From assembly GCF_036785885.1 (NCBI RefSeq), contig NC_092312.1:14216001-14280000 (forward strand): a stretch of DNA of 64,000 nt, written 5' to 3'. Positions 1-64,000 of the stretch are shown here, one piece after another. The stretch comes from Coffea arabica (taxonomy: Eukaryota; Streptophyta; Magnoliopsida; Gentianales; Rubiaceae). Each line of letters begins with the position of its first letter. Position 1 is the first letter of the stretch. A program made the position numbers and the translations under genes. The notes under the pieces were generated by a model that was given only the letters and a program-made list of their open reading frames with translations, searched no databases and was not told the origin of the DNA.

Positions 1-1690
1 GTAGGATCTAACAGAATGTCAATCTCATTCCTAGTTATAAATGTGGATAGAATATTGCCCAGAAATCTTATGTTATCAAGCAACTAAAGCATTGGAAGAG
101 GTGCCCCAAGTATAATTATTTTGCTCCTCTTACTTCATCATGGCTGCAAATAACCAATTCTTACTCCTCACACATTACGCTTTCTTTCATGTAAATGCCA
201 AAAATTATAAATAGACAACTTTTTTTTTCCCACCTAATATTGCTAAAATGAAAATCTTGACTATTTTCTGGATCTCTTGGAACATAGTTGGAGAAATCAC
301 ACGTTCTCTAGAGTAAGCTTACAAAAAACTCTTTGCTTTCATGTAGCATAAGTGGCAAGGAGAATTGCCGCTATTTTCATCAGTCATCGTGGTCCTCCTT
401 TTTTTCGAGGACCTCAAGAGAATTAGCTTGTTAGTCTTCTCTATGTATATATATAACAGTAACCGTTAGGTTGCATTTCTTATGTGTATAATAGCAGTAT
501 GCTTGCATTTTTTCTTATTATTGTGATCATTTAATATTTCAGTCTTTATAGCTCACATTCTTTCAACTTCCACCTTTTGCACTTTGTGCACTGTTTGAGT
601 GGCTCGATTAATACTTTACCCGCACATTATTTTGATATTTTTAAGAACAATAAAAGGATTATTGCTAGAGATGTAATATGAGAGAAATTGCAGTTCAGGT
701 GCAAGTCGTTTAGACTTTTCTAGTCAATGAAGAAGACCTTGAAGTGGATCATTGGTGGCATTGCTATAAAAATAAATAATGGAGCTGTTAGTTAGACTGT
801 TTTAAATTCGTCTCGCTAATTATTTCCTTTTGTCCAACATACTCTGTACTAAAGCCTCTGATACGGCTAACTTAAAGAGCTTTTGATGCAATTTTGGTTG
901 TAGGAAATCTGATTTTAGGCCCCTAAATTACTTTCGTTGATGTCAAGGTGCATGTGTCATTAATGTGGGAAGGACGAGAAAAAAGGGATCTGGGTTAAAC
1001 AGGAAACATGAAAGAAGATGCTGGTGGGAGATAATATTAATGGGGACCTTCCTTGAATCCTTTTATCCAGACTGCATTAACCACAGCAATATGTTGGTAA
1101 GATACTGCAGTAACATCAGTTTTTAGCAAAAGGGAAAATGGAGGCCATGCCAATATGGATATTCACTTTAGTCATCTACGTTGTTCCAAAAAATCTGTAA
1201 TGATGAAGGTGGACTTTTAAACTACACTTTAAAAATGGATACGTGAAACTGCATGTTAGAGTTTGATTACTGGAGAGGCAAGATAAACTTGTTGATTACT
1301 TATTTGATGTGCTACTTTTTCGATATTCACATATATAAACAGTTAATTTTCACAATATATTTTTCTTTGATCAGGCTGCGACAAAAAGTTTTTTTTTCTT
1401 GGTTATGTCATTTAATAGCATATGAACAGAAAGCAAGTTCAGTCAGTTTCCACACAAAATTTCAGGTAGCGAATACTTGAATCCAGACATTCTTCTAGAC
1501 ATAAATGTCCTAAAATCTCTGCTCGCTACGAAAGCTGTGTAACATTTGTGTTATCTAGCGAGAGTTCATATTCTTTTGGTCTGGGCAATCTTGCTGATCT
1601 TTTCCGAAGACAGGGATGCTAAGAATCCGGTATGTATTAGACAGAGCTGCAAGAACCAGTTGGATTGGAGTACTTGAGCATATCTAAAGG
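1..1690. other. 3' flank of the phosphate transporter, no gene seen
   Basis: AT-rich DNA downstream of the minus-strand transporter stop codon. I found no exon-like frame, RNA gene or clear transposon end on either strand. The leftmost few hundred bases next to 1691 presumably hold the transporter 3' UTR. The open frame at 1253-1480 has no recognisable domain and looks random. Confidence 0.5.
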
Positions 1691-4600
1691 TCAGGGCACC
1701 ACGTATGCTGGAGAGTGTATTGAAGCAGAGTAGATGCCATAAGCCACAGTAGAGCAGAATATGATTGTAGCAATCCACCCACCGAGGAATTTCAGCAGGA
1801 GCTTCCAGTTCACATTCTGCAACAATCCAACCAATGATTTGTGAATTCAAAAATAACTGATTTACAGTCAGTCCAATCAATGAAGGTTGCCATTGATTTA
1901 CAGTCAGTCCAATGATTTAGAACTTCAGCATCATTACTGAATTGTTGTGCCATTTTCTGCCTGAATGTGGTCCATTTATGAGATTGAGTGCACAATAAGC
2001 ATTATTGGCATTGATACTTTCAAGATGGTACTTATTGCCTAGTTCTGAAATACTTAATCTTGACTCTTGAGGACTGAGGAGGCTGTTAAGTTTTGGCAGT
2101 ATTTGGATATTGTATTAACCTTACCCGTGGTTCATCAGCAAGCCCAACTCCTACTAAAGCTCCAACAAAAGCATGCAAACTTGACACTGGAAGCTTCACT
2201 CTGGAAACAATGATGATTGTTGCCACAGTAGACAACTGTGAGGCCAGTCCCCTTGAATTACTAACGTATGTCAGCCTGCTGCTAAGGCATTGTGTAAGAC
2301 GCCAGCCACAAAGAAGGAATCCGGTAGATGCACCAAGTCCTCCAATTGCTCTAATCCACCATTGAACTCCTAAAGAACCCTATCAGTGTCATCATCACTA
2401 GATTATAAGTATCTCTACTAAATCCTGATGAAGTGTCCTCCAAAGTTGATCATTAGTTGCATCAGTGGAGAAGGTTCAAATCTTAGCAGCCATGGTGTGC
2501 AGTATCATAACAATCTTAAGGCAACAATAGTTCTGTGATCAATTATGATAATAGATGCTGGTTCTTGTCTATTAAAAGTGGAAAAGAAAATGTGTGGATG
2601 TTGCTATCCTTCAGTTCTTGATTCTGAGAAGACAAGTACAAGACGCAGAAGATTTAAAAGCTTACCACATCTTCTCCATTTCCCAAATACTTTGTTCTGT
2701 GCTTAAAAACATCAAGAATGGCACTGAATGGGCTCATTAGAGGAGCAATCTCGTTTGCAGATTGGATAAGCCTGCAGTTAGTACAAAATCTTATATAACT
2801 CCGACATTTTAATCGTTCTGTTTTTACTGAACGCAAAGGACTATATGAGAATTAAAGAATTAGTGGTAGAGAGAACAAAGACTAAGCAAAACCCACGCAA
2901 ATATGCATGATGATAGAAGCAGTGGAAACCAAAGAAGTCTTCCATATCATCAAAATTTTCTACTATAGCATGGCGTATTAGAGTAGGTCTGTCGTACTGT
3001 ATGACCTGCTCCAGAAACATAAACACAATATTATACCTAGAAATTTAGAGCAAACTTGTATAACTAGCAGTTGCAAGATTCTAGTAAGATCTTTAGTGAC
3101 AAATATAAATTGGCAAATACTTGGGTAATCACTGCAACGTTGCCAAGAAAAAGTTCACAATTTTGGAAAAGTTCCTTGGAAATCTAATCATTAGCCTAGT
3201 ATTACACTTCTTCAGTTAGTATTTGCTACTGTGTCAGTTTGACATTGCTCAAGAAATAACTGAAAAATGTAACATCAGAAGTCAGGATACTTAAAGGAAA
3301 AAGGATAGATTTAACAGAATGTCTAATAGCATCGAAGACAGTCTCTCTCTCAATGCTATCGAAGTTTCTTGGTTTAACCAACTGATTAGGTGTCAACTCA
3401 AGCAGTTGTCTTAATGGTGTTGATCCCAGCTGAGAATTTGATTGAGCATGTTCACTACCTGCTGCATTTTCAGGTGAAGCCCAGCTCTTTTCCTCCTCTT
3501 CATAGACTGTATCAAGAACTCTCATCTGCATGAAATCTCTCAGCATTTCTTCAACTTTAGCATCAGAGGCTTCATCTTGGTTTTCTAAGCCTTCTTGCTC
3601 CATTGATTTTGTTCTCTTCATCGTCTTGAATCGCGGAACAGAAGCCATTCTTGTTCTAGCAAAAGGAACCACCACAAACTACCATTGCCAAACATTTGCA
3701 ATACAAAATAAGTAAGAACAAAGTAATTAAAAGCTTAGTATATAATGAACATTTGAATCCAAATCAAGTACAGAGTTTATGCTTACCGAAGATGAAACTG
3801 CTCCAATCAAGGTAGACAATGTGACAGCAATGACGATAGTCCACATGTTGACCATCATAAGATTTGGTAGAATCTGCCAATTCAAAGTGACAATAAGCAT
3901 GTTTTGGAGTCCACTGAAAATGAAAATAATTAATGGCAATTTGCCAAACCTTATTCCTTTTGTCTTTAAAGATGAAACTGAAAGGAAATGCGGTATAATT
4001 TACAAGTCCTCTTTTGGAAGGAATGTTAAATGAATTTTAAGAGCTTGCCCAAATTAAATTCATTTAAGAAAAAGAAAAAGTTGAATAACATACTACCTGA
4101 AATAAAGACAAGGCAGAGCAAAACTAGAGTACCTGATACATGATAAAAAAGCAAAGCAGTCCAGCGGCCATTCCATAGTAAATAGGGAGGAAAATCAGGA
4201 TCCTTTTCTCTGAATTTTCATGAGATAGAAGAGCAACCTTCAGGATCTTAAAGAATAAAAATGCAGCAGCACAAGCTACTATAGGAGCCACAGTCCATTC
4301 GAGGAAAATCCAGAGAAGACCACCACCATTGAACTTATGATATCCATTCTGAGACATCAAGAATCAACAGCAAAAGCAGCAGTTTAAAAAAAAAAAAAAA
4401 AAAAAGAAACTAATATACTTGACGGCCTTGTCAAGACACTCATTTAGAGTTAAAACTTCAGATCATGTTTAAAACAAGGAAGTAAATAAGCTAGGGTATA
4501 ATATACAATTTACAGAAGAAAGAAAATTACAAAAATCTCTTGATTTGAAACCTATGTAATAATAAAACTCAAAAAGGAAGAGTTTGCAGTTGAATTTGTT

Positions 4601-5514
4601 TTGTCATAATTTATATTGTGAACCTTGTTCCAGAAAGGTATGAAGCCAAAACCTTCACTGACAAGCATCGTCCCTAGAAGGGCACCTTGTGTTGACTGCT
4701 GAGATGACACTGGTAGCTCGAAATAAGTTGCAATTGCCAGCCATAGCGCTGTCACCAGTGTCCAAATGAATCAGAATCCATGTGAAAAATGTAATAAAAA
4801 ATTGAGCATTGAGAATTACTTGCTGTGATGAGAACAACTACCATACTCCACATTAAGAATCCTTGAATTGGTTGATTCTCTCTAGGGAACTGCTGTAAGC
4901 ATAAATTCTCATAAGCCACTTCACAAAAGTGGGAATCTATCATATGATTCAGATCAGATAACTATTCTACATGGACCGCTGCCTTAATTTGTTATATAAA
5001 AGAGTAAAGACAAAAACACTACCAGAGCTAACAAGGACTATTTTCTTTTGTTGCATAAGATCAATTTATGTCGACAGAGGGATTAGTTTGTTCCCTTACA
5101 TCAGAGAAAAGTGTACTAATAGAACCACTGCTTGCCAAGGCTGTTCCGGGAATGTAGACCATAAATGCCAGTATTGCTGCCTTCAGAAATGTCAGAGACC
5201 CTGACCCTACCGGCAACGAGAACTGCCATGATGTTTAAGATCACCATGAAAGATGAAAAGAGAGATGGATTAAAGTTCAAAGAAAACAAAAAGTAATTAG
5301 TCCTTGAGAATGCAACTGATGGTGTTCAATTTGTAGCACTGATTATCATGCTCACAACACATACTGAAGTTGGAACGTTGTTTTCACCAGCGGAAAATGC
5401 CAGTGAGATTGCAGCTATGACACCAAATATAAGTATCCACTGATATGTCTCCTTCCAATTTCCTACAACTCCAGCAGCCACATCCACAGTAACCATTTTC
5501 CTGTTATTTGACAT
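1691..5514 (-). CDS. PiT/PHO4-family phosphate transporter, 11 exons, one frame slip
   Basis: Membrane phosphate carrier related to PHO-4 and animal PiT (SLC20), probably cation-coupled. I read exons at 5365-5514, 5100-5222, 4820-4889, 4624-4748, 4133-4348, 3787-3873, about 3274-3678, about 2897-3005, 2666-2771, 2125-2379 and 1691-1816, about 590 codons. The first PiT signature half reads FSAGENNVPTS then F. The twin substrate-site motifs are LPVSSQQSTQGALLG (exon 4) and LPVSSLHAFVGALVGVGLAD (exon 10). A long hydrophilic loop lies in exon 7, as expected for PiT proteins, and the C-terminus is a membrane segment ending SPAYVVP. Phases agree at every other junction, but exon 8 switches frame near 2925: codons for the DDMEDFFGF part and for the following PLLLSSCIFA part are one base out of step. 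This is either a null mutation or a base error. The start ATG lies 77 bp from a 10-kb transposon, so the native promoter is displaced. Family is sure; function of this copy is doubtful. Confidence 0.82.
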
Positions 5515-5582
5515 TCTTATTATTGAAGGCCTCGAGTAATCTTTAGCTCATTGAAGAGATCTCAAAGTAAAAACTATAATGA

Positions 5583-5591
5583 AATGAGGAA
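5583..5591. repeat. Left 9-bp target-site duplication of the MULE
   Basis: AATGAGGAA here recurs exactly at 15796-15804. The match can be stretched to AATGAGGAAAG because the next two bases agree, so the element edge is uncertain by two bases. Nine bases is the usual Mutator-superfamily duplication. Confidence 0.85.
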
Positions 5592-5740
5592 AGGGTGAAT
5601 TCTTACTTTGTGATGGAAAAAAAAAATGATTCTACAACGAGGGCGTTTTTTGAATGAGTTTCTGTAATTGGGGTGTTCGCATTCTGAGAATGCGAGCTCA
5701 GTGAGCAGAATGCAAGCTCAGTGAGGAGCTCACCGCCAAG
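5592..5740 (+). repeat. Left terminal inverted repeat of the MULE
   Basis: It matches the reverse complement of about 15600-15795. Conserved landmarks in order are CTTTGTGATG, TTCTACAA, GGGGTGTTCGCATTC against GGGGGTCTTCGCATTC, then AATGCGAGCT with short AGCTCA repeats. The segment 5691-5740 contains several copies of AATGC(G/A)AGCTCA, candidate transposase-binding words. Transcription of the transporter probably once started across this point. Confidence 0.85.
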
Positions 5741-6190
5741 ACTCCATTTCGAAAAAAAAAAGGCAAAAGTGCACAGACGAAGCAGCAGTGCCTTTTATAG
5801 CTGTCGAACAGAAAAACAAATAATACGAAATTGTACGTAAAAGCACAACAAAGAAAACAGAGGTGGTCGAAGCATCCAAAGACCGGAGCTGAGCGGATCT
5901 TCCAAAGACTGGTTCCGCGCGTGCCGCTTGCCAAAAAATTTTCTGCATTGCCGTCCCAACTCTCCAACAGCATAAAGGTTAGGCTTTTTCACTTGCAATG
6001 CCTCACTAATAGCATTTTAAGTTTAATTAATACTTGAATACCTGAATCCAAGACAAGTTCAGATTTGTGGTGAAATTTGGGTTTAAATTTGACGTGGGTT
6101 GTTCTTATTTTTGCATTTTTTGTGGATGGATTTGAGGATATACGTTATATTTTGCGAATTCGTACAATGTTTGCACTCTCCAATGTTGGA

Positions 6191-6408
6191 GCAGTTTATT
6201 TGCCGTTTCTGCAATTAGTGCAGAAAAAGCATGATCCGAGCTCGGATAAGACTCAACACAGACGGATCCGAGCTCGGATGTTTTCGATACGAGCTCGGAT
6301 CCATAGTTATTCACCCGGATCCGAGGGCTCGTCTGATCATCCTTTGACACAAATCCGAACCCTGTTGGATCCGAAGGATGCCATAAATTATCCGAGCTCG
6401 GATCTCTG
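6191..6408 (+). repeat. Palindrome block P1
   Basis: First of three blocks containing repeated GATCCGAGCTCGGATC or near copies: 6233-6247, 6265-6279, about 6288-6302 and 6391-6404. It also holds the shared word GAGGGCTCGTCTG (6323-6335) and begins with a conserved lead CAATTAGTGCAG. Blocks P2 (12301) and P3 (14187) have the same order and orientation. See the findings. Confidence 0.85.
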
Positions 6409-6464
6409 CATTTCATAATACAATGCGAGGTGTGATTTTTTTTTTTAATTTTTTTTTGGGATGC

Positions 6465-6605
6465 CGTAGTTCGAGTTATTGAGAGCTCCGTGAGTTCAGT
6501 TTTGGTGAATGCGAAAACCCTTTGTACGTAGTCCCATTTGTACATAGTCCCATGCTCAAAATGCCCCATTTGTAGAATTCTTTTAAAATTCATCATAATT
6601 TTTTT
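6465..6605 (-). repeat. Internal TIR-like copy inside the MULE
   Basis: This segment resembles the right terminal repeat in the same orientation. It has GTGAATGCGAAAACCC, a spacer, TTTGTAGAATTC, an A/T run and AAATTCATCA, as at 15690-15777. It is inverted relative to the left TIR only 0.9 kb away, so 5592-6605 looks like a small element of its own. I could not find a target duplication around the inner copy. Confidence 0.65.
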
Positions 6606-7517
6606 TTTAAATCTACTGCACAACTATTAGTTTTGGTCGAAACACTATGTACATTGGACAATGTATGTTTTGCAATTGGAGCTTAGAAATTTGGTATGTA
6701 GTTTATAGATTGGAGCTTTTGCATTTCATGGATATTTGGATTGTGAGCCCCTTTATAGGGGAGACTATGTCGATATTTTTGTAGATATTTCTTTGTGAGG
6801 GCAACTGACTATTTGGTAATTTATTTTATATTACAACTACCATTCCTTATGCATAAGGCTTAATTCGGATTTGATACAAGCCATTAGCTAATTTATGTTA
6901 TATTACAACTATGGATATTTTCGGTCACTTTGAGGAGACGATGGTTTGTTTAATTTTGTGAGCCGTAGAAAAAGGCGGTAGAACATGAAATACCAATATA
7001 TTTTAAGGCGAATTGATGGATTGAAAATCACTGACCAACCTTGTAATGTTTTTTGTAATTGGCAAAATCTATTATGCTAAAAAAGTGGCAAAATAAGTTA
7101 CAGGGAAAAACATTAATTTTGTAAGATTCATTGGTATAATATCACATCATTGTCAATGTGGATCTTGTTATGCGGTGTGAATGTGGAGCCCAAATATATA
7201 TAACTTCCGGTACATTTCTTACGCTTGTACATTTCTTACCCTGTTTGGATTTGCAGATAGAGAGTTGTAGTCTATTTTTAAGGGAGGCTCTGTCCAATTT
7301 TTCCAAAAACTTCGTTCGGAGTTTTAGGCGATTCGTATCGTCATTTATAGTATATTTCATACATGTTTTCAATTTTTTCATCTTCCTTCTTCTCATCTAA
7401 ATTAGTCTAATTAATTGTTCCAATTTCGACCTAGAGTCCACCCTCTTTCATTTGTTTGGACCCTTGGACTATTAATTTAAATTTATTGTCCTAAAAATAG
7501 GGATACATTTCACAGAC

Positions 7518-10201
7518 ATGTCTGTAGAAAGACCTCTGCGGGTAAACCTATACTGGGGAGGACAAATACATTACGAGGGTGACTTTGTTTGTTATTTGCC
7601 TCGTACTTCCAACCGGACATTCATATTGAGGCATAGAATTGGATACGGGGAGTTGGTTGACAGGATTTACCACTATATTGGGGTCGATAAAGGGGTGTTC
7701 AAGCTGAAATTGTTTCTTCGTCAACCGTTGGAGAGTTCCAAATATACTGTTTCCGCAGTGGTGGATGATGAAACTCTTGATGTAATGTACGATCTTTGGA
7801 TCGAAAGAGTTTCATACATGGCGGAGATTTATATCGAGAAGGAAAAAATCGTCCAAATGCCTGTAGTTAATAGCGTATTCACTGGACCAATATGTAATGT
7901 TGGTCCAATGATGTCGCTTGTACATGCATTCATGGATCCAACAAAGTTTAACTTTGGTTCTAGTTCAGTCGTTCAAGAGACTTCATCGGCATGTCACTAT
8001 ATGCATGATGATCGATCTATGTATTCATTAGAACCAGACTCACACCCTGGTCAAGGTTGTCGCAGTTCGGCTGAAGATGATCTATATGCTAGTATACATG
8101 ATAGACTCCGTGCCTCTGAAGAAGATAATCCGGAAGACGATGACCGGGAAGTTGATGCGGAAGAGGTTGAAGAGTCGGAGTCGGAAGATGTGTCTGGTAG
8201 TGATTCGGATGAAGAGCATGAAGGTGGGGATTTAAGAGTAAACCTCGATATGTTCCAAGAGGACAGACGCAATAGCCCAGCTGGCAGCTCTGCATATGTG
8301 CCAAGAGGAATGGCCTTTTTCTCCGATCTTGGGAGTATAGATGATGATGATATAGAAGAGGAGGGTGGATTGGAGCGTATTGTAACATTCTGTGAGGAGA
8401 ATAATAATATACGTTTCCATATGAGATTTGAGAGTAAGCAGCAGCTCAGCCGAGCAGTTAGGATGTGGTCCATCAATCACAATAGGTAGTTCAGAGTTAT
8501 TGAGAGTAAGAGTAACACGTGGTTTGGTAAATGCAAATCATCAATTGAAAGAACTCCTTCCACTTCAACTTCCCCATCGTATCCACCATGCGACTGGTGT
8601 GTTAGAGCCGTAAAGAAAAAGACCCATGAAATGTGGCAAATTACAAAATGGGTCAATGACCATAACTGCTTGGGCGATATGATTAGAAATAACAATACAA
8701 GCCTCACAGCTTCCGTTATTTCAAGGCACATCCTCCGTCGGGTTGAAGATGACCCTGGATTAAAGGTCAAGAACATACTAAGTGACGTTAAAGAAAACTT
8801 GAAGGTTGATGTGTCTTACAAAAAAGCCGGGTATGCCAGACGTAAAGCAATTGAGCTTGTGTTTGGATCTTGGGAGGCGAATTTTTCCGAACTACCACAG
8901 TATCTTGATGCCCTGGTACAATCCAATCCAGGCACCGTGGTAGAGTGGTCACATCATTCGGATAGTTCGGATCGAGTTAAGACCTTTAAATATGTATTCT
9001 GGGCGTTTGGGCCAGCTATTGAAGCATTCCACATGTGCAGGCCAGTTATATGCGTTGATGGCACTCATTTGCGTGGCGAATACAAGGGCAAACTCCTTGT
9101 TGCAGTCACTCAAGATGCGAACAACCACGTTCTACCAATTGCTTATGCCATAGTGAATGAGGAGACGATTTCCAGTTGGTCGTGGTTCATGGAACAATTG
9201 AGATATAATGTGGCGCTTGATCGACATCCTATCTGTGTCATTTCTGATCGCCACAATGGTATCATCTATACCATGACACACTTTGACTATTGGGAGGAAC
9301 CTTTAGCGTACCATAGATTTTGCCTGCGACATGTTAGGAGCAATTTGATGACACACTTCAAAGGTTTACACCTTCGCAAGTTGTGTTGGGCAATGGGAAG
9401 GGCAAGACAATTACGCAAGTGGCGAATGTTCAGGAGAGAACTGCGAAGCATGTTTCCGGATGCTTGAAATTATCTGTCAGCCATTAGTCCAGAAAAGTAG
9501 TGCCTAATACACGACGATGGCCGTCGTTGGGGTATTCTAACTACCAACATATCCGAAAGCTATAATAATGTCTTGCGGGGGGCGCGTCATTTGCCAATTC
9601 GTGCATGCATTGATATGACTTTTCATCGGACAGTTGAATTATTTAAGAGGAGAAGGGAAGAAGTTTCACATTGTCGCAATCCTTTTCTCCCAAAGATATG
9701 GCGGCGTTTTACAGTTGGTGAGCGGAAGGCAGGCGCCCACAGAGTCGTTGAGTTCGATGGCCCATCGGGCGTATACAAGGTAATCACTGGGCGGCGTGTC
9801 GATGGTAAAGGAGGCAATACGCAAATCATCAGGTTTTTTGATAAGACATGCTCCTGTGGAAAGTGGCAGATATACAGGCGTCCTTGTTCACACGCTTTGG
9901 CGGTGTGCAGGAATAGATGTGACAATCCGGGATTGCTTTTTGACCAGCATTTTACCAAGATAAGGTGGGCCGTCCAGTATTCAGGGAAGTTTTTCCCACT
10001 GCCGCATCAAGATACTTGGCAACAGCCTGGGTGGGACCTGCAGGCAGACCGAGCAAATTTGTGAAACGTTGGGCAGGGCGAGTTCGAGCTAGACGAATTC
10101 GGAATGAGATGGATGAAAGGGATGCAGACGAACCAAGAAGATGTCGAAATTGTCATCAGACGGGTCACAATAGTCGAAATTGTCCGAATTATAGGTCTTG
10201 A
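7518..10201 (+). pseudogene. MuDR-type MULE transposase, 3 stops and 1 frameshift
   Basis: Would encode the transposase that cuts and inserts the element. One frame runs from ATG 7518 to 10064 with only three stops: TAG 8487-8489, TGA 9465-9467 and TAG about 9498. After about 10047 the frame slips by one base, and the protein continues to 10201. Domains in order: an N-terminal region typical of MULE proteins (to about residue 110); an acidic Asp/Glu/Ser linker (about 190-240); a MuDR DNA-binding region around the first stop, with WQITKWVNDHNC after it; the MULE DDE core with VDGTHLRGEYKGK, VISDRHNGI and CLRHVRSN; a SWIM zinc finger CSCGKWQIYRRPCSHA; and a C-terminal CCHC knuckle CRNCHQTGHNSRNC. 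The motifs are intact. The stops replace a Gln/Glu-like position and two expected Trp codons, consistent with C-to-T decay. Confidence 0.93.
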
Positions 10202-10844
10202 TTTGATCGACTCCCTAGAGATTGTGGACTAATGTTAGTGCATTTCTTTTTGCTCGTGGGGTTCCAGTTACTTCATTTGTGTAATTTTCTGGATTTATTT
10301 TAAATAATTACATTAGTGACTTTCATTGTTCATTAGTTAGAATTGTTGCTTCGTTTTGTACTTTGATATGTATTGAAATAACTAGTTTACACGTGCAGCC
10401 TAACAGTTTTATTCATTGCTCGCTAAATCCCCTATCCATTGATTTGTAACTTATCTGTTAAAAGAATGCTTGGAAGGTGTGTTATATATGTAAGCACTCT
10501 TGCATGTACAGGATATGAAATTTTTGTATATATTTTGGCAGGGAGTGATGGCCGCTTTATAGGGGAGATTCTCTCAAATTTTTATATTAATTGGTAAAAT
10601 ATAAATACGCCTTACATTGATCCACGCTATGAATACATAGAGGGATAACAAATGTTATTAAAAAAAATGTAAATACAAGGTAAGGAGTTTTATTGTTATT
10701 GTATAACGGATATATGGTCAAAACTTGCTAAAATTTGACATCCCTACCTTTTTTGATCAAAAAAAAGTGGATACAGTATACTTTTTGGATATTACTTATT
10801 CATTGTTCTTGCAATTTAATCGTTGCAGATATTTGTCTGGGATT

Positions 10845-13752
10845 ATGGCCGACACCCCTATTCCTGCAGGCCTACATCCAGGACCATACGTGCAGGACAT
10901 TATATCGGCGGGAACTGCACACCGGGCACATTCCATTTTTCACGGACATATTCAGGGCAATCAGTTAGATGTCAGACGGTATGACAAAGAATTTTGGGAG
11001 CATACGCCTATTCCTGATCCGATTTGTCGTTATATTGCCTTGGCTGGATTTGAGGGGGTGCTAGGCAGTGGATATCAGATGGTTGATCATTCTTTGATCA
11101 CAAGTTTAGTGGAGAGATGGCGGCCCGAGACGCATACATTCCATTTACCGGTGGGAGAAGCTACCGTGACATTACAGGATGTAGAGGTGTTGTGGGGTTT
11201 GCACATCGATGGTCCACCGGTTATAGGGGTAGACACATACCGCAGCATTCAGGAGTGGGGAGCCATCTGTGAGGAGTTCCTTGGATTTTCTCCTGCAGTT
11301 GGATACTTTGATGGACAGAGGCTAAAATTGGGATGTTTAGCAAGAGCCTTGGATACAGAGTTGCCAGCCGATGCTTCAGATGCCGAATGTAGGCAGCGTG
11401 CGCGCATCTACATCTTACTTTTATTAGGTGGACATTTATTGTCGGATAAGTCCGGAAACAAAGTCCCTTTGTTGTATCTTCCATTACTGCGGGACTTGGA
11501 AACTGTTGGGTAATATAGTTGGGGTAGTGCGTGTTTGGCGACTCTCTATCGGTCACTTTGTGATGCCACGCATCCTGCCAAATCGGCTATTGCCGGTCCC
11601 TTAGTTTTGCTACAGGTACATTACAAACAATATGAACATCAATCTTCGAGTTTTTTCATTTTATCATTTTGCAATTCTAACATTGATTCTAATTTTCTAA
11701 CAGGTCTGGATTTGGGAACATATACCAACTATGCGTCCGAACAGAATCGCGCCGTTGGAGCATTACCCTGGTCCATATGCAGCTAGGTGCGCGTTTCGCA
11801 CCCATTTAGGTTTTTTAATGGCATTTGATAATCCAACCAACTCACATTTGCCTAAGCTTGGTTTCCTGTTTTATTAAATATAGGTGGAATAATGACTTGG
11901 ACGTACACAGAGTTGCTAGGCATGTTGTGCCCGCATTCCGAGATCAGCTGACAGGACTGCGTCCTGAAGAGGTATTGTACATATGTCCGGACAATAGGCC
12001 TTTTCTGTCAATATCTGGATAATTCAAATCATAAGTTTGTCATACTGCATTGCATAGGTTGTTTGGACTTTGATGTGCATGTTATGGCCAAAAGTGCCTT
12101 TTTTGTGTGAAAAAGGGAAAAACGTGTTTGGAACCTCACCCTTCGATTTGCAATGTAGCAGTGTTTGATGTGTTTTACGAGATTGGATATTATACTTTTG
12201 GTATATTACATGTGCGTGGGAGGTTAGATGGCCTAAAACGTTTGTCTCCCGCGCGTTTTGGAATTGTTTAGCAAGAGTGCGAAAATTGGGGGAAAAATTG
12301 CAGTTTCTACAATTATTGCAGAGAACTTCAGATCCGAGCTCGGATCCTAAGTGCACAGACGGATCCGAGCGCGTATCCATTGGTCCGAGCTCGGATCCAA
12401 AAAATTTCAAATAAATTCGAGGGTTCGTCTGTGCTTCCGAAGGTGTGGATCCGAGCCGTGACGGATCCGCACCCTTTCATGTTCGATCCGACCTCGGATC
12501 GGTGTTTTTTGCTCTATATAGTTGTTTATAGCGAAGTTCTTTTTTTCTTGTCGAAATCATTCTTTCATTTTTATATTTTTTCCAGTTCATATGGCAGCCA
12601 TATTCGGAGGACGTTCTCGCTTCTCTTCCTGCGTATTGTACTGCAGGTCGGGACATTTGGAGATCCGTAACGTATCTTATCTGCTGGGATGTAGTTGAGC
12701 CGCACCTCCCGCATCGGGTTATGCGGCAGTTTGGATTAGATCAGTCCCTGCCTACTATGAGGTTAACGGATAATCAAGCAGCTCTACATTCTATAGATCG
12801 CCGTGGTAGGGTGAATCAAGACTGGAGCACCACGCATAGACAATATCTTGATATTTGGACTGATCGACATGTGCATGTACAAGACGGCACTGTAATTGCA
12901 GATACTACATATCCATCGGATGAGTATGTTCAGTGGTATCGGGAGCGGGCGGTGATTTATATCTTAAATCTGAGTCGATTTCCCGCTTTTCCAGAGGGTT
13001 TTCAGGGTGATAGCGCTAGGGCACAATATCTTGTACAGTTTGTTTCCGATTCACTTTTAATAATCACTTCCGGCGTATTCAATGTTTAAACTAATTTGTA
13101 CCCTAGTATCTCATTCTAATTCTTATATTTGTTTTTGCAGAGTGATGCCATGTCTCGAATGTATTTCATGGCATAGGACTCTCTTGTAGTTAGTGATGAA
13201 CAACACAGCGGATACTTGCAAGAGTTGAGCGACTTTGCATCCACGTCTTTGCATCATGTAGGAGAGTCACGCCGACTTGCATTCCGCCCTTCACACGTAC
13301 CACATGAGATTCCACTTTTTCCTGATACATGTCGTGTCCAGCGAGCTCCTAAAAATACCCAGGGAAGTCAGCATGGCGGTGGGCGACGTCGTAGACTCCG
13401 ATCACCAGAACCAACCATACAGACTAGCTTCCATGGAGGTGATATGGCTACGGAAGACCAAGCTACTTTTGTCACACCTCAGACCGAAGGCATGCATGGC
13501 AGAGGTGTATCGATTGGCCAATCTCACAGGTCCCCTGTGATGTACACAGAGTTTACAATCGATAGGGACTCACATCACCATGTTTCTGAGCAATGTGAAG
13601 GAGGTGAAGGCACAAGCACTGAAAATCAAGATGCTACACTGTTATCGAATATTACTCAGGTCAATACAATAGTGCCAAACCAACCACGTCGAAGCCAAAG
13701 AATACCCAAACCAACAACATGTGGTACTCATGGGAAACTTGGGCACCATTGA
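10845..13752 (+). pseudogene. Plant mobile domain (PMD/MAIN-like) gene, 5 exons, 2 stops
   Basis: A MAIN/MAIL-like plant mobile domain protein carried by the transposon. Cellular relatives act in gene silencing and genome stability; the role inside MULEs is unknown. Exons read as 10845-11615, 11704-11786, 11884-11971, 12586-13041 and 13141-13752, all in compatible phase, about 670 codons. Family landmarks are ALAGFEGVLG, LITSLVERWRPETHTFHLP, TLQDVEVLWGL, SAIAGPLVLLQ, VWIWEHIPTMRP, DVHRVARHVVPAFRDQL and WRSVTYLICWDVVEPH. The tail is low-complexity and basic and ends RRSQRIPKPTT. TAA at 11511-11513 stands where Gln is expected before YSWGSACLATLY, and TAG at 13174-13176 interrupts exon 5. Intron 3 (11972-12585) is swollen by palindrome block P2. 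It follows the transposase by about 640 bp on the same strand. Confidence 0.9.
12039..12535 (+). repeat. P-unit copy 2 with palindrome block P2, inside a PMD intron
   Basis: About 500 bp within intron 3 of the PMD gene, homologous to 13857-14400. The shared word GTATATTACATGTGCG lies 130 bp upstream of the palindrome here and 129 bp in the other copy. A further shared stretch reads CCTCACCC, two bases, CGATTT, one base, CAATGTA. The core block 12301-12502 has a perfect GATCCGAGCTCGGATC at 12331-12346, a partial copy near 12383 and CGATCCGA/TCGGATCG arms at about 12484-12501. Splice sites of the intron are intact around it. Confidence 0.85.
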
Positions 13753-13856
13753 TTGCACGCTACTTGTATTGTTATTGTATAAATAACCTTACTTATGAAT
13801 TACATACTTTTGTTTGTGACAATTTTTTACATATGCAGTTATTCTTACGAAATTGT

Positions 13857-14400
13857 GTTTTAAGTGCTCCAAGGGCAAATTCCATTGCATATACATGCAC
13901 TGTGCATTTCAAGTGAATTTTGGTGATATCATGGTTATAAAAGCATGTGGACGTCATTTCATATGTATTTAATACCCAAAAATGCCCTTTTAGTGTAAAA
14001 GTGAAAAAATGACCAAAGTTCCTCACCCCTCGATTTCCAATGTAAATGTGTTTGTTGTGTTTTGAGAGGTTGGAACATTGTGTTTGTGGTATATTACATG
14101 TGCGTTAGTCTTTAGAATTGATCCATGTTTGTCCTATTTCCGAATTGGAAGTGGCCGGAAAAAGGAAAAAAAAGTTCCAAAAAATTGCAGTTTCTACAAT
14201 TAGTGCAGAGAATCACGGATCCGAGCTCGGATCACAAGGTGCCCAGAAAGATCCGACCACGGATGAAAGATCCGAGCTCGGATCCAGTTCAACCCAGATA
14301 GATCCGAGGGCTCGTCTGTCTTTCTGTTGACACTGATCCGAGCCATGTCGGATCCGAGACCTTACTCAACCGATCCGACCGCGGATCGGTTCGCGGATAT
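13857..14400 (+). repeat. P-unit copy 3 with palindrome block P3
   Basis: Same orientation and order as copy 2, starting just past the PMD stop codon, so it would lie in the 3' UTR or downstream. Perfect GATCCGAGCTCGGATC stands at 14218-14233 and 14269-14284, GAGGGCTCGTCTG at 14306-14318, and CGATCCG/CGGATCG arms at 14371-14388. Confidence 0.85.
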
Positions 14401-14432
14401 AGCAGAAACGAGGCTTCAGACTCGTTTCTGCT
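14401..14432. other. Perfect 12-bp stem-loop after block P3
   Basis: AGCAGAAACGAG, an 8-base loop, then CTCGTTTCTGCT, followed by a T-rich tract. The arms are exactly complementary. It directly abuts P3. It may be a 3'-end or structured RNA signal for the PMD transcript, but plant pol II does not use such hairpins as a known rule. Confidence 0.6.
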
Positions 14433-14439
14433 ATTTTTA

Positions 14440-15599
14440 AAAATTTTCTTCCCTCTTCTCACCGAAACCCTACCCCTTCCTTCCAATCTTCCATTTTAAC
14501 CATCAATTATCCAATCTTCCATCATAAAAACCTCCAAAAACCTCTTCTGATCAGTAACCCCAATCTATTGTACCAACAAACAACATCAAACGGAGGACCT
14601 TTCTTTGCTTTCATTTTTTTCCTTTTCCTTTCCAACTAACAAACAAATAACATGCAATTCATAAAAATAACTTATATAATTTTTTTTTTAAATAACATTG
14701 CGTTATGCAATTTCTAAAATTATGGTTGACATTGTAACATATATTAATGACTATTAACTATTATATTCTTATAACTAATATTCATTGGTGTCAACAAATA
14801 AATACGATTCATTAATAACAAAGGAAAATTATAATTTGATCAAAAACATTTATTTCATACAAAAGGAAAAACACTTAATATTTTATTCACAACAAATACT
14901 CAACACCTTATATGTTAACAATTTCATTCTATTTTTACATTGATCTATAAAATAGAAAGAATATTGATCTATGAGATAGAAAGAACTATCATGTGTACTT
15001 TTTCCACCATTTAAATGTATTATAATTAAATAAAGTATTTTCAACCGTACAATTACCAATTTTTTTTATTATAAAAGAATTATGCATGTATAGTAAATTA
15101 TATTAAAAAGATTATTGTTAATCTGATTTTGTTTTAGCTCATATTTGATGAGTTTAGCCACGTGCAAGTTCTAAAATAAAAAAAATATTATTCCTCTAAA
15201 CATTACAGATTTTTAAACAAAATTTCTCTAACCTTTCTCCGAAAAATAAGATTTTCGTACAGATTTTAAAATAACATTTTACTACCGACACCATTTTAGT
15301 AAAGGCAACTTCTACAAAACAAACAATATTTACATTTACTTTTATATTTTTTATGGAGCTCGTACATATCATTTTAAATTTTTTTCCTAACATTTTTTAA
15401 ATTAATTTTCTAAAAGTCATACTTATAAATGCGAAATCTAACAAAAAAGTTAAATACAATTTTTGCAGGTCAAATTTAACAAATGCGAGCTATTTGCAAA
15501 ATTTTAAATATTTGCAACATTTTTTAAAACAAAAATTAGAAGCTTTCTGCAAATAATTCCCTCCCTCTCAAAAAATACAAAATGCGAAAGATAAGAGCT
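14440..15599. other. AT-rich right arm of the MULE, no gene
   Basis: Long AT-rich non-coding stretch between P3 and the right TIR. Near its end it picks up GAGCTCGCATTT words (for example about 15593-15604), the same subterminal word as in the TIRs. No frame resembling a protein was seen. Confidence 0.6.
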
Positions 15600-15795
15600 C
15601 GCATTTGCTTTCTGGAAATAATTCCCTGGCTCTTAAAAAATAAAAAAAAAATATAGAGAAGAGCTCGCATTTGTGGAATGCAAGCTCAATAAGCTCGCAT
15701 TTCACGAATGCGAAGACCCCCGGCCGGAAATTAATCCCAAAATCATCCCTTTTGTAGAATTTTTTTTAAATTCATCACAAAGTTGGAAATTTCTC
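15600..15795 (-). repeat. Right terminal inverted repeat of the MULE
   Basis: Inverted partner of 5592-5740. It carries GAGCTCGCATTT repeats, CATTTCACGAATGCGAAG, TTTGTAGAA, an A/T run and CATCACAAAGT, and ends at CTC next to the duplicated AATGAGGAA. Confidence 0.85.
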
Positions 15796-15804
15796 AATGA
15801 GGAA
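15796..15804. repeat. Right 9-bp target-site duplication of the MULE
   Basis: AATGAGGAA, identical to 5583-5591. DNA to its right is therefore the original upstream region of the phosphate transporter gene. Confidence 0.85.
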
Positions 15805-18204
15805 AGCAGCTGTGTGCTAGCATTGGAAACATCCCTACATGTGCTTATAAGTAATATTTATGTTGGTTCATTCCTATGTTCATGATCTGTACTTTGTTTT
15901 CTTGTTTTCTGCATGAGAGTGAAATATTTGTTTGCCCTTCAAGTTCAAGTAATCTAGTTGGTAGCTTAGATAGGACTTCTAGTTCCTGATCCCTTGTGAT
16001 ATTTTCTGAATCCAAATCAGATTGCAGGATCCAATGATTGGTACAGCTAAGAGGAGGAATGATGTTATTCCACTGCTGCGCCTGCTTACATGAAAACCGA
16101 GGAAAATTGACAAATCCTATGTGTTTTTCTATACTTTCTTTGCTCTACTTTGTGTGCTCTTCTTTCATTAAAGCCAAGGACAAGCGACAAAACCTATGAT
16201 TTTATCTACTACTTTCTTAGTTCTGCGTGCATTAAGCTACAACTGGAATCTTTCTAATGGATTACATAGTAAATACTAATCATGTGAAGCTGTCTTAAAG
16301 CATTTCATGAGCTAAACACTTTTGATCACGAAGCAAGACAACTATACAGATATTTTATTTTTCCTTTCTTTTGCTTAAAAAATGTTCTGCGGAATATTCC
16401 AATTGCCTATTTTTCTTTTACACTTTGCAAAGGGAACTTGTAATTTACTGGTATGCAAGACTACAATATTTATATTAGTTAGACCCTCCTATTTCTTGAA
16501 AAATCCTTTTATTAAATTTGCCCTTGAATATTGAGAAATATGATCTCTTCGGACAAACACTGTTTGGAGCAAAAATGTGCATTGTGAAAACTTAACGGTC
16601 GTTGGGATATATTTCATGTTTGATTGCATTAGTCAGACCCTAGAATCAAAGTTGGATTATTCTTTTCATATGTTTAAGAAAGCATAATCATCATCAAAAA
16701 GAGGCTCCAAGAAAACTTACCTGCTCAATTGCTCAATTTAGTGAAGCTGCACGAATTCTCTTGCTTAACTTAGGCATATACAGATTGGTGATGCATGCAA
16801 AGCAGGTCATTGCCATCCATTCAATTCTCTCTTCACACTAATTAACAAGATAGTGTCCACAAGGACCACAACTATTGCCAGCTAATTCTGAAGAGTTTAA
16901 AGGGGAGATGGACATTTTCTAAATCTTTGATGAATTTCATTCTTTTTTTTTTTTTGAAAAACAAAAAGGATATATTAATCCAAAGGTCGGAGGATAATTT
17001 CAGCGAAATTCAAGTAACTTGGACGATTTAGCAAAATGTGTCAAATTATGTGCAACCTTATCTATTTCTCTAGAAATCCATACTACATTCACAATATGCT
17101 GGTCTAATAAGGAAGTGTGAATATCCTCAATTACATATGTTTTGTCTATGCGACTAGTTGGTTTTGTGCATTGCTCCTTAATGTTTTGTTCTTAGAAGAC
17201 AAATAATATGCATCCACTATACAGGTAATTTCATCAGTTTGCTTCTGTGTTCCATTCTGTGTATGCTTCCTAGCTACTTTGAAGATATAATCTTCTTTTT
17301 TCATTGTCATTACCATCCGATTAATTTGTTACATTCTAAATAATTTTTGGAGCATCTAAATAGATAGAAGTCCTGTACTTAACTAGTTAATCTAGATGTA
17401 TAATTCACATCACTTTCAAAACAACGTACTGTATCTTGTTTACTGCATGTGTAAATAGGTATTTTTTTTTTTAAGTATAAGTGAAAGGGGTTCGAATTTA
17501 GGATCTCTCATGTACACTTCCTTCTCTCCCAGAACCACCCAACCAATCCCTCCCCTTGTGTAAATAGCTATTTGAAGTAATTGTGGATGCTATGTGATTA
17601 AGGGATGGTTTTTGTTTGATTATTTCACTTGATTTTGGATAATTAATTTTTTCATATTCTTATTTATTTATTCTTCTACATCTTTAAACTTTTATAATAA
17701 ACAAAGAAACTAGAATCTATCCAAGAGCAATATTTAGTTGATTTTATCATTATCTATAGTAATTTTTCATAATTAGATTTTGCAAAATCCACTGCAAAAT
17801 GGCCGTAAATAGTTTAAGTTCTGTCTTTAGTTTTCCTTCTTTCTGTACCATTAAGCCCCTAGTACGTGCAATGCAATTTTGAAAAACGTGACTAAGCTCT
17901 AGTCACAGGTACAATTATGCTATTACACCTTTTTCAAGATTTCTTGAGAACCCAGGCAGCTAAACTTGAAGAAGATTGAATGGACAAATGAAAGAAAAAG
18001 GAATGGATAATGTCCAATCAACAATGTCAGCAAGGACCCATCTACAGCTCCTGTCTTCTTTCCCCTAATAAGTTAAATTAATCATAAAATTCATTGTGGA
18101 TTGGATGGCTGTATATAAGAAATTAAGCAATCATTATCCTTCAAGCAGCACGTGTTATCATGGCTACCCGTGCAACAGGTGCACCCAACCATAAAAGTAG
18201 CTTT
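15805..18204. other. Former transporter upstream region, then intergenic DNA
   Basis: Once adjacent to 5582, this should contain the transporter's ancestral promoter and part of its 5' UTR. I can point to no definite TATA box or motif. From about 16900 on it is ordinary AT-rich intergenic DNA with one LINE remnant. Confidence 0.5.
16943..17165 (-). mobile_element. 5'-truncated LINE, RNase H tail fragment
   Basis: On the minus strand a continuous frame ends ISREIDKVAHNLTHFAKSS, followed after a few residues by a stop and then an A tail (the T run at 16943-16954). The pattern WIxREx(N)xVAHxLAK is the C-terminal RNase H-like motif of plant L1-type retrotransposons. Only about 220 bp remain, the usual result of incomplete reverse transcription. 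Confidence 0.7.
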
Positions 18205-18213
18205 TAAAAAAAA

Positions 18214-19628
18214 GGAAAAATCGTTCAAAACGTCCCTCATATTTTACAAGATAACTTTTTTCATCCCTCACTTTAAAAAGTATAATTTTACGTTTTTTAC
18301 AAATTCAAATTGACCAAATTTGGTCCCTACCTAGGTTTCCGATTAATTTTTGATAGGAATTCACCACGTGCAGTGCACGTGATCATATTTTAAGGGTAAA
18401 ATTGTCAAATCAAATTTATATAATTCGATTCATAATCCATTACATTTCATAAAATAAATTTTTTCGTCCCTTACATTTCTTAAAATGAATTTTTTCATCC
18501 TTCACATTTTTCAAAATGAATTTTTTCATCTTTTATTGATCATTTGTGTGAATAATTTTTTTTTAAATCCATGTATATATCTATTTGATTTCACTTAAAT
18601 AGTATGAATAGCATGTGAAATCAAATAGAGATATATTACATACTATTCGTACTGCTCAAGTGAAATCAAATAGATATATACATGGTTTAAAAAAATTGTT
18701 AGTTTTTCACTTATTTTAATTTTTTTTACTCAAAATTTGAAAATAAAGAAGACATTTAATCCTAAATATTATCCAGTATTTATATCGAATTAAATTTGGA
18801 CAGAAAAAATAAACAAAAGAAATGTATGACAAAAAGAAATTAGTGATTGGCATTTTCAAATTTTAAGACAATCACAAGGCAAGTACTTCAACTGTTGGTC
18901 TTAAAAGTGTCAAGTAGAAATTTCGTATTTAAACTGAAATTTGTTAGCACAATTATAGAATTCGAATTAGGACTCATTAATTAGATGAACTTATTAGACA
19001 ATTCAATAAATAAATTATTATCAAAAGAGAAATATCACAAATATTGAATAGGTTCAAATGGTGAAATCATATAAATATATACATGAGTTTCAAACAAAAT
19101 TATTAGTTTTAAACCCCTATATATATTTATTGAATAGCATGTGTACAACTACAATTGACATGTTTAGATGAAATCCAATAGAGATAAATTATATGTTATT
19201 TGTAGTGTTCAGATAAAATCAAATATACATATACGCGGGTTTATAGAAAAAAAACTATTCATACATATGATCAATGAGGGATGAAAAAATTCATTTTGAA
19301 AAATGTAAGGGATGGAAAAATTCATATTTTGAAATGTGAGGAACGAAACAATTCATTTTGTAAAATGTTAGGGACCAAAAAATTCATTTTGTGAAATGTG
19401 AGGGACTATGAATCAGATTATGTAAAAATTTGATTTGACAATTTTACCCTTAAAAATGATCACATGCAAGTCACGTGGTGGATTCCGGCAAAAAACTAGT
19501 CAGAAACCTAGGTAGGAACCAAATTTGGTTAATTTAAATTTGTAAGGGACGTAAAATTACACTTTTAAAAGTGAATGACGAAAAAAGTCATCTTATAAAA
19601 TGTAAGCGACGTTTTGAACGATTTTCCC
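18214..19628. mobile_element. Foldback (MULE-type) element, about 1.4 kb
   Basis: The left end (GGAAAAATCGTTC, then AAAACGTC) and right end (reverse complement GGGAAAATCGTTC, then AAAACGTC) are long inverted arms matching for several hundred bases. Matched words include GTAGGGACCAAATTTGG-like and ACGTG-flanked segments. Each arm carries tandem units of about 40 bp built on AATTCATTTTG. The centre holds further nested inverted repeats around CTATTTGATTTCAC. Flanks are TAAAAAAAA (18205-18213) and TAAAAAGAA (19629-19637), 8 of 9 identical, which fits a Mutator-type duplication. No coding capacity. Confidence 0.75.
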
Positions 19629-20108
19629 TAAAAAGAACCAAGCAATTGGGGTGATTGTTATACTTGTTGACATATTTAAATTTTATCCAATCTATTATTT
19701 ATATACATGTACTGATAATTATTATCTTTCATTGTGTTTATACATTTTTTAATTAATTTTTTATCTTTTCAAATATTTAATACTTAAATTACATCTTAAA
19801 CGAGTGTTTGTTTAACATCCATTATCCTGACCCAAATAAATTTTAGATGGAATATACCAGGGAATGTGCGAAGGCAAAAGCTCAGGAGCGCAAAAAGCAT
19901 ATTCCTCTAAATAAACAGAGAAACTATGCTGGTTGTTCAAACCTTCTTTTATCCTTAATCCACACGACCAAAAGAATGTTTTTTATAATCAACGTGGTGG
20001 GAATAAATGGTATATTCTTCTGCCGAATAGAAAAATGAAAGCGAGAGCTTGAGGATGTAAATTGAATCAAGGAGTGTGATGATAACAAGAATTTGGTTAT
20101 CTATACTT

Positions 20109-20245
20109 TGTTTGGATTGCAATTTTTCGTCGGAAAATTACGTTGTTTTCCGTGATTTCATTTCCCTATTACCTTTTTCCCTCACATACATCAAATCGCT
20201 ACAGTAATTTTTTCATGAAAAATCATGAAAAATGCAATCCAAACA
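20109..20245. mobile_element. Small MITE, about 137 bp
   Basis: Starts TGTTTGGATTGCAATTTTTC and ends as its inverted complement (GAAAAATGCAATCCAAACA). It has no coding capacity. TSD length is not clear from the flanks, so the superfamily is unassigned; hAT-like is a guess. Confidence 0.7.
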
Positions 20246-20249
20246 CAAC

Positions 20250-22330
20250 TTATTTAATGTAAGCCAATAAAAGAAGGAAAGAAAATCTTTTCAGAAGAAG
20301 AATCTTTTTGGTGTATATTTTGCTAGAAATTTTGGAAAATTGTAAGACATGGCATCTTTTTGCAAGTTGAATTATCTCGAAATTTTTTAGCTTAGGAAGA
20401 GTTTTCTTGATGAAATTTAAGAAGTCAAAAAGGGGGGTTTTGCTTTTACAAAAGGCAAATAAAATTGATATAAATGTGTGAAAAAGATTGCCCAATTATG
20501 TTTCTTTTAAGTAGTTCTCTTCTAGTTAATGGATAATAACGAGGTATGGCACTCACTAAATAAATATTAATAAATGTTTACAAATAAAAAAAAAGAGAGC
20601 CCAATTGAGTTAGCAACCAGAATAATAAATTAGGTATTCTTTGTGGGCTAATACCAACAAAAAAATGATATTTTTGAAAACTTGCTTGAACAGGAGAGAA
20701 TTCCAACAAACCTTCTATTCTACCTTCCACCCACCCCCGCCTTCCCCGGTCCACCCAAAGAAAAAAAAAAAAAAAAACGTGCACATTTTCATGAAGCTTG
20801 AATTCTAGCTGCTATAAAATGGATATGATGCCTAATCTTCAAAACAAATTTTACTTTTTGATTTGGACCTCCAATCCAATACTCAATTTGAGGAAACAAT
20901 AGATCATAGCATGATTTGGGAAAATTTTTTGCAATATATATTTTATATACATGATTCACATATTTTACAATAGCATTTTTATATTTTCAATTGTATTTTT
21001 ATCTCATGTACATAACATTGTTAAAAATGCAACACTGATATTCCAAATAAAATTTTCAAATAATTCTATTCCAACACACGCGGAATTAGATTATGTTACT
21101 TTGTAATTATTCAAATTGAGTATTGGATATTAAAAGCCCCATTCCAATTTGTATGATATCAAAAAAGAAACAAAAAAGTAACTTGCACCTTCTTTAAAAC
21201 ACAAGCAATTATTGATAATACTTCCACCTTTTCTATAAGGCAGCAATGTCTATTTTTGCAACACTTAGGGGATGTTTCATGAAATTTTCGTGGTGGCGCT
21301 GTCTCCGCAAACCAAACCATTATACATTAGGTAAAGACAGCCAATGAGTCAAAAGCACATCCACTACTGGCTTTTCAAACTTTGAATGCTGCCGGCACTA
21401 AATCCATCTGTTCACATTCACGACAAGTTCCTCATTCCCAAATTGCCCTTAACCTTTTCTTTGTTCCAAATATCTTCTTTCAAGTGCTAGTAAATTTTTT
21501 TTTTTTTTTTTGTAGGCCGACAATCAAAATATTTAAGGACTTACTATCAACTTGTATTAGAACATCCATTAAATTGAAGATCTTTCAAGATATTTATGTT
21601 TTAAATGATTTTATTTAACCACAGATTATTTGTACTCTAATCACTTTAGATTTAAAGGCAGCAAAATAATTTATAATTCGAGATAAAAGATCACAAATAA
21701 GTATTTGAATAAAGAAAGTATAGTATCAAATTGAACAAGTATAAGCATAGACTAGTGCAATATAGCCTAAAATAATGCAAAATGGTTACTATAGTATGCA
21801 GAATTTCATTTTTCTTTCACCAGATTTTGTTTTAATTGTCATACAACTAAGTAAAGTGTATTGTTCAGGACCAAAAATAATATCTTTTATTAATTAAATT
21901 ACTTATAATATACATTTCACTAGTTGAGTAGCAATGAATGTACTATTTGAGTGACCATTCTACTTAAAGAAAAAATTATTAAATAAAATAGAGTTGCACA
22001 ATTTGCTATGCTCTAAATATCTAGGTAACCTTTGAAAATCACAATTAGTTTATAATTAATCTGTTAGCTTAAAGCTCAACCAAAGTGACATTTTCTATTT
22101 GTAGCCGACTCATAGTAAACCTACCTCATGTCTCCATATGTTTTCATTTCTTTCCCCAAACAAACAAGTTTCCATAGTACAAAAAAAAAAAAAAAAAAAA
22201 AAAGAAGAGAGAGAGAGAGATTGCATAGTCTAATAGTCAAGGGCAAAGTCATCATTTGACACAACTTGTACGGTTCATCCAACCAAGCACAAGCACACCA
22301 AACTCCAAACTAAAGAAATCGAAACAAGAC
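20250..22330. other. Intergenic DNA upstream of TPS7
   Basis: AT-rich, with poly-A tracts near 20760 and 22180 and a short GA run at about 22206-22220. I see no gene. Segment 20915-21090 resembles decayed MITE sequence but lacks clear ends. Confidence 0.5.
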
Positions 22331-22339
22331 CTATAACAC

Positions 22340-22720
22340 ATAGACCCACGTGCTGCCACATCGGTGAGGTGACGTCATGAATGATGTAACACCACTGCCA
22401 GGTCAGCACCCCTTAAAATTCTTGCGCCTTATCCGCTAAATTTGCCCCAGGGCCCATCCACGTGGCACCGCTGAATTTCTGTCCCCACCCCTCGACTCCT
22501 CAAGAAAGCAGTATATTCTTCTACTCCGCGGATGACACTGTCAACAAGTCCCTTTCTCACCCTTTATGCCCACGTGGCATTGACACCTCAATCTCCCACG
22601 TGGCATTACCCTAATGGCTTGCTTGTGGTCCATATGGGGAATTAAAACCACTCAATCCTCACTTGATCAAACAGCATAGATACCCGACGCGTGGATAGAC
22701 CATTCACCTGACGCGTGCCA
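22340..22720 (+). promoter_or_regulatory. G-box/ABRE-rich distal promoter of TPS7
   Basis: Four CACGTG cores lie at 22347, 22459, 22571 and 22597, three followed by GC as in ABREs. There is also a TGACGTCA palindrome at 22370-22377 and two ACGCGTG elements (about 22687 and 22710), the second close to the ABA coupling element CE3. Such clusters bind bZIP factors (ABF/ABI5, HY5) and bHLH factors (PIF). Position is 0.8-1.2 kb upstream of the TPS7 ATG and about 0.2-0.5 kb upstream of its likely first exon. Confidence 0.7.
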
Positions 22721-22859
22721 TGTACCGTTGAAGACAGCGCGTGACAGAATAGCACAAGTGTGCCAGTTGGCACCACAAAGTATACGCTGGCCGACCTTAT
22801 CCTGTTTTATATTTTCTCACTTTTTATTTTATATTTTTTGAAGAAAAATTTTTTTAAAA

Positions 22860-23532
22860 AAATATTTATTCAAAAGCACTCAGCCTTCACACGGAAACCA
22901 GAGGGAAAGAACTGATTTTTGAGGGGGAGAAGAGAAAGAGAGAGAGAGAGATAGACTAAACCCTAGATTTCTATCTGACTGAAAGCAGAGTTTTTGGATT
23001 TGACTATCAGATCCTAAAGATAAAAGAAATATCTTGTAGACAAATTTTCATCATTATACACAAAGGTCAGTTTCAACTTTCCATTTTTTCCCCCACATTT
23101 TCCAGTTATTTATGTATTTGTTTGATTGGATAAATTTCTAAATTAAGGAAAAAGATTGAAAGGCTTCTTTTTTTTTTTTTTTTTTGTTTTTCTAGTGTTA
23201 ATATGACATGCATGTATGAATAGGGGTAATCATTAATCCATTTTAAGGTTGAAGATTGGATTTTTACCGCATTTAGCACAAGGGTTTCTGTTTGATTGCA
23301 TGGATCTAATTTTTATTGAATTTAACGTTTTTTTTTGTTTATTGCTTGGTTTTGGATGAAACCTTTTTCAGATCCTGGTGAATTGGTGTTGGTTTGCATA
23401 GAAAGAAGCAATCTTGAGGTTGGTGAATTGGTGTTGGTTTGGATAAAGAAGCATTCTTGGTGTTGTTGATTTTGTTATATGATTTTCACTGATTCTTGAT
23501 TGTTAGATTGTTGAACAAAAGTTGGTGTAAAG
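22860..23532 (+). promoter_or_regulatory. TPS7 5' leader with intron and 6-codon uORF
   Basis: A leader exon of about 200 bp (no ATG seen) seems to end at AAAG before GTCAG at about 23066. A T-rich intron follows, with its acceptor at TTTTTCAG near 23371. The second leader exon has a tandem duplication of GGTGAATTGGTGTTGGTTTG (about 23378 and 23420) and a short uORF (ATG 23479, stop 23497-23499) ending 33 bases before the main ATG. Transcript ends are inferred, not seen. Confidence 0.6.
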
Positions 23533-26500
23533 ATGATGTCCAGATCATATACTAATTTACTGGATCTAGCATCCGGTAATTTCCCTGTGATGGGCCGTGA
23601 AAGAGGCGAAAGAAAGCGCCTCCCACGGGTAATGACAGTTCCTGGGGTAATTTCTGAGCTGGATGATGATCAAGCTAACAGTGTTTCGTCGGATGTTCAG
23701 TCATCTGTTGCCGTAGACCGTGTGATTATTGTGGCTAATCAGCTTCCTGTAAAGGCAAAACGTAGGCCAGATAATGTAGGTTGGAGTTTTAGTTGGGATG
23801 AGGATTCATTGTTTTTGCATATAAAGGACGGCTTACCAGATGATATGGAGGTTATATATGTAGGGTCTTTGAGAGTAGAGGTCGATTCTAGTGAACAGGA
23901 TGATGTTTCGCAGTTACTGTTGGATAGGTTCAAGTGTGTACCGGCATTTTTGCCTCCAGACATTCTGGCCAAATATTATCATGGCTTCTGTAAGCAACAT
24001 TTGTGGCCACTTTTCCATTATATGCTACCATTTTCTGCCAGTCATGGGGGTCGATTTGACCGCTCTTGGTGGGAGGCGTATGTTGCAGCAAACAAGATCT
24101 TCTCACAGAAAGTTATTGAGGTGATAAATCCTGATGATGATTATGTTTGGATTCATGATTATCATCTGATGGTTCTGCCTACTATCCTGCGGAGGCGCTT
24201 TAATCGGTTAAGAATGGGTTTTTTCCTACACAGCCCCTTCCCTTCATCAGAGATTTATAGGACTCTACCATTGAGAGAGGAGATTTTGAAGGCACTGCTG
24301 AATGCTGATCTTATTGGGTTCCATACATTTGACTATGCCCGGCATTTCCTTTCTTGCTGTAGCCGTATGCTTGGTTTGGAGTATCAGTCGAAAAGGGGTT
24401 ACATTGGATTAGAGTACTTCGGAAGGACGGTGGGGATAAAGATCATGCCTGTCGGGATTCATATGGGACAGATTGAATCTGTGTTGAAGTTTGCAGATAA
24501 AGAATGGAGGCTGGAAGAGCTCAAACAACAATTTGCAGGCCAAACAGTGTTGCTTGGAGTAGACGACATGGACATTTTTAAAGGTGTCAATTTAAAGCTT
24601 TTGGCAATGGAGCAAATGCTAAACCAGCACCCTAAGTGGCTGGGAAGGGCAGTCCTAGTGCAGATTGCCAATCCTGCTAGAGGGAAGGGCAAGGATTTAG
24701 AGGAAATTCAAGCAGAGATACAAGCTAGCTGCAAGAGAATCAATGATAATTTCCGGCAGCCTGGTTATGAACCCATTATCTTTATTGATAGACCAGTTTC
24801 CCTCAGTGAGAGAGCAGCATATTACACTGCAGCTGAATGTGTTGTAGTTACAGCTGTAAGGGATGGAATGAACCTGACTCCATATGAGTACATAGTTTGC
24901 AGGCAAGGAATCCCGGGGTCCGAGTCTACTTCTGATTCAAATTCTCCCAAGAAAAGCATGATAGTGGTTTCTGAGTTCATTGGATGCTCTCCTTCACTCA
25001 GCGGTGCTATTCGAGTTAACCCTTGGAATGTTGAAGCAACTGCTGAAGCATTACATGAGGCCATTTCAATGCAGGATGCTGAGAAACAGTTGCGCCATGA
25101 GAAGCATTATAAATATGTCAGCACCCATGATGTTGCCTATTGGTCGCGTAGCTTCTTCCAAGATTTGGAAAGAACTTGCAAGGATCATTTCAGACGCAGG
25201 TGTTGGGGAATAGGTTTGAGCTTTGGTTTTAGGGTTGTTGCACTTGACCCTAATTTTAGAAAGTTGTCAATTGATGATATAGTGTCTGATTATTCAAGAG
25301 CTAAAAATCGGGCAATTCTTTTGGATTATGATGGTACTGTGATGCCTCAAACAACAATCAGTAAGATCCCCAGTCAGGAGGTTATTTCAATCTTTAACAA
25401 ACTCTGCAGTGATGTAAAGAATACTGTCTTTCTTGTTAGTGGACGAGGAAGGGACAGTCTGGGTAAGTGGTTTTCTCCATGCAAGAATCTTGGTATAGCT
25501 GCTGAACATGGATACTATCTAAGGTTAGCTCTCTGCTATTATTTTTTGGTTTTTATCTTGGTTCTTTTCCTTTTATAGCTATTTATTTGCATGTGGTGAT
25601 GTTTTTCAGGTGGCCTTCTGATGGAGAATGGGAAATGTGTGGGCAGAGCAATGACTTTGGGTGGATGCAGCTAGCTGAGCCTGTAATGCAGCTATATACT
25701 GAATCTACAGATGGCTCCTACATTGAGAATAAAGAAAGTGCAATTGTCTGGCATCATAGGGATGCTGATCCAGGTTTTGGTTCCAGTCAGGCAAAGGAAA
25801 TGTTAGAACACCTTGAAAGCGTGCTGGCAAATGAACCAGTTGCAGTGAAGAGTGGTCAGTTCATTGTAGAAGTCAAACCCCAGGTACATCATAGCTCGGT
25901 CTTTGCTTTGCTTTGCACATGGATGGATTTCAGGCTTCTCTGACAGATTGTGTCTTTCTGTCTCCTTGCTGGTCCTCTTGTATAAAACTGACACCAGCGC
26001 ATTAAAATCTTTCTAGGTTTTCTTGTGGGGAAGACATGGAACTAATTAATCCAAAAAAGGTCCTTTCGAAAGATAATTATGCTTTAGTGATGGACCTGTG
26101 TGGCTGTTGAAAGTCCTTCGGATTTTCTTGTGAAGAATTAAATGCAAGTTGAAATAATGTTTTCTAGTTTCTTCCTCAGTGATTCATCTGCTTATTTCCT
26201 CTTGTCCTTGGGCACTGAATCTTCCTGATAATTGCTTATATTATGTGAAGAAGTAGTATGCCAAAAAGCTGAAGTGTAAATGTGAAGCTTATTATATACT
26301 TTTCTTTTTTTTTTCCAACGTGCTCTCAATTTTTTGGCCTAGAGTTCATAAAGAACTCGATTATCTTCCTGTTTCTGTATGATTGTCCTCTGAGGCATGG
26401 ATTAACTTTCCTTGGAGTCACTCTTTGAAACTTTCCTCGGAGTCACTCTTTGAAACTTTCCTCGGAGTCACTCTTTGAAACTTTCCTCAATCCATTTGCA

Positions 26501-27634
26501 TTTCATGGATTTGTATGATCTGTAAAATTATTTATAAATGCACTTTGGTATGTCTATTATTAATTGTTTCTCGACAGTGTGAGCTGTGACCACTGACCAG
26601 GTGTGGCTGATTGGATGTAGTAAGGCCTTGTAATATGCTATTAGCATGACTAGATGAAACTCTAGTCCTTACTATTGACATCCCTAGTCTACAATAATAG
26701 TAGAATAAGTGGTTAAGAAAATAGTCAAATATGACTGGATCTTCAAGTATTAGACTTCTAGTGCTTTTTCCTGGTTTAAACACTGGTTGGTAACTTGTCT
26801 GGAAAATGTCTGTGTTAAGCTGTATGCATTTAATAGTCATTCACTTCCATTGAATTTATTAACCTCGGGTTTAGCTTGCTTTTCTCTGAATCCTCTCTCT
26901 CTTTAATTGGTGACAACTAGCCTTCGCTACAGGGAAGGGGGATGCCCCTCCTTTCCTCTTTGTGAGCTGCCCGTTCTGAGTTCTGGCAGAAAGTTTTTGC
27001 AGACATGTTGCCTGGCAACTCCAATTGATAGCTTCTACATACAATGCTCTTTGGACCTTTTTTTTTTAACTAATTCCAACTCTTCTCCATCCAGTCCCCC
27101 TTCTGAATGGAGAAAGAGGCCTCTGTAAGGAGGTCTAAGGGGGAAAATGTTGTTGCTGGATGATGATATGCTATCATTGTGCCACTTTATATTCCACTTT
27201 AGTGAGCTTATCAGCTTGCCTACTTGGTTGCTTTAAATGTTGGCTACTTATGCTAATTAATAATGAAGAGATTGTTATTTCAATTTCTTTGTGTATTCAT
27301 TCACCGATTGCCATGATCACAGGGAGTCAGCAAAGGTGTAGTTGCAGAGAAGATCTTTGCATCAATGACTGAAAGGGGTCGGCAAGCTGATTTTGTATTA
27401 TGCATTGGTGACGACAGATCTGATGAAGACATGTTTGAGATAATTGGAGATGCAATGAACAGTGGAGTCCTTTCATCTAATACTTCTGTTTATGCCTGCA
27501 CTGTTGGTCAAAAACCTAGTAAAGCCAAGTATTATTTAGATGACACCTCAGAGGTCATAATGATGCTTGAAGCCCTTGCTGATGCCTCTGACTCTGTACC
27601 ATCCTCGGTGGCTTTCACAGAAAGCTCGGACTGA
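23533..27634 (+). CDS. TPS7: Class II trehalose-phosphate synthase, TPS7-like
   Basis: Class II TPS protein with an N-terminal glycosyltransferase-20 domain and a C-terminal HAD phosphatase-like domain. These proteins usually lack strong enzyme activity and act in sugar and trehalose-6-phosphate signalling, including with SnRK1. Exons 23533-25523, 25610-25883 and 27323-27634 join in phase to 858 residues, close to the usual 850-860. The start MMSRSYTNLLDLASGNFPVMGR and the linker before DRVIIVANQLP are the TPS7 type. The GT20 part has SWDEDSLFLHIKDGL, DYVWIHDYHLMVLP, GFFLHSPFPSSEIYRTLP and LIGFHTFDYARHFLSCCSR. The HAD part has LLDYDGT (motif I), VSGRGRDSL (motif II region) and CIGDDRSDEDMFE (motif III/IV). 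The C-terminus is short and acidic. No defect was seen. Two long introns follow exon 1 and exon 2, as in other class II genes. Confidence 0.96.
26406..26480. repeat. Three tandem 25-bp repeats in TPS7 intron 2
   Basis: Unit CTTTCCTCGGAGTCACTC plus TTTGAAA occurs three times back to back, the first with one T for C difference. Noncoding. Confidence 0.9.
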
Positions 27635-28260
27635 AGTCTCCTTGACGGTCTTGTCTGAGTTCATTTCTGTTCTTCACGATCATACATTTTGAAGGATGCT
27701 CTGGAAGCCTGTCAGGGACCACAAGTGTTCCCTTGTGGGAAAACAATTGGAGAGTGGTTGATCCAACTCTCAGCGTGATATTATGGCTGTCAAGAGGTTT
27801 TAGTGCTGTCATTGACGATAGCAGGGGAAGTGTGATTGAAACCCAGATAAGCATGTTAAGTTGACAACTCAGACAAGTGAAAGATTTACATGACTTTGCA
27901 CCCGGATGGATTCATTCGTGGGCAGTTAACAAAATAAAGAGCACAGTCAAGAGAGTGTTGAAATGTTCATTTGCTTGTACAATTCATTTTTTCATATTGC
28001 TTCAGGCAGTCTTTGCCTCAGGCAACAGGGAATTTTGGCAGCAGCGGTCTGGAGAACTGCTATTCAGGGTTCTTCGTCAGAAAAAAGTGTATACAGAACT
28101 TATGTTTTCTTTTGTTTTTTCCATGTTACTTTTTCTTTTTCGGGGCAGAGTGACAGATTCATTGACACCAAATTTATTGAACCTGTATAATTGTAAATGA
28201 TATAGAAAATTTTGGTCTCGTATTCTTCCTCCCTTTTCTTGTAATATTGGAGGGTTTCAT
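27635..28260 (+). other. TPS7 3' UTR and terminator region
   Basis: GC-mixed sequence after the TPS7 stop that looks transcribed rather than intergenic. The frame at 27877-28200 has no homology I know and is probably chance. The polyadenylation site is not identifiable with certainty. Confidence 0.5.
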
Positions 28261-31200
28261 TGAATCAAAGTTGATATCTGAATAGATTAGGTTTTGGAGG
28301 TGAGGAGACCAGCCCAACATCCATTCGTAGCAATCTTTGCTGGATTTGGAGTGTCTCGTTTAAATGGTACCTCTCTGGAAGAAGGGGTAGTTGTCACCCT
28401 CCAGCTTTGTGACCACAAAGTTAATAACCATCACCCCATTCTGTAACCTGTAGCTGAGTTTTTTTTTTTATTCGTTATCAGGCCATGTATGATTCTAGCT
28501 TTCTGCTTGGGCTTCAATTCTATCCTAAGAGTCTGATTCATTCAAGATGGCACTCCTTGAACTTGGACCATTACTCATTAGGATAGGTACCTGTTTATCC
28601 AAGGAACTAGACATGGTAATTTTTCACCATCCAACAGACCCAAGAGACAAAACTGGTGATAGCATAAAGAACTGAAACAAGTCAATTACGATCGCCATTT
28701 TTTGTTTTTGTTTTTGAGGTGTTTCTTTTGCAATCTTGAGATGAGCTTTACAATGCAATGCGTTCAGGACCAGACAATTCCAAAATACAGATAAGAAAAA
28801 ATTGTGGCTGGTAGAGGACAAACTGATTATTATGGAAATGGACAATTTAATCCATCCAGTGTGATTCTTGGAACTTTGTAGTATTACCAGACATTCTAAT
28901 GGGCTTGGCTCATGTTTAATATCTTAATAAATGCTCCCATGTGGAAATTAATGTTGGATTCTTGAGTAAATTGTCTCATATGTGCTATGCTTCGTATTGA
29001 TCTTTGTTGGTCCAGAAACTCCCAAAAAGTATTTTGTTTGGTCATGATTTTCTTCTCCGATAAAGGGACATTTTCATGTCAAAAAAAAAAAAAAGAATGG
29101 TTTCCTTTTTTGGATTATTGAAATCCTACTTCTGCTTGTGATGATCATCGCCAGGTCAAAGGCTTGGGAAAATTGCTCAATTTGGCAATGTAATGTCTGG
29201 TGGATAGAAAAATTAATAAGGTAGAAACTGGAGATTTAATGACCTTCACTTATTTTCTATTTCACCTATTAATAATATCATTTGCTATGCACACTCAAAT
29301 GGGAAACCGGCCAGCAATCGATTTTTCAAAATGAGATTAATTCTTTTTAGTTCTTGGCTTATGCTAATAGCTAGTGAGTTCTCTATACTTCTTCAAAAAG
29401 TAACTTAAAAGTCGAAACCACAGACCTAATGATTTGATGGCTTTTAACAGTCTAAGTTGTACACTTTTGAAGAATAAGTATAGCTCACCTTGATAGGCCG
29501 AAAAACCATTAATATTCTTTGTCCACCAGTAAAATGCCAAAGTTATATAGCTAGCGCCCGCTGGACAAAGTCAATTGCAGTTTCAGAGCTTAAGATAGAA
29601 CGTGAAGCAAAGTTCAGTCATGCAATATTGGGCCCATAAACCTGCCTGAGCAACCCGTGATGTACTTTGTTTTGTAATGATAAATCTCAATTCTCAAAAT
29701 TTCAGCTATGTCCCCTTCATATAGAACCCTTCAAAACTTTCAGTAACTATATGCCAATCCCAGTCCCGTTTAGATTGCTATTTTTGGATTTTTTTTTTTT
29801 GGAAAAATGTACGGCAGTGATTTGATGTATATGGAGTAAAAAGGTGATTGAAAAATGTTTCACGAAAAACGTAAAAATTTTTTAGTAGAAAACTACAATT
29901 TCAAAGTCCTTGAGGACAAACCTCAGCTAGAGATGATTCAGGTTTGTTTGGACAGGGAATTATTTACAAAAATTTATTTATTCGCATCATCGACATATTT
30001 TTCAATTACTTTTTTTATCTCACGTACATCATATTTATATATACATAAAAAAAAAAGCTACAGTATATTTTTCGAAAAAATTATTCCAAATAATCTACTA
30101 TCCAAATACAATCGATATTTTAACTAACAAGTGACATATTTCTTGTTATGCAGACATAACAAGAAAGCAGCACAGATTAATTAACAAGTGACATCTTGAA
30201 ACAAGAAGCCCACAATGTCTGCCTCCTTGTGGGGCGTGCAGCAAATCAATTAATCTGCTTCTTGTGATCACCACATCCCATGTAATGGAAGAAATTAAGG
30301 GTAAAAGATGTATCTGCAACAATGAGGTACATAGTGGCACTTTTGTCATGTAATTGAATTATTTCTCACTATCTCACTATTAGCGCAAAGCAGACAACAA
30401 AACCTTCATTTTGACTCATTTCCAAATTTGTTTGCCAATTCTAGAATACATACAAGTGATTGTCCTTGATCAAGGGCCAATCAACAAAATAGAATACTGT
30501 TTTACTGTTTCCTACTACTGGATTGGTTAATTTCTTGCCGGATTTTGTGGTAATTGAAATTGACATGATATCAATTTCACTATCTCTGTGAGCTGGATAT
30601 GAGTACAATACCACTTCCCACAAATACATTATATTATGTTCTAAGCAAATTGGAATTAAACCACCACCTAACCTAACCTAACCTAACCAATGAGTGTATT
30701 TCTTGAATGCACTTGGAGTTCAAGTTGGTTAAATTTGGTGCACATCCACAATGAAAGGACACAAGAAAGAGCCACAAGGTGAGCTTGCTAATTTCTTGAC
30801 ACTCAAAAGAGTTTGAATCTCATTTTCTCCTTCTCCCCTAACCCCTTTTTCATTATTAAAATTACAACATAATTATAAACATAATGATAATACTCTACTA
30901 CTACTACTAGCCAACTACTAATACTAATAATTGCAAAAGTATATGGATGCTACCTTAGAAGAAAAGGAAGAGAAAAGAAAGCAAACTCTTTGAACACTTG
31001 CATACAATAACACAAGATCCTTGGCAGAGATGCCATCTACCAAACTATACTCTAAAAGTTAATCCTAGTATATATATATATTATAGTGTTAATAATAGAC
31101 ATCCATTTCAAGGCAAGGTGCTGGTTTTGGTCTGTCATTCTCCTAGCTATCAAAGTTGATCTAAAGATTCACATACTGTCACATTCCTCTTTCGCTGGAA

Positions 31201-31407
31201 ATTGAACCTAAGATAAAGCACAGCCATAGAGGGAGGATCCCAATTCAACTTTGTGCACATTTTGAGGTGAGCCCTCTACCACTAGCAGAAAAGTGCACTA
31301 GGCTCTTCTGCCATCTTACCAGGGCATGTAACGCCAACTTGCTTGCCTATCTTACCTCTTAACCATGTACATAGTATTAGAAGCTGTAAAAAAACTAAAA
31401 CTGCATT
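28261..31407. other. Intergenic DNA between TPS7 and the GIL1-like gene
   Basis: No gene seen. It holds MITE remnants (29771-30110) and a short CCTAA array at about 30667-30688. The right 150-200 bp should be the 3' UTR of the minus-strand gene ending at 31408. Confidence 0.5.
29945..30109. mobile_element. MITE, about 165 bp
   Basis: Ends TGTTTGGACAGGGAATTATTT and the inverted AATAATCTACTATCCAAATACA, with an internal ATCTCACGTACATCA region shared with other copies in the window (35887-36065, and the half copy near 29771-29880). Confidence 0.55.
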
Positions 31408-32799
31408 TTAACTGTTGGCAGCAGACCTGGCCGGAGATAAGTATACCTGGCTTTGCACCACTGTTTGGCCAACCTTAAACCCTGGAACCACCGTAAAAAC
31501 CACCCGAAAATCACCATCTGCTGCAGTAAAAATGTCGTCTGTCACGCTCTCCATGTACACTTCAGAGAATCTACAGTTCTTTTTCACTTGGAAAATGCTG
31601 ACTTCATGATCAAATGAGAAAGCTAAGCAGTGCAAAAGCCAAACTCTTCTTCCCATCTCAGCAAAAGCCTTGAAGAATTCAGTTTCTGGATATTCACCAG
31701 AATTTACTAATTTTCTCTGATTCAAATTCCCAGAAAATGAGAATTCCATTTTGGGATGAATCAGCTGGAGATACTTGGACTTCAAGAATTTCCCAAGAAA
31801 AGAATTGGGATTGTGCTTCAGAAATTGAAGAACACTCACTGACTTCACTTTCTTGAATTGATCAAAAAAGAAAAGCCTTTTTTGATACCCCCCATTAGGC
31901 CAAGGTTGATTCTCATGTCGAACAGCAAAGCCTGGATCATTGAAACCGCTGAAAATTTCTCTGCAGACAAAAGATTCAAATGCAAAACCTTTGTGATCCT
32001 TCTTGACAAAATTGACTTCAGGTTGTATTGAATTTGCAGCAGCTTCAACATCCCAATTGGCAGACACCATCTCTTTAATCATCAGCTTCACAAAATTACG
32101 TATGGATCTCAATGCATAGTGCAAAACCATGATGAAGTCTTTAGAATTAGCCTCAGAGAACTTAACATTGTCAAGAATAGAAAAAGATCCACTTGCATTG
32201 ATCTTCTTCTCAAGGGACTTGTTGTTCTGTATGGCCTCATTCAGCTCTCGTTGAAGGGAAGAAATTTGGGCCTCTTTTCCTTCAATTTCATTCTGCATTT
32301 TCTTCATGGTAATCTCATAAGTCTTCATCAGAGATTGCTGTTCTTGAATCTCAGCCAGCATTAAAGTCACATGAGGGGGTGAAGCATCAATCTGTTTCTT
32401 CAAGAAACTGTGTTTTAACTCAGACAGAGCTTTCAGCTCATCGACAACAGCCTGATCTGCAGACTGAATAGCTTCACCATTGTAAGGAAACTGAGCCATT
32501 TGTATCTCAGCATAAGCTGCCTTAACAGATGAAACTGTAGCAAAAAGCTTAGCAATGAAGGCCTCCATTGCAGCTCTGTTCTTTGACTCTTTTGCAGCAT
32601 CTTCAATCTCTTCTTTCTCAAACTGTTGGGATTCACAACATTTGAGCTTTTCTTGAGGTATTAGCAAACAAAAGGCATTGTTTGAGCGGTTTTTTGTGGC
32701 TGTTTTCAGATGAATAACTTTCTGGAATTTCTTGGCTAGTTTGTTTTTTGATGGAGCTGGAGAAGGTCTGATTGAATCCATTGATTTTGTAGTATGCAA
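31408..32799 (-). CDS. GIL1/DUF641 family protein (gravitropic in the light 1-like)
   Basis: Intronless frame of 463 codons, the usual length for this plant-specific family. Relatives include GIL1, needed for light-dependent loss of gravitropism, IRK-interacting protein and UNE1. The DUF641 block starts near residue 77 (MEAFIAKLFATVSSVKAAYA, then EIQMAQFPYN). A coiled coil follows (about 145-200, heptad-rich MKKMQNEIEGKEAQISSLQRE). The C-terminal GIL1/IRKI domain includes FAFESFVCREIFSGF, FLGKFLKSKYLQLIHPKME and the near-terminal GDFRVVFTVVPGFKVG. A second in-frame ATG six codons in (MDSIRPSP, 32781) matches family N-termini better and may be the true start. Function in this species is not shown. 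Cytosolic or membrane-peripheral location is likely because no signal peptide or membrane span is seen. Confidence 0.92.
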   Translation of the reverse strand: MHTTKSMDSIRPSPAPSKNKLAKKFQKVIHLKTATKNRSNNAFCLLIPQEKLKCCESQQFEKEEIEDAAKESKNRAAMEAFIAKLFATVSSVKAAYAEIQMAQFPYNGEAIQSADQAVVDELKALSELKHSFLKKQIDASPPHVTLMLAEIQEQQSLMKTYEITMKKMQNEIEGKEAQISSLQRELNEAIQNNKSLEKKINASGSFSILDNVKFSEANSKDFIMVLHYALRSIRNFVKLMIKEMVSANWDVEAAANSIQPEVNFVKKDHKGFAFESFVCREIFSGFNDPGFAVRHENQPWPNGGYQKRLFFFDQFKKVKSVSVLQFLKHNPNSFLGKFLKSKYLQLIHPKMEFSFSGNLNQRKLVNSGEYPETEFFKAFAEMGRRVWLLHCLAFSFDHEVSIFQVKKNCRFSEVYMESVTDDIFTAADGDFRVVFTVVPGFKVGQTVVQSQVYLSPARSAANS

Positions 32800-33314
32800 A
32801 AAATTTAGAGGACTAAAGGCATGTATGAACCGAGGGAAGAAAATGGAGGAAAGAAAGGCCGAGGAGGAACAAAAAGGGTGGCTTTGAAATTATCAGTGGG
32901 AAAAGAAAAGAAAAGAAAAGAGGAATACAATATAGAAAAGCAGGACAATTCTTTGACTCTATGGCCGAAATCAGAGATTGAGCTGGCTAAAGTATGATTT
33001 AAAGCGCGGGAAAAAGAAAGTTAAAGGATCATCCATAGATATGGACATGGGAATAGATACGCAGGCTTGGGAATTTTTAAAATTATATATTGGATCATTT
33101 CAAGAAATTAAGTTGATTTGGTGCTGTATAATAGAAGAGAGCTTTGACCGAAAATGCACTCTATTTTTTAAATGGTTGTTATGTTATTTTTTCTCCAATA
33201 TTTTCTAGATTGCTAATTAATCATGAAAAGTTTATTGAGGAGAAAGTTCAAGTTGTATAATTGATGTTTGAGTTTCGCAAACATTATTGATTGTAGAAAA
33301 GAAGTAAAAAAACA

Positions 33315-33522
33315 ATTATTCATGTACTCAACGTAAAAAAAGTTAATGTTTTCGAGAAGTTGAAGATACCTTTTTCTACACCTGTTTATCTTATAAAATA
33401 AAGTGCAACATAAAATTATTCATGTACTCAACGTAAAAAAAGTATGTTTTAGAGAAGTCGAAGATACGTTTTTCTATACCTTTTTATCTTATAAACTTAA
33501 AAATAAAGTGCAACATAAAATT
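33315..33522. repeat. Tandem duplication, period 100 bp
   Basis: CATGTACTCAACGTAAAAAA occurs at 33321 and exactly 100 bp later at 33421, and the following GAAGATAC, TTTTTCTA and AAAGTGCAACATAAAATT words repeat in the same order with small indels. Noncoding. Confidence 0.85.
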
Positions 33523-35886
33523 CTTAAAAGGTTATCCATTAAAAGTTGAACTATGACACTTAAAACATAGGTAATAAATTTGATCTATGAAGGTCTGTCG
33601 TGCATCAAATTACTGGTACACGATTTTATTGTCTAATATTAGCATGTATAAAAAGATTATTATAAGGGATGATTTCACAAACCTCCCTTGAGGTTTCAAA
33701 TAATTCACTTAGCACCTCTTAAGTTTGAAAATTGTCACTTGCCTACCCTACTTTTAAGTTCATTGTTAACCCATTTCAAAACATATTTTTTAAAAACTCA
33801 CTTTTATGAAAAAACTACTATAACACTTTTTAAATTGAAATTTGAAAGAAAAATATTCAAGAAAAATGAAAATTTTCCAAAAAATATTCGATCACAGGGG
33901 CATTTCTATTCTTTAACAGAATCCTTTTTGTTTTGTTTTCGAATTTTGTTTTGAAGTGTTTTTAAGTCGGAGCAGTAGTTTGTTGATATCATTATTGTAA
34001 AGTTGATGGTGTCAACTATTCACTGTTCAGTGAGTGGGGTCCAAGTAATGAAACTACTATTTGGGAAGCAAACAGTCTGGGCAGCATAATGAATTTGGGT
34101 GGTATTCACTCACTATATTTGCCGTCCAAAACAAAAACAAGGTCCCATAATGCCTGGAAGAATCTGTAAAAATCTGTTATTGTATTGTGTACCTCGTCAA
34201 ATGGCAACAAGTAAATCTGATTTGTGGGATGGGAATGGATGAAACAAATCCAGTTCTTTTTGAGATATATTATGTGTTTATATATATGTATATAATTAAA
34301 TCAATTATACAATTGTGGAGGAGGTTTTGATGTAGTGATTAAAGTTGAGACGTCTAAGAATTAGAGATCTTGAGTTGTAATCCCCCTTTCTCCCTCTTCT
34401 ATTCTTGAATCCCGCCCCTCCCCTGCTTGGAAAAAATTTAAGGAAAGAAAATCAGAAGTTATACAATTGTTAGAGAGAATGATAACGTATTAGGGTGAAG
34501 TGAATAAAGCCGTTTGCACTTGTTCTTGGGTTTTTTAAAAAGAAAGAAAAGTTATTTCAGAAAACATATTTTTGACTTGGAGTGAGACCCAATATCTCAA
34601 ACTTCACCGATGCCTTGTGTTTCACAACTTTGCACAATCACATAAAGAGTGTACAGCCCAAGAAACAAGAAGGATCAATAATGTCTATCCACCACGAAAA
34701 TAAGAACCAAAAAAAAAAAAAAACTATTAATTTTGATGGAGCTGCAACTTGCAAGTCCTGAAAAGTGGCTTGAACGATAGATTTTGATATTATTATGTCA
34801 GAGGAGAGTTGGAGTAATTTTTCTCTGTTTCACACCTTATTGCCTCAATTGGATAAAACACCCACCATTTTATGTTTCAGAAGGAAATAATAATAGAACC
34901 CCTAGAAAGTCAAAAAGATTTTTGGAAGATCTGCAGTCCGGATCCCCAAATGAGCCAAATTTGATTGGATTTTATTTGAGGGGTGTTTATTTAATCTCAG
35001 TTTAATGTTTCTTAATTCCTTGTATTTTTCCCTTATATTTTGGAAATAATTTTAAGCTTTCCTTTTTTTGTTAGAAAAATTGAAGCTAATGAGTGGGTGA
35101 CAAATCAATTATTACAGAAGCTAATGAGTGGCATGCATACTCTAATTTGCTTCAACTTTTCAAAATTGATTCTTAAGGAGGAGACCTTACACACACACAC
35201 ACACAAAAAAAAAAAATAAAATCAATTGAGTAGTTCTGCCCCATTGATATGAAGATTAGAGTTGCAACTTAAAGAACAAGATCAAGAAAAGAAAGCGCCA
35301 GACAATATCTCTCACTAAAAGATAGAATAAATTTAATTCAAAAAACGAAAACAAACCTGTGGGAAGCAATCAAACACGCATTGCACGAATGTGAGTACGA
35401 GAGGGGCATCAATTATCTGGACGAAAATGAAAACCCACGAGACAAAAGCATGCAGATATGGAAACAATTGCTGAAAATGACTTGACAGGAATTTGAATAA
35501 TAGCTTCCTTTCTTGCATAAACTTGGAATAATCCTACAGCAAGTTAGTCAATAATGAGTGAGTAAATTTCTGAGGCAAGTCAAGAAAATTGGTCCCGCTA
35601 CCAGTTTTAATGTTCATGATCAGTTTGTTGCAGGTTTAGATGGTCCACTTTGGTACATGAATGTTCATAGCTGTTTTCTTTGAATTCTTGATGCAAATGC
35701 CCACATGCGGGTTTGATGAACTAAGTGTGTACATTAATAAATTCAACCCCATCAAGACGATCCTTGTCCCAGTAAATCAGTGAAAAAGAACAGGACAGAC
35801 AAACATTTGCCTCATCTGGAGAATACAGGAGGGCAGTGACTGACATGCGAGCAACAATTTTCTAGTATCTAAATGGGACGCCAATC

Positions 35887-36065
35887 TTTGTCTGGATATC
35901 AAATTTTTTTCAAATAATATTTTGCTTATATTTAAACACATTTTTCAATCTATCTTTTTGTGTTTCTAACCTTTTTTTTTTCTATCTCATATACATTACA
36001 TCACAAAAAATACTATAGTGATTATTCTAAATAATATTTCAAATAATACTACTCTATCCAAACAA
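35887..36065. mobile_element. MITE, about 180 bp
   Basis: Left end TTTGTCTGGATATCAAATTT; right end, inverted, TTGTTTGGATAGAGTAGTAT. The interior has ATCTCATATACATTACATCA, shared with the element at 29945. No coding capacity. Confidence 0.55.
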
Positions 36066-38281
36066 TTCTTTAAAAGTAAAATGCATTTTGTTATATTCAT
36101 TGTTTTGGCTTTGGTAATTTTAACTGAATGGGATTGAAGTTTATTAAAGAATAAGAAGATCTGGCTAAATCATGGGGATAAGTAATTATATTCCTTAATT
36201 AACGTGATTTTGCACTTGACTAACACATTATCCATTCTCTCCAGTCTCCACTCCATCTTTAAAAATTGTATATTAAGTTGTATTACATCTTAGCCTCAAA
36301 GGTTTCTTGATACATTTGATTACTTTCTTTGGTCCTTAGTGTGGACTTGACCATTTCTTTTGATTCGACAAGATTCTTGAAGTGAAAGTTCACAAATTTT
36401 GCATATTGAGAAGAAGAAAAAAAAAAAATCCCACAGGTGTCTGTCTTCCACATTTAGTCCACTCATGTTGACAAATTGTTTAGTCCCTTTCTTCTTGACA
36501 AATTGTTTACAATTAATATCTTGAAGGGAGAATTGGCCCATGTTCAAATTGTATATTCGAATTGGCTCCTTCATTTCTTTAAAATTAAAAAAAAAAAAAA
36601 AAAAGGATCCTCCATTTCAAAATCACGAGTTAAAGATAATTCAGGTCGTTATCATGCGCATTCGGTGCAATACATGGTTCGACTTGATTGTTGGACTTTA
36701 CGCATGATTCCTCCTCATATTCTACATACAATAGTGTGGTAGGAATAAACTTTCCAATTTATTGGTTCAGTCAAATGAAACTTTGAAAATGGATTGGTTT
36801 TGGTCCATTAAAATTGTTTAAACATCTTGAAGTAAGCACTACTATTGCTCCTGCAATCATTTGGGGAGAATCAGTTGCTGAGATAATTTTGCTGTCAATG
36901 TCAATCAATTCGAGACTATAGGGTCTTGGTCGCTACATCACCAACGCCTGAACCAAAGTAGCTATTGGAAATTCGAATGGACTTTCTCAATTAGCCATAA
37001 GTACTTGTGAATGAACGCTGAATTCGAGCAATTGAATTCTCTTTCATCATGAAAACTCACGAAAAGTGGGTCTAAATTATTAACAAATCAGCAACCAAAT
37101 TCAAACCCACTGACCAAGCTATAGGGATAATGCTTGATGTTTTTCAATTATATACTTCTACACATTATTTTCTTTTGTCACGTCATACGATATTCACATG
37201 TTATATGGTACATGAACTAGCTCATAATTGTATCTTTACGACTTTTACACCGATATGCAAAAGCTTCCCGTTGAATTCTCTAATCTATGAACTTTCCACC
37301 TTATCTATCAAAGAAGAAATTATCAACCAAAAGAAACAAGATGGCTTAGCTAGAAAAATGCTGCAAATTTTCCACTGAATTTTTTCATGCATTTTTGGGC
37401 CTACATAACACAAAATCTTGCAGGCTTAGCCAGCATCACATGTATGAAGGTATAAAGGTCTTGTCAAATATCACCTCTACAATTCTCGGTCAATTTCCAC
37501 TCAAAAGATGATGAATAATAGAGTATAATCCGTATGGGTCGACTGCATCTCCCATGTTACCCATTTCAAAGTGAAGTTGTCCTTTGTCAAGCCGAAACAT
37601 TTTGCACTCCATCATCGCCCTGAAGGAAGGCAGACAATCAAGAACAGAAGATGAAGAACATGTGTCATGCCAATAGCGTTATGAAAAAAAGGCGACAAGA
37701 AGGCAATACATTTCACTTTCCAAGTTCAATGTTTGTTTTTCTAATTACTACATTCTCCCAACAAAATGTTGCTAATTGGAGATAATGTTTTTTTTTTCTT
37801 CTTCAATCATATTATTATTTTGTAGTTTATAGGGCATGGGCAATGGGCACTTAAGTTAATGTGGAATGGAATTTGATGAACATGAACTCCTGAATGATGT
37901 TTTTAAAGGTGACTATGACCCCTTAACTTTAATTGGTTTTTCCTCAAATACAATTATTAGAACCTCGCCAATTTGTTAATTGTAGTCCGCTTTCATAATA
38001 CTAAACAGTCATTTCAATGTAGTAGATCACAAGGCATGTAAAAGGTAATGATTTTGTTGCAATACATCCCATTAAGAACTATGCAATGCTAATTATGTGA
38101 ACCTATAAAATGGATAAGTGTGTCTGGTGGATAATATAATTCCAAAAGGCTTAATGGAGAAGCAGGCCTTGTTTTCATTTTCAATAAGTAGTGAAGTAAT
38201 TATTATACACCCACAACATCTTGCTGCTAGAATAATTGTTGGCTTTGGTGGCAGATAGAGCAAGATAGCATCACTTTTTAT

Positions 38282-38282
<1 letters not shown>

Positions 38283-38337
<55 letters not shown>
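38283..38337. repeat. (AT)n microsatellite
   Basis: About 27 AT dinucleotides without interruption. Likely length-polymorphic. Confidence 0.95.
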
Positions 38338-38338
<1 letters not shown>

Positions 38339-40468
38339 CTTGGATCAAGGATCAATAAAATTTGAAGTTGGGTCTAGAACAAAACATAAATGATAAAAAT
38401 TAAGGAACAAGCACTCCCTAGTTATTGAGGCTCCTGCTGTAGTTTTATCCATGTTTTCTCCATTTGCATTTCATCTTCTAGATGTGTTTCTGGAAAAAGA
38501 TTACGATAACACTCTATTCAAAAGAGTGTATATTTGGTTAAAAATTGATCCAAAACTTCGTTATGATTTTGTATGTTTTAACTATATGGTACATATTTTT
38601 CCATTATTTTCCTGGAATCTTTGGAAGGAATTTTTCTTCTATGGCTTTTGGAATAACGCAGAATGATGTAGAATCATTCGTTAATCACATGCCATGCTGC
38701 CATTTTTCACCGTTGCTTTGAAGTAAGAAAATGACCTTATTCTAAGTTTTAACTTTACACTACCACCGATCTAGGAGAATAAGCACTGAATTCCAATTAT
38801 ATATTTGCCCAAATGGATTGAACTTTTATTGATTTCCACCTACCTAGGTTTAGAAATCATCCCATACAACCTCATAGTTATGTTTGATTTGGTTTTAAAT
38901 GTACCGTTGAATTCTTCGTTTTAGTCTTTCACTATGCATTATTTGAATTTTACAGAAAACTATTAGAGGCTCAATGGCACCAATACTTCTCGAATTTTCA
39001 TCCATCTTTCAATTTTTTCCCTAAACAGTTAAAATGTGTGTATTAGGTCCCTAAATTCATAAACTCGAATCTAAAACGAGCGCTAAACATGGTTTTAAAA
39101 AAAAACCTGGTCAATTTCATTGGTGAATCTAATAATTTATATGGAGTGACGAGTCCATGGTTCCTTGAAGAGATTAATAACTTGTGCTTAATTTTTCCAA
39201 GATGATTTAACTTATGAAACGACCAGCGGCAGGAAGAAAAAATTTGTCACCAAGCTAACCTCAACTTGTGCTTAATTCTCTTTCATTCGTAATTCTTTTT
39301 TTTTTTTTTTTTTTTTTTGAATCAAATGATCGTCCAATTCCGTATTATATGTTAGATACTTTATCTGTTGCTTCTGTAAATTTTGGTGCCTAAACTTAGA
39401 TGTATTTATGACAATTAAAGGAGGCAACCCGTTGGCTGTAGTCCGCATCAATCCAAGAGGAATGACCGTCGACGTTGATTCATTTCCAGTCTGATTAAAG
39501 TATTAAACGTGATTCCTCCAAATCAAGAATATCCCTCTTCCAAATTTACCCAATTAAAACCATTGCAGGATAATGAAAGGCCTAGGAAAATCACATTTAT
39601 AAAGCAACAAATATAAAATCCAAGGAGCTGAGGTTAATTGATGTTGTGTTTTCTGTCCTCAATTATTTGCTTGGCCTGTTATTAGCCAAAAAATCCAAGT
39701 TTCTTTTGCTGTCCTGAATTCCTTCCTTAATATCACTATAATAATTAATAGAATTAATTTTTTCCACGCTATTAGTGTATACACTGGTGGATTTACATGC
39801 ATTCTATATAATTTTAATTTGAATTTGAATACCAAATTTTATATATGTGATGTGTATCTAAATCCTAATATATACACTATTAGGGTTTGCTTAGTTCGTG
39901 AGATGATACAGAATTAAATTACAAAACCTGTATCATTCCATATTTTGGTTGTTTTTTATGCAAGAAATGATACATCCCACTTAACCGAATTAATCCTCCA
40001 TTTTGATTCTTTCCTTAGCCCAAACTTATTTTCTTCACTTTCCTTCATCTTTCCTTGCAACCAAGCACTATCGAATTGAAAGTGACATTAACTGGATTCG
40101 TCTACTAAATTAACCCAATTAAAACCATGGTAGGATAATCAAAGGCGGCCTAGGAAGATCACATTTATAAAACAACAAGCTGAAAATCCAAGAAGCTGAG
40201 GTAAATTGATGTTGTTTTTCGTGTCCTTAATTATTGGCTTGGCGTGTCATCAGCGATGAGATCGAAGTTGTTATCATGTCCTGGACTCACTCCTTGTTAT
40301 CGATATAATCAATAATTCTGTAGTAACCCTTGTCTTCAAATGTGTGCTTCCACTGGATAGGCTAATCTACTTTTTTCTTCATTTCATTTCATTGATAAAC
40401 CAATTCTTCTCCTCTAATAATTAAGCCCTCTGAAGAAAACTAAACTCTAATATTTGTCAGTTGTGACA

Positions 40469-41647
40469 ATGGAAAGCAATGCTCCACCATGCACGGCGGG
40501 ATCAGTGAATCTTCCAACAGAAATCATCATTGAAATACTCTGCAGACTTCCTGCGAAGTCACTGATACGCTTCAGGTGCGTTTCTAAATCATGGTGTTCA
40601 CTAATTATTGACTCCAACTTCATCAAGAAACACCTCAGCCAAGCCAGAAATCCCGCCAACCTGAATCTGAAAAGGGCTATGGTGTACAGTAGCTCGAGTA
40701 TTCATAAAGTTTGGTCTTTTCCTCTTTTGTCTTTCCCCAGTCATTCCATCAAGGATGCAGTCAAGCTTTATCCCTTAGGAAAAAGGGCTGGCAGAATAGC
40801 ATTTGTGGAAGTTTGTAATGGCTTATTTTGCATTTGGATGGAGGGAGAATTGTTCTTGTGGAATCCATCCCTAAGACAGCACAAAAGACTTCAATCACCA
40901 GTCATTGATACTCCACACGAAATTGGTGCCAATTCTTTTGTTGGAGTTGCTGTTTGTGCATTTGGTTATGATCCGCACAATGATGATTATAAACTGGTAA
41001 GAATTATAAAGTTTTCAGGACGTGGACCTGTAAGAACAGAAACAAAAATTTATTCACTGAAATCAGATTCTTGGAGAAAAATTCAGGAATGCCCTTATCC
41101 TTTTTATGCCAAATCTGATGGGAAGTTCGCGAATGGATCAATTTATTGGTTGATTGACAGTGGTGAAGCTACAAATCAAGCTTCTAAAATCATCTCTTTT
41201 GAGCTGTCAACAGAAACGTATGGTGAGCTACCACTTCCTGATGACCATCCAAATGGGCCTGAGATTCACGAGTTTGGATTAGCTGTTTTGAGAGGAATGC
41301 TTTCCTTGTATTGCAATTATATTACAAGCCATTTTGTTTTGTGGGGAATGAAGGATGCAAATGGTCCTCAGAAATGTTGGGAAAAAATGATTGGGATTCA
41401 GTATCAAGATGTCCCTCTGCAGCCACATTCCTCAAGGGCTTGTTATTACATCGTCCCAAGGTACTTGTTTGAGAACGGGGAAGTTTTGCTGGAGGCAAAA
41501 GAGGATGATTTGAAAGGAGTTTTAGGACTATATACAGAGAAATCTTGGGGAGTTGAGACCAAAATTAGCAGTGGGATTTCTTATGTCCGCGAAGTCCATG
41601 TCTATGAGGAGACTTTAGTTTCACCCTGTCTAAGAAACGGAGCTTAG
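40469..41647 (+). CDS. F-box protein with type-1 FBA domain
   Basis: Intronless, 392 residues from ATG 40469 (ACAATGG context; there is no earlier ATG in frame). Substrate-recognition subunit of an SCF ubiquitin ligase. The F-box is residues about 15-55: LPTEIIIEILCRLPAKSLIR, then FRCVSKSWCSLI. The FBA type-1 region has the family marks LFLWNPSLRQHKRL, FGYDPHNDDYKLVRI, YSLKSDSWRKI and GSIYWLI. The target is unknown; such genes expand by tandem duplication and several are linked to self-incompatibility or stress. The copy is intact, while several decayed relatives lie downstream at 43508, 44650, 46100-47900 and 51345. A 61-bp exact duplication lies in its 3' UTR. Confidence 0.93.
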   Translation: MESNAPPCTAGSVNLPTEIIIEILCRLPAKSLIRFRCVSKSWCSLIIDSNFIKKHLSQARNPANLNLKRAMVYSSSSIHKVWSFPLLSFPSHSIKDAVKLYPLGKRAGRIAFVEVCNGLFCIWMEGELFLWNPSLRQHKRLQSPVIDTPHEIGANSFVGVAVCAFGYDPHNDDYKLVRIIKFSGRGPVRTETKIYSLKSDSWRKIQECPYPFYAKSDGKFANGSIYWLIDSGEATNQASKIISFELSTETYGELPLPDDHPNGPEIHEFGLAVLRGMLSLYCNYITSHFVLWGMKDANGPQKCWEKMIGIQYQDVPLQPHSSRACYYIVPRYLFENGEVLLEAKEDDLKGVLGLYTEKSWGVETKISSGISYVREVHVYEETLVSPCLRNGA

Positions 41648-41696
41648 AGGCAATTGAATTCCAATATCAAAAAGGCATTCTATTGCTTAAGGACCT

Positions 41697-41818
41697 TGCA
41701 TTCATAGTTTGATTAAGCAATAAATTTTGTTTACTATGAGTATATATTCTACATTTCTGCATTCATAGTTTGATTAAGCAATAAATTTTGTTTACTATGA
41801 GTATATATTCTACATTTC
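41697..41818. repeat. Exact 61-bp tandem duplication in the F-box 3' UTR
   Basis: GCATTCATAGTTTGATTAAG through ACATTTCT occurs twice head to tail with no mismatch seen. It includes AATAAATT, a polyadenylation-like word, in each copy. A decayed form (AAACAATAAATTTTGTTTAT) appears near 47180. Confidence 0.93.
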
Positions 41819-42365
41819 TGCTTCGTCAATTTATAGTTTCTGCGTTGTAGAAACTAGGAAGCAAGTGTAATGGTTATTGTTATAAATTTACAGTTTATCG
41901 GGATTATAGTGATTTGAGGCTTTTCTAGCACTTAATAGTGTATTATCAGACATGGTTTTTTTTTAAAAAAAATTTTCAATTTTTGTGGTTGATGATTCAT
42001 TACAGCAACTGTAAAATTGGATGATTAGAGAAGGATATATGGTTTGAATTTTCTTGTCATATTAGCATTCGTCATTCGAAAATGTATTCAACTTTTTTTC
42101 ACTTATTTTATTCTAAAACAAACTGATATCGTATAATGATACCTTTTCTTGGGCAAATATTAAACTTTTCATCGATCATTCAGAAGTCTTTACAGCGAGA
42201 TATACATCTTTTCCTCATATCAAACTACACCAACTTTGTACACTCACATCAAAACTGCTGAAAGGAAAGGAAATTGACATAACTTAATGGCTTCTTTTTT
42301 TTTTTTTTGGGACAAATGTTCTTCTCTCTTTTTGAAAGAGAAGTTTGTTTTTGTTTTTTATGAAT

Positions 42366-42766
42366 GGGTAAAAAACAAAAAAGCCCCCTATGATAAATTT
42401 AATTTACAAAAAAGCTCCCATAGTTTCAAAACGTACAATATGACATTTCATGATTTGAACTAAATTATAAAGTGATAGAATCCATTAAACTTAACAGAAA
42501 TGACTTATTGGAATTTTTAAAAAAAATTATACCTAATTTTTAACAAATATACCTGTTCTACCCCTTAACCTTCAATTCTCTCTATCTAGAGAATAAAACA
42601 AATAATTTTTTTGAGCTGTCTTTTGCTTAATTATATCATGACGTTTTGGTCATTTCATTCATTTCCATTAAATTTAACGGATTCCGTCAGTTTTACAATT
42701 TAGTTCAAAATATGAGATGTCATATTGTAACGTTTTGAAAGTAAGGTTTTTTTTTTTTTTTTACCA
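42366..42766. mobile_element. Foldback MITE with exact 9-bp TSD, 401 bp
   Basis: Ends GGGTAAAAAA and, inverted, TGGTAAAAAA. The arms match over roughly 150 bp (GTTTCAAAACGTACAATATG against TTTCAAAACGTTACAATATG, and GAACTAAATT). Flanked on both sides by TTTATGAAT (42357-42365 and 42767-42775). A 9-bp duplication with long TIRs indicates a Mutator-type foldback. Confidence 0.85.
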
Positions 42767-43507
42767 TTTATGAATCTACCTTGCGTAAGGGGTTGTTACT
42801 ATAGGCGATTGGGTATTGTAAATAGAATATTAAGCAAAACCAAATGATGAAAGGAGTAATAATATATATCACCAGCAAATGTATCACCCAAATATCACCT
42901 TCCACTTGGATGGCTGATACGAAATGCCACCTAAAATCCTTCCTAATCATATGATTGATTTGGAATATATACACTAATGGAGTAACAGGTTCAAATCGAA
43001 AGAAAGTACTATTAGGTTACAAAGTTCAAATCAAAAGAAAGTAGTATTATTTCACATTCGATGATAAATAATAAGTAAGTAAAAAGGCAAATTCCTGTTC
43101 TATCGTGTGTTAATTGTAGTTGTTTCGTATTTTCTGATTTGGAATTTCGAATTATCAAGTTTGCTTTTCATTGTGAGAAATCCGTCTCTAGAACTCATTA
43201 GCCTTTTAAAGAATCTTCCAAACCAATGGGAGAGGAAGTGTCTCATTAGTGGCAAGAGAAATTCATGAATTACGTAAATGTAAACGAAAATTCTTACATT
43301 TTCTTGTATACTGCACGCCACGTTACAACTTTCACATTTGTATGCAGGTTTAGTCCGGAGTCTTTAAATCAAAAGCCCTTTTTCGTACTTGTGTTTTTTC
43401 ATTTATCAAAATTTAGTACAACAACTTGGTGAAGGCTTATTCTTCTTTGCGAATTTATCACGTATCTTGTACAGAAAGGAGCGGCCAAGTAAGGCTCTAG
43501 GATTAGT

Positions 43508-43880
43508 TTAATGGCTTGATCTGCATTTTGATTATTGGAAAGTTGTTCTTGTGGAATCCATCCATAACAAAATCTGCTCATTTTTTATTTTCCGGCAAGG
43601 AACTCCATATATATTTTTATTTCAAAAACTTACATAGATTCTTAGGCCAACTGGCCTACATTATTGTTGTGTACCTCTTCAATGGTCTACAGGAAGAAAG
43701 TTATGCCACATGTCCTCAACATCTAAAGTTAGAACATTTGTGCAATGCAAAGGAATTCTACCACCACGGATTGGTAATATTGGCACTTCGTTTTTCGGAT
43801 TCACTCTGCATTTGGTTACCATTTACGCTGTTGAAGATTGTAAGGTGGTGAGAATTCTAAAGTTTCTAAGACGGAGATGA
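43508..43880 (+). pseudogene. F-box/FBA pseudogene fragment 1
   Basis: Decayed copy of the middle of the 40469 gene. It has the NGLFCIW-like stretch, LFLWNPSI, then a diverged insert, a SAFGYHLR-like remnant in another frame, and VVRILKFL before stops. No F-box region precedes it. It abuts the anthranilate-synthase fragment on its right. Confidence 0.75.
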
Positions 43881-43887
43881 AGGATAC

Positions 43888-44154
43888 CTCCAAAAGCCTC
43901 CCCAGTAGACTGCAGCCCCATACACACACCAAATAACGGTACCCTTTGTCCCAGTTCCAATACTGTTTGCAACAATATTCCTGAATCTTGAGGTGCTCCT
44001 ATAATTGCATTTAAAGCAATAACAACAAAAAGATTAGCAATAATTGTGACAGAGAAGTTTCACTAGAGAAAAAACAAAAAAGGTTCCAACCAAAAAAAAA
44101 AAAAAAAAGGGTTAGTCTCTCCAGGTCCTGGACAAAATCCCCCTTGCATTTTTC
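43888..44154 (-). pseudogene. Anthranilate synthase beta (TrpG-type) fragment, two exons
   Basis: On the minus strand, 43888-43998 reads GAPQDSGILLQTVLELGQ, then RVPLFGVCMGLQ and TGEAFG, between an AG acceptor and a GTATCC donor. This is the class I glutamine amidotransferase part of anthranilate synthase, with the nucleophile Cys in GVCMGLQ. The preceding exon piece (about 44119-44154) keeps KNARGIL and PGPG but in different frames, because bases of the expected LISPGPG codons are lost, and its donor GT now reads GA. The rest of the gene is absent. A parent gene elsewhere in the genome is implied. Confidence 0.82.
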
Positions 44155-44649
44155 CTATAAAAATCATAAACAAAATAAAAAGAATTCCTTGGCCTTTTCT
44201 AACTTCAACAATAATTGATGGGACGTGCAGAATTTTTGCAAACAATGACCTCACCAAAAATAACCTTTCTGCATGAAATAATGCAACTACAGAGCCAGAT
44301 TGAATATAAACATGCATGAAATGGGGGACTATTTGGTCATTACACAAAAACTTGCTGAAGTACAAGGACCATGACTTTCCCCTAAAAAAAGGGAGGTCAG
44401 TAGACAAAAGCTGATTTTACGATAGACTAAAACGTTGTGTATCCAATTTCTAATAGAACTCTCGTACAAAAAGCTGATTAAAGAACACCACGTACGTCAT
44501 AGCATTACAAGCAAGGTGGTTGCACGATACATTTTTTTTTTTTCAACAATAGTTAAGAAGGAACCACAAACCTAATTCCACCATGGTTGCACGATACATG
44601 ATGAGTGCTTATTTTGCATGTTTTTATGTAGTTGTTTACGGCAACAGGA

Positions 44650-45280
44650 GTTGACTCTTCGAATAGAAATTATAATGGAAACAATATCTAGACTTCCTGT
44701 TAAGTCACTCATCCATATCAGGTACCTGTCTAAATCATGGTGCTAATTAATTATGGATCCCATTTTCATCAAGAAGTACCTCAATCAAGCTACAAGAGGA
44801 AATCAACCTGAACATCAAAAGAAATAATGATATGCAGATCCACGAGTGTTCATAAAGTTTTTCCGTTCCCTCTTTCTTATTTGTCAAGTTATCTTATCAA
44901 GACTCAAGAATAGACTGAGGGTTTTATCATATCAAGTGAGGTTCTGGAATCCATCCACGAGAAAATCCAAATTACTTCTATTTTTCTTTTTTCTTTTGTA
45001 TAAGGAGAGGATAATTTTATTTCATCGACTTGAAAAATTCTTAGACCAAATGGCCAACAATGTTCTTGTGCCTATGTAATGATCCATTAGGAGAAAAGTT
45101 CTCCCACACAACCTCAACTTCTAAAGTTAGCACGTACCACCCCAAAATCCAAAAGAGTTCTCTCATATTGCCAACAAGCCTTCATTATTTAGACTTACTG
45201 TCTCTGCATTTGGTTACAATTCATCTAATGATGATTACAAAGTGTTGAGAAATCAAAGCTTGGAGGACGGAGACTAGAAC
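44650..45280 (+). pseudogene. F-box/FBA pseudogene 2
   Basis: Starts with a recognisable F-box (EIIMETISRLPVKSLIHIRY, then LSKSWC), a TAA where Ser/Leu is expected, then DPIFIKKYLNQA. Later come FWNPSTRKS and AFGYNSSNDDYKV in other frames. The order matches the intact gene at 40469, with several indels and an insert at about 44980-45140. Confidence 0.85.
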
Positions 45281-47989
45281 TGCAAAGGAAATTTGGGAAG
45301 ATTATTATTATTATTGGCTCAAATCCTCTCCTTTCTCTTTTCCCCTTACCTCTCCCCTCTTTCCCTTGTAGGCTTTGAGTCTCCCTTTGTGGGGGTTTTT
45401 TGGTCCCCTTGTCTTTTTAGCAAGAAAATGCCAACGTTAATTGACCCACAGCTGGGAGTGTTTGGTTATAAAATCTTGCATTTCAGGACCATGTTGTAGT
45501 TTTGCCAAACTTAAAGGTCTAACTTGCTTAATCCATTAATAGGGTGTTTAATAGATACTCGTTAAAAAAAGTTTTGGTGGTTTTTTTTTTTTGTGGGTGG
45601 TGTCGTCAATTTGTTCTTCTGGGCTGTTGATTATTAATGTGGAATTTGTACATTAATGGTCATGAGCTGTTTTGTGGATTTTTATGGACTTCTGCTGATG
45701 TGGGGTTTTGTTATCTTGATGATCATGCGTTTGTATAAGTAGAAAAGAGATGAGAGTTTATGCTAATGTACAGGTCTCTTCTTTTGTTTTGTGGTCGATC
45801 CTATCTTTTTTGGTATCCGAATATGGCTATTGCTATTTGCATGAATCGGCTTTTGCATGCGTAAACCAAATTATCAAGAGCATGAGAATATTAGCAGATA
45901 GAAATGGGATTTAAAGCAACAAATATTGATATTGGAGCTTGAAGATGATTAATTCTCTCTAATTGCAGGATTGATGAAGAATTACATAGAATTAGCAATA
46001 TAAGTCATGTGAACGCCATATGCACGATATTTTGCAAATAGTACTAGTTCGATCCCTTATCTTTAATTAGGTTCAAACTAATGTGGTTCTGATAATATTC
46101 TAAAAAAAGCAAACCAATGTAGGACTATTAACCACATTTCACTTGAAGCTAAATGTGAGAACGGGGAATATTTGCCTTTTTATCCACAAGTTCCATTTGT
46201 TTTCTTACCAAGGTAGGACAATTAGCTGCATTTTACCACATTCGTCTCACCTATTAGATGCAACAAAGACATGACATGATGCAAGTGCATTTCAGATGAC
46301 TTTCATTCTTAGATCAAGGATAGCGAGGAGCGAACTAGCTGTTATTGTCTTAGCATCTCGACCAAACTTCTACTTCTACTGTTGACGACTAATATGCTTA
46401 ACAATAATTAGTTGGTTGGCAAGTCAAATTAATGAGTTAATTGGTAAGTGAGTTGTCTCGAATTTCCTCTGTATATTCCAATGAATTTATTCTTGAATGA
46501 TGTACTCAACTATAAATGAGTTTTGTATGCATCAAGATGATTAAGAAAGAGTATAAATGAATCAATGAATTATCCTTGACTCCAAGTGCTTCTTTTTACT
46601 TCTTAGCTTAATACCCAACATCTACATACCCTTATTCCTCCAATTTACTGCGAGGCCAAGAACCAAAAGGTTCTTGAAAGTCTCGCATAGAGTAAGGAAA
46701 AATAAAAAGGACTAATGCATGGCCCTTTCAGATAACTAAGACTCTGAGATCAAGAGATAGCGAGGAGCAAGAAGCCAAATGGGGAGGTTGTCATTGTCAA
46801 GGTATGATTTGTATACGCATGTATGTTTCTAAAGGAAGTGCATTTCTATGCATACGCAAAGGTTTTAACCTTTTTTTTTTTTTGCATTCATGCATGAATA
46901 CAAATAAACATTTGATTCTGGTCTATAACTCTATACGTTTATGCAAGAGGGTGAAAAGTTAGGACCATTTAATGCTTACTTATTATTATCATTTATTATT
47001 ATCATTTTGTATTCAGATACAAATTATTATATGAATGTACTTACATTTATCATTTTCTCTGCATGTAGAAACATATTCTATTAAATCCGCTTCTTTAACA
47101 TAGTAACATTTGGGGCTCTGGCAACTAGTGCCTTTCAAACGTTATGTAACTTCATTTTACATTGATTGATAGTATGATAAAACAATAAATTTTGTTTATT
47201 GAAGTGCACCATCTCCTCCCTGATCACAATAACTTTGTGTACATTTGAGTACGAAATTTTTATGGTTTCCTCTTCCAAATTGCAAATTTTGGGAAGCACG
47301 AAAGCCCATATGCTTACTACATCTATTGCAATGATGAGGAAATTCGATCAACTTTCACCCACCCTAGAGAAGTCGTCAAACCAATGCATATTATTTGTGC
47401 GTTAAGAGTCCATATGCTTCTTGGGTTACATACTGCAAAACTAGGAGCCTGAATGTTGTTGGATGAAGGGATGTTTCAACTGTGTTCATTTCGTGCTTAT
47501 CTCAAAATGGGGAGTATTTGTCTTGTATCCGAAAGCTTCATTAGTTCATCTGCTCCAACGTTCTGCCGTTCATGACTCAGCTTTTAGGGTGCAGCATAGA
47601 CCTATAACCATTCCAAATGTCTAAGATTCATTGACAATCTTCACCAACTTTTATATTCACTAATTCCTCAAATTCACTTAGAGACCAAGAGCTAAGAGAT
47701 TCTTTGCAAGTCTCATGACATAGACAGTAAGGAAATTTAAAAAGGGAATGCAATGTTAAATTTACATGACTCTATTCTTAGATCAAGGGATAGCAAGGAA
47801 AGAGCTAGCTATAATTGTTAATTCCTTTATAGACAGAGTCTGTTTTTCATGTCAAGCCAAATGGAGAAATTGTATATGTATCTATATTTTGTATATGTAT
47901 CTATGTTATGCAAAGGAGGGGTACTTTTTCGACAAGCACACAAAGGTTTTACTTTCGTGAAAAATAAAATGTTGCCTTTGTGAAACACA

Positions 47990-47992
<3 letters not shown>

Positions 47993-48031
<39 letters not shown>
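47993..48031. repeat. (AT)n microsatellite
   Basis: About 19 AT/TA repeats in a row. Confidence 0.9.
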
Positions 48032-48033
<2 letters not shown>

Positions 48034-48759
48034 CAGTCCGTGGTGTATAGATAGCTCCTCAAACTTATATGAGAAGATGAAAAAAAATTAAAGGACCCTT
48101 TAATGAATTATCTATGATGGTTCCAAGTTCCAACACACAAATAGCCATATAATTGCATTCACTCACATTTATTATTTTCTTTACAATTAACTTATGCAAC
48201 TTAACATCACTTTTTCAAAATATTAACATTTGGGGCTTTTATTAAATAAGGGTCCTTTGAATTGAGGTATTTGGATGTATTTGGTTTAAAAAATCCTCCA
48301 CCCAAATTCACTCCCTCGTTTGGATGACTCGCAAAAGAATTGGATTTGAAATCCATAAATTTGTTAGAGGAATTTGTAAGTTTACAAATACCAACAAGAA
48401 GATCAAGATGCAAAAGAAGTCAGAAAAAGGAGAATTACGAAATTCAACAATTTAACCTCTGAAGCTTTAGTTTTTCTAATTTCACACTAATTTTTTTAAC
48501 CTTAAGTTCTAGTTATCACATTATGATCACCAACGACCAAATAGCGTAATTGAATTAATATGGATTTCATGTGAATTCATATGAAAAAAAAATATATTGA
48601 AACCCATCGATCCAAACAAATCCTAAGTGTCTTTGAAACATGATGTATAATCCTTTATTACATTGGCGGTTTGATAAAGCAATATTAAATTTTCTCTTTC
48701 ACTAACGTCTGAGGCAGAATCTAAAGATTCAGAACCTAATGATCTAAAATTTGTTAAAA

Positions 48760-49700
48760 CAAATCCTTCTATCAGTTGTTCCCATAATGGTCCTTCAGAG
48801 GCAACCAACATGGCAAATCCTTATTATGGGTATACACCAACAGCAGCGTCTCCAATTTAAAGTCGAAAGGTTCCTTGGTTGCCCATGGACTTGTTCCAAA
48901 GAAAGTTGCCCAAGTCTCCAGCAGCAGCTGTTCATAAAACCTTTAACTTAGTAGGAGCATCAATTTCAGAAGAAAAGTTCGTGGGTAGTAGAGAATTAAT
49001 GTTGGAAATTTTTTGTAAAACCAAGCTTTATTATTTTGCTTATTTAGTGTATATGTCAAAGAATAAATTGGTAGAACAGGAGTTTGCCATGTGATCCATT
49101 TGGACTCCTCATTCAGATAAGTTGCATGCCGTGCATCTTTTTATGTGTCAAATTATACGTGCTTCCACCGTGCAATTTTAGTTCTACAGAAGAGCATCTG
49201 AATTCACTAGGAGACATTATGTACTTCAACTGAAGTCCCTTCATTTGGATAAAAGCTCTTGAACATATGGTTCAAAAATCAAAAGTGAACTCTAGAACAG
49301 GGAAGCTTCCTATATTAGAATCTGGAGGTGTAACAATTTCAAAATTGGCAAGGCAGTAGGGGTTAAAATGCCCCAAGACAATTCAAATCACAATCTTCCA
49401 GCAAAATTTGGATTCCCTTCAGTTCCAGCATTTAACATGGAAACTAATAACTCCGTTTCAACATCATCTTAGTCTGGTAAAATCTACTAGTGCTGAATCT
49501 TCATTGCCAACAACTGCATTACTCGGTGCAGATACTGAGCTTTCTCTTTCTTTGCCTGCCAAAGCAGTTGTTGTCCAATGCCAGTTAACTGTGACGTTGA
49601 AGTATCCATTTATCTTGTAGTGCCAATTGACAAGTCCCTTCCCAACTCAGTTCCAGAGGACAAGAAGGACGAAATGATTCTAAAGCTGGTTCCAAGGGTT
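48760..49700 (+). pseudogene. Broken coding-like stretch of unknown family
   Basis: Two blocks have protein-like composition. In 48790-49000: ATNMANPYYGYTPTAA, then after a stop VPWLPMDLFQRKLPKSPAAA. In 49380-49690: NLPAKFGFPSVPAFNMET, a stop, then (another frame) LPTTALLGADTELSLSLPAK, and later VPEDKKDEMILKLVPRV. Frames change and stops intervene, so it is not translated as one protein. The Ser/Pro/Asn-rich style suggests the disordered part of a plant regulatory protein, but I do not recognise it. Confidence 0.4.
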
Positions 49701-49940
49701 GCCGGAACCTCAAAATCAGCTTCTGATAACAACCAATATTCGGTACATTTGAGAACAAAATTTTCTATGTTTCCTCTTCCAAACTCCAAAATTTGGAAGC
49801 ATAAAAGTGCATATGGTTACTGTATTATAAAGACAAGGAGATTCCAAGAACTTCTTTGCCCACCCTAGAGAAGAGTCCAAGATAAAATTATTGCCAAACC
49901 ATTACATATTTATTTGTTGGTTAGAGTTCGTTTAATTGTT

Positions 49941-50413
49941 GGGCAAATTCCACTTTACCCCCCTGTGGTTTAGCATTTTTCCACATAACCCCCCTATGGT
50001 TTCAAAAGCTATACATAACCCCCTTATGATTTGGATTAAAGTGTCAAAGTAACGGAAGTAGTCACTCGTAACGGCGTCACCTAAAATGTCAAAAATACCC
50101 TTATGTAAGGTTGAAATTTATGTATTAACCAATGGGGGTTATGTGTATATTTTGAAAATCATAAGGGGGTTATATGGTAAAGTATTAAACCATAAGGGGG
50201 TTATATGGTAAAATATAAAAATCATAGGGGGTTAATGTGTCATGTATTTATAAGGGTAATTTCGACATTTTTAGAAGTTCCGTTACGAGTGACTATTTCC
50301 GTTACTTTGACACTTTAATCCAAACCATGAGGGGGTTATGTATAGCTTTTGAAACCATAGTGGGGTTATGTAAAAAAAGGGTAAACCACAGGGGGGTAAA
50401 ATGTAATTTACCC
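49941..50413. mobile_element. Foldback MITE with exact 9-bp TSD, 473 bp
   Basis: Ends GGGCAAATT and, inverted, GGGTAAATT. The arms are nearly identical for about 130 bp, including CCCCCCTGTGGTTTA, GGTTTCAAAAGCTATACATA and GTAACGGAA. Flanks are TTAATTGTT at 49932-49940 and 50414-50422, an exact match. Mutator-type foldback; no coding capacity. Confidence 0.9.
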
Positions 50414-50422
50414 TTAATTGTT

Positions 50423-52310
50423 TGGTTTACACACTGCAAAACTAAGAAGCTAGAGGTTGTAAATTAATGTATGCTTCAACTGTGCTGATTCCGTGCATAC
50501 TATGTTTTGAATTTAGACTTGTATGTCAAACTGAAACTTGAAGATTTCTTTTCATGGGAAGATATCCAAGCTATCTCTCAGCCCCTCTATATAGCTCAAG
50601 GTCTCTAAATCTAGAACCTCAGGCATCTACCTTAGAAGTAAGTTTTCAAGTTGTTGATCCAAGACGATTTTTGGGGATGGCTGTATGCGACTTTTCATTG
50701 TGACGATAGCTCTCAAAAAATGCAAATAGAGGTTCAAGTGCAGAAGATGATATTCTAGCTAGTGGTTACATGAATCCCAACCTTGTGTATGCCAGTGTTT
50801 TGATTTTGAGAATGTATTGTGAAAATTATGTAATGAGTAAGTTACATGAATGCTAAACCTACAATATTAAATTTGCATCAAATTTAGGCATGCTTAGCCC
50901 TTGTTCAAAGGACTGTTGATTTTTTTTTTTTTTTTTTTTTGTGTGTTCAAGGGGAGACACTCCATAGCGACCCATTTTTTTAACTAGTTCTTTTTGTTGT
51001 GTTCTTTCATGGAGTGTTCAACTTTCATTGTTGAACAAATGCTATTTGTGACATTAATTGGAGAAAGTATCCCAAAATGCATGGCAGGAATTTAATTTAA
51101 TTTTTTTTTAAAAAAAAAGAAGAAATAATTAGAAGTGTTTTGGATATTCTTGTGGATTGGATTCCAGAACCTTTCTTCCCTGCTCCTTTTCCATGGAGCA
51201 CAATGCCCTGAGTCTGTTTTTGATATGATTACTTTACAAAAGAAGAAACAAGCAACCAAAAAAACTTTATAAACACTTGAGGATTTGCTTATCACTGTTC
51301 CTTTCCATGTTCAGTTGGCTTCCTTTTGTAGCTTGATTATTGAGGTACTTCTTGATGAAAATGACTTGTAAAATTCTTAGACCAACTGACCACAGCATTC
51401 TTGTGCCTCTGCAGTGCAAATGTTTTCCAGGCGAAAATATAGGTTCTGTTCGTTTTTCTATATGATGTCAACATTTTAGAGTTCGCACATACCACACAAT
51501 CCAAATGTCTTGTATTACGATCTGCCACTTCTATTGATTTCAAATTTCTATATATCTGTGTCATATTTGTTTGAGGCATTTTCTATTATTCATGCATATA
51601 TATATTAAATGAAATGATTTTTTCTATCAAAAGAAAAAAGTGAACAAGGGAAGGAAGATGAAGCCTATAGTGATGTAATCTAAGTCACTTCATTGAAAAT
51701 TCAGGCAAGAATCTTATTAGTGACCAACATATAAGCAAGCATAAAGAAATTAGGGAAAAGATAGACGAATCAACCAGTCTTCTCGACCGGTAAAAATAGT
51801 TGGATTGTTTGGCGATATTAGAATATGACAAATGGACTAAAGCCTGTGCCCAATTGCGGAGTCCAACACCAAGAGCCAGTTTTGCTTGCGTAATAAGAAG
51901 TTTTGATCATATTTACGTTTTGCATTGTCATGATAAGGGACTGGAACCAATACAGATTGTTAGTATCATTATTTCTGTTTAAACATCGAGAGCTCATCTG
52001 CCCTGGAATCTTTGAAACTTTTACTGTCTCGGGAAAAGAAAAGAAAACAAACCCAAAGGCATTCTACATTAAAAGCAAATGACCTGAGATGTAAGCTTTC
52101 ATTCTCCTTTGACAACACAGTTCTACAAAATTTGCGAGTTCCGCTGATAACAAAAGCTTTTAGACTACAATCGTAACCTGAATCTCTCTATCCATGGGTG
52201 CTAACAAGCAGCTTTACATGTAATATCCCAGATGAGTAGTTCCTATGGAGCCTGTATCCTGAACCAACTAGCAACATTTGAATCCCTGTATCTAATAATT
52301 TCATTGTTTT
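50423..52310. other. Intergenic, with F-box-derived debris
   Basis: Between the MITE and the SEC61 3' end. Segment 51345-51510 repeats the insert seen in both F-box pseudogenes (AAAATTCTTAGACCAACTG, TTCTTGTGCCTCT). A possible kelch-like scrap lies at 51830-51930 (PTPRASFACVIRSFDHIYV). Poly-T tract near 50920. The last 100-200 bp should be the SEC61 3' UTR. Confidence 0.5.
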
Positions 52311-52317
52311 TCCCCTC

Positions 52318-55270
52318 TTAGAATCCAAAGAAGCCCAGCTCACTGGCTTTCTCCTTCTCAAAAGTCTCAAAGTACTGATAAATAATAGTAACTGCAAGAA
52401 GAATTCCAGTCCCTGAACCAATAGCTCCCATTAAGTCTGCCAAAACTGTTAATGCACCAATGCACATTCCACCAAAGGCAGCTGCAGTAGGTATATAACG
52501 GTTCAGTTCCTTCTGCAAATTGGAATCGCGATGTCCAGGCATCACCATTTGTTGCTCCTGCAAAAGCATTGACAAAATCAAATATTATCCTCCACGGCTG
52601 TGCACCAATGAGTAAGCTCAAAGTCTTATGGTTAAATCAACAAGTTGGGCATGCGCAAAAGCTATGCCAGATAAAATGCAACTGCTTAAAGAACTTTCAG
52701 CAACAAAACAAATCAGAGAGAACTAAAACAAAGCATAAAAGTTCTGTTTATTCTGAATGAGTAATAGCAGGGCACCCTGAAACAAAGTCCCAATTCTTTT
52801 GTGTTATGGGTACAATGAATAAGGACAATTACAATATCCATATCTTATGCATTAATCACAGTCCGCATAGTCAAGGACATGTTTCAAGGCCAAACAGCAA
52901 TGAAACAAGGGCATTGTACCAGAGCCAATAAACTACTAATTCTTCATAAAGAACCAAAAATTGTTGCCCAAAACAAATCTAATCTATTTTAAATATCTTG
53001 AATACTATTAATTACAACAAAAAATCTAAGAGTCAGATCAGTCATACCTTTAGCTGCTTGGCAACATCTTTAGCTGAAGATCCAGATACTTCAATCCAAG
53101 TTTTCGAGAATAGTGCACAGGCACTGAGCATGAAGATTATATAAAAGACCGCATGGAAGGGATGTGCTAGCATGTCCGCCAGACTGACATAAATGATAAC
53201 AAAATCAAGAAAAAAGATTCAGCTCCCAAACATAAGGATTAAAAAATTAGTGTGAAAATATTCAGATGTTTTCATGTATTTTTCCATGTCCATCAGCAGA
53301 GCAAGGGGATGGAAAATTAAACTTTCTCAGGAAGTAAAGAACTTTACCTTGATGGTGCAGTAACATAGTATGCCAGACCACCCACAGGAATGGACTGACC
53401 TGAATATTCAGATTCCTTCCATTTGCCCAACAAACTGACAAAGAAATTTCCACTGTACCTTCGGTACAATAACTGCAGATGAAGAAGATAGTATTGCATT
53501 CTAGCCTCACCTTACGAAAAGACAGAAAATGCTTCAAAGCACCAAAGAAGCATCAAGCTAGATTACCTGGGAGATGAAGTAGAGGTTTGTTACAAGTGCA
53601 GATTGAAGAATGATGGGCATGTTAGAGGTGTAAAAAAGCTTAATCGGATATGAGCCCTGTTGTCCACGGGCATTCTTTGAGCGCACAGGCAAAACCACAC
53701 GGAAACCTTGGAAGTAGATAACTATGAGGAAGATCAAAACTGTAGCAAGAAGATTTGTAACATTTGGCAGATTCTGTCGGTAGAAGGCCTCACGGAGAGC
53801 TCGAACTTTATCTGTCCTTGTTATCAGTAGATGGAACAAAGCAATAACAGCACCTTCAAACTCAGCACCACGCCCGCTATTGATAGTGGTGGGGCTAAAT
53901 GCTTTCCAGATTATATTTTCACTAAAAAGATTAGCAACAACTTAGCACACTGCCTCCAAAAATCATGAATCCTAAACAATTGGAAAGCATTAAAAAGAAT
54001 GACAAGTGAAAAGTGGAATCGGCAACATACCAGATATTGGTTGCTATGAATAAAGAAATCCCAGAGCCAAGACCATAGCCCTTCTGAAGAAGCTCATCTA
54101 AGCATATGACAATGATACCAGCGAAACAAAGCTGAACAATGATAAGAATGGCATTGCCAACCCCAAGTTCACTCACACTGCCATACATCCCTGACAGCAC
54201 ATAAGCAACAGCTTCACCAACTGCAATCAGGATTCCGAGCAGCTTCTGAGCACCATTTCTGCAGATCAACAGAGAACAATTTTACAAAAAAAAAAAAAAG
54301 AAAATAGCAAAAATAAAGGAAGGAATCCAGTAAAACTTGAAGTTAAGGAAATTAGGAGGAAAAGAAGGTTTAAAAAAAAAGGCTCTGAAGGAAAAGCGTG
54401 AATTCTGGTCAATTCAAAACAGTAAATCCAGTGGCTGTTCAAAAATAAAAAGTATTGACACAGAGCTTGTATGAATAAGCTCAGGCAACAATTGACATTT
54501 ATATTTTCAAAGAGAACAAATACCAAGATAAAGAAATTAAACTTGAGGCTTCAGAGTGGACATAATATTGTCACAGCTAAATCCCCATTTAACTCATATA
54601 CAGTTATAATGTGTGTGTGCGCGCATATTTGCATGTATGTTCGTATAGTGGTAATATAATCAACTTTTGGAAATAATACGTATTGCATAAAAAATTCTAA
54701 AATCATGACATCCACCAATTGTTCCTCCAAACAATGATCCTGCTTAAGAAAAAAATTGTGTACATAAAGATACCTAAAATCAAGAGAACAACAAAGAAAA
54801 AGGACCAAGTTCTTACGGATAATATCAACTATTCAAGGTGCTAAAATAAGTTAACAAATGCAAGAAAGGTTGTGCCACAAATCCAGAACTGTTCACAATC
54901 CTACCATGGGAGAAGAATCGACTTACAAAAGCGCTCGATCCTCGCGGACATTGTTGTCAACCTCAATGATTTTTGATCCAGCTAACAATTGCATGACCAG
55001 TCCTGACGTTACAATAGGTGTAATTCCCAGCTCCATGACAGTACCACGATTAGAGGCAAGAATGACACGCATCCAATAGAAAGGATCCGCCCCAGTTGTA
55101 GAATGGATGCCATAAAGAGGGAGTTGACTGCAGACGAGAAAGATAAAAAGGGAGATGACAGTATATATCACCTTCTCTCTGAAGGGAATCTTCCTGTCAG
55201 CGTTCTGAACTTCTGGTAGAAATGAAAGAAATGGCCTAACCAAATGCAGCACTCTAAATCCTCCACCCAT
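52318..55270 (-). CDS. SEC61A: Sec61 alpha, protein translocation channel subunit
   Basis: Channel-forming subunit of the ER translocon (SecY/Sec61 alpha family), which passes secretory and membrane proteins into or across the ER membrane. Six exons: 54927-55270, 54031-54258, 53567-53921, 53348-53472, 53048-53183 and 52318-52557. They sum to 1428 nt, 475 residues, the canonical plant length, with every junction in phase. Ten membrane spans are expected. Marks: N-terminus [20 protein letters not shown], plug region [29 protein letters not shown], the cytosolic loops with [20 protein letters not shown], and C-terminus [14 protein letters not shown]. No lesion was seen. A 5'-UTR intron appears to separate the ATG (acceptor at about 55305) from a short leader exon near 56610. 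Confidence 0.97.
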
Positions 55271-55299
55271 TTTCCCAAATTAGACCCGATTATCTTTAG

Positions 55300-56700
55300 C
55301 CTGTGCTTAAGATGTAAAAAAACATTCATAAGCCAACTAGAAACATATCTTCACAGCAAAGTGGTATATAGTAATAAAAATTAAGCACCCGTTAACTCGA
55401 CTATGAAAAATGAATATAACAAATTTTGTCAATAGAACAAAGCTGATAGGATTCTAATTCTCATTCATTTTTGAGAGCATTTCAACTGTTAAAAATGAGG
55501 TTTACTATTGAAAAAAGAAAAAAGAAAAGGGCTGGGGATCCTATGTTCTTTTTCACCATGCTTTGATAATGCCTTTCTATCTCCCAGAGCAACATACCAT
55601 CAAAGAATGTTTGCTTTCACATATTACTAACCTGGAAAAAGTTCAATTACCCTTCAATCCTTTATTACAGACACCATTTAACAACTCGACCATACAAAAA
55701 GCACTTTTAATCACTTTTAACAACTCCCCATAATCTCATACATATCTAGAACAAAACCCATTTAATTTCCAACCTGCTCCTATTTTTTCCTGATCCTCTT
55801 CCTTATCCTTTTAACCAAATTCCATTCTTGCTTGGTATTTACAACCCTGTTCAGACATTGCTGTCATTCCTCAAAGAAAATTAGACAAAATGAACAGACT
55901 AATACGTGACAGCAATAACTCTATCAAAAATTTCAAATTAACCCACAACTAATAATTATCACATCACTTATCCATCAGGTTTTTTTAAAAAAATTGCACC
56001 CATTGTGTGTTTTTGTTCTCATTAGTCAAACCTACCGCAGAAATAATGCATAATATGAGATAATCAACTCCTACAGTCCCTCCAAACAGCTTCAAACAAG
56101 GTATTTGACAATGGAAAATCTCCTAAAATCCAGTAGCAAAAACATAAAATTTTCACACAATAAAGTCGAGATAGCAAGTACCTAAACCATAGCAGAACAG
56201 ATATTATGAACCACTTTCCACGGAAATTTATACCCACTAAAAATCACCGTTTTTTCCTGTTCCTAATGTTACCTAAACACAACCATGAGTAAATTCTACA
56301 AGTGCAAACATGGAAAAAGATTAATATTCTTACCATTGGAATTCCAGAAAATTTAAAATCCAGAGATCGTTAGCTAAATGTATATTTTCACTTACATATC
56401 AATCACAAAATGAAAATATAAAATATTCACAATCAGACAGAATAATCAGATCTTACAGATAATTCATCCAAACAATCCATGCAAGTAGCAAAAAAAATCA
56501 AAAATCAAAAGTGAACATTTAAACCTATCTGAGCAATTACTGCACCAAAAAATTTTTTTAAATGCAGCCAATAAAACTAAACAGAAATTCAAAGGAATCA
56601 GAGAGCTTACAGTGGATACACCGGTCTAAATTTCGGTTCGATTGATGGCAGAGAAATTGAAAAAGAAATGACAAAAGAGGAACTGTACATCTATTTTGGG
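55300..56700 (-). promoter_or_regulatory. SEC61A 5'-UTR intron and leader exon
   Basis: Upstream of the ATG the minus strand reads TTAAGCACAG before GCTAAAGATAATCGG, a good acceptor. A donor CACTGTAAGCTC stands near 56608. The intervening 1.3 kb is AT-rich with no coding signal. Leader introns are common in housekeeping secretory genes. Exact transcript start unknown. Confidence 0.6.
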
Positions 56701-56849
56701 GAATTCTTTGGATTTGTAGGGTTTACACAAGAAGTATGTTTGGAAATCGGGTCGGGTGCCCGAAACGCGTCGTACTCGTTCTTGGATCTTATTGGAGGAC
56801 TCTAATAGGAGGACTGCCACGGTGGTTTTATTATACGGGTGCACTCAAT

Positions 56850-58335
56850 AATGCATGTACAATTTAAAAATAATTAAAATGAATTAATTTTATACAAATT
56901 TTTTTTTTTACGTAAATCAAATTGATATGAATTTTTTACTAAAGAACTTTGGTTTATAATGTTTTAGTAATTTGGCATTCAGATTAGTGCAGTTACGAAT
57001 CCATAAAGGTAAAATGTGATTAGATGATGAGGGTAAAAAAAAAAATTTTTTGTAAGAGTGAAGTTGAAAGTTCAAAAAATGACCAAAATTATTTATACCA
57101 ACTGCCACTAGTCTAACTTTTTATATTATATGGATGATTGATTTTGGGATGAGAAGCTGGAGTTTTTTTGTTTTTGAAAATTACAAAAACGGATATTTTC
57201 TTGTGGTACTGTACAATTATTTTGTAATGTTAAATTAGAATAGAACAATTTAAAAAGAGGATATAGGTACCCTTTTTCTTTGTGTCGCATAATGAAATTA
57301 AATTTGTTTTTGTTTGAAGTATAAGATTGAGTCTTGTCGAGGATATTCAATCAAAAATTAATTAAAGGAAGTTTCAAATCATCAGAATATTCAGATTTAA
57401 GGTCAGAGCCAACAGGAGGACAGTTGGAAGTTGATTTTGACCATTTCTACGATAATAAGTAGGACAAGGTCAAAGGGTTTGTTATATTTTTACCATCCTT
57501 CAAAAATTTTCTCGAAATGAAGCAGCAATTTGCATAAACATTTACGAGTAAACTTCTCTTTTAGTTGTTTATCTCAGGGCCAAGAGAGACAACCAAGCAA
57601 CCATGCCAATTGGTCGATGACAAAATTAGTTTATCTCGACAAGTTTCGGAATCCAAATGTCACTTTCATCTGCATTACAACCTGAACACCAATAGATGAA
57701 CATTCCAACTTCAAACTGTACGACTGAAAATTTACACAGCCAAGGAGCAAAACAAATTGAAAACATGACCAACCACCTAGCTTTGAAACTTTACGCCCTC
57801 GCATGTATCCTGGCTTCCTAAACCAAACTTACCAACCTTCTGGTTTGAAATAGAGGTCAATTGGAAATTGCAATTGCCCTCTAGCTGAAGGTAGTATCCA
57901 AGAACCAACCTTCTAAGTAGTTGTGTGCTTGAACGTAAAAAGATAAATGAAATGGGGGAAAACAAGAAATGAAGATTAGTCTAAAGGCTCGTTCATCGTC
58001 GAAACTGTGGCAATAAGAATCAGTATTTTGCAGGAGCAGAGAAACAAAATTATCCACCTTTGATTCTGAACTTCTACAATCAGCTCTACGTTATATGGGA
58101 ATGTAAACAAACTTTTAGGACATTCCCTTTGATATGAACAGGGGTATTTCAACTAATCAGAAAGATGGTATGAGCTAAGCTAGTAGATACGTCATCTAAC
58201 ACTGTCAAATCAATTTGACTTTGCAACCAAGATAATTCCATCTGATAACAAGTTTTATCTTGTAGGCAAGTTCTGTCAGCAGCAAACTTTTAGTGATTAT
58301 AGCAGAAGAAGTATCAATTATGAACAAGCTTGTAT
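56850..58335. other. Intergenic between SEC61A promoter and ERD2 3' end
   Basis: AT-rich. No gene or clear transposon was recognised; the part from about 57550 on likely contains the ERD2 3' UTR. None of the short open frames has a domain. Confidence 0.5.
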
Positions 58336-61300
58336 TTATGCTGGCAACTTAAGCTTGGCGTTGTTTTTCCAGCTGCAAAACCAATTTCTGGGTTAGTTTT
58401 TGTACATTACAGAACCAGAACGATCCATCATTACTAAGTTTAGATCTAGTTACCTGATAAAGTAGTAATAGAAGAAATCTGCATAAAGCGCTGTTTGGAC
58501 GAGACCAGAGATGGAAGCTGAGAAAAAGTAAAACGTTTAGGGTAAAATGTTATAAACTAAGGTTAAATGTTAGAATAATACACCCCACTGTCAAAACTCT
58601 TACCTATCCATCGACCGAAATGTGCCTCTGTGAAATAGCGGTAAATCCAGTTCAAGATGTAGAACCCGCGATATGCCCTGTAATCATATAACAAACAAAC
58701 AAAGGCTAAGCAGAGTGAATCCAAGATATCCATCAACTTTTTTGACAAGTATATTGCAACTATGTCTCGGTAGAGGTACCATTGCAACCATCCTGCATAA
58801 GCACCATTGCGTATCAGGGCATATCTCTAAAGCTGAAATTGTTTCGACATTATTATGGATGTTGCATGAAACTAGATTCATAAAGACAACTACTCATGCT
58901 TCCCCAAAGTCATTCCAAACCAAGTAAAGTTAACTAAGTCGTATTTCTGAGAAGTAGTCAAACAAAAGGAAAGTCTAAAATACCCAAGAAAGAAGACATA
59001 TTGTCCAGTCAGATTGTCCACATTCCCACTTCTTTGCAATAGAACCAACTGGGGAAGAATTGCAACAGCCTCCAAGTATATTGAAAACGCCCAAAATATC
59101 TGCAATGATATCAGAAATGTAATGAGCAAAACAAGTGGGGTAATTAGATCTGTGAACAGAAAAATAAATATTGATGACAACTTTAGAAATAAATTGGTGT
59201 GAGTGAAAATTGTGTGGAACCAACTTGTGCATAAGCTTTAGATAATAGATGCAAGAAGCACGAGAATACATGTCAGGACATAAGAGCAAGCAATGATATA
59301 ATTCTTGATTCCATGGATTAGTATAGTGTCAACTAATTTTCCACATGACAGATGAAGTAAAAAGAGAGCCTCAGGTTGCCTTTGCCTCATCTTATTTGTC
59401 CTTTAAAGAATAAAAGATCCAGAAATATCTTCAGGCAGAAAAATCACATAAGATTCAAAGATCACATTTCTTAAATTTGATCTATATAGTTCATTTTCTA
59501 ACCAGATGCAAAAATTGTACAAGTAATGATAAATGTTGGAGTTGACCAAAAAGTTGTTTAATCAGCTTACTAAATCTCAGTTCAAGAACATTCAGGCCCT
59601 ATTTACAACTTAACATTAAAAAGAGGAAAAGAGAATGAATTTTGAGAAACTCGTTTTCTTGTTTCTAAAGAAAAACAATAAGAAAAATTAATTGTAAGCA
59701 AAAATAAGAAATAAAAATCTACACTTAGACATCAACAACTCTCAATTACGTCAAATTTCAACCTCTGTCAAAAGCCATAAATTAGAGTGAAGAGAAAAAT
59801 GTGAAGGCAATTATATTCCTCGACTTGAGCACATTTTTTCTTCTGATAAACATTGGCATTTGAGAAACAAGTTTTTCAATCATCTTCCTACATTTATTTC
59901 AAGAACATTCCGGGCCTATTTGCAGCTTAGTGTTTTGGGAGGAAAAGCAAACGAAATATGAGAAAATCGTTCTCCTGTTACCAAAGAAAATCAAGAAGAA
60001 AAACTAATTGCAAGCAAAAATAAGAAGTAAATATCTACATTTAGACATCAAAAGCTTTCCATTATGCCAAATTTCAACCGCAGTCAAAAGTTGTTAGTCC
60101 AAAGAGAAATTGAGAAAGAAATCCTTGTGCTCCATTCCAGCACATTTTCTCTTCCTTTCCTTTGCCTTCACTGTGGGTCTAAAAATCAATAAGTACTAAA
60201 CTAAGCACAATAGTCCCTAGAAGTTAATAACTAAGGTACAATCTCAAAGGAAAACTAAAATTACAATCTCAAATATCACATTGAATGTAATTTTGCTTAA
60301 GGTTGAAGTTTTCAGAAACAGAAGAAAATTTCAGCCTTCAAATATCACAAATCACTCTAATCACTACACCAAATTCGGAAGTTCTTTTAATAGATAAAGG
60401 CTAATCTGATACTCAGCCAGAGGTGGCAAGCTAAGTTCTAGAGTTTTGCAAGTCACAACATTACCACTCACATAATTAATTCCTGTTACAATCTAGACAA
60501 ACTATTTGGTAATAATGAATGGCTTTCAAAACTTTAAGACAAAATATATAGACACAAATAAATCGAACAAAACAACTGCAAAACAAGAAGTTTACCTCCT
60601 GAACTGTGAATTTCTCATGAAAAATGAGAGCCAAGACAAAGCTACCCAGAATAAGAAAGTAATGGCGAAATGTGTCCAGTTCACGATCATATGTGCGCCT
60701 CACAGCTCGGTGATACCGCATACACCACACAATTGCCAGAGAGCTCGCAATAAACACCACTTTCATCACGGAATTGTACAAAGAGAAGAAATCAGTAAGC
60801 AGATCCAAGTACCGAGCCAAAAAGACAACCGCATACAGCTCCTGTGTCTTCAATGAAATCCCTAAATAAATTATCAACAAATTCAGATTCTTCCAGCTTT
60901 TTTAAATCTAACAAATGTCACTAGACACATATCTCTGAAGATAGATGCAAAAAAAGTAGCAGTCTACTCAAACACTAAAATCAAATAGTTGTTCAGCTCG
61001 ATGATGAGCTCATCACTCAATTTGTAAACTCAAACTACCAAACTGGATCCTATCAGCAATCCCTCCTAAAGATAAAAGCAAAACATCCAATTTCCACATG
61101 CATGACTAATGAAACACCGCGAGTTAAACTAGGACCATGAGCAGAAATGTAAATTCTCAGTCCCACGGATAAGGAAAACAATACCAGTCGAAGTCCCCCC
61201 CCCCCGGCACACACGCGGTCATTTTCCAAGACAAACAGACGAATTTATAATCAACAAGGAATTCATACAGTTTTACTCACATTCAACTCATCCAATGAGA

Positions 61301-63874
61301 TACTACCCAAAAAAAGTCATAATAGAATTGCTGGAATGTAAAGCATTGCACTTAAAATCTTGTCTAACACAACAAGTCAAATACCCCATTAATACCTCAG
61401 AGAATCTTATACACATTAGTCTGAGTCTCATACATTTGCAGTCAGAACCAAGGATATATCAGCTTCACTGAGCTACAGACGGTTGCAAAAATACTTATTT
61501 GGAACAGCTAACTATTCAAGCATCACTGGAAACATAGAATACACAACGGGCCACTTCTCAACAATCTTGACATGATGATGAACATCAAAAGGGCAGGCTC
61601 CCCACCCACCTTCCTTTCACCCAAAGAAAAGAATGAAATAATTTTCCTACATTCTTCATTAGCAAGCAGCTTGTACCAAACATCCAAATAACAAACATCT
61701 TGTATCAAATCAAACTTCTGATAGAGAATCACAATCCAGCAAAGTTATTTTAACTTTTTGTTCCACTAGGAATTGTTGTATCACCATTTCTTTTTTGACA
61801 ATTGATCAAAAATGCAATACAAATCATCTCTACAGCAGCTGGATGGACTGCAAAACATAAAGTTTATTCAAAAAATTTTAAAAAAAAAAGCTTTGAGGAC
61901 TTCTTTTTTGGGTTTGGAGTAATTATATACTTTTCTCTGAGCATATAGCAAATATTTCATTCCAGTATGTATTTTCCAGCATTTTTTACTACAGCTATTG
62001 CTTCTGATCTTTCCAATTTACTGTATAGTAATTGCTCCCTCATATTTTCCCTACATCTAAGAAAATCAATAATTAAACACAAAACCAAAATTTCAAACAG
62101 AACATTTGCATGTGCGGGCAGCATAAAGCAAGCAGCAAGTTCAAAAGCAGAATTCAAGATTTTCCAATGAAGATCCACCAGTCCTCTTAAAAGCAAAAGA
62201 AGATTGTCCCAATTTTGATGTTCTAAACAAAAGGAAAAAATTTATGACATGCAGTTTATGCTCAACCAGGAAACTTCATCAGGAAACCCCCGGGTTAGTG
62301 CGGTCATTCCTCAGCATGTCATGTTGCATAATTCCCACAAGCTTGACAAGAATTCTTCTTGGACAAAAAGGAGATTACAAAATGCAGAATCCTAGGGAAT
62401 ATTAGCTAATTTATCTTCCTTGACTCTGATAGAAAGATGATGTAAATCTTTGAGATCGTTATCAACCCACTTGCTTTTCAATATATATTTTCCCCAATCA
62501 GTTATGTACCCTATACTAGTTAATTTATGTACAATTTGTTTAAGTGAACCATTCTTCAACCTTTCTGAGTATTCTTCCAATTCTCAATCAAATGAAACTG
62601 CATCATTTCTATTTGCACCCCTGGACATGCCCAATTATATGCAGGCTGACAGTCAGACCAATAGCTAATGCCAAACGCAGAATCCATCAAAACACATTTC
62701 ATGCGCATCTACTTCATTCTTAGAAAAATAACTAAGCGAGATCTAACTGGCCAAATCAACTTTAGAGAGAGAGAGAGAGACAGAGAGATATATATTATCA
62801 TAGTCCCAAACATGGGTATAACCTTATTCAGATCTTGTATGTTGTACATTTCTTTGATCTACTGAGATTGAATAAAAAAAATGTTAAACACTAAAAACAC
62901 TACTTTGCTAAAAGCTTATAAGCACAACTAATATTTTGAGATGTTTATCTAAGGGTAGACTTCATAAGCATCTCAGCGTAGTTTCATCAGCTAAAGAAAA
63001 AAAAAGAACAAAAGAAAGATCTCAAAGAGTTTGTTGCTTACATATATAGGATCAACTCATTCACACAGGAGCAAAGCCCTAATCAATCTAATAGTAATAT
63101 CAAATCATGCTGTAAAGTTACATATGGATGTAAAACCTCTACATATATCTACACGGCTACATAAAACCTGCCAAACATATGAAAGAAGCAAACATTTCCA
63201 TCCTAAATAACTCAGTCCAACAAACTCAACCACTCAGACATCAACTATCAAATGATACACCCAATGCACTACATCATTTTATGTATGCAAACTTAACTCC
63301 TGCCTGTTTTATTTTCCTTCTCACCTTCCAAACGAGGACCTAATTTTGGGAAAATTGCAAGCAAGTAACAAAAATAAACCACAGCCTGAAATACTAACAG
63401 TAAAGTTAACCCCAAATTGTTCAAGTAACTCGGAATGCATAATCTACATCTACAATACTCACTTCTAACATCTTCGTATCTCCATCCAATTATACCATGC
63501 CTTTTTCTTTTCTTTTCTTTCGCCTTTTTTTACATTATTAAATTACTCCAATTAGATGAATACAGTAATTACTAGCATAAACCCGAGACAACTCTATTCC
63601 AGACACTAATGCTAGCTTAAAATAAATTTAAATAACTCCTGAAACCTAAAAACAATTAGTTCCACTAACAAAAATCTGAAACAAAACGTGCTCAAAAATT
63701 AAAAACGTAAATTTAAGCTCTTCGCACCAAAAACACAGAATTAGTCAAATAAAAGCGAAAAAAATGGGGCAAAATAGCCAGACCTGAGCATGATTTCGTG
63801 GCGTAAATTTTGAGAAGAAGTACTAAAACACTCATCAAATGCGTCATATCACCAGCTAATCTGAATATATTCAT
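58336..63874 (-). CDS. ERD2: ER lumen protein-retaining (K/HDEL) receptor
   Basis: Seven-span receptor that binds C-terminal K/HDEL signals in the Golgi and returns ER residents to the ER by COPI. Exons 63784-63874, 60596-60861, 58984-59099, 58604-58677, 58454-58517 and 58336-58372 total 648 nt, 215 residues, exactly the length of canonical ERD2, and all phases close. Marks: MNIFRLAGDMTHLMSVLVLL, SLKTQELYAVVFLARYLDL, FIASSLAIVWCMRYH, FSIYLEAVAILPQLVLLQRS, GNVDNLTGQYVFFLG, RGFYILNWIYRYFTEAHF and a C-terminal tail KLKLPA, the COPI-relevant dilysine-like end of plant ERD2a/b. This is the true ERD2 class, not the longer ERD2-like class. The first intron is 2.9 kb. Intact. Confidence 0.97.
59578..60152. 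repeat. Diverged tandem duplication in ERD2 intron 2
   Basis: About 265 bp at 59578-59842 recurs at 59893-60152. Shared words in order are TTCAAGAACATTC, GGCCTATTT, GCAAAAATAAGAA, TTTAGACATCAA, CAAATTTCAACC and GTCAAAAG. Offset about 310 bp. Noncoding. Confidence 0.8.
60862..63783 (-). other. 2.9-kb first intron of ERD2
   Basis: Separates a 91-nt first exon from the rest. AT-rich, with a C run near 61196-61204 and a GA run near 62766-62785. The open frames inside carry no domains. Long first introns in plant housekeeping genes may enhance expression, but nothing here proves it. Confidence 0.7.
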
Positions 63875-64000
63875 CTTTGCAGCCTGAGATTTTAGGCAGA
63901 GAAGTGGTAAATTCCAGAGTTTAGTGAGAGAAAGTGAATGAGAGGGACAGAGAGAGATGGGTTTTAAACGTCGGAAGAACGCAAAGGAATGAATGAGAAG
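63875..64000 (-). promoter_or_regulatory. ERD2 5' leader side
   Basis: CT-rich leader (CATCTCTCTCTGTCCCTCTC on the minus strand) just before the ATG, then the window ends. The promoter lies beyond it. Confidence 0.5.

Follow-up and report, generated by a model that had tools for sequence, protein, structure and literature searches.

Arrays of palindromic half-sites shared by a Coffea arabica MULE and Athila-like Ty3/gypsy elements as candidate docking sites for the T32 protein

Introduction

The window analysed here, a stretch of 64,000 nucleotides from Coffea arabica, contains a DNA transposon with three separate palindrome-rich blocks, P1, P2, and P3. Their presence raises the question of which protein reads them, and to what effect. 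Our preferred answer, to which we assign a probability of about one half, is that the arrays are cis docking sites for the protein encoded by T32, a gene with the Pfam domain PF20167, and that they serve a VANC-like anti-silencing function common to class I and class II elements.

Results

The preliminary description of the window was right with respect to the existence of the three blocks, their common order and orientation, and their placement before the transposase gene, in an intron of the PMD gene, and after that gene (Table 1). In each block, the half-sites GATCCGAG form an ordered array: four palindrome boxes, some with one to three mismatches, follow each other at conserved spacing and are accompanied by two half-sites that a 6-bp spacer separates (GATCCGA-N6-TCGGATC in P3) and by single half-sites. 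The perfect palindrome named as their common basis occurs as an exact 16-mer at positions 12331, 14218, and 14269 only, whereas P1 holds 15-of-16 versions. With up to three mismatches to GATCCGAGCTCGGATC allowed, 12 sites were found in the window, all of them inside P1-P3 (0.03 expected from shuffles), and 23 of the 25 occurrences of GATCCGA fall within the blocks. GAGGGCTCGTCTG occurs without change in P1 and P3, whereas P2 shows one change; the lead of P1 is an inverted repeat (TTTCTGCA-ATTAG-TGCAGAAA), whose versions in P2 and P3 are less perfect. For CpG, the observed/expected ratio lies between 1.14 and 1.41 within the blocks, compared with 0.83 for the remainder of the element and 0.42 for window sequence beyond the element. 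An ordinary tandem satellite, which had been considered as an argument against a site function, was rejected: the blocks are dispersed and ordered, their spacers are unlike, and they are not head-to-tail copies of one unit.

Table 1. Positions of the transposon and its features in the window
Feature	Position	Strand	Remarks
TIR-MULE	5593..15796	+	10.2 kb, holds P1-P3; ends set against sister copy MA
Target-site duplication, left	5584..5592	.	9 bp
Target-site duplication, right	15797..15805	.	9 bp
Left terminal inverted repeat	5593..5740	+	AATGCGAGCTC unit at 5689; inner border approximate
Right terminal inverted repeat region	15541..15796	-	AATGCGAGCTC units at 15595, 15661; inner border approximate
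Block P1	6200..6404	+	lead (start 6200) plus array (final box ends 6404), upstream of transposase; boxes 6233, 6265, 6286, 6389
mudrA-like transposase	7518..10230	+	MULE domain, SWIM finger, weak CCHC knuckle; end approximate
PMD gene	10845..13752	+	several exons; in-frame stop (decayed)
Block P2	12295..12503	+	inside PMD intron; boxes 12331, 12362, 12382, 12485
Segment matching gypsy pol-T32 interval	13837..14596	+	79-80% identity; L013, L018, L023
Block P3	14181..14390	+	after PMD gene; boxes 14218, 14250, 14269, 14372
Deletion junction (T32 and LTR-type array lost)	14591..14597	.	~4.1 kb present in MB

The element is a MULE, as shown by the transposase domain PF10551 (E-value 4.6e-19, above the curated cut-off), the terminal inverted repeats, and a target duplication of about 9 bp. 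The 9-bp duplications read ATGAGGAAA in the window and TGCTAGTTG in the sister copy MA; the border of the MULE may shift by a base or two, because the identical bases reach 11 in the window and 10 in MA. A Pfam scan of nine window pieces and three T32 proteins matched transposase, SWIM, CCHC, PMD, and PF20167. The transposase ORF is decayed and broken by stop codons; PMD (PF10536) was matched in three pieces, one of which scored below the curated cut-off. P1 is also present in the sister copies MA and MB and in locus L009, whereas only a remnant of P2 is left in MB and none in MA. In fuller copies of this MULE the order is array, T32, and a second array in a piece of an LTR. Position 14591 of the window pairs with position 8461 of MB, and 14597 with 12574; judging from this alignment, the window MULE lost its T32 by deletion, and the arrays outlived their gene.

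Comparing eight block copies, among them close relatives, gave identities of 0.924 for the arms, 0.902 for the lead, and 0.670 for the spacers; the difference between arms and spacers was reached by none of 177 circular shifts. The arms are thus better conserved than the spacers, as a functional site had been expected to be. The paired compensating changes that had likewise been looked for are no general pattern: the centre is non-complementary in 14 of 48 tight palindromes (CC in 10 of the 14), so it is the half-site which is kept and not the perfect palindrome. Moreover, 134 of 230 half-sites lie outside any tight pair. On these two counts we rejected a function of the palindromes as RNA or DNA hairpins, which the perfect 16-mers and the inverted-repeat lead might suggest and which we consider highly improbable. 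When the element was searched against Rfam (up to E 5), two weak matches appeared, both far below the gathering scores and neither located in a block; an Rfam family was therefore rejected, too.

The conservation also bears on the idea that the arrays are functionless repeats, or nuclei of RdDM silencing, which are kept alike by copying between elements. Tandem repeats can be sources of siRNA and targets of RdDM, as stated in passages of PMC10398659, and the arrays do recombine: in MA, P3 is joined directly to the LTR-type array. However, the arms exceed the spacers in conservation (with the relatedness of the eight rows noted above), and half-sites persist at altered spacing in the distant lineage L011, where the synonymous sites of T32 are saturated versus both L013 and MB. 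In addition, the CpG content of the blocks lacks the depletion expected after prolonged methylation. We therefore regard this reading as improbable.

With 1994 occurrences in the 1.2-Gb genome, as opposed to one for the reversed control, the exact palindrome is widespread; only two of 20 sampled stretches that contain it carry the genes of the window MULE. The motif is not confined to the MULE family, as the preliminary description had considered, and a MULE-only site was rejected: it is present in Athila-like Ty3/gypsy elements (L013, L018, L023) and at loci with a small gag-like ORF. Wide occurrence outside MULEs, named beforehand as an argument against a site function, is therefore what we observe. 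Among the gag-like loci with at least 79% identity (C1 sample, n = 8), six have both the type I motif and the type II motif described below, and two the type I motif only. AATCCGGCCGGATT occurs 1684 times (control: 0). A literature search with the motif letters gave a sole match, which concerns colorectal cancer; for the letters of the DOWN motif, there was no PMD-protein paper by title among the matches listed.

The surroundings of P3 match L013 over positions 13837-14596, and L018 and L023 over 13837-14560; P3 itself is 86% identical to the blocks of L013 and L023 and 82% identical to that of L018. In L013, a PF20167 ORF follows a gag-pol that comprises reverse transcriptase, RNase H, and integrase; L023 has gag-pol and a T32 that is incomplete because the locus ends within it. 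T32 is an extra gene after pol in Athila-like Ty3/gypsy elements, whose LTR bears another array. Note that this second array belongs to a sequence that recurs upstream of gag and was taken as the LTR, and that the name Athila is based on PF20167 in the passages of PMC11728184 and not on a reverse-transcriptase tree. The MULE copy MB matches L013 piecewise; the matches begin about 0.2 kb past the stop of pol, continue across T32, and reach into the LTR array. Within the 10 kb retrieved for each of L013, L018, and L023, neither MULE transposase nor PMD was found. T32 is the gene that both element types have in common.

For T32 of MB and L013, dN is 0.040 and dS is 0.302 (457 codons); the resulting dN/dS of 0.13 indicates purifying selection between the MULE and the gypsy copy. 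When the best 150 PF20167 matches were compared with the best 150 PMD matches, 16 of the former lay within 9 kb of one of the latter (0.34 expected at random places), nine in the same and seven in the opposite orientation. These T32 counts are lower bounds, as 92 of 3595 and 150 of 4013 first-look candidates were scored.

Among 13 scored type I T32 loci, 11 have GATCCGA arrays upstream (the exceptions are L007 and L035) and none has the type II motif; for loci picked without regard to palindromes, the proportion is six of seven. The distant type II T32 (31% identity) is preceded in all three loci by ATCCGGC arrays with the half-site AATCCGGCC, located at the same distance upstream as in type I, and GATCCGA is absent there; further upstream, L031 also contains seven half-sites of type I. 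All three loci of type II belong to one family. Neither motif was found at the two type III loci (L032 and L039), where a search for a repeated upstream motif also gave none that stood out. Thus, in the loci examined, the array motif changes along with the T32 lineage; linkage may be the cause, since T32 and its array move together and their match is thus not an independent one. In type I T32, crude counts of hydropathy and heptads point to a basic core and a heptad stretch and to nothing that resembles a membrane helix. PF20167 is named a putative plant transposon protein and nothing more, and no relative of T32 was found in the PDB by sequence.

These data help to weigh two other candidate readers. 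If the arrays were enhancers bound by a host transcription factor, they would be copied between transposons because they drive expression, and T32 would be a passenger with another role. The arrays do occupy the usual place of promoters, as they are found within the LTR and ahead of both T32 and the transposase, and their sharing by several element types is as expected. One fixed host factor, however, leaves unexplained that the three type II loci use ATCCGGC at the same distance from the gene, in a stretch free of GATCCGA, and we judge this reading rather unlikely. The second alternative is the original proposal of dimer sites for the MULE transposase or the PMD protein. Its first half is supported, as the arrangement of the half-sites is compatible with a protein that binds DNA as a dimer. 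All 18 window matches of ATNCGAGCTC are in blocks or terminal regions (5690, 15595, 15661), and the authors of PMC5418596 speculate, in the passages concerned, that MULE PMDs act in anti-silencing. Nevertheless, neither protein is the natural reader, because the array-bearing L013, L018, and L023 show neither gene in their 10 kb, and the type II half-site ATCCGGCC lacks the TIR word. Despite the presence of this word in the terminal regions, the transposase was rejected as the main reader; a role of either protein is less likely than one of T32 and improbable on the whole.

Because the T32 protein tree was too flat, a DNA tree of 18 rows was used; L023 was not long enough to be included, and L008 as well as the rows of types II and III were omitted. 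The nine MULE rows do not form one clade (AU p 3.9e-29), a result that depends on their mixing with seven rows of unknown or weakly known host element; for the 11 labelled rows (nine MULE, two gypsy) one change suffices. Owing to this limited tree, the direction and number of transfers, which we infer, rest more on the synonymous distances, the opposite orientations, and the LTR piece in the MULE. The PMD-MULE family probably carries the gypsy module through more than one acquisition.

Discussion

We propose that the half-sites of the arrays, which often form inverted pairs with a gap of two bases, are bound by a dimeric protein, most likely the PF20167 product of T32. Array, T32 gene, and array-bearing LTR piece constitute a module of Athila-like Ty3/gypsy retrotransposons that is also carried by the PMD-MULE family. 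The gypsy elements have their arrays in the LTR and upstream of T32; the MULE retains extra ones upstream of the transposase and, in the window copy, within the intron of PMD. Once bound, T32 would keep the promoters of the element open and counter silencing in cis, like VANC on the motif arrays of VANDAL elements. Both the binding and its activating or de-silencing effect are what we infer from the arrangement of sites and genes. More tentatively, T32 with its own arrays might be a self-contained anti-silencing cassette, moved repeatedly between retrotransposon and MULE in one genome and existing in at least two specificities (GATCCGAG and AATCCGGCC); as non-autonomous elements hold both site types, they may exploit both. 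VANC is not known to be a member of PF20167.

In the window, short motifs are clustered in noncoding regions of the element, and in the loci examined they shift, with the exceptions given above and possibly through linkage, with the lineage of an element-encoded protein. Comparable features are described in passages of PMC5735166 and PMC10398659 for the VANDAL MULEs of Arabidopsis, where short motifs are repeated in noncoding regions, a further protein is encoded by the element, and motifs differ among families; there, the unrelated repeat AT9TSD1 bears the VANC6 motif. The VANC motifs given in these passages (YAGTATTAY; AGTTGTCC or AGTTGTAC) differ in sequence from our half-sites. Motif binding was shown for VANC, whereas that of T32 is a prediction from sequence; unlike in the VANDAL system, the arrays and the candidate gene, here PF20167, are shared with an LTR retrotransposon.

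For Athila 14 of sunflower, passages of PMC11728184 and PMC6317226 describe an extra ORF partly similar to PF20167, comparable to the PF20167 ORF after gag-pol found here; these passages contain neither a half-site array nor an assigned function. The PMD-captured MULEs of PMC5418596 combine, as here, a MULE transposase with PMD, and anti-silencing was suggested by the authors. In the passages concerned, however, PMD is fused to the transposase (several grasses and Amborella), whereas our family has a separate multi-exon PMD gene, followed by T32 in fuller copies. Foreign coding sequence was also acquired and kept in the MULE transduplication that includes the Ulp1 domain of KIU genes (PMC13317346, in part); in contrast to this case, what the coffee MULE acquired is a gene of a retrotransposon together with the regulatory arrays of that gene. 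Finally, a 2026 sunflower paper leaves open, in the passages at hand (PMC12844716), whether the extra proteins of Athila and Tork shape their own methylation. Coffee offers an extra gene together with candidate sites for its product, two specificities that match, and an instance of natural transfer to a DNA transposon, and the question can therefore be reduced to a binding-swap test. If our reading is true, sequence-specific anti-silencing would be a module traded across transposon classes and not a peculiarity of MULEs.

Half-site arrays within a decayed MULE

The palindrome-rich half-site blocks P1, P2 and P3 are contained in a single MULE, which is bounded by diverged terminal inverted repeats (TIRs) and a 9-bp target duplication. 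The sister copy MA (loci L025 plus L026 of the same genome) has matching ends and its own target duplication. The transposase possesses a MULE domain and a SWIM domain and matches CCHC weakly; the plant mobile domain (PMD) gene consists of several exons. In the window copy both genes contain in-frame stop codons; this copy is therefore decayed. The PMD gene and the kinds of element present identify the genome as a plant's.

Coordinates of the blocks, the shared module and neighboring features
Feature	Location	Remark
MULE	window 5593-15796	
P1	window 6200-6404	
P2	window 12295-12503	
P3	window 14181-14390	
Internal copy of right TIR	window 6484-6598	about 5593-6600, including P1, therefore has inverted ends on either side
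Direct repeat around CTTTATAGGGGAGA	window 6738-6779 and 10542-10583	upstream of transposase and of PMD gene alike; looks like a duplicated core promoter
Hairpin TAGCAGAAACGAG / CTCGTTTCTGCTA	window 14400-14434	immediately 3' of P3; sequence after it looks like a plant 5' leader
Match to gypsy pol-T32 interval	window 13837-14596	includes P3; L018 and L023 match extends to 14560
Interval missing from window copy	MB 8461-12574	T32 plus LTR-type array
Interval missing from MA	MB 8281-12341	the two arrays are thereby joined
Deletion in a MULE copy	L025 8774-9167	P3 array directly against LTR-type array
Inverted repeat pair	window 18213-18530 with 19311-19629	83% identity
Short low-complexity repeats	window 38279-38337 and 47992-48033	matches on both strands
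AATCCGGCCGGATT repeats	contig C1 19.73-19.78 Mb (genome G000)	units of about 2025 bp, generally with two copies each

Near-matches to GATCCGAGCTCGGATC number 12 in the window and are restricted to P1-P3 (expected: 0.03); of the 25 GATCCGA words in the window, 23 belong to these blocks as well. Every block follows the same plan: an inverted-repeat lead, the boxes A, B, C, and E, whose spacing hardly varies, one pair separated by 6 bp, and GAGGGCTCGTCTG, either exact or with one base changed. For assessing conservation, arms were defined from P1 alone and then measured on eight other blocks, namely P2, P3, those of L010, L013, L018, and L023, and the P3-type blocks MA3 and MB3 of the sister copies MA and MB; P1, the P1-type blocks MA1 and MB1, and L009 were excluded. 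Among these eight blocks, some of which are close relatives, identity was 0.924 for arms, 0.902 for the lead, and 0.670 for spacers, and the arm-spacer difference was not reached by any of 177 circularly shifted arm masks. Thus, arms do change less than spacers, a point that the preliminary description had proposed to test. The part of the GAGGGCTCGTCTG box outside the arms reached 0.964 in the same blocks.

The ATCCGA half-sites were counted in 25 selected stretches, of which four comprise an entire short locus each; the total is 230. Among them are 48 inward-facing pairs separated by 2 bp, and the others are single or spaced otherwise. The center of the pairs is GC in 33 cases, AT in one, and not self-complementary in 14 (CC in 10 of the 14). 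The half-site is taken as the unit of the arrays. The CpG observed/expected ratio is 1.14-1.41 in the blocks, 0.83 elsewhere in the element, and 0.42 beyond its ends; the high value of the blocks fits low methylation or constraint. One array word is also present in gypsy arrays without PMD, and may therefore be due to chance or be a host hook.

A module common to MULE and gypsy elements

The palindrome has 1994 matches in the genome (1.198 Gb), its reversal only one. Twenty stretches of 10 kb, taken from the first listed places on C1 as a nonrandom sample that includes tandem copies, were typed by six protein queries. T32, the extra gene (PF20167) following gag-pol in Athila-like Ty3/gypsy elements, occurred in seven stretches, a small gag-like ORF (at least 79% identity) in eight, gypsy reverse transcriptase in one (L012), and MULE transposase in one (L009). 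L011 gave a distant transposase match (33%). In three of the 20 (L014, L020, L021) none of the six queries matched beyond one weak match; L014 matches the right TIR of the window MULE. A transposase or PMD gene close to that of the window MULE was found in two of the 20 stretches (L009, L010), and blocks also occur in the gypsy loci L013, L018, and L023; the palindrome is consequently not confined to the MULE family, a confinement that the preliminary description had raised as a question.

The pol-T32 interval of these three gypsy loci is 79-80% identical to window 13837-14596. For L013 and L023, the polyproteins match models of reverse transcriptase, RNase H, and integrase; the extra ORF of L013 matches PF20167 (1e-23). 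The L013 array that follows T32 is taken to lie in the LTR, because its stretch recurs upstream of gag in L023 (1.1 kb, 92% identity). MB (L027 plus L028) matches L013 piecewise from about 0.2 kb past the pol stop via T32 to the LTR array, a 0.9-kb stretch before T32 being unmatched; the order is identical in L010, likewise a MULE copy. As a lone LTR piece sits inside the MULE, the sequences point to a gypsy-to-MULE transfer of the module. The L025 deletion fused two arrays; arrays may therefore promote deletions.

Constraint on T32 and its probable exchange

According to our own Nei-Gojobori script, T32 of MB and L013 differ by dN 0.040 and dS 0.302 (457 codons); at the sequence level, T32 is kept. 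Between the MULE copies L010 and MB, the synonymous distance is 0.94 for T32 (270 codons) versus 0.12 for PMD exon 1 (221 codons); therefore, one of them seems to have acquired a different T32. Compared with the T32 genes of MB, L013, and L007, that of L010 is nearest to L007 (synonymous distance 0.315). Sixteen of the best 150 PF20167 matches have one of the best 150 PMD matches no more than 9 kb away (random expectation 0.34); all 16 are located downstream of PMD, nine in the same and seven in opposite orientation. A T32 DNA tree of 18 rows, including seven whose host element is unknown or weakly known, agrees with several exchanges, the direction of which it does not set.

Half-site type and T32 lineage

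The region 700-1500 bp upstream of T32 was scored for 18 loci, omitting L008, a near copy of L007; for L032, L035, and L039, the start of T32 is an extrapolation. Shuffled upstream stretches gave at most 0.4 half-sites. Ten of the 13 type I loci have 4 to 13 GATCCGA half-sites in this region, MB has ten further upstream, and L007 and L035 have no GATCCGA array upstream; ATCCGGC was found in the upstream stretch of none of the 13. In the three type II loci (about 31% identity to type I), the 700-1500 bp stretch contains 16, 13, and 10 ATCCGGC half-sites and lacks GATCCGA; L031 of this type has seven GATCCGA half-sites further upstream. Both type III loci (25-27% identity) have neither motif. 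Seven type I loci (MB, L029, L033, L034, L035, L037, L038) and all type II and III loci were chosen regardless of palindromes; six of these seven possess the array. At the locus L011, T32 shares 68-73% identity with type I, its synonymous sites are saturated, and lead and half-sites are retained at altered spacing.

AATCCGGCCGGATT occurs 1684 times in the genome, its reversal not once; the C1 repeats listed in the table are a satellite-like array of this second motif. Among the C1 stretches, the small gag-like ORF is present in eight, of which six carry both motifs; this argues either against a rigid one-to-one match of motif and gene or for non-autonomous elements that exploit both factors.

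A candidate reader of the arrays and known systems

The T32 protein is the simplest candidate reader of the arrays, because half-site arrays lie on both sides of its gene in transposons of two classes and because, among the loci examined, the T32 lineage predicts which half-site is present. By crude counts, the core of type I T32 is basic, a heptad stretch is present, and membrane-like stretches are absent. Among the matches listed from the open-licence literature, neither the half-sites of these arrays, nor PF20167 with target arrays, nor a MULE bearing an Athila-type gene and its arrays is reported. VANC arrays (PMC5735166, PMC10398659), Athila extra ORFs, and MULE-PMD elements are each known singly. 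By analogy with VANC, as portrayed in PMC5735166 and PMC10398659, we infer that T32 protein, once bound to the half-site arrays, would open promoters of its own element or lift silencing.
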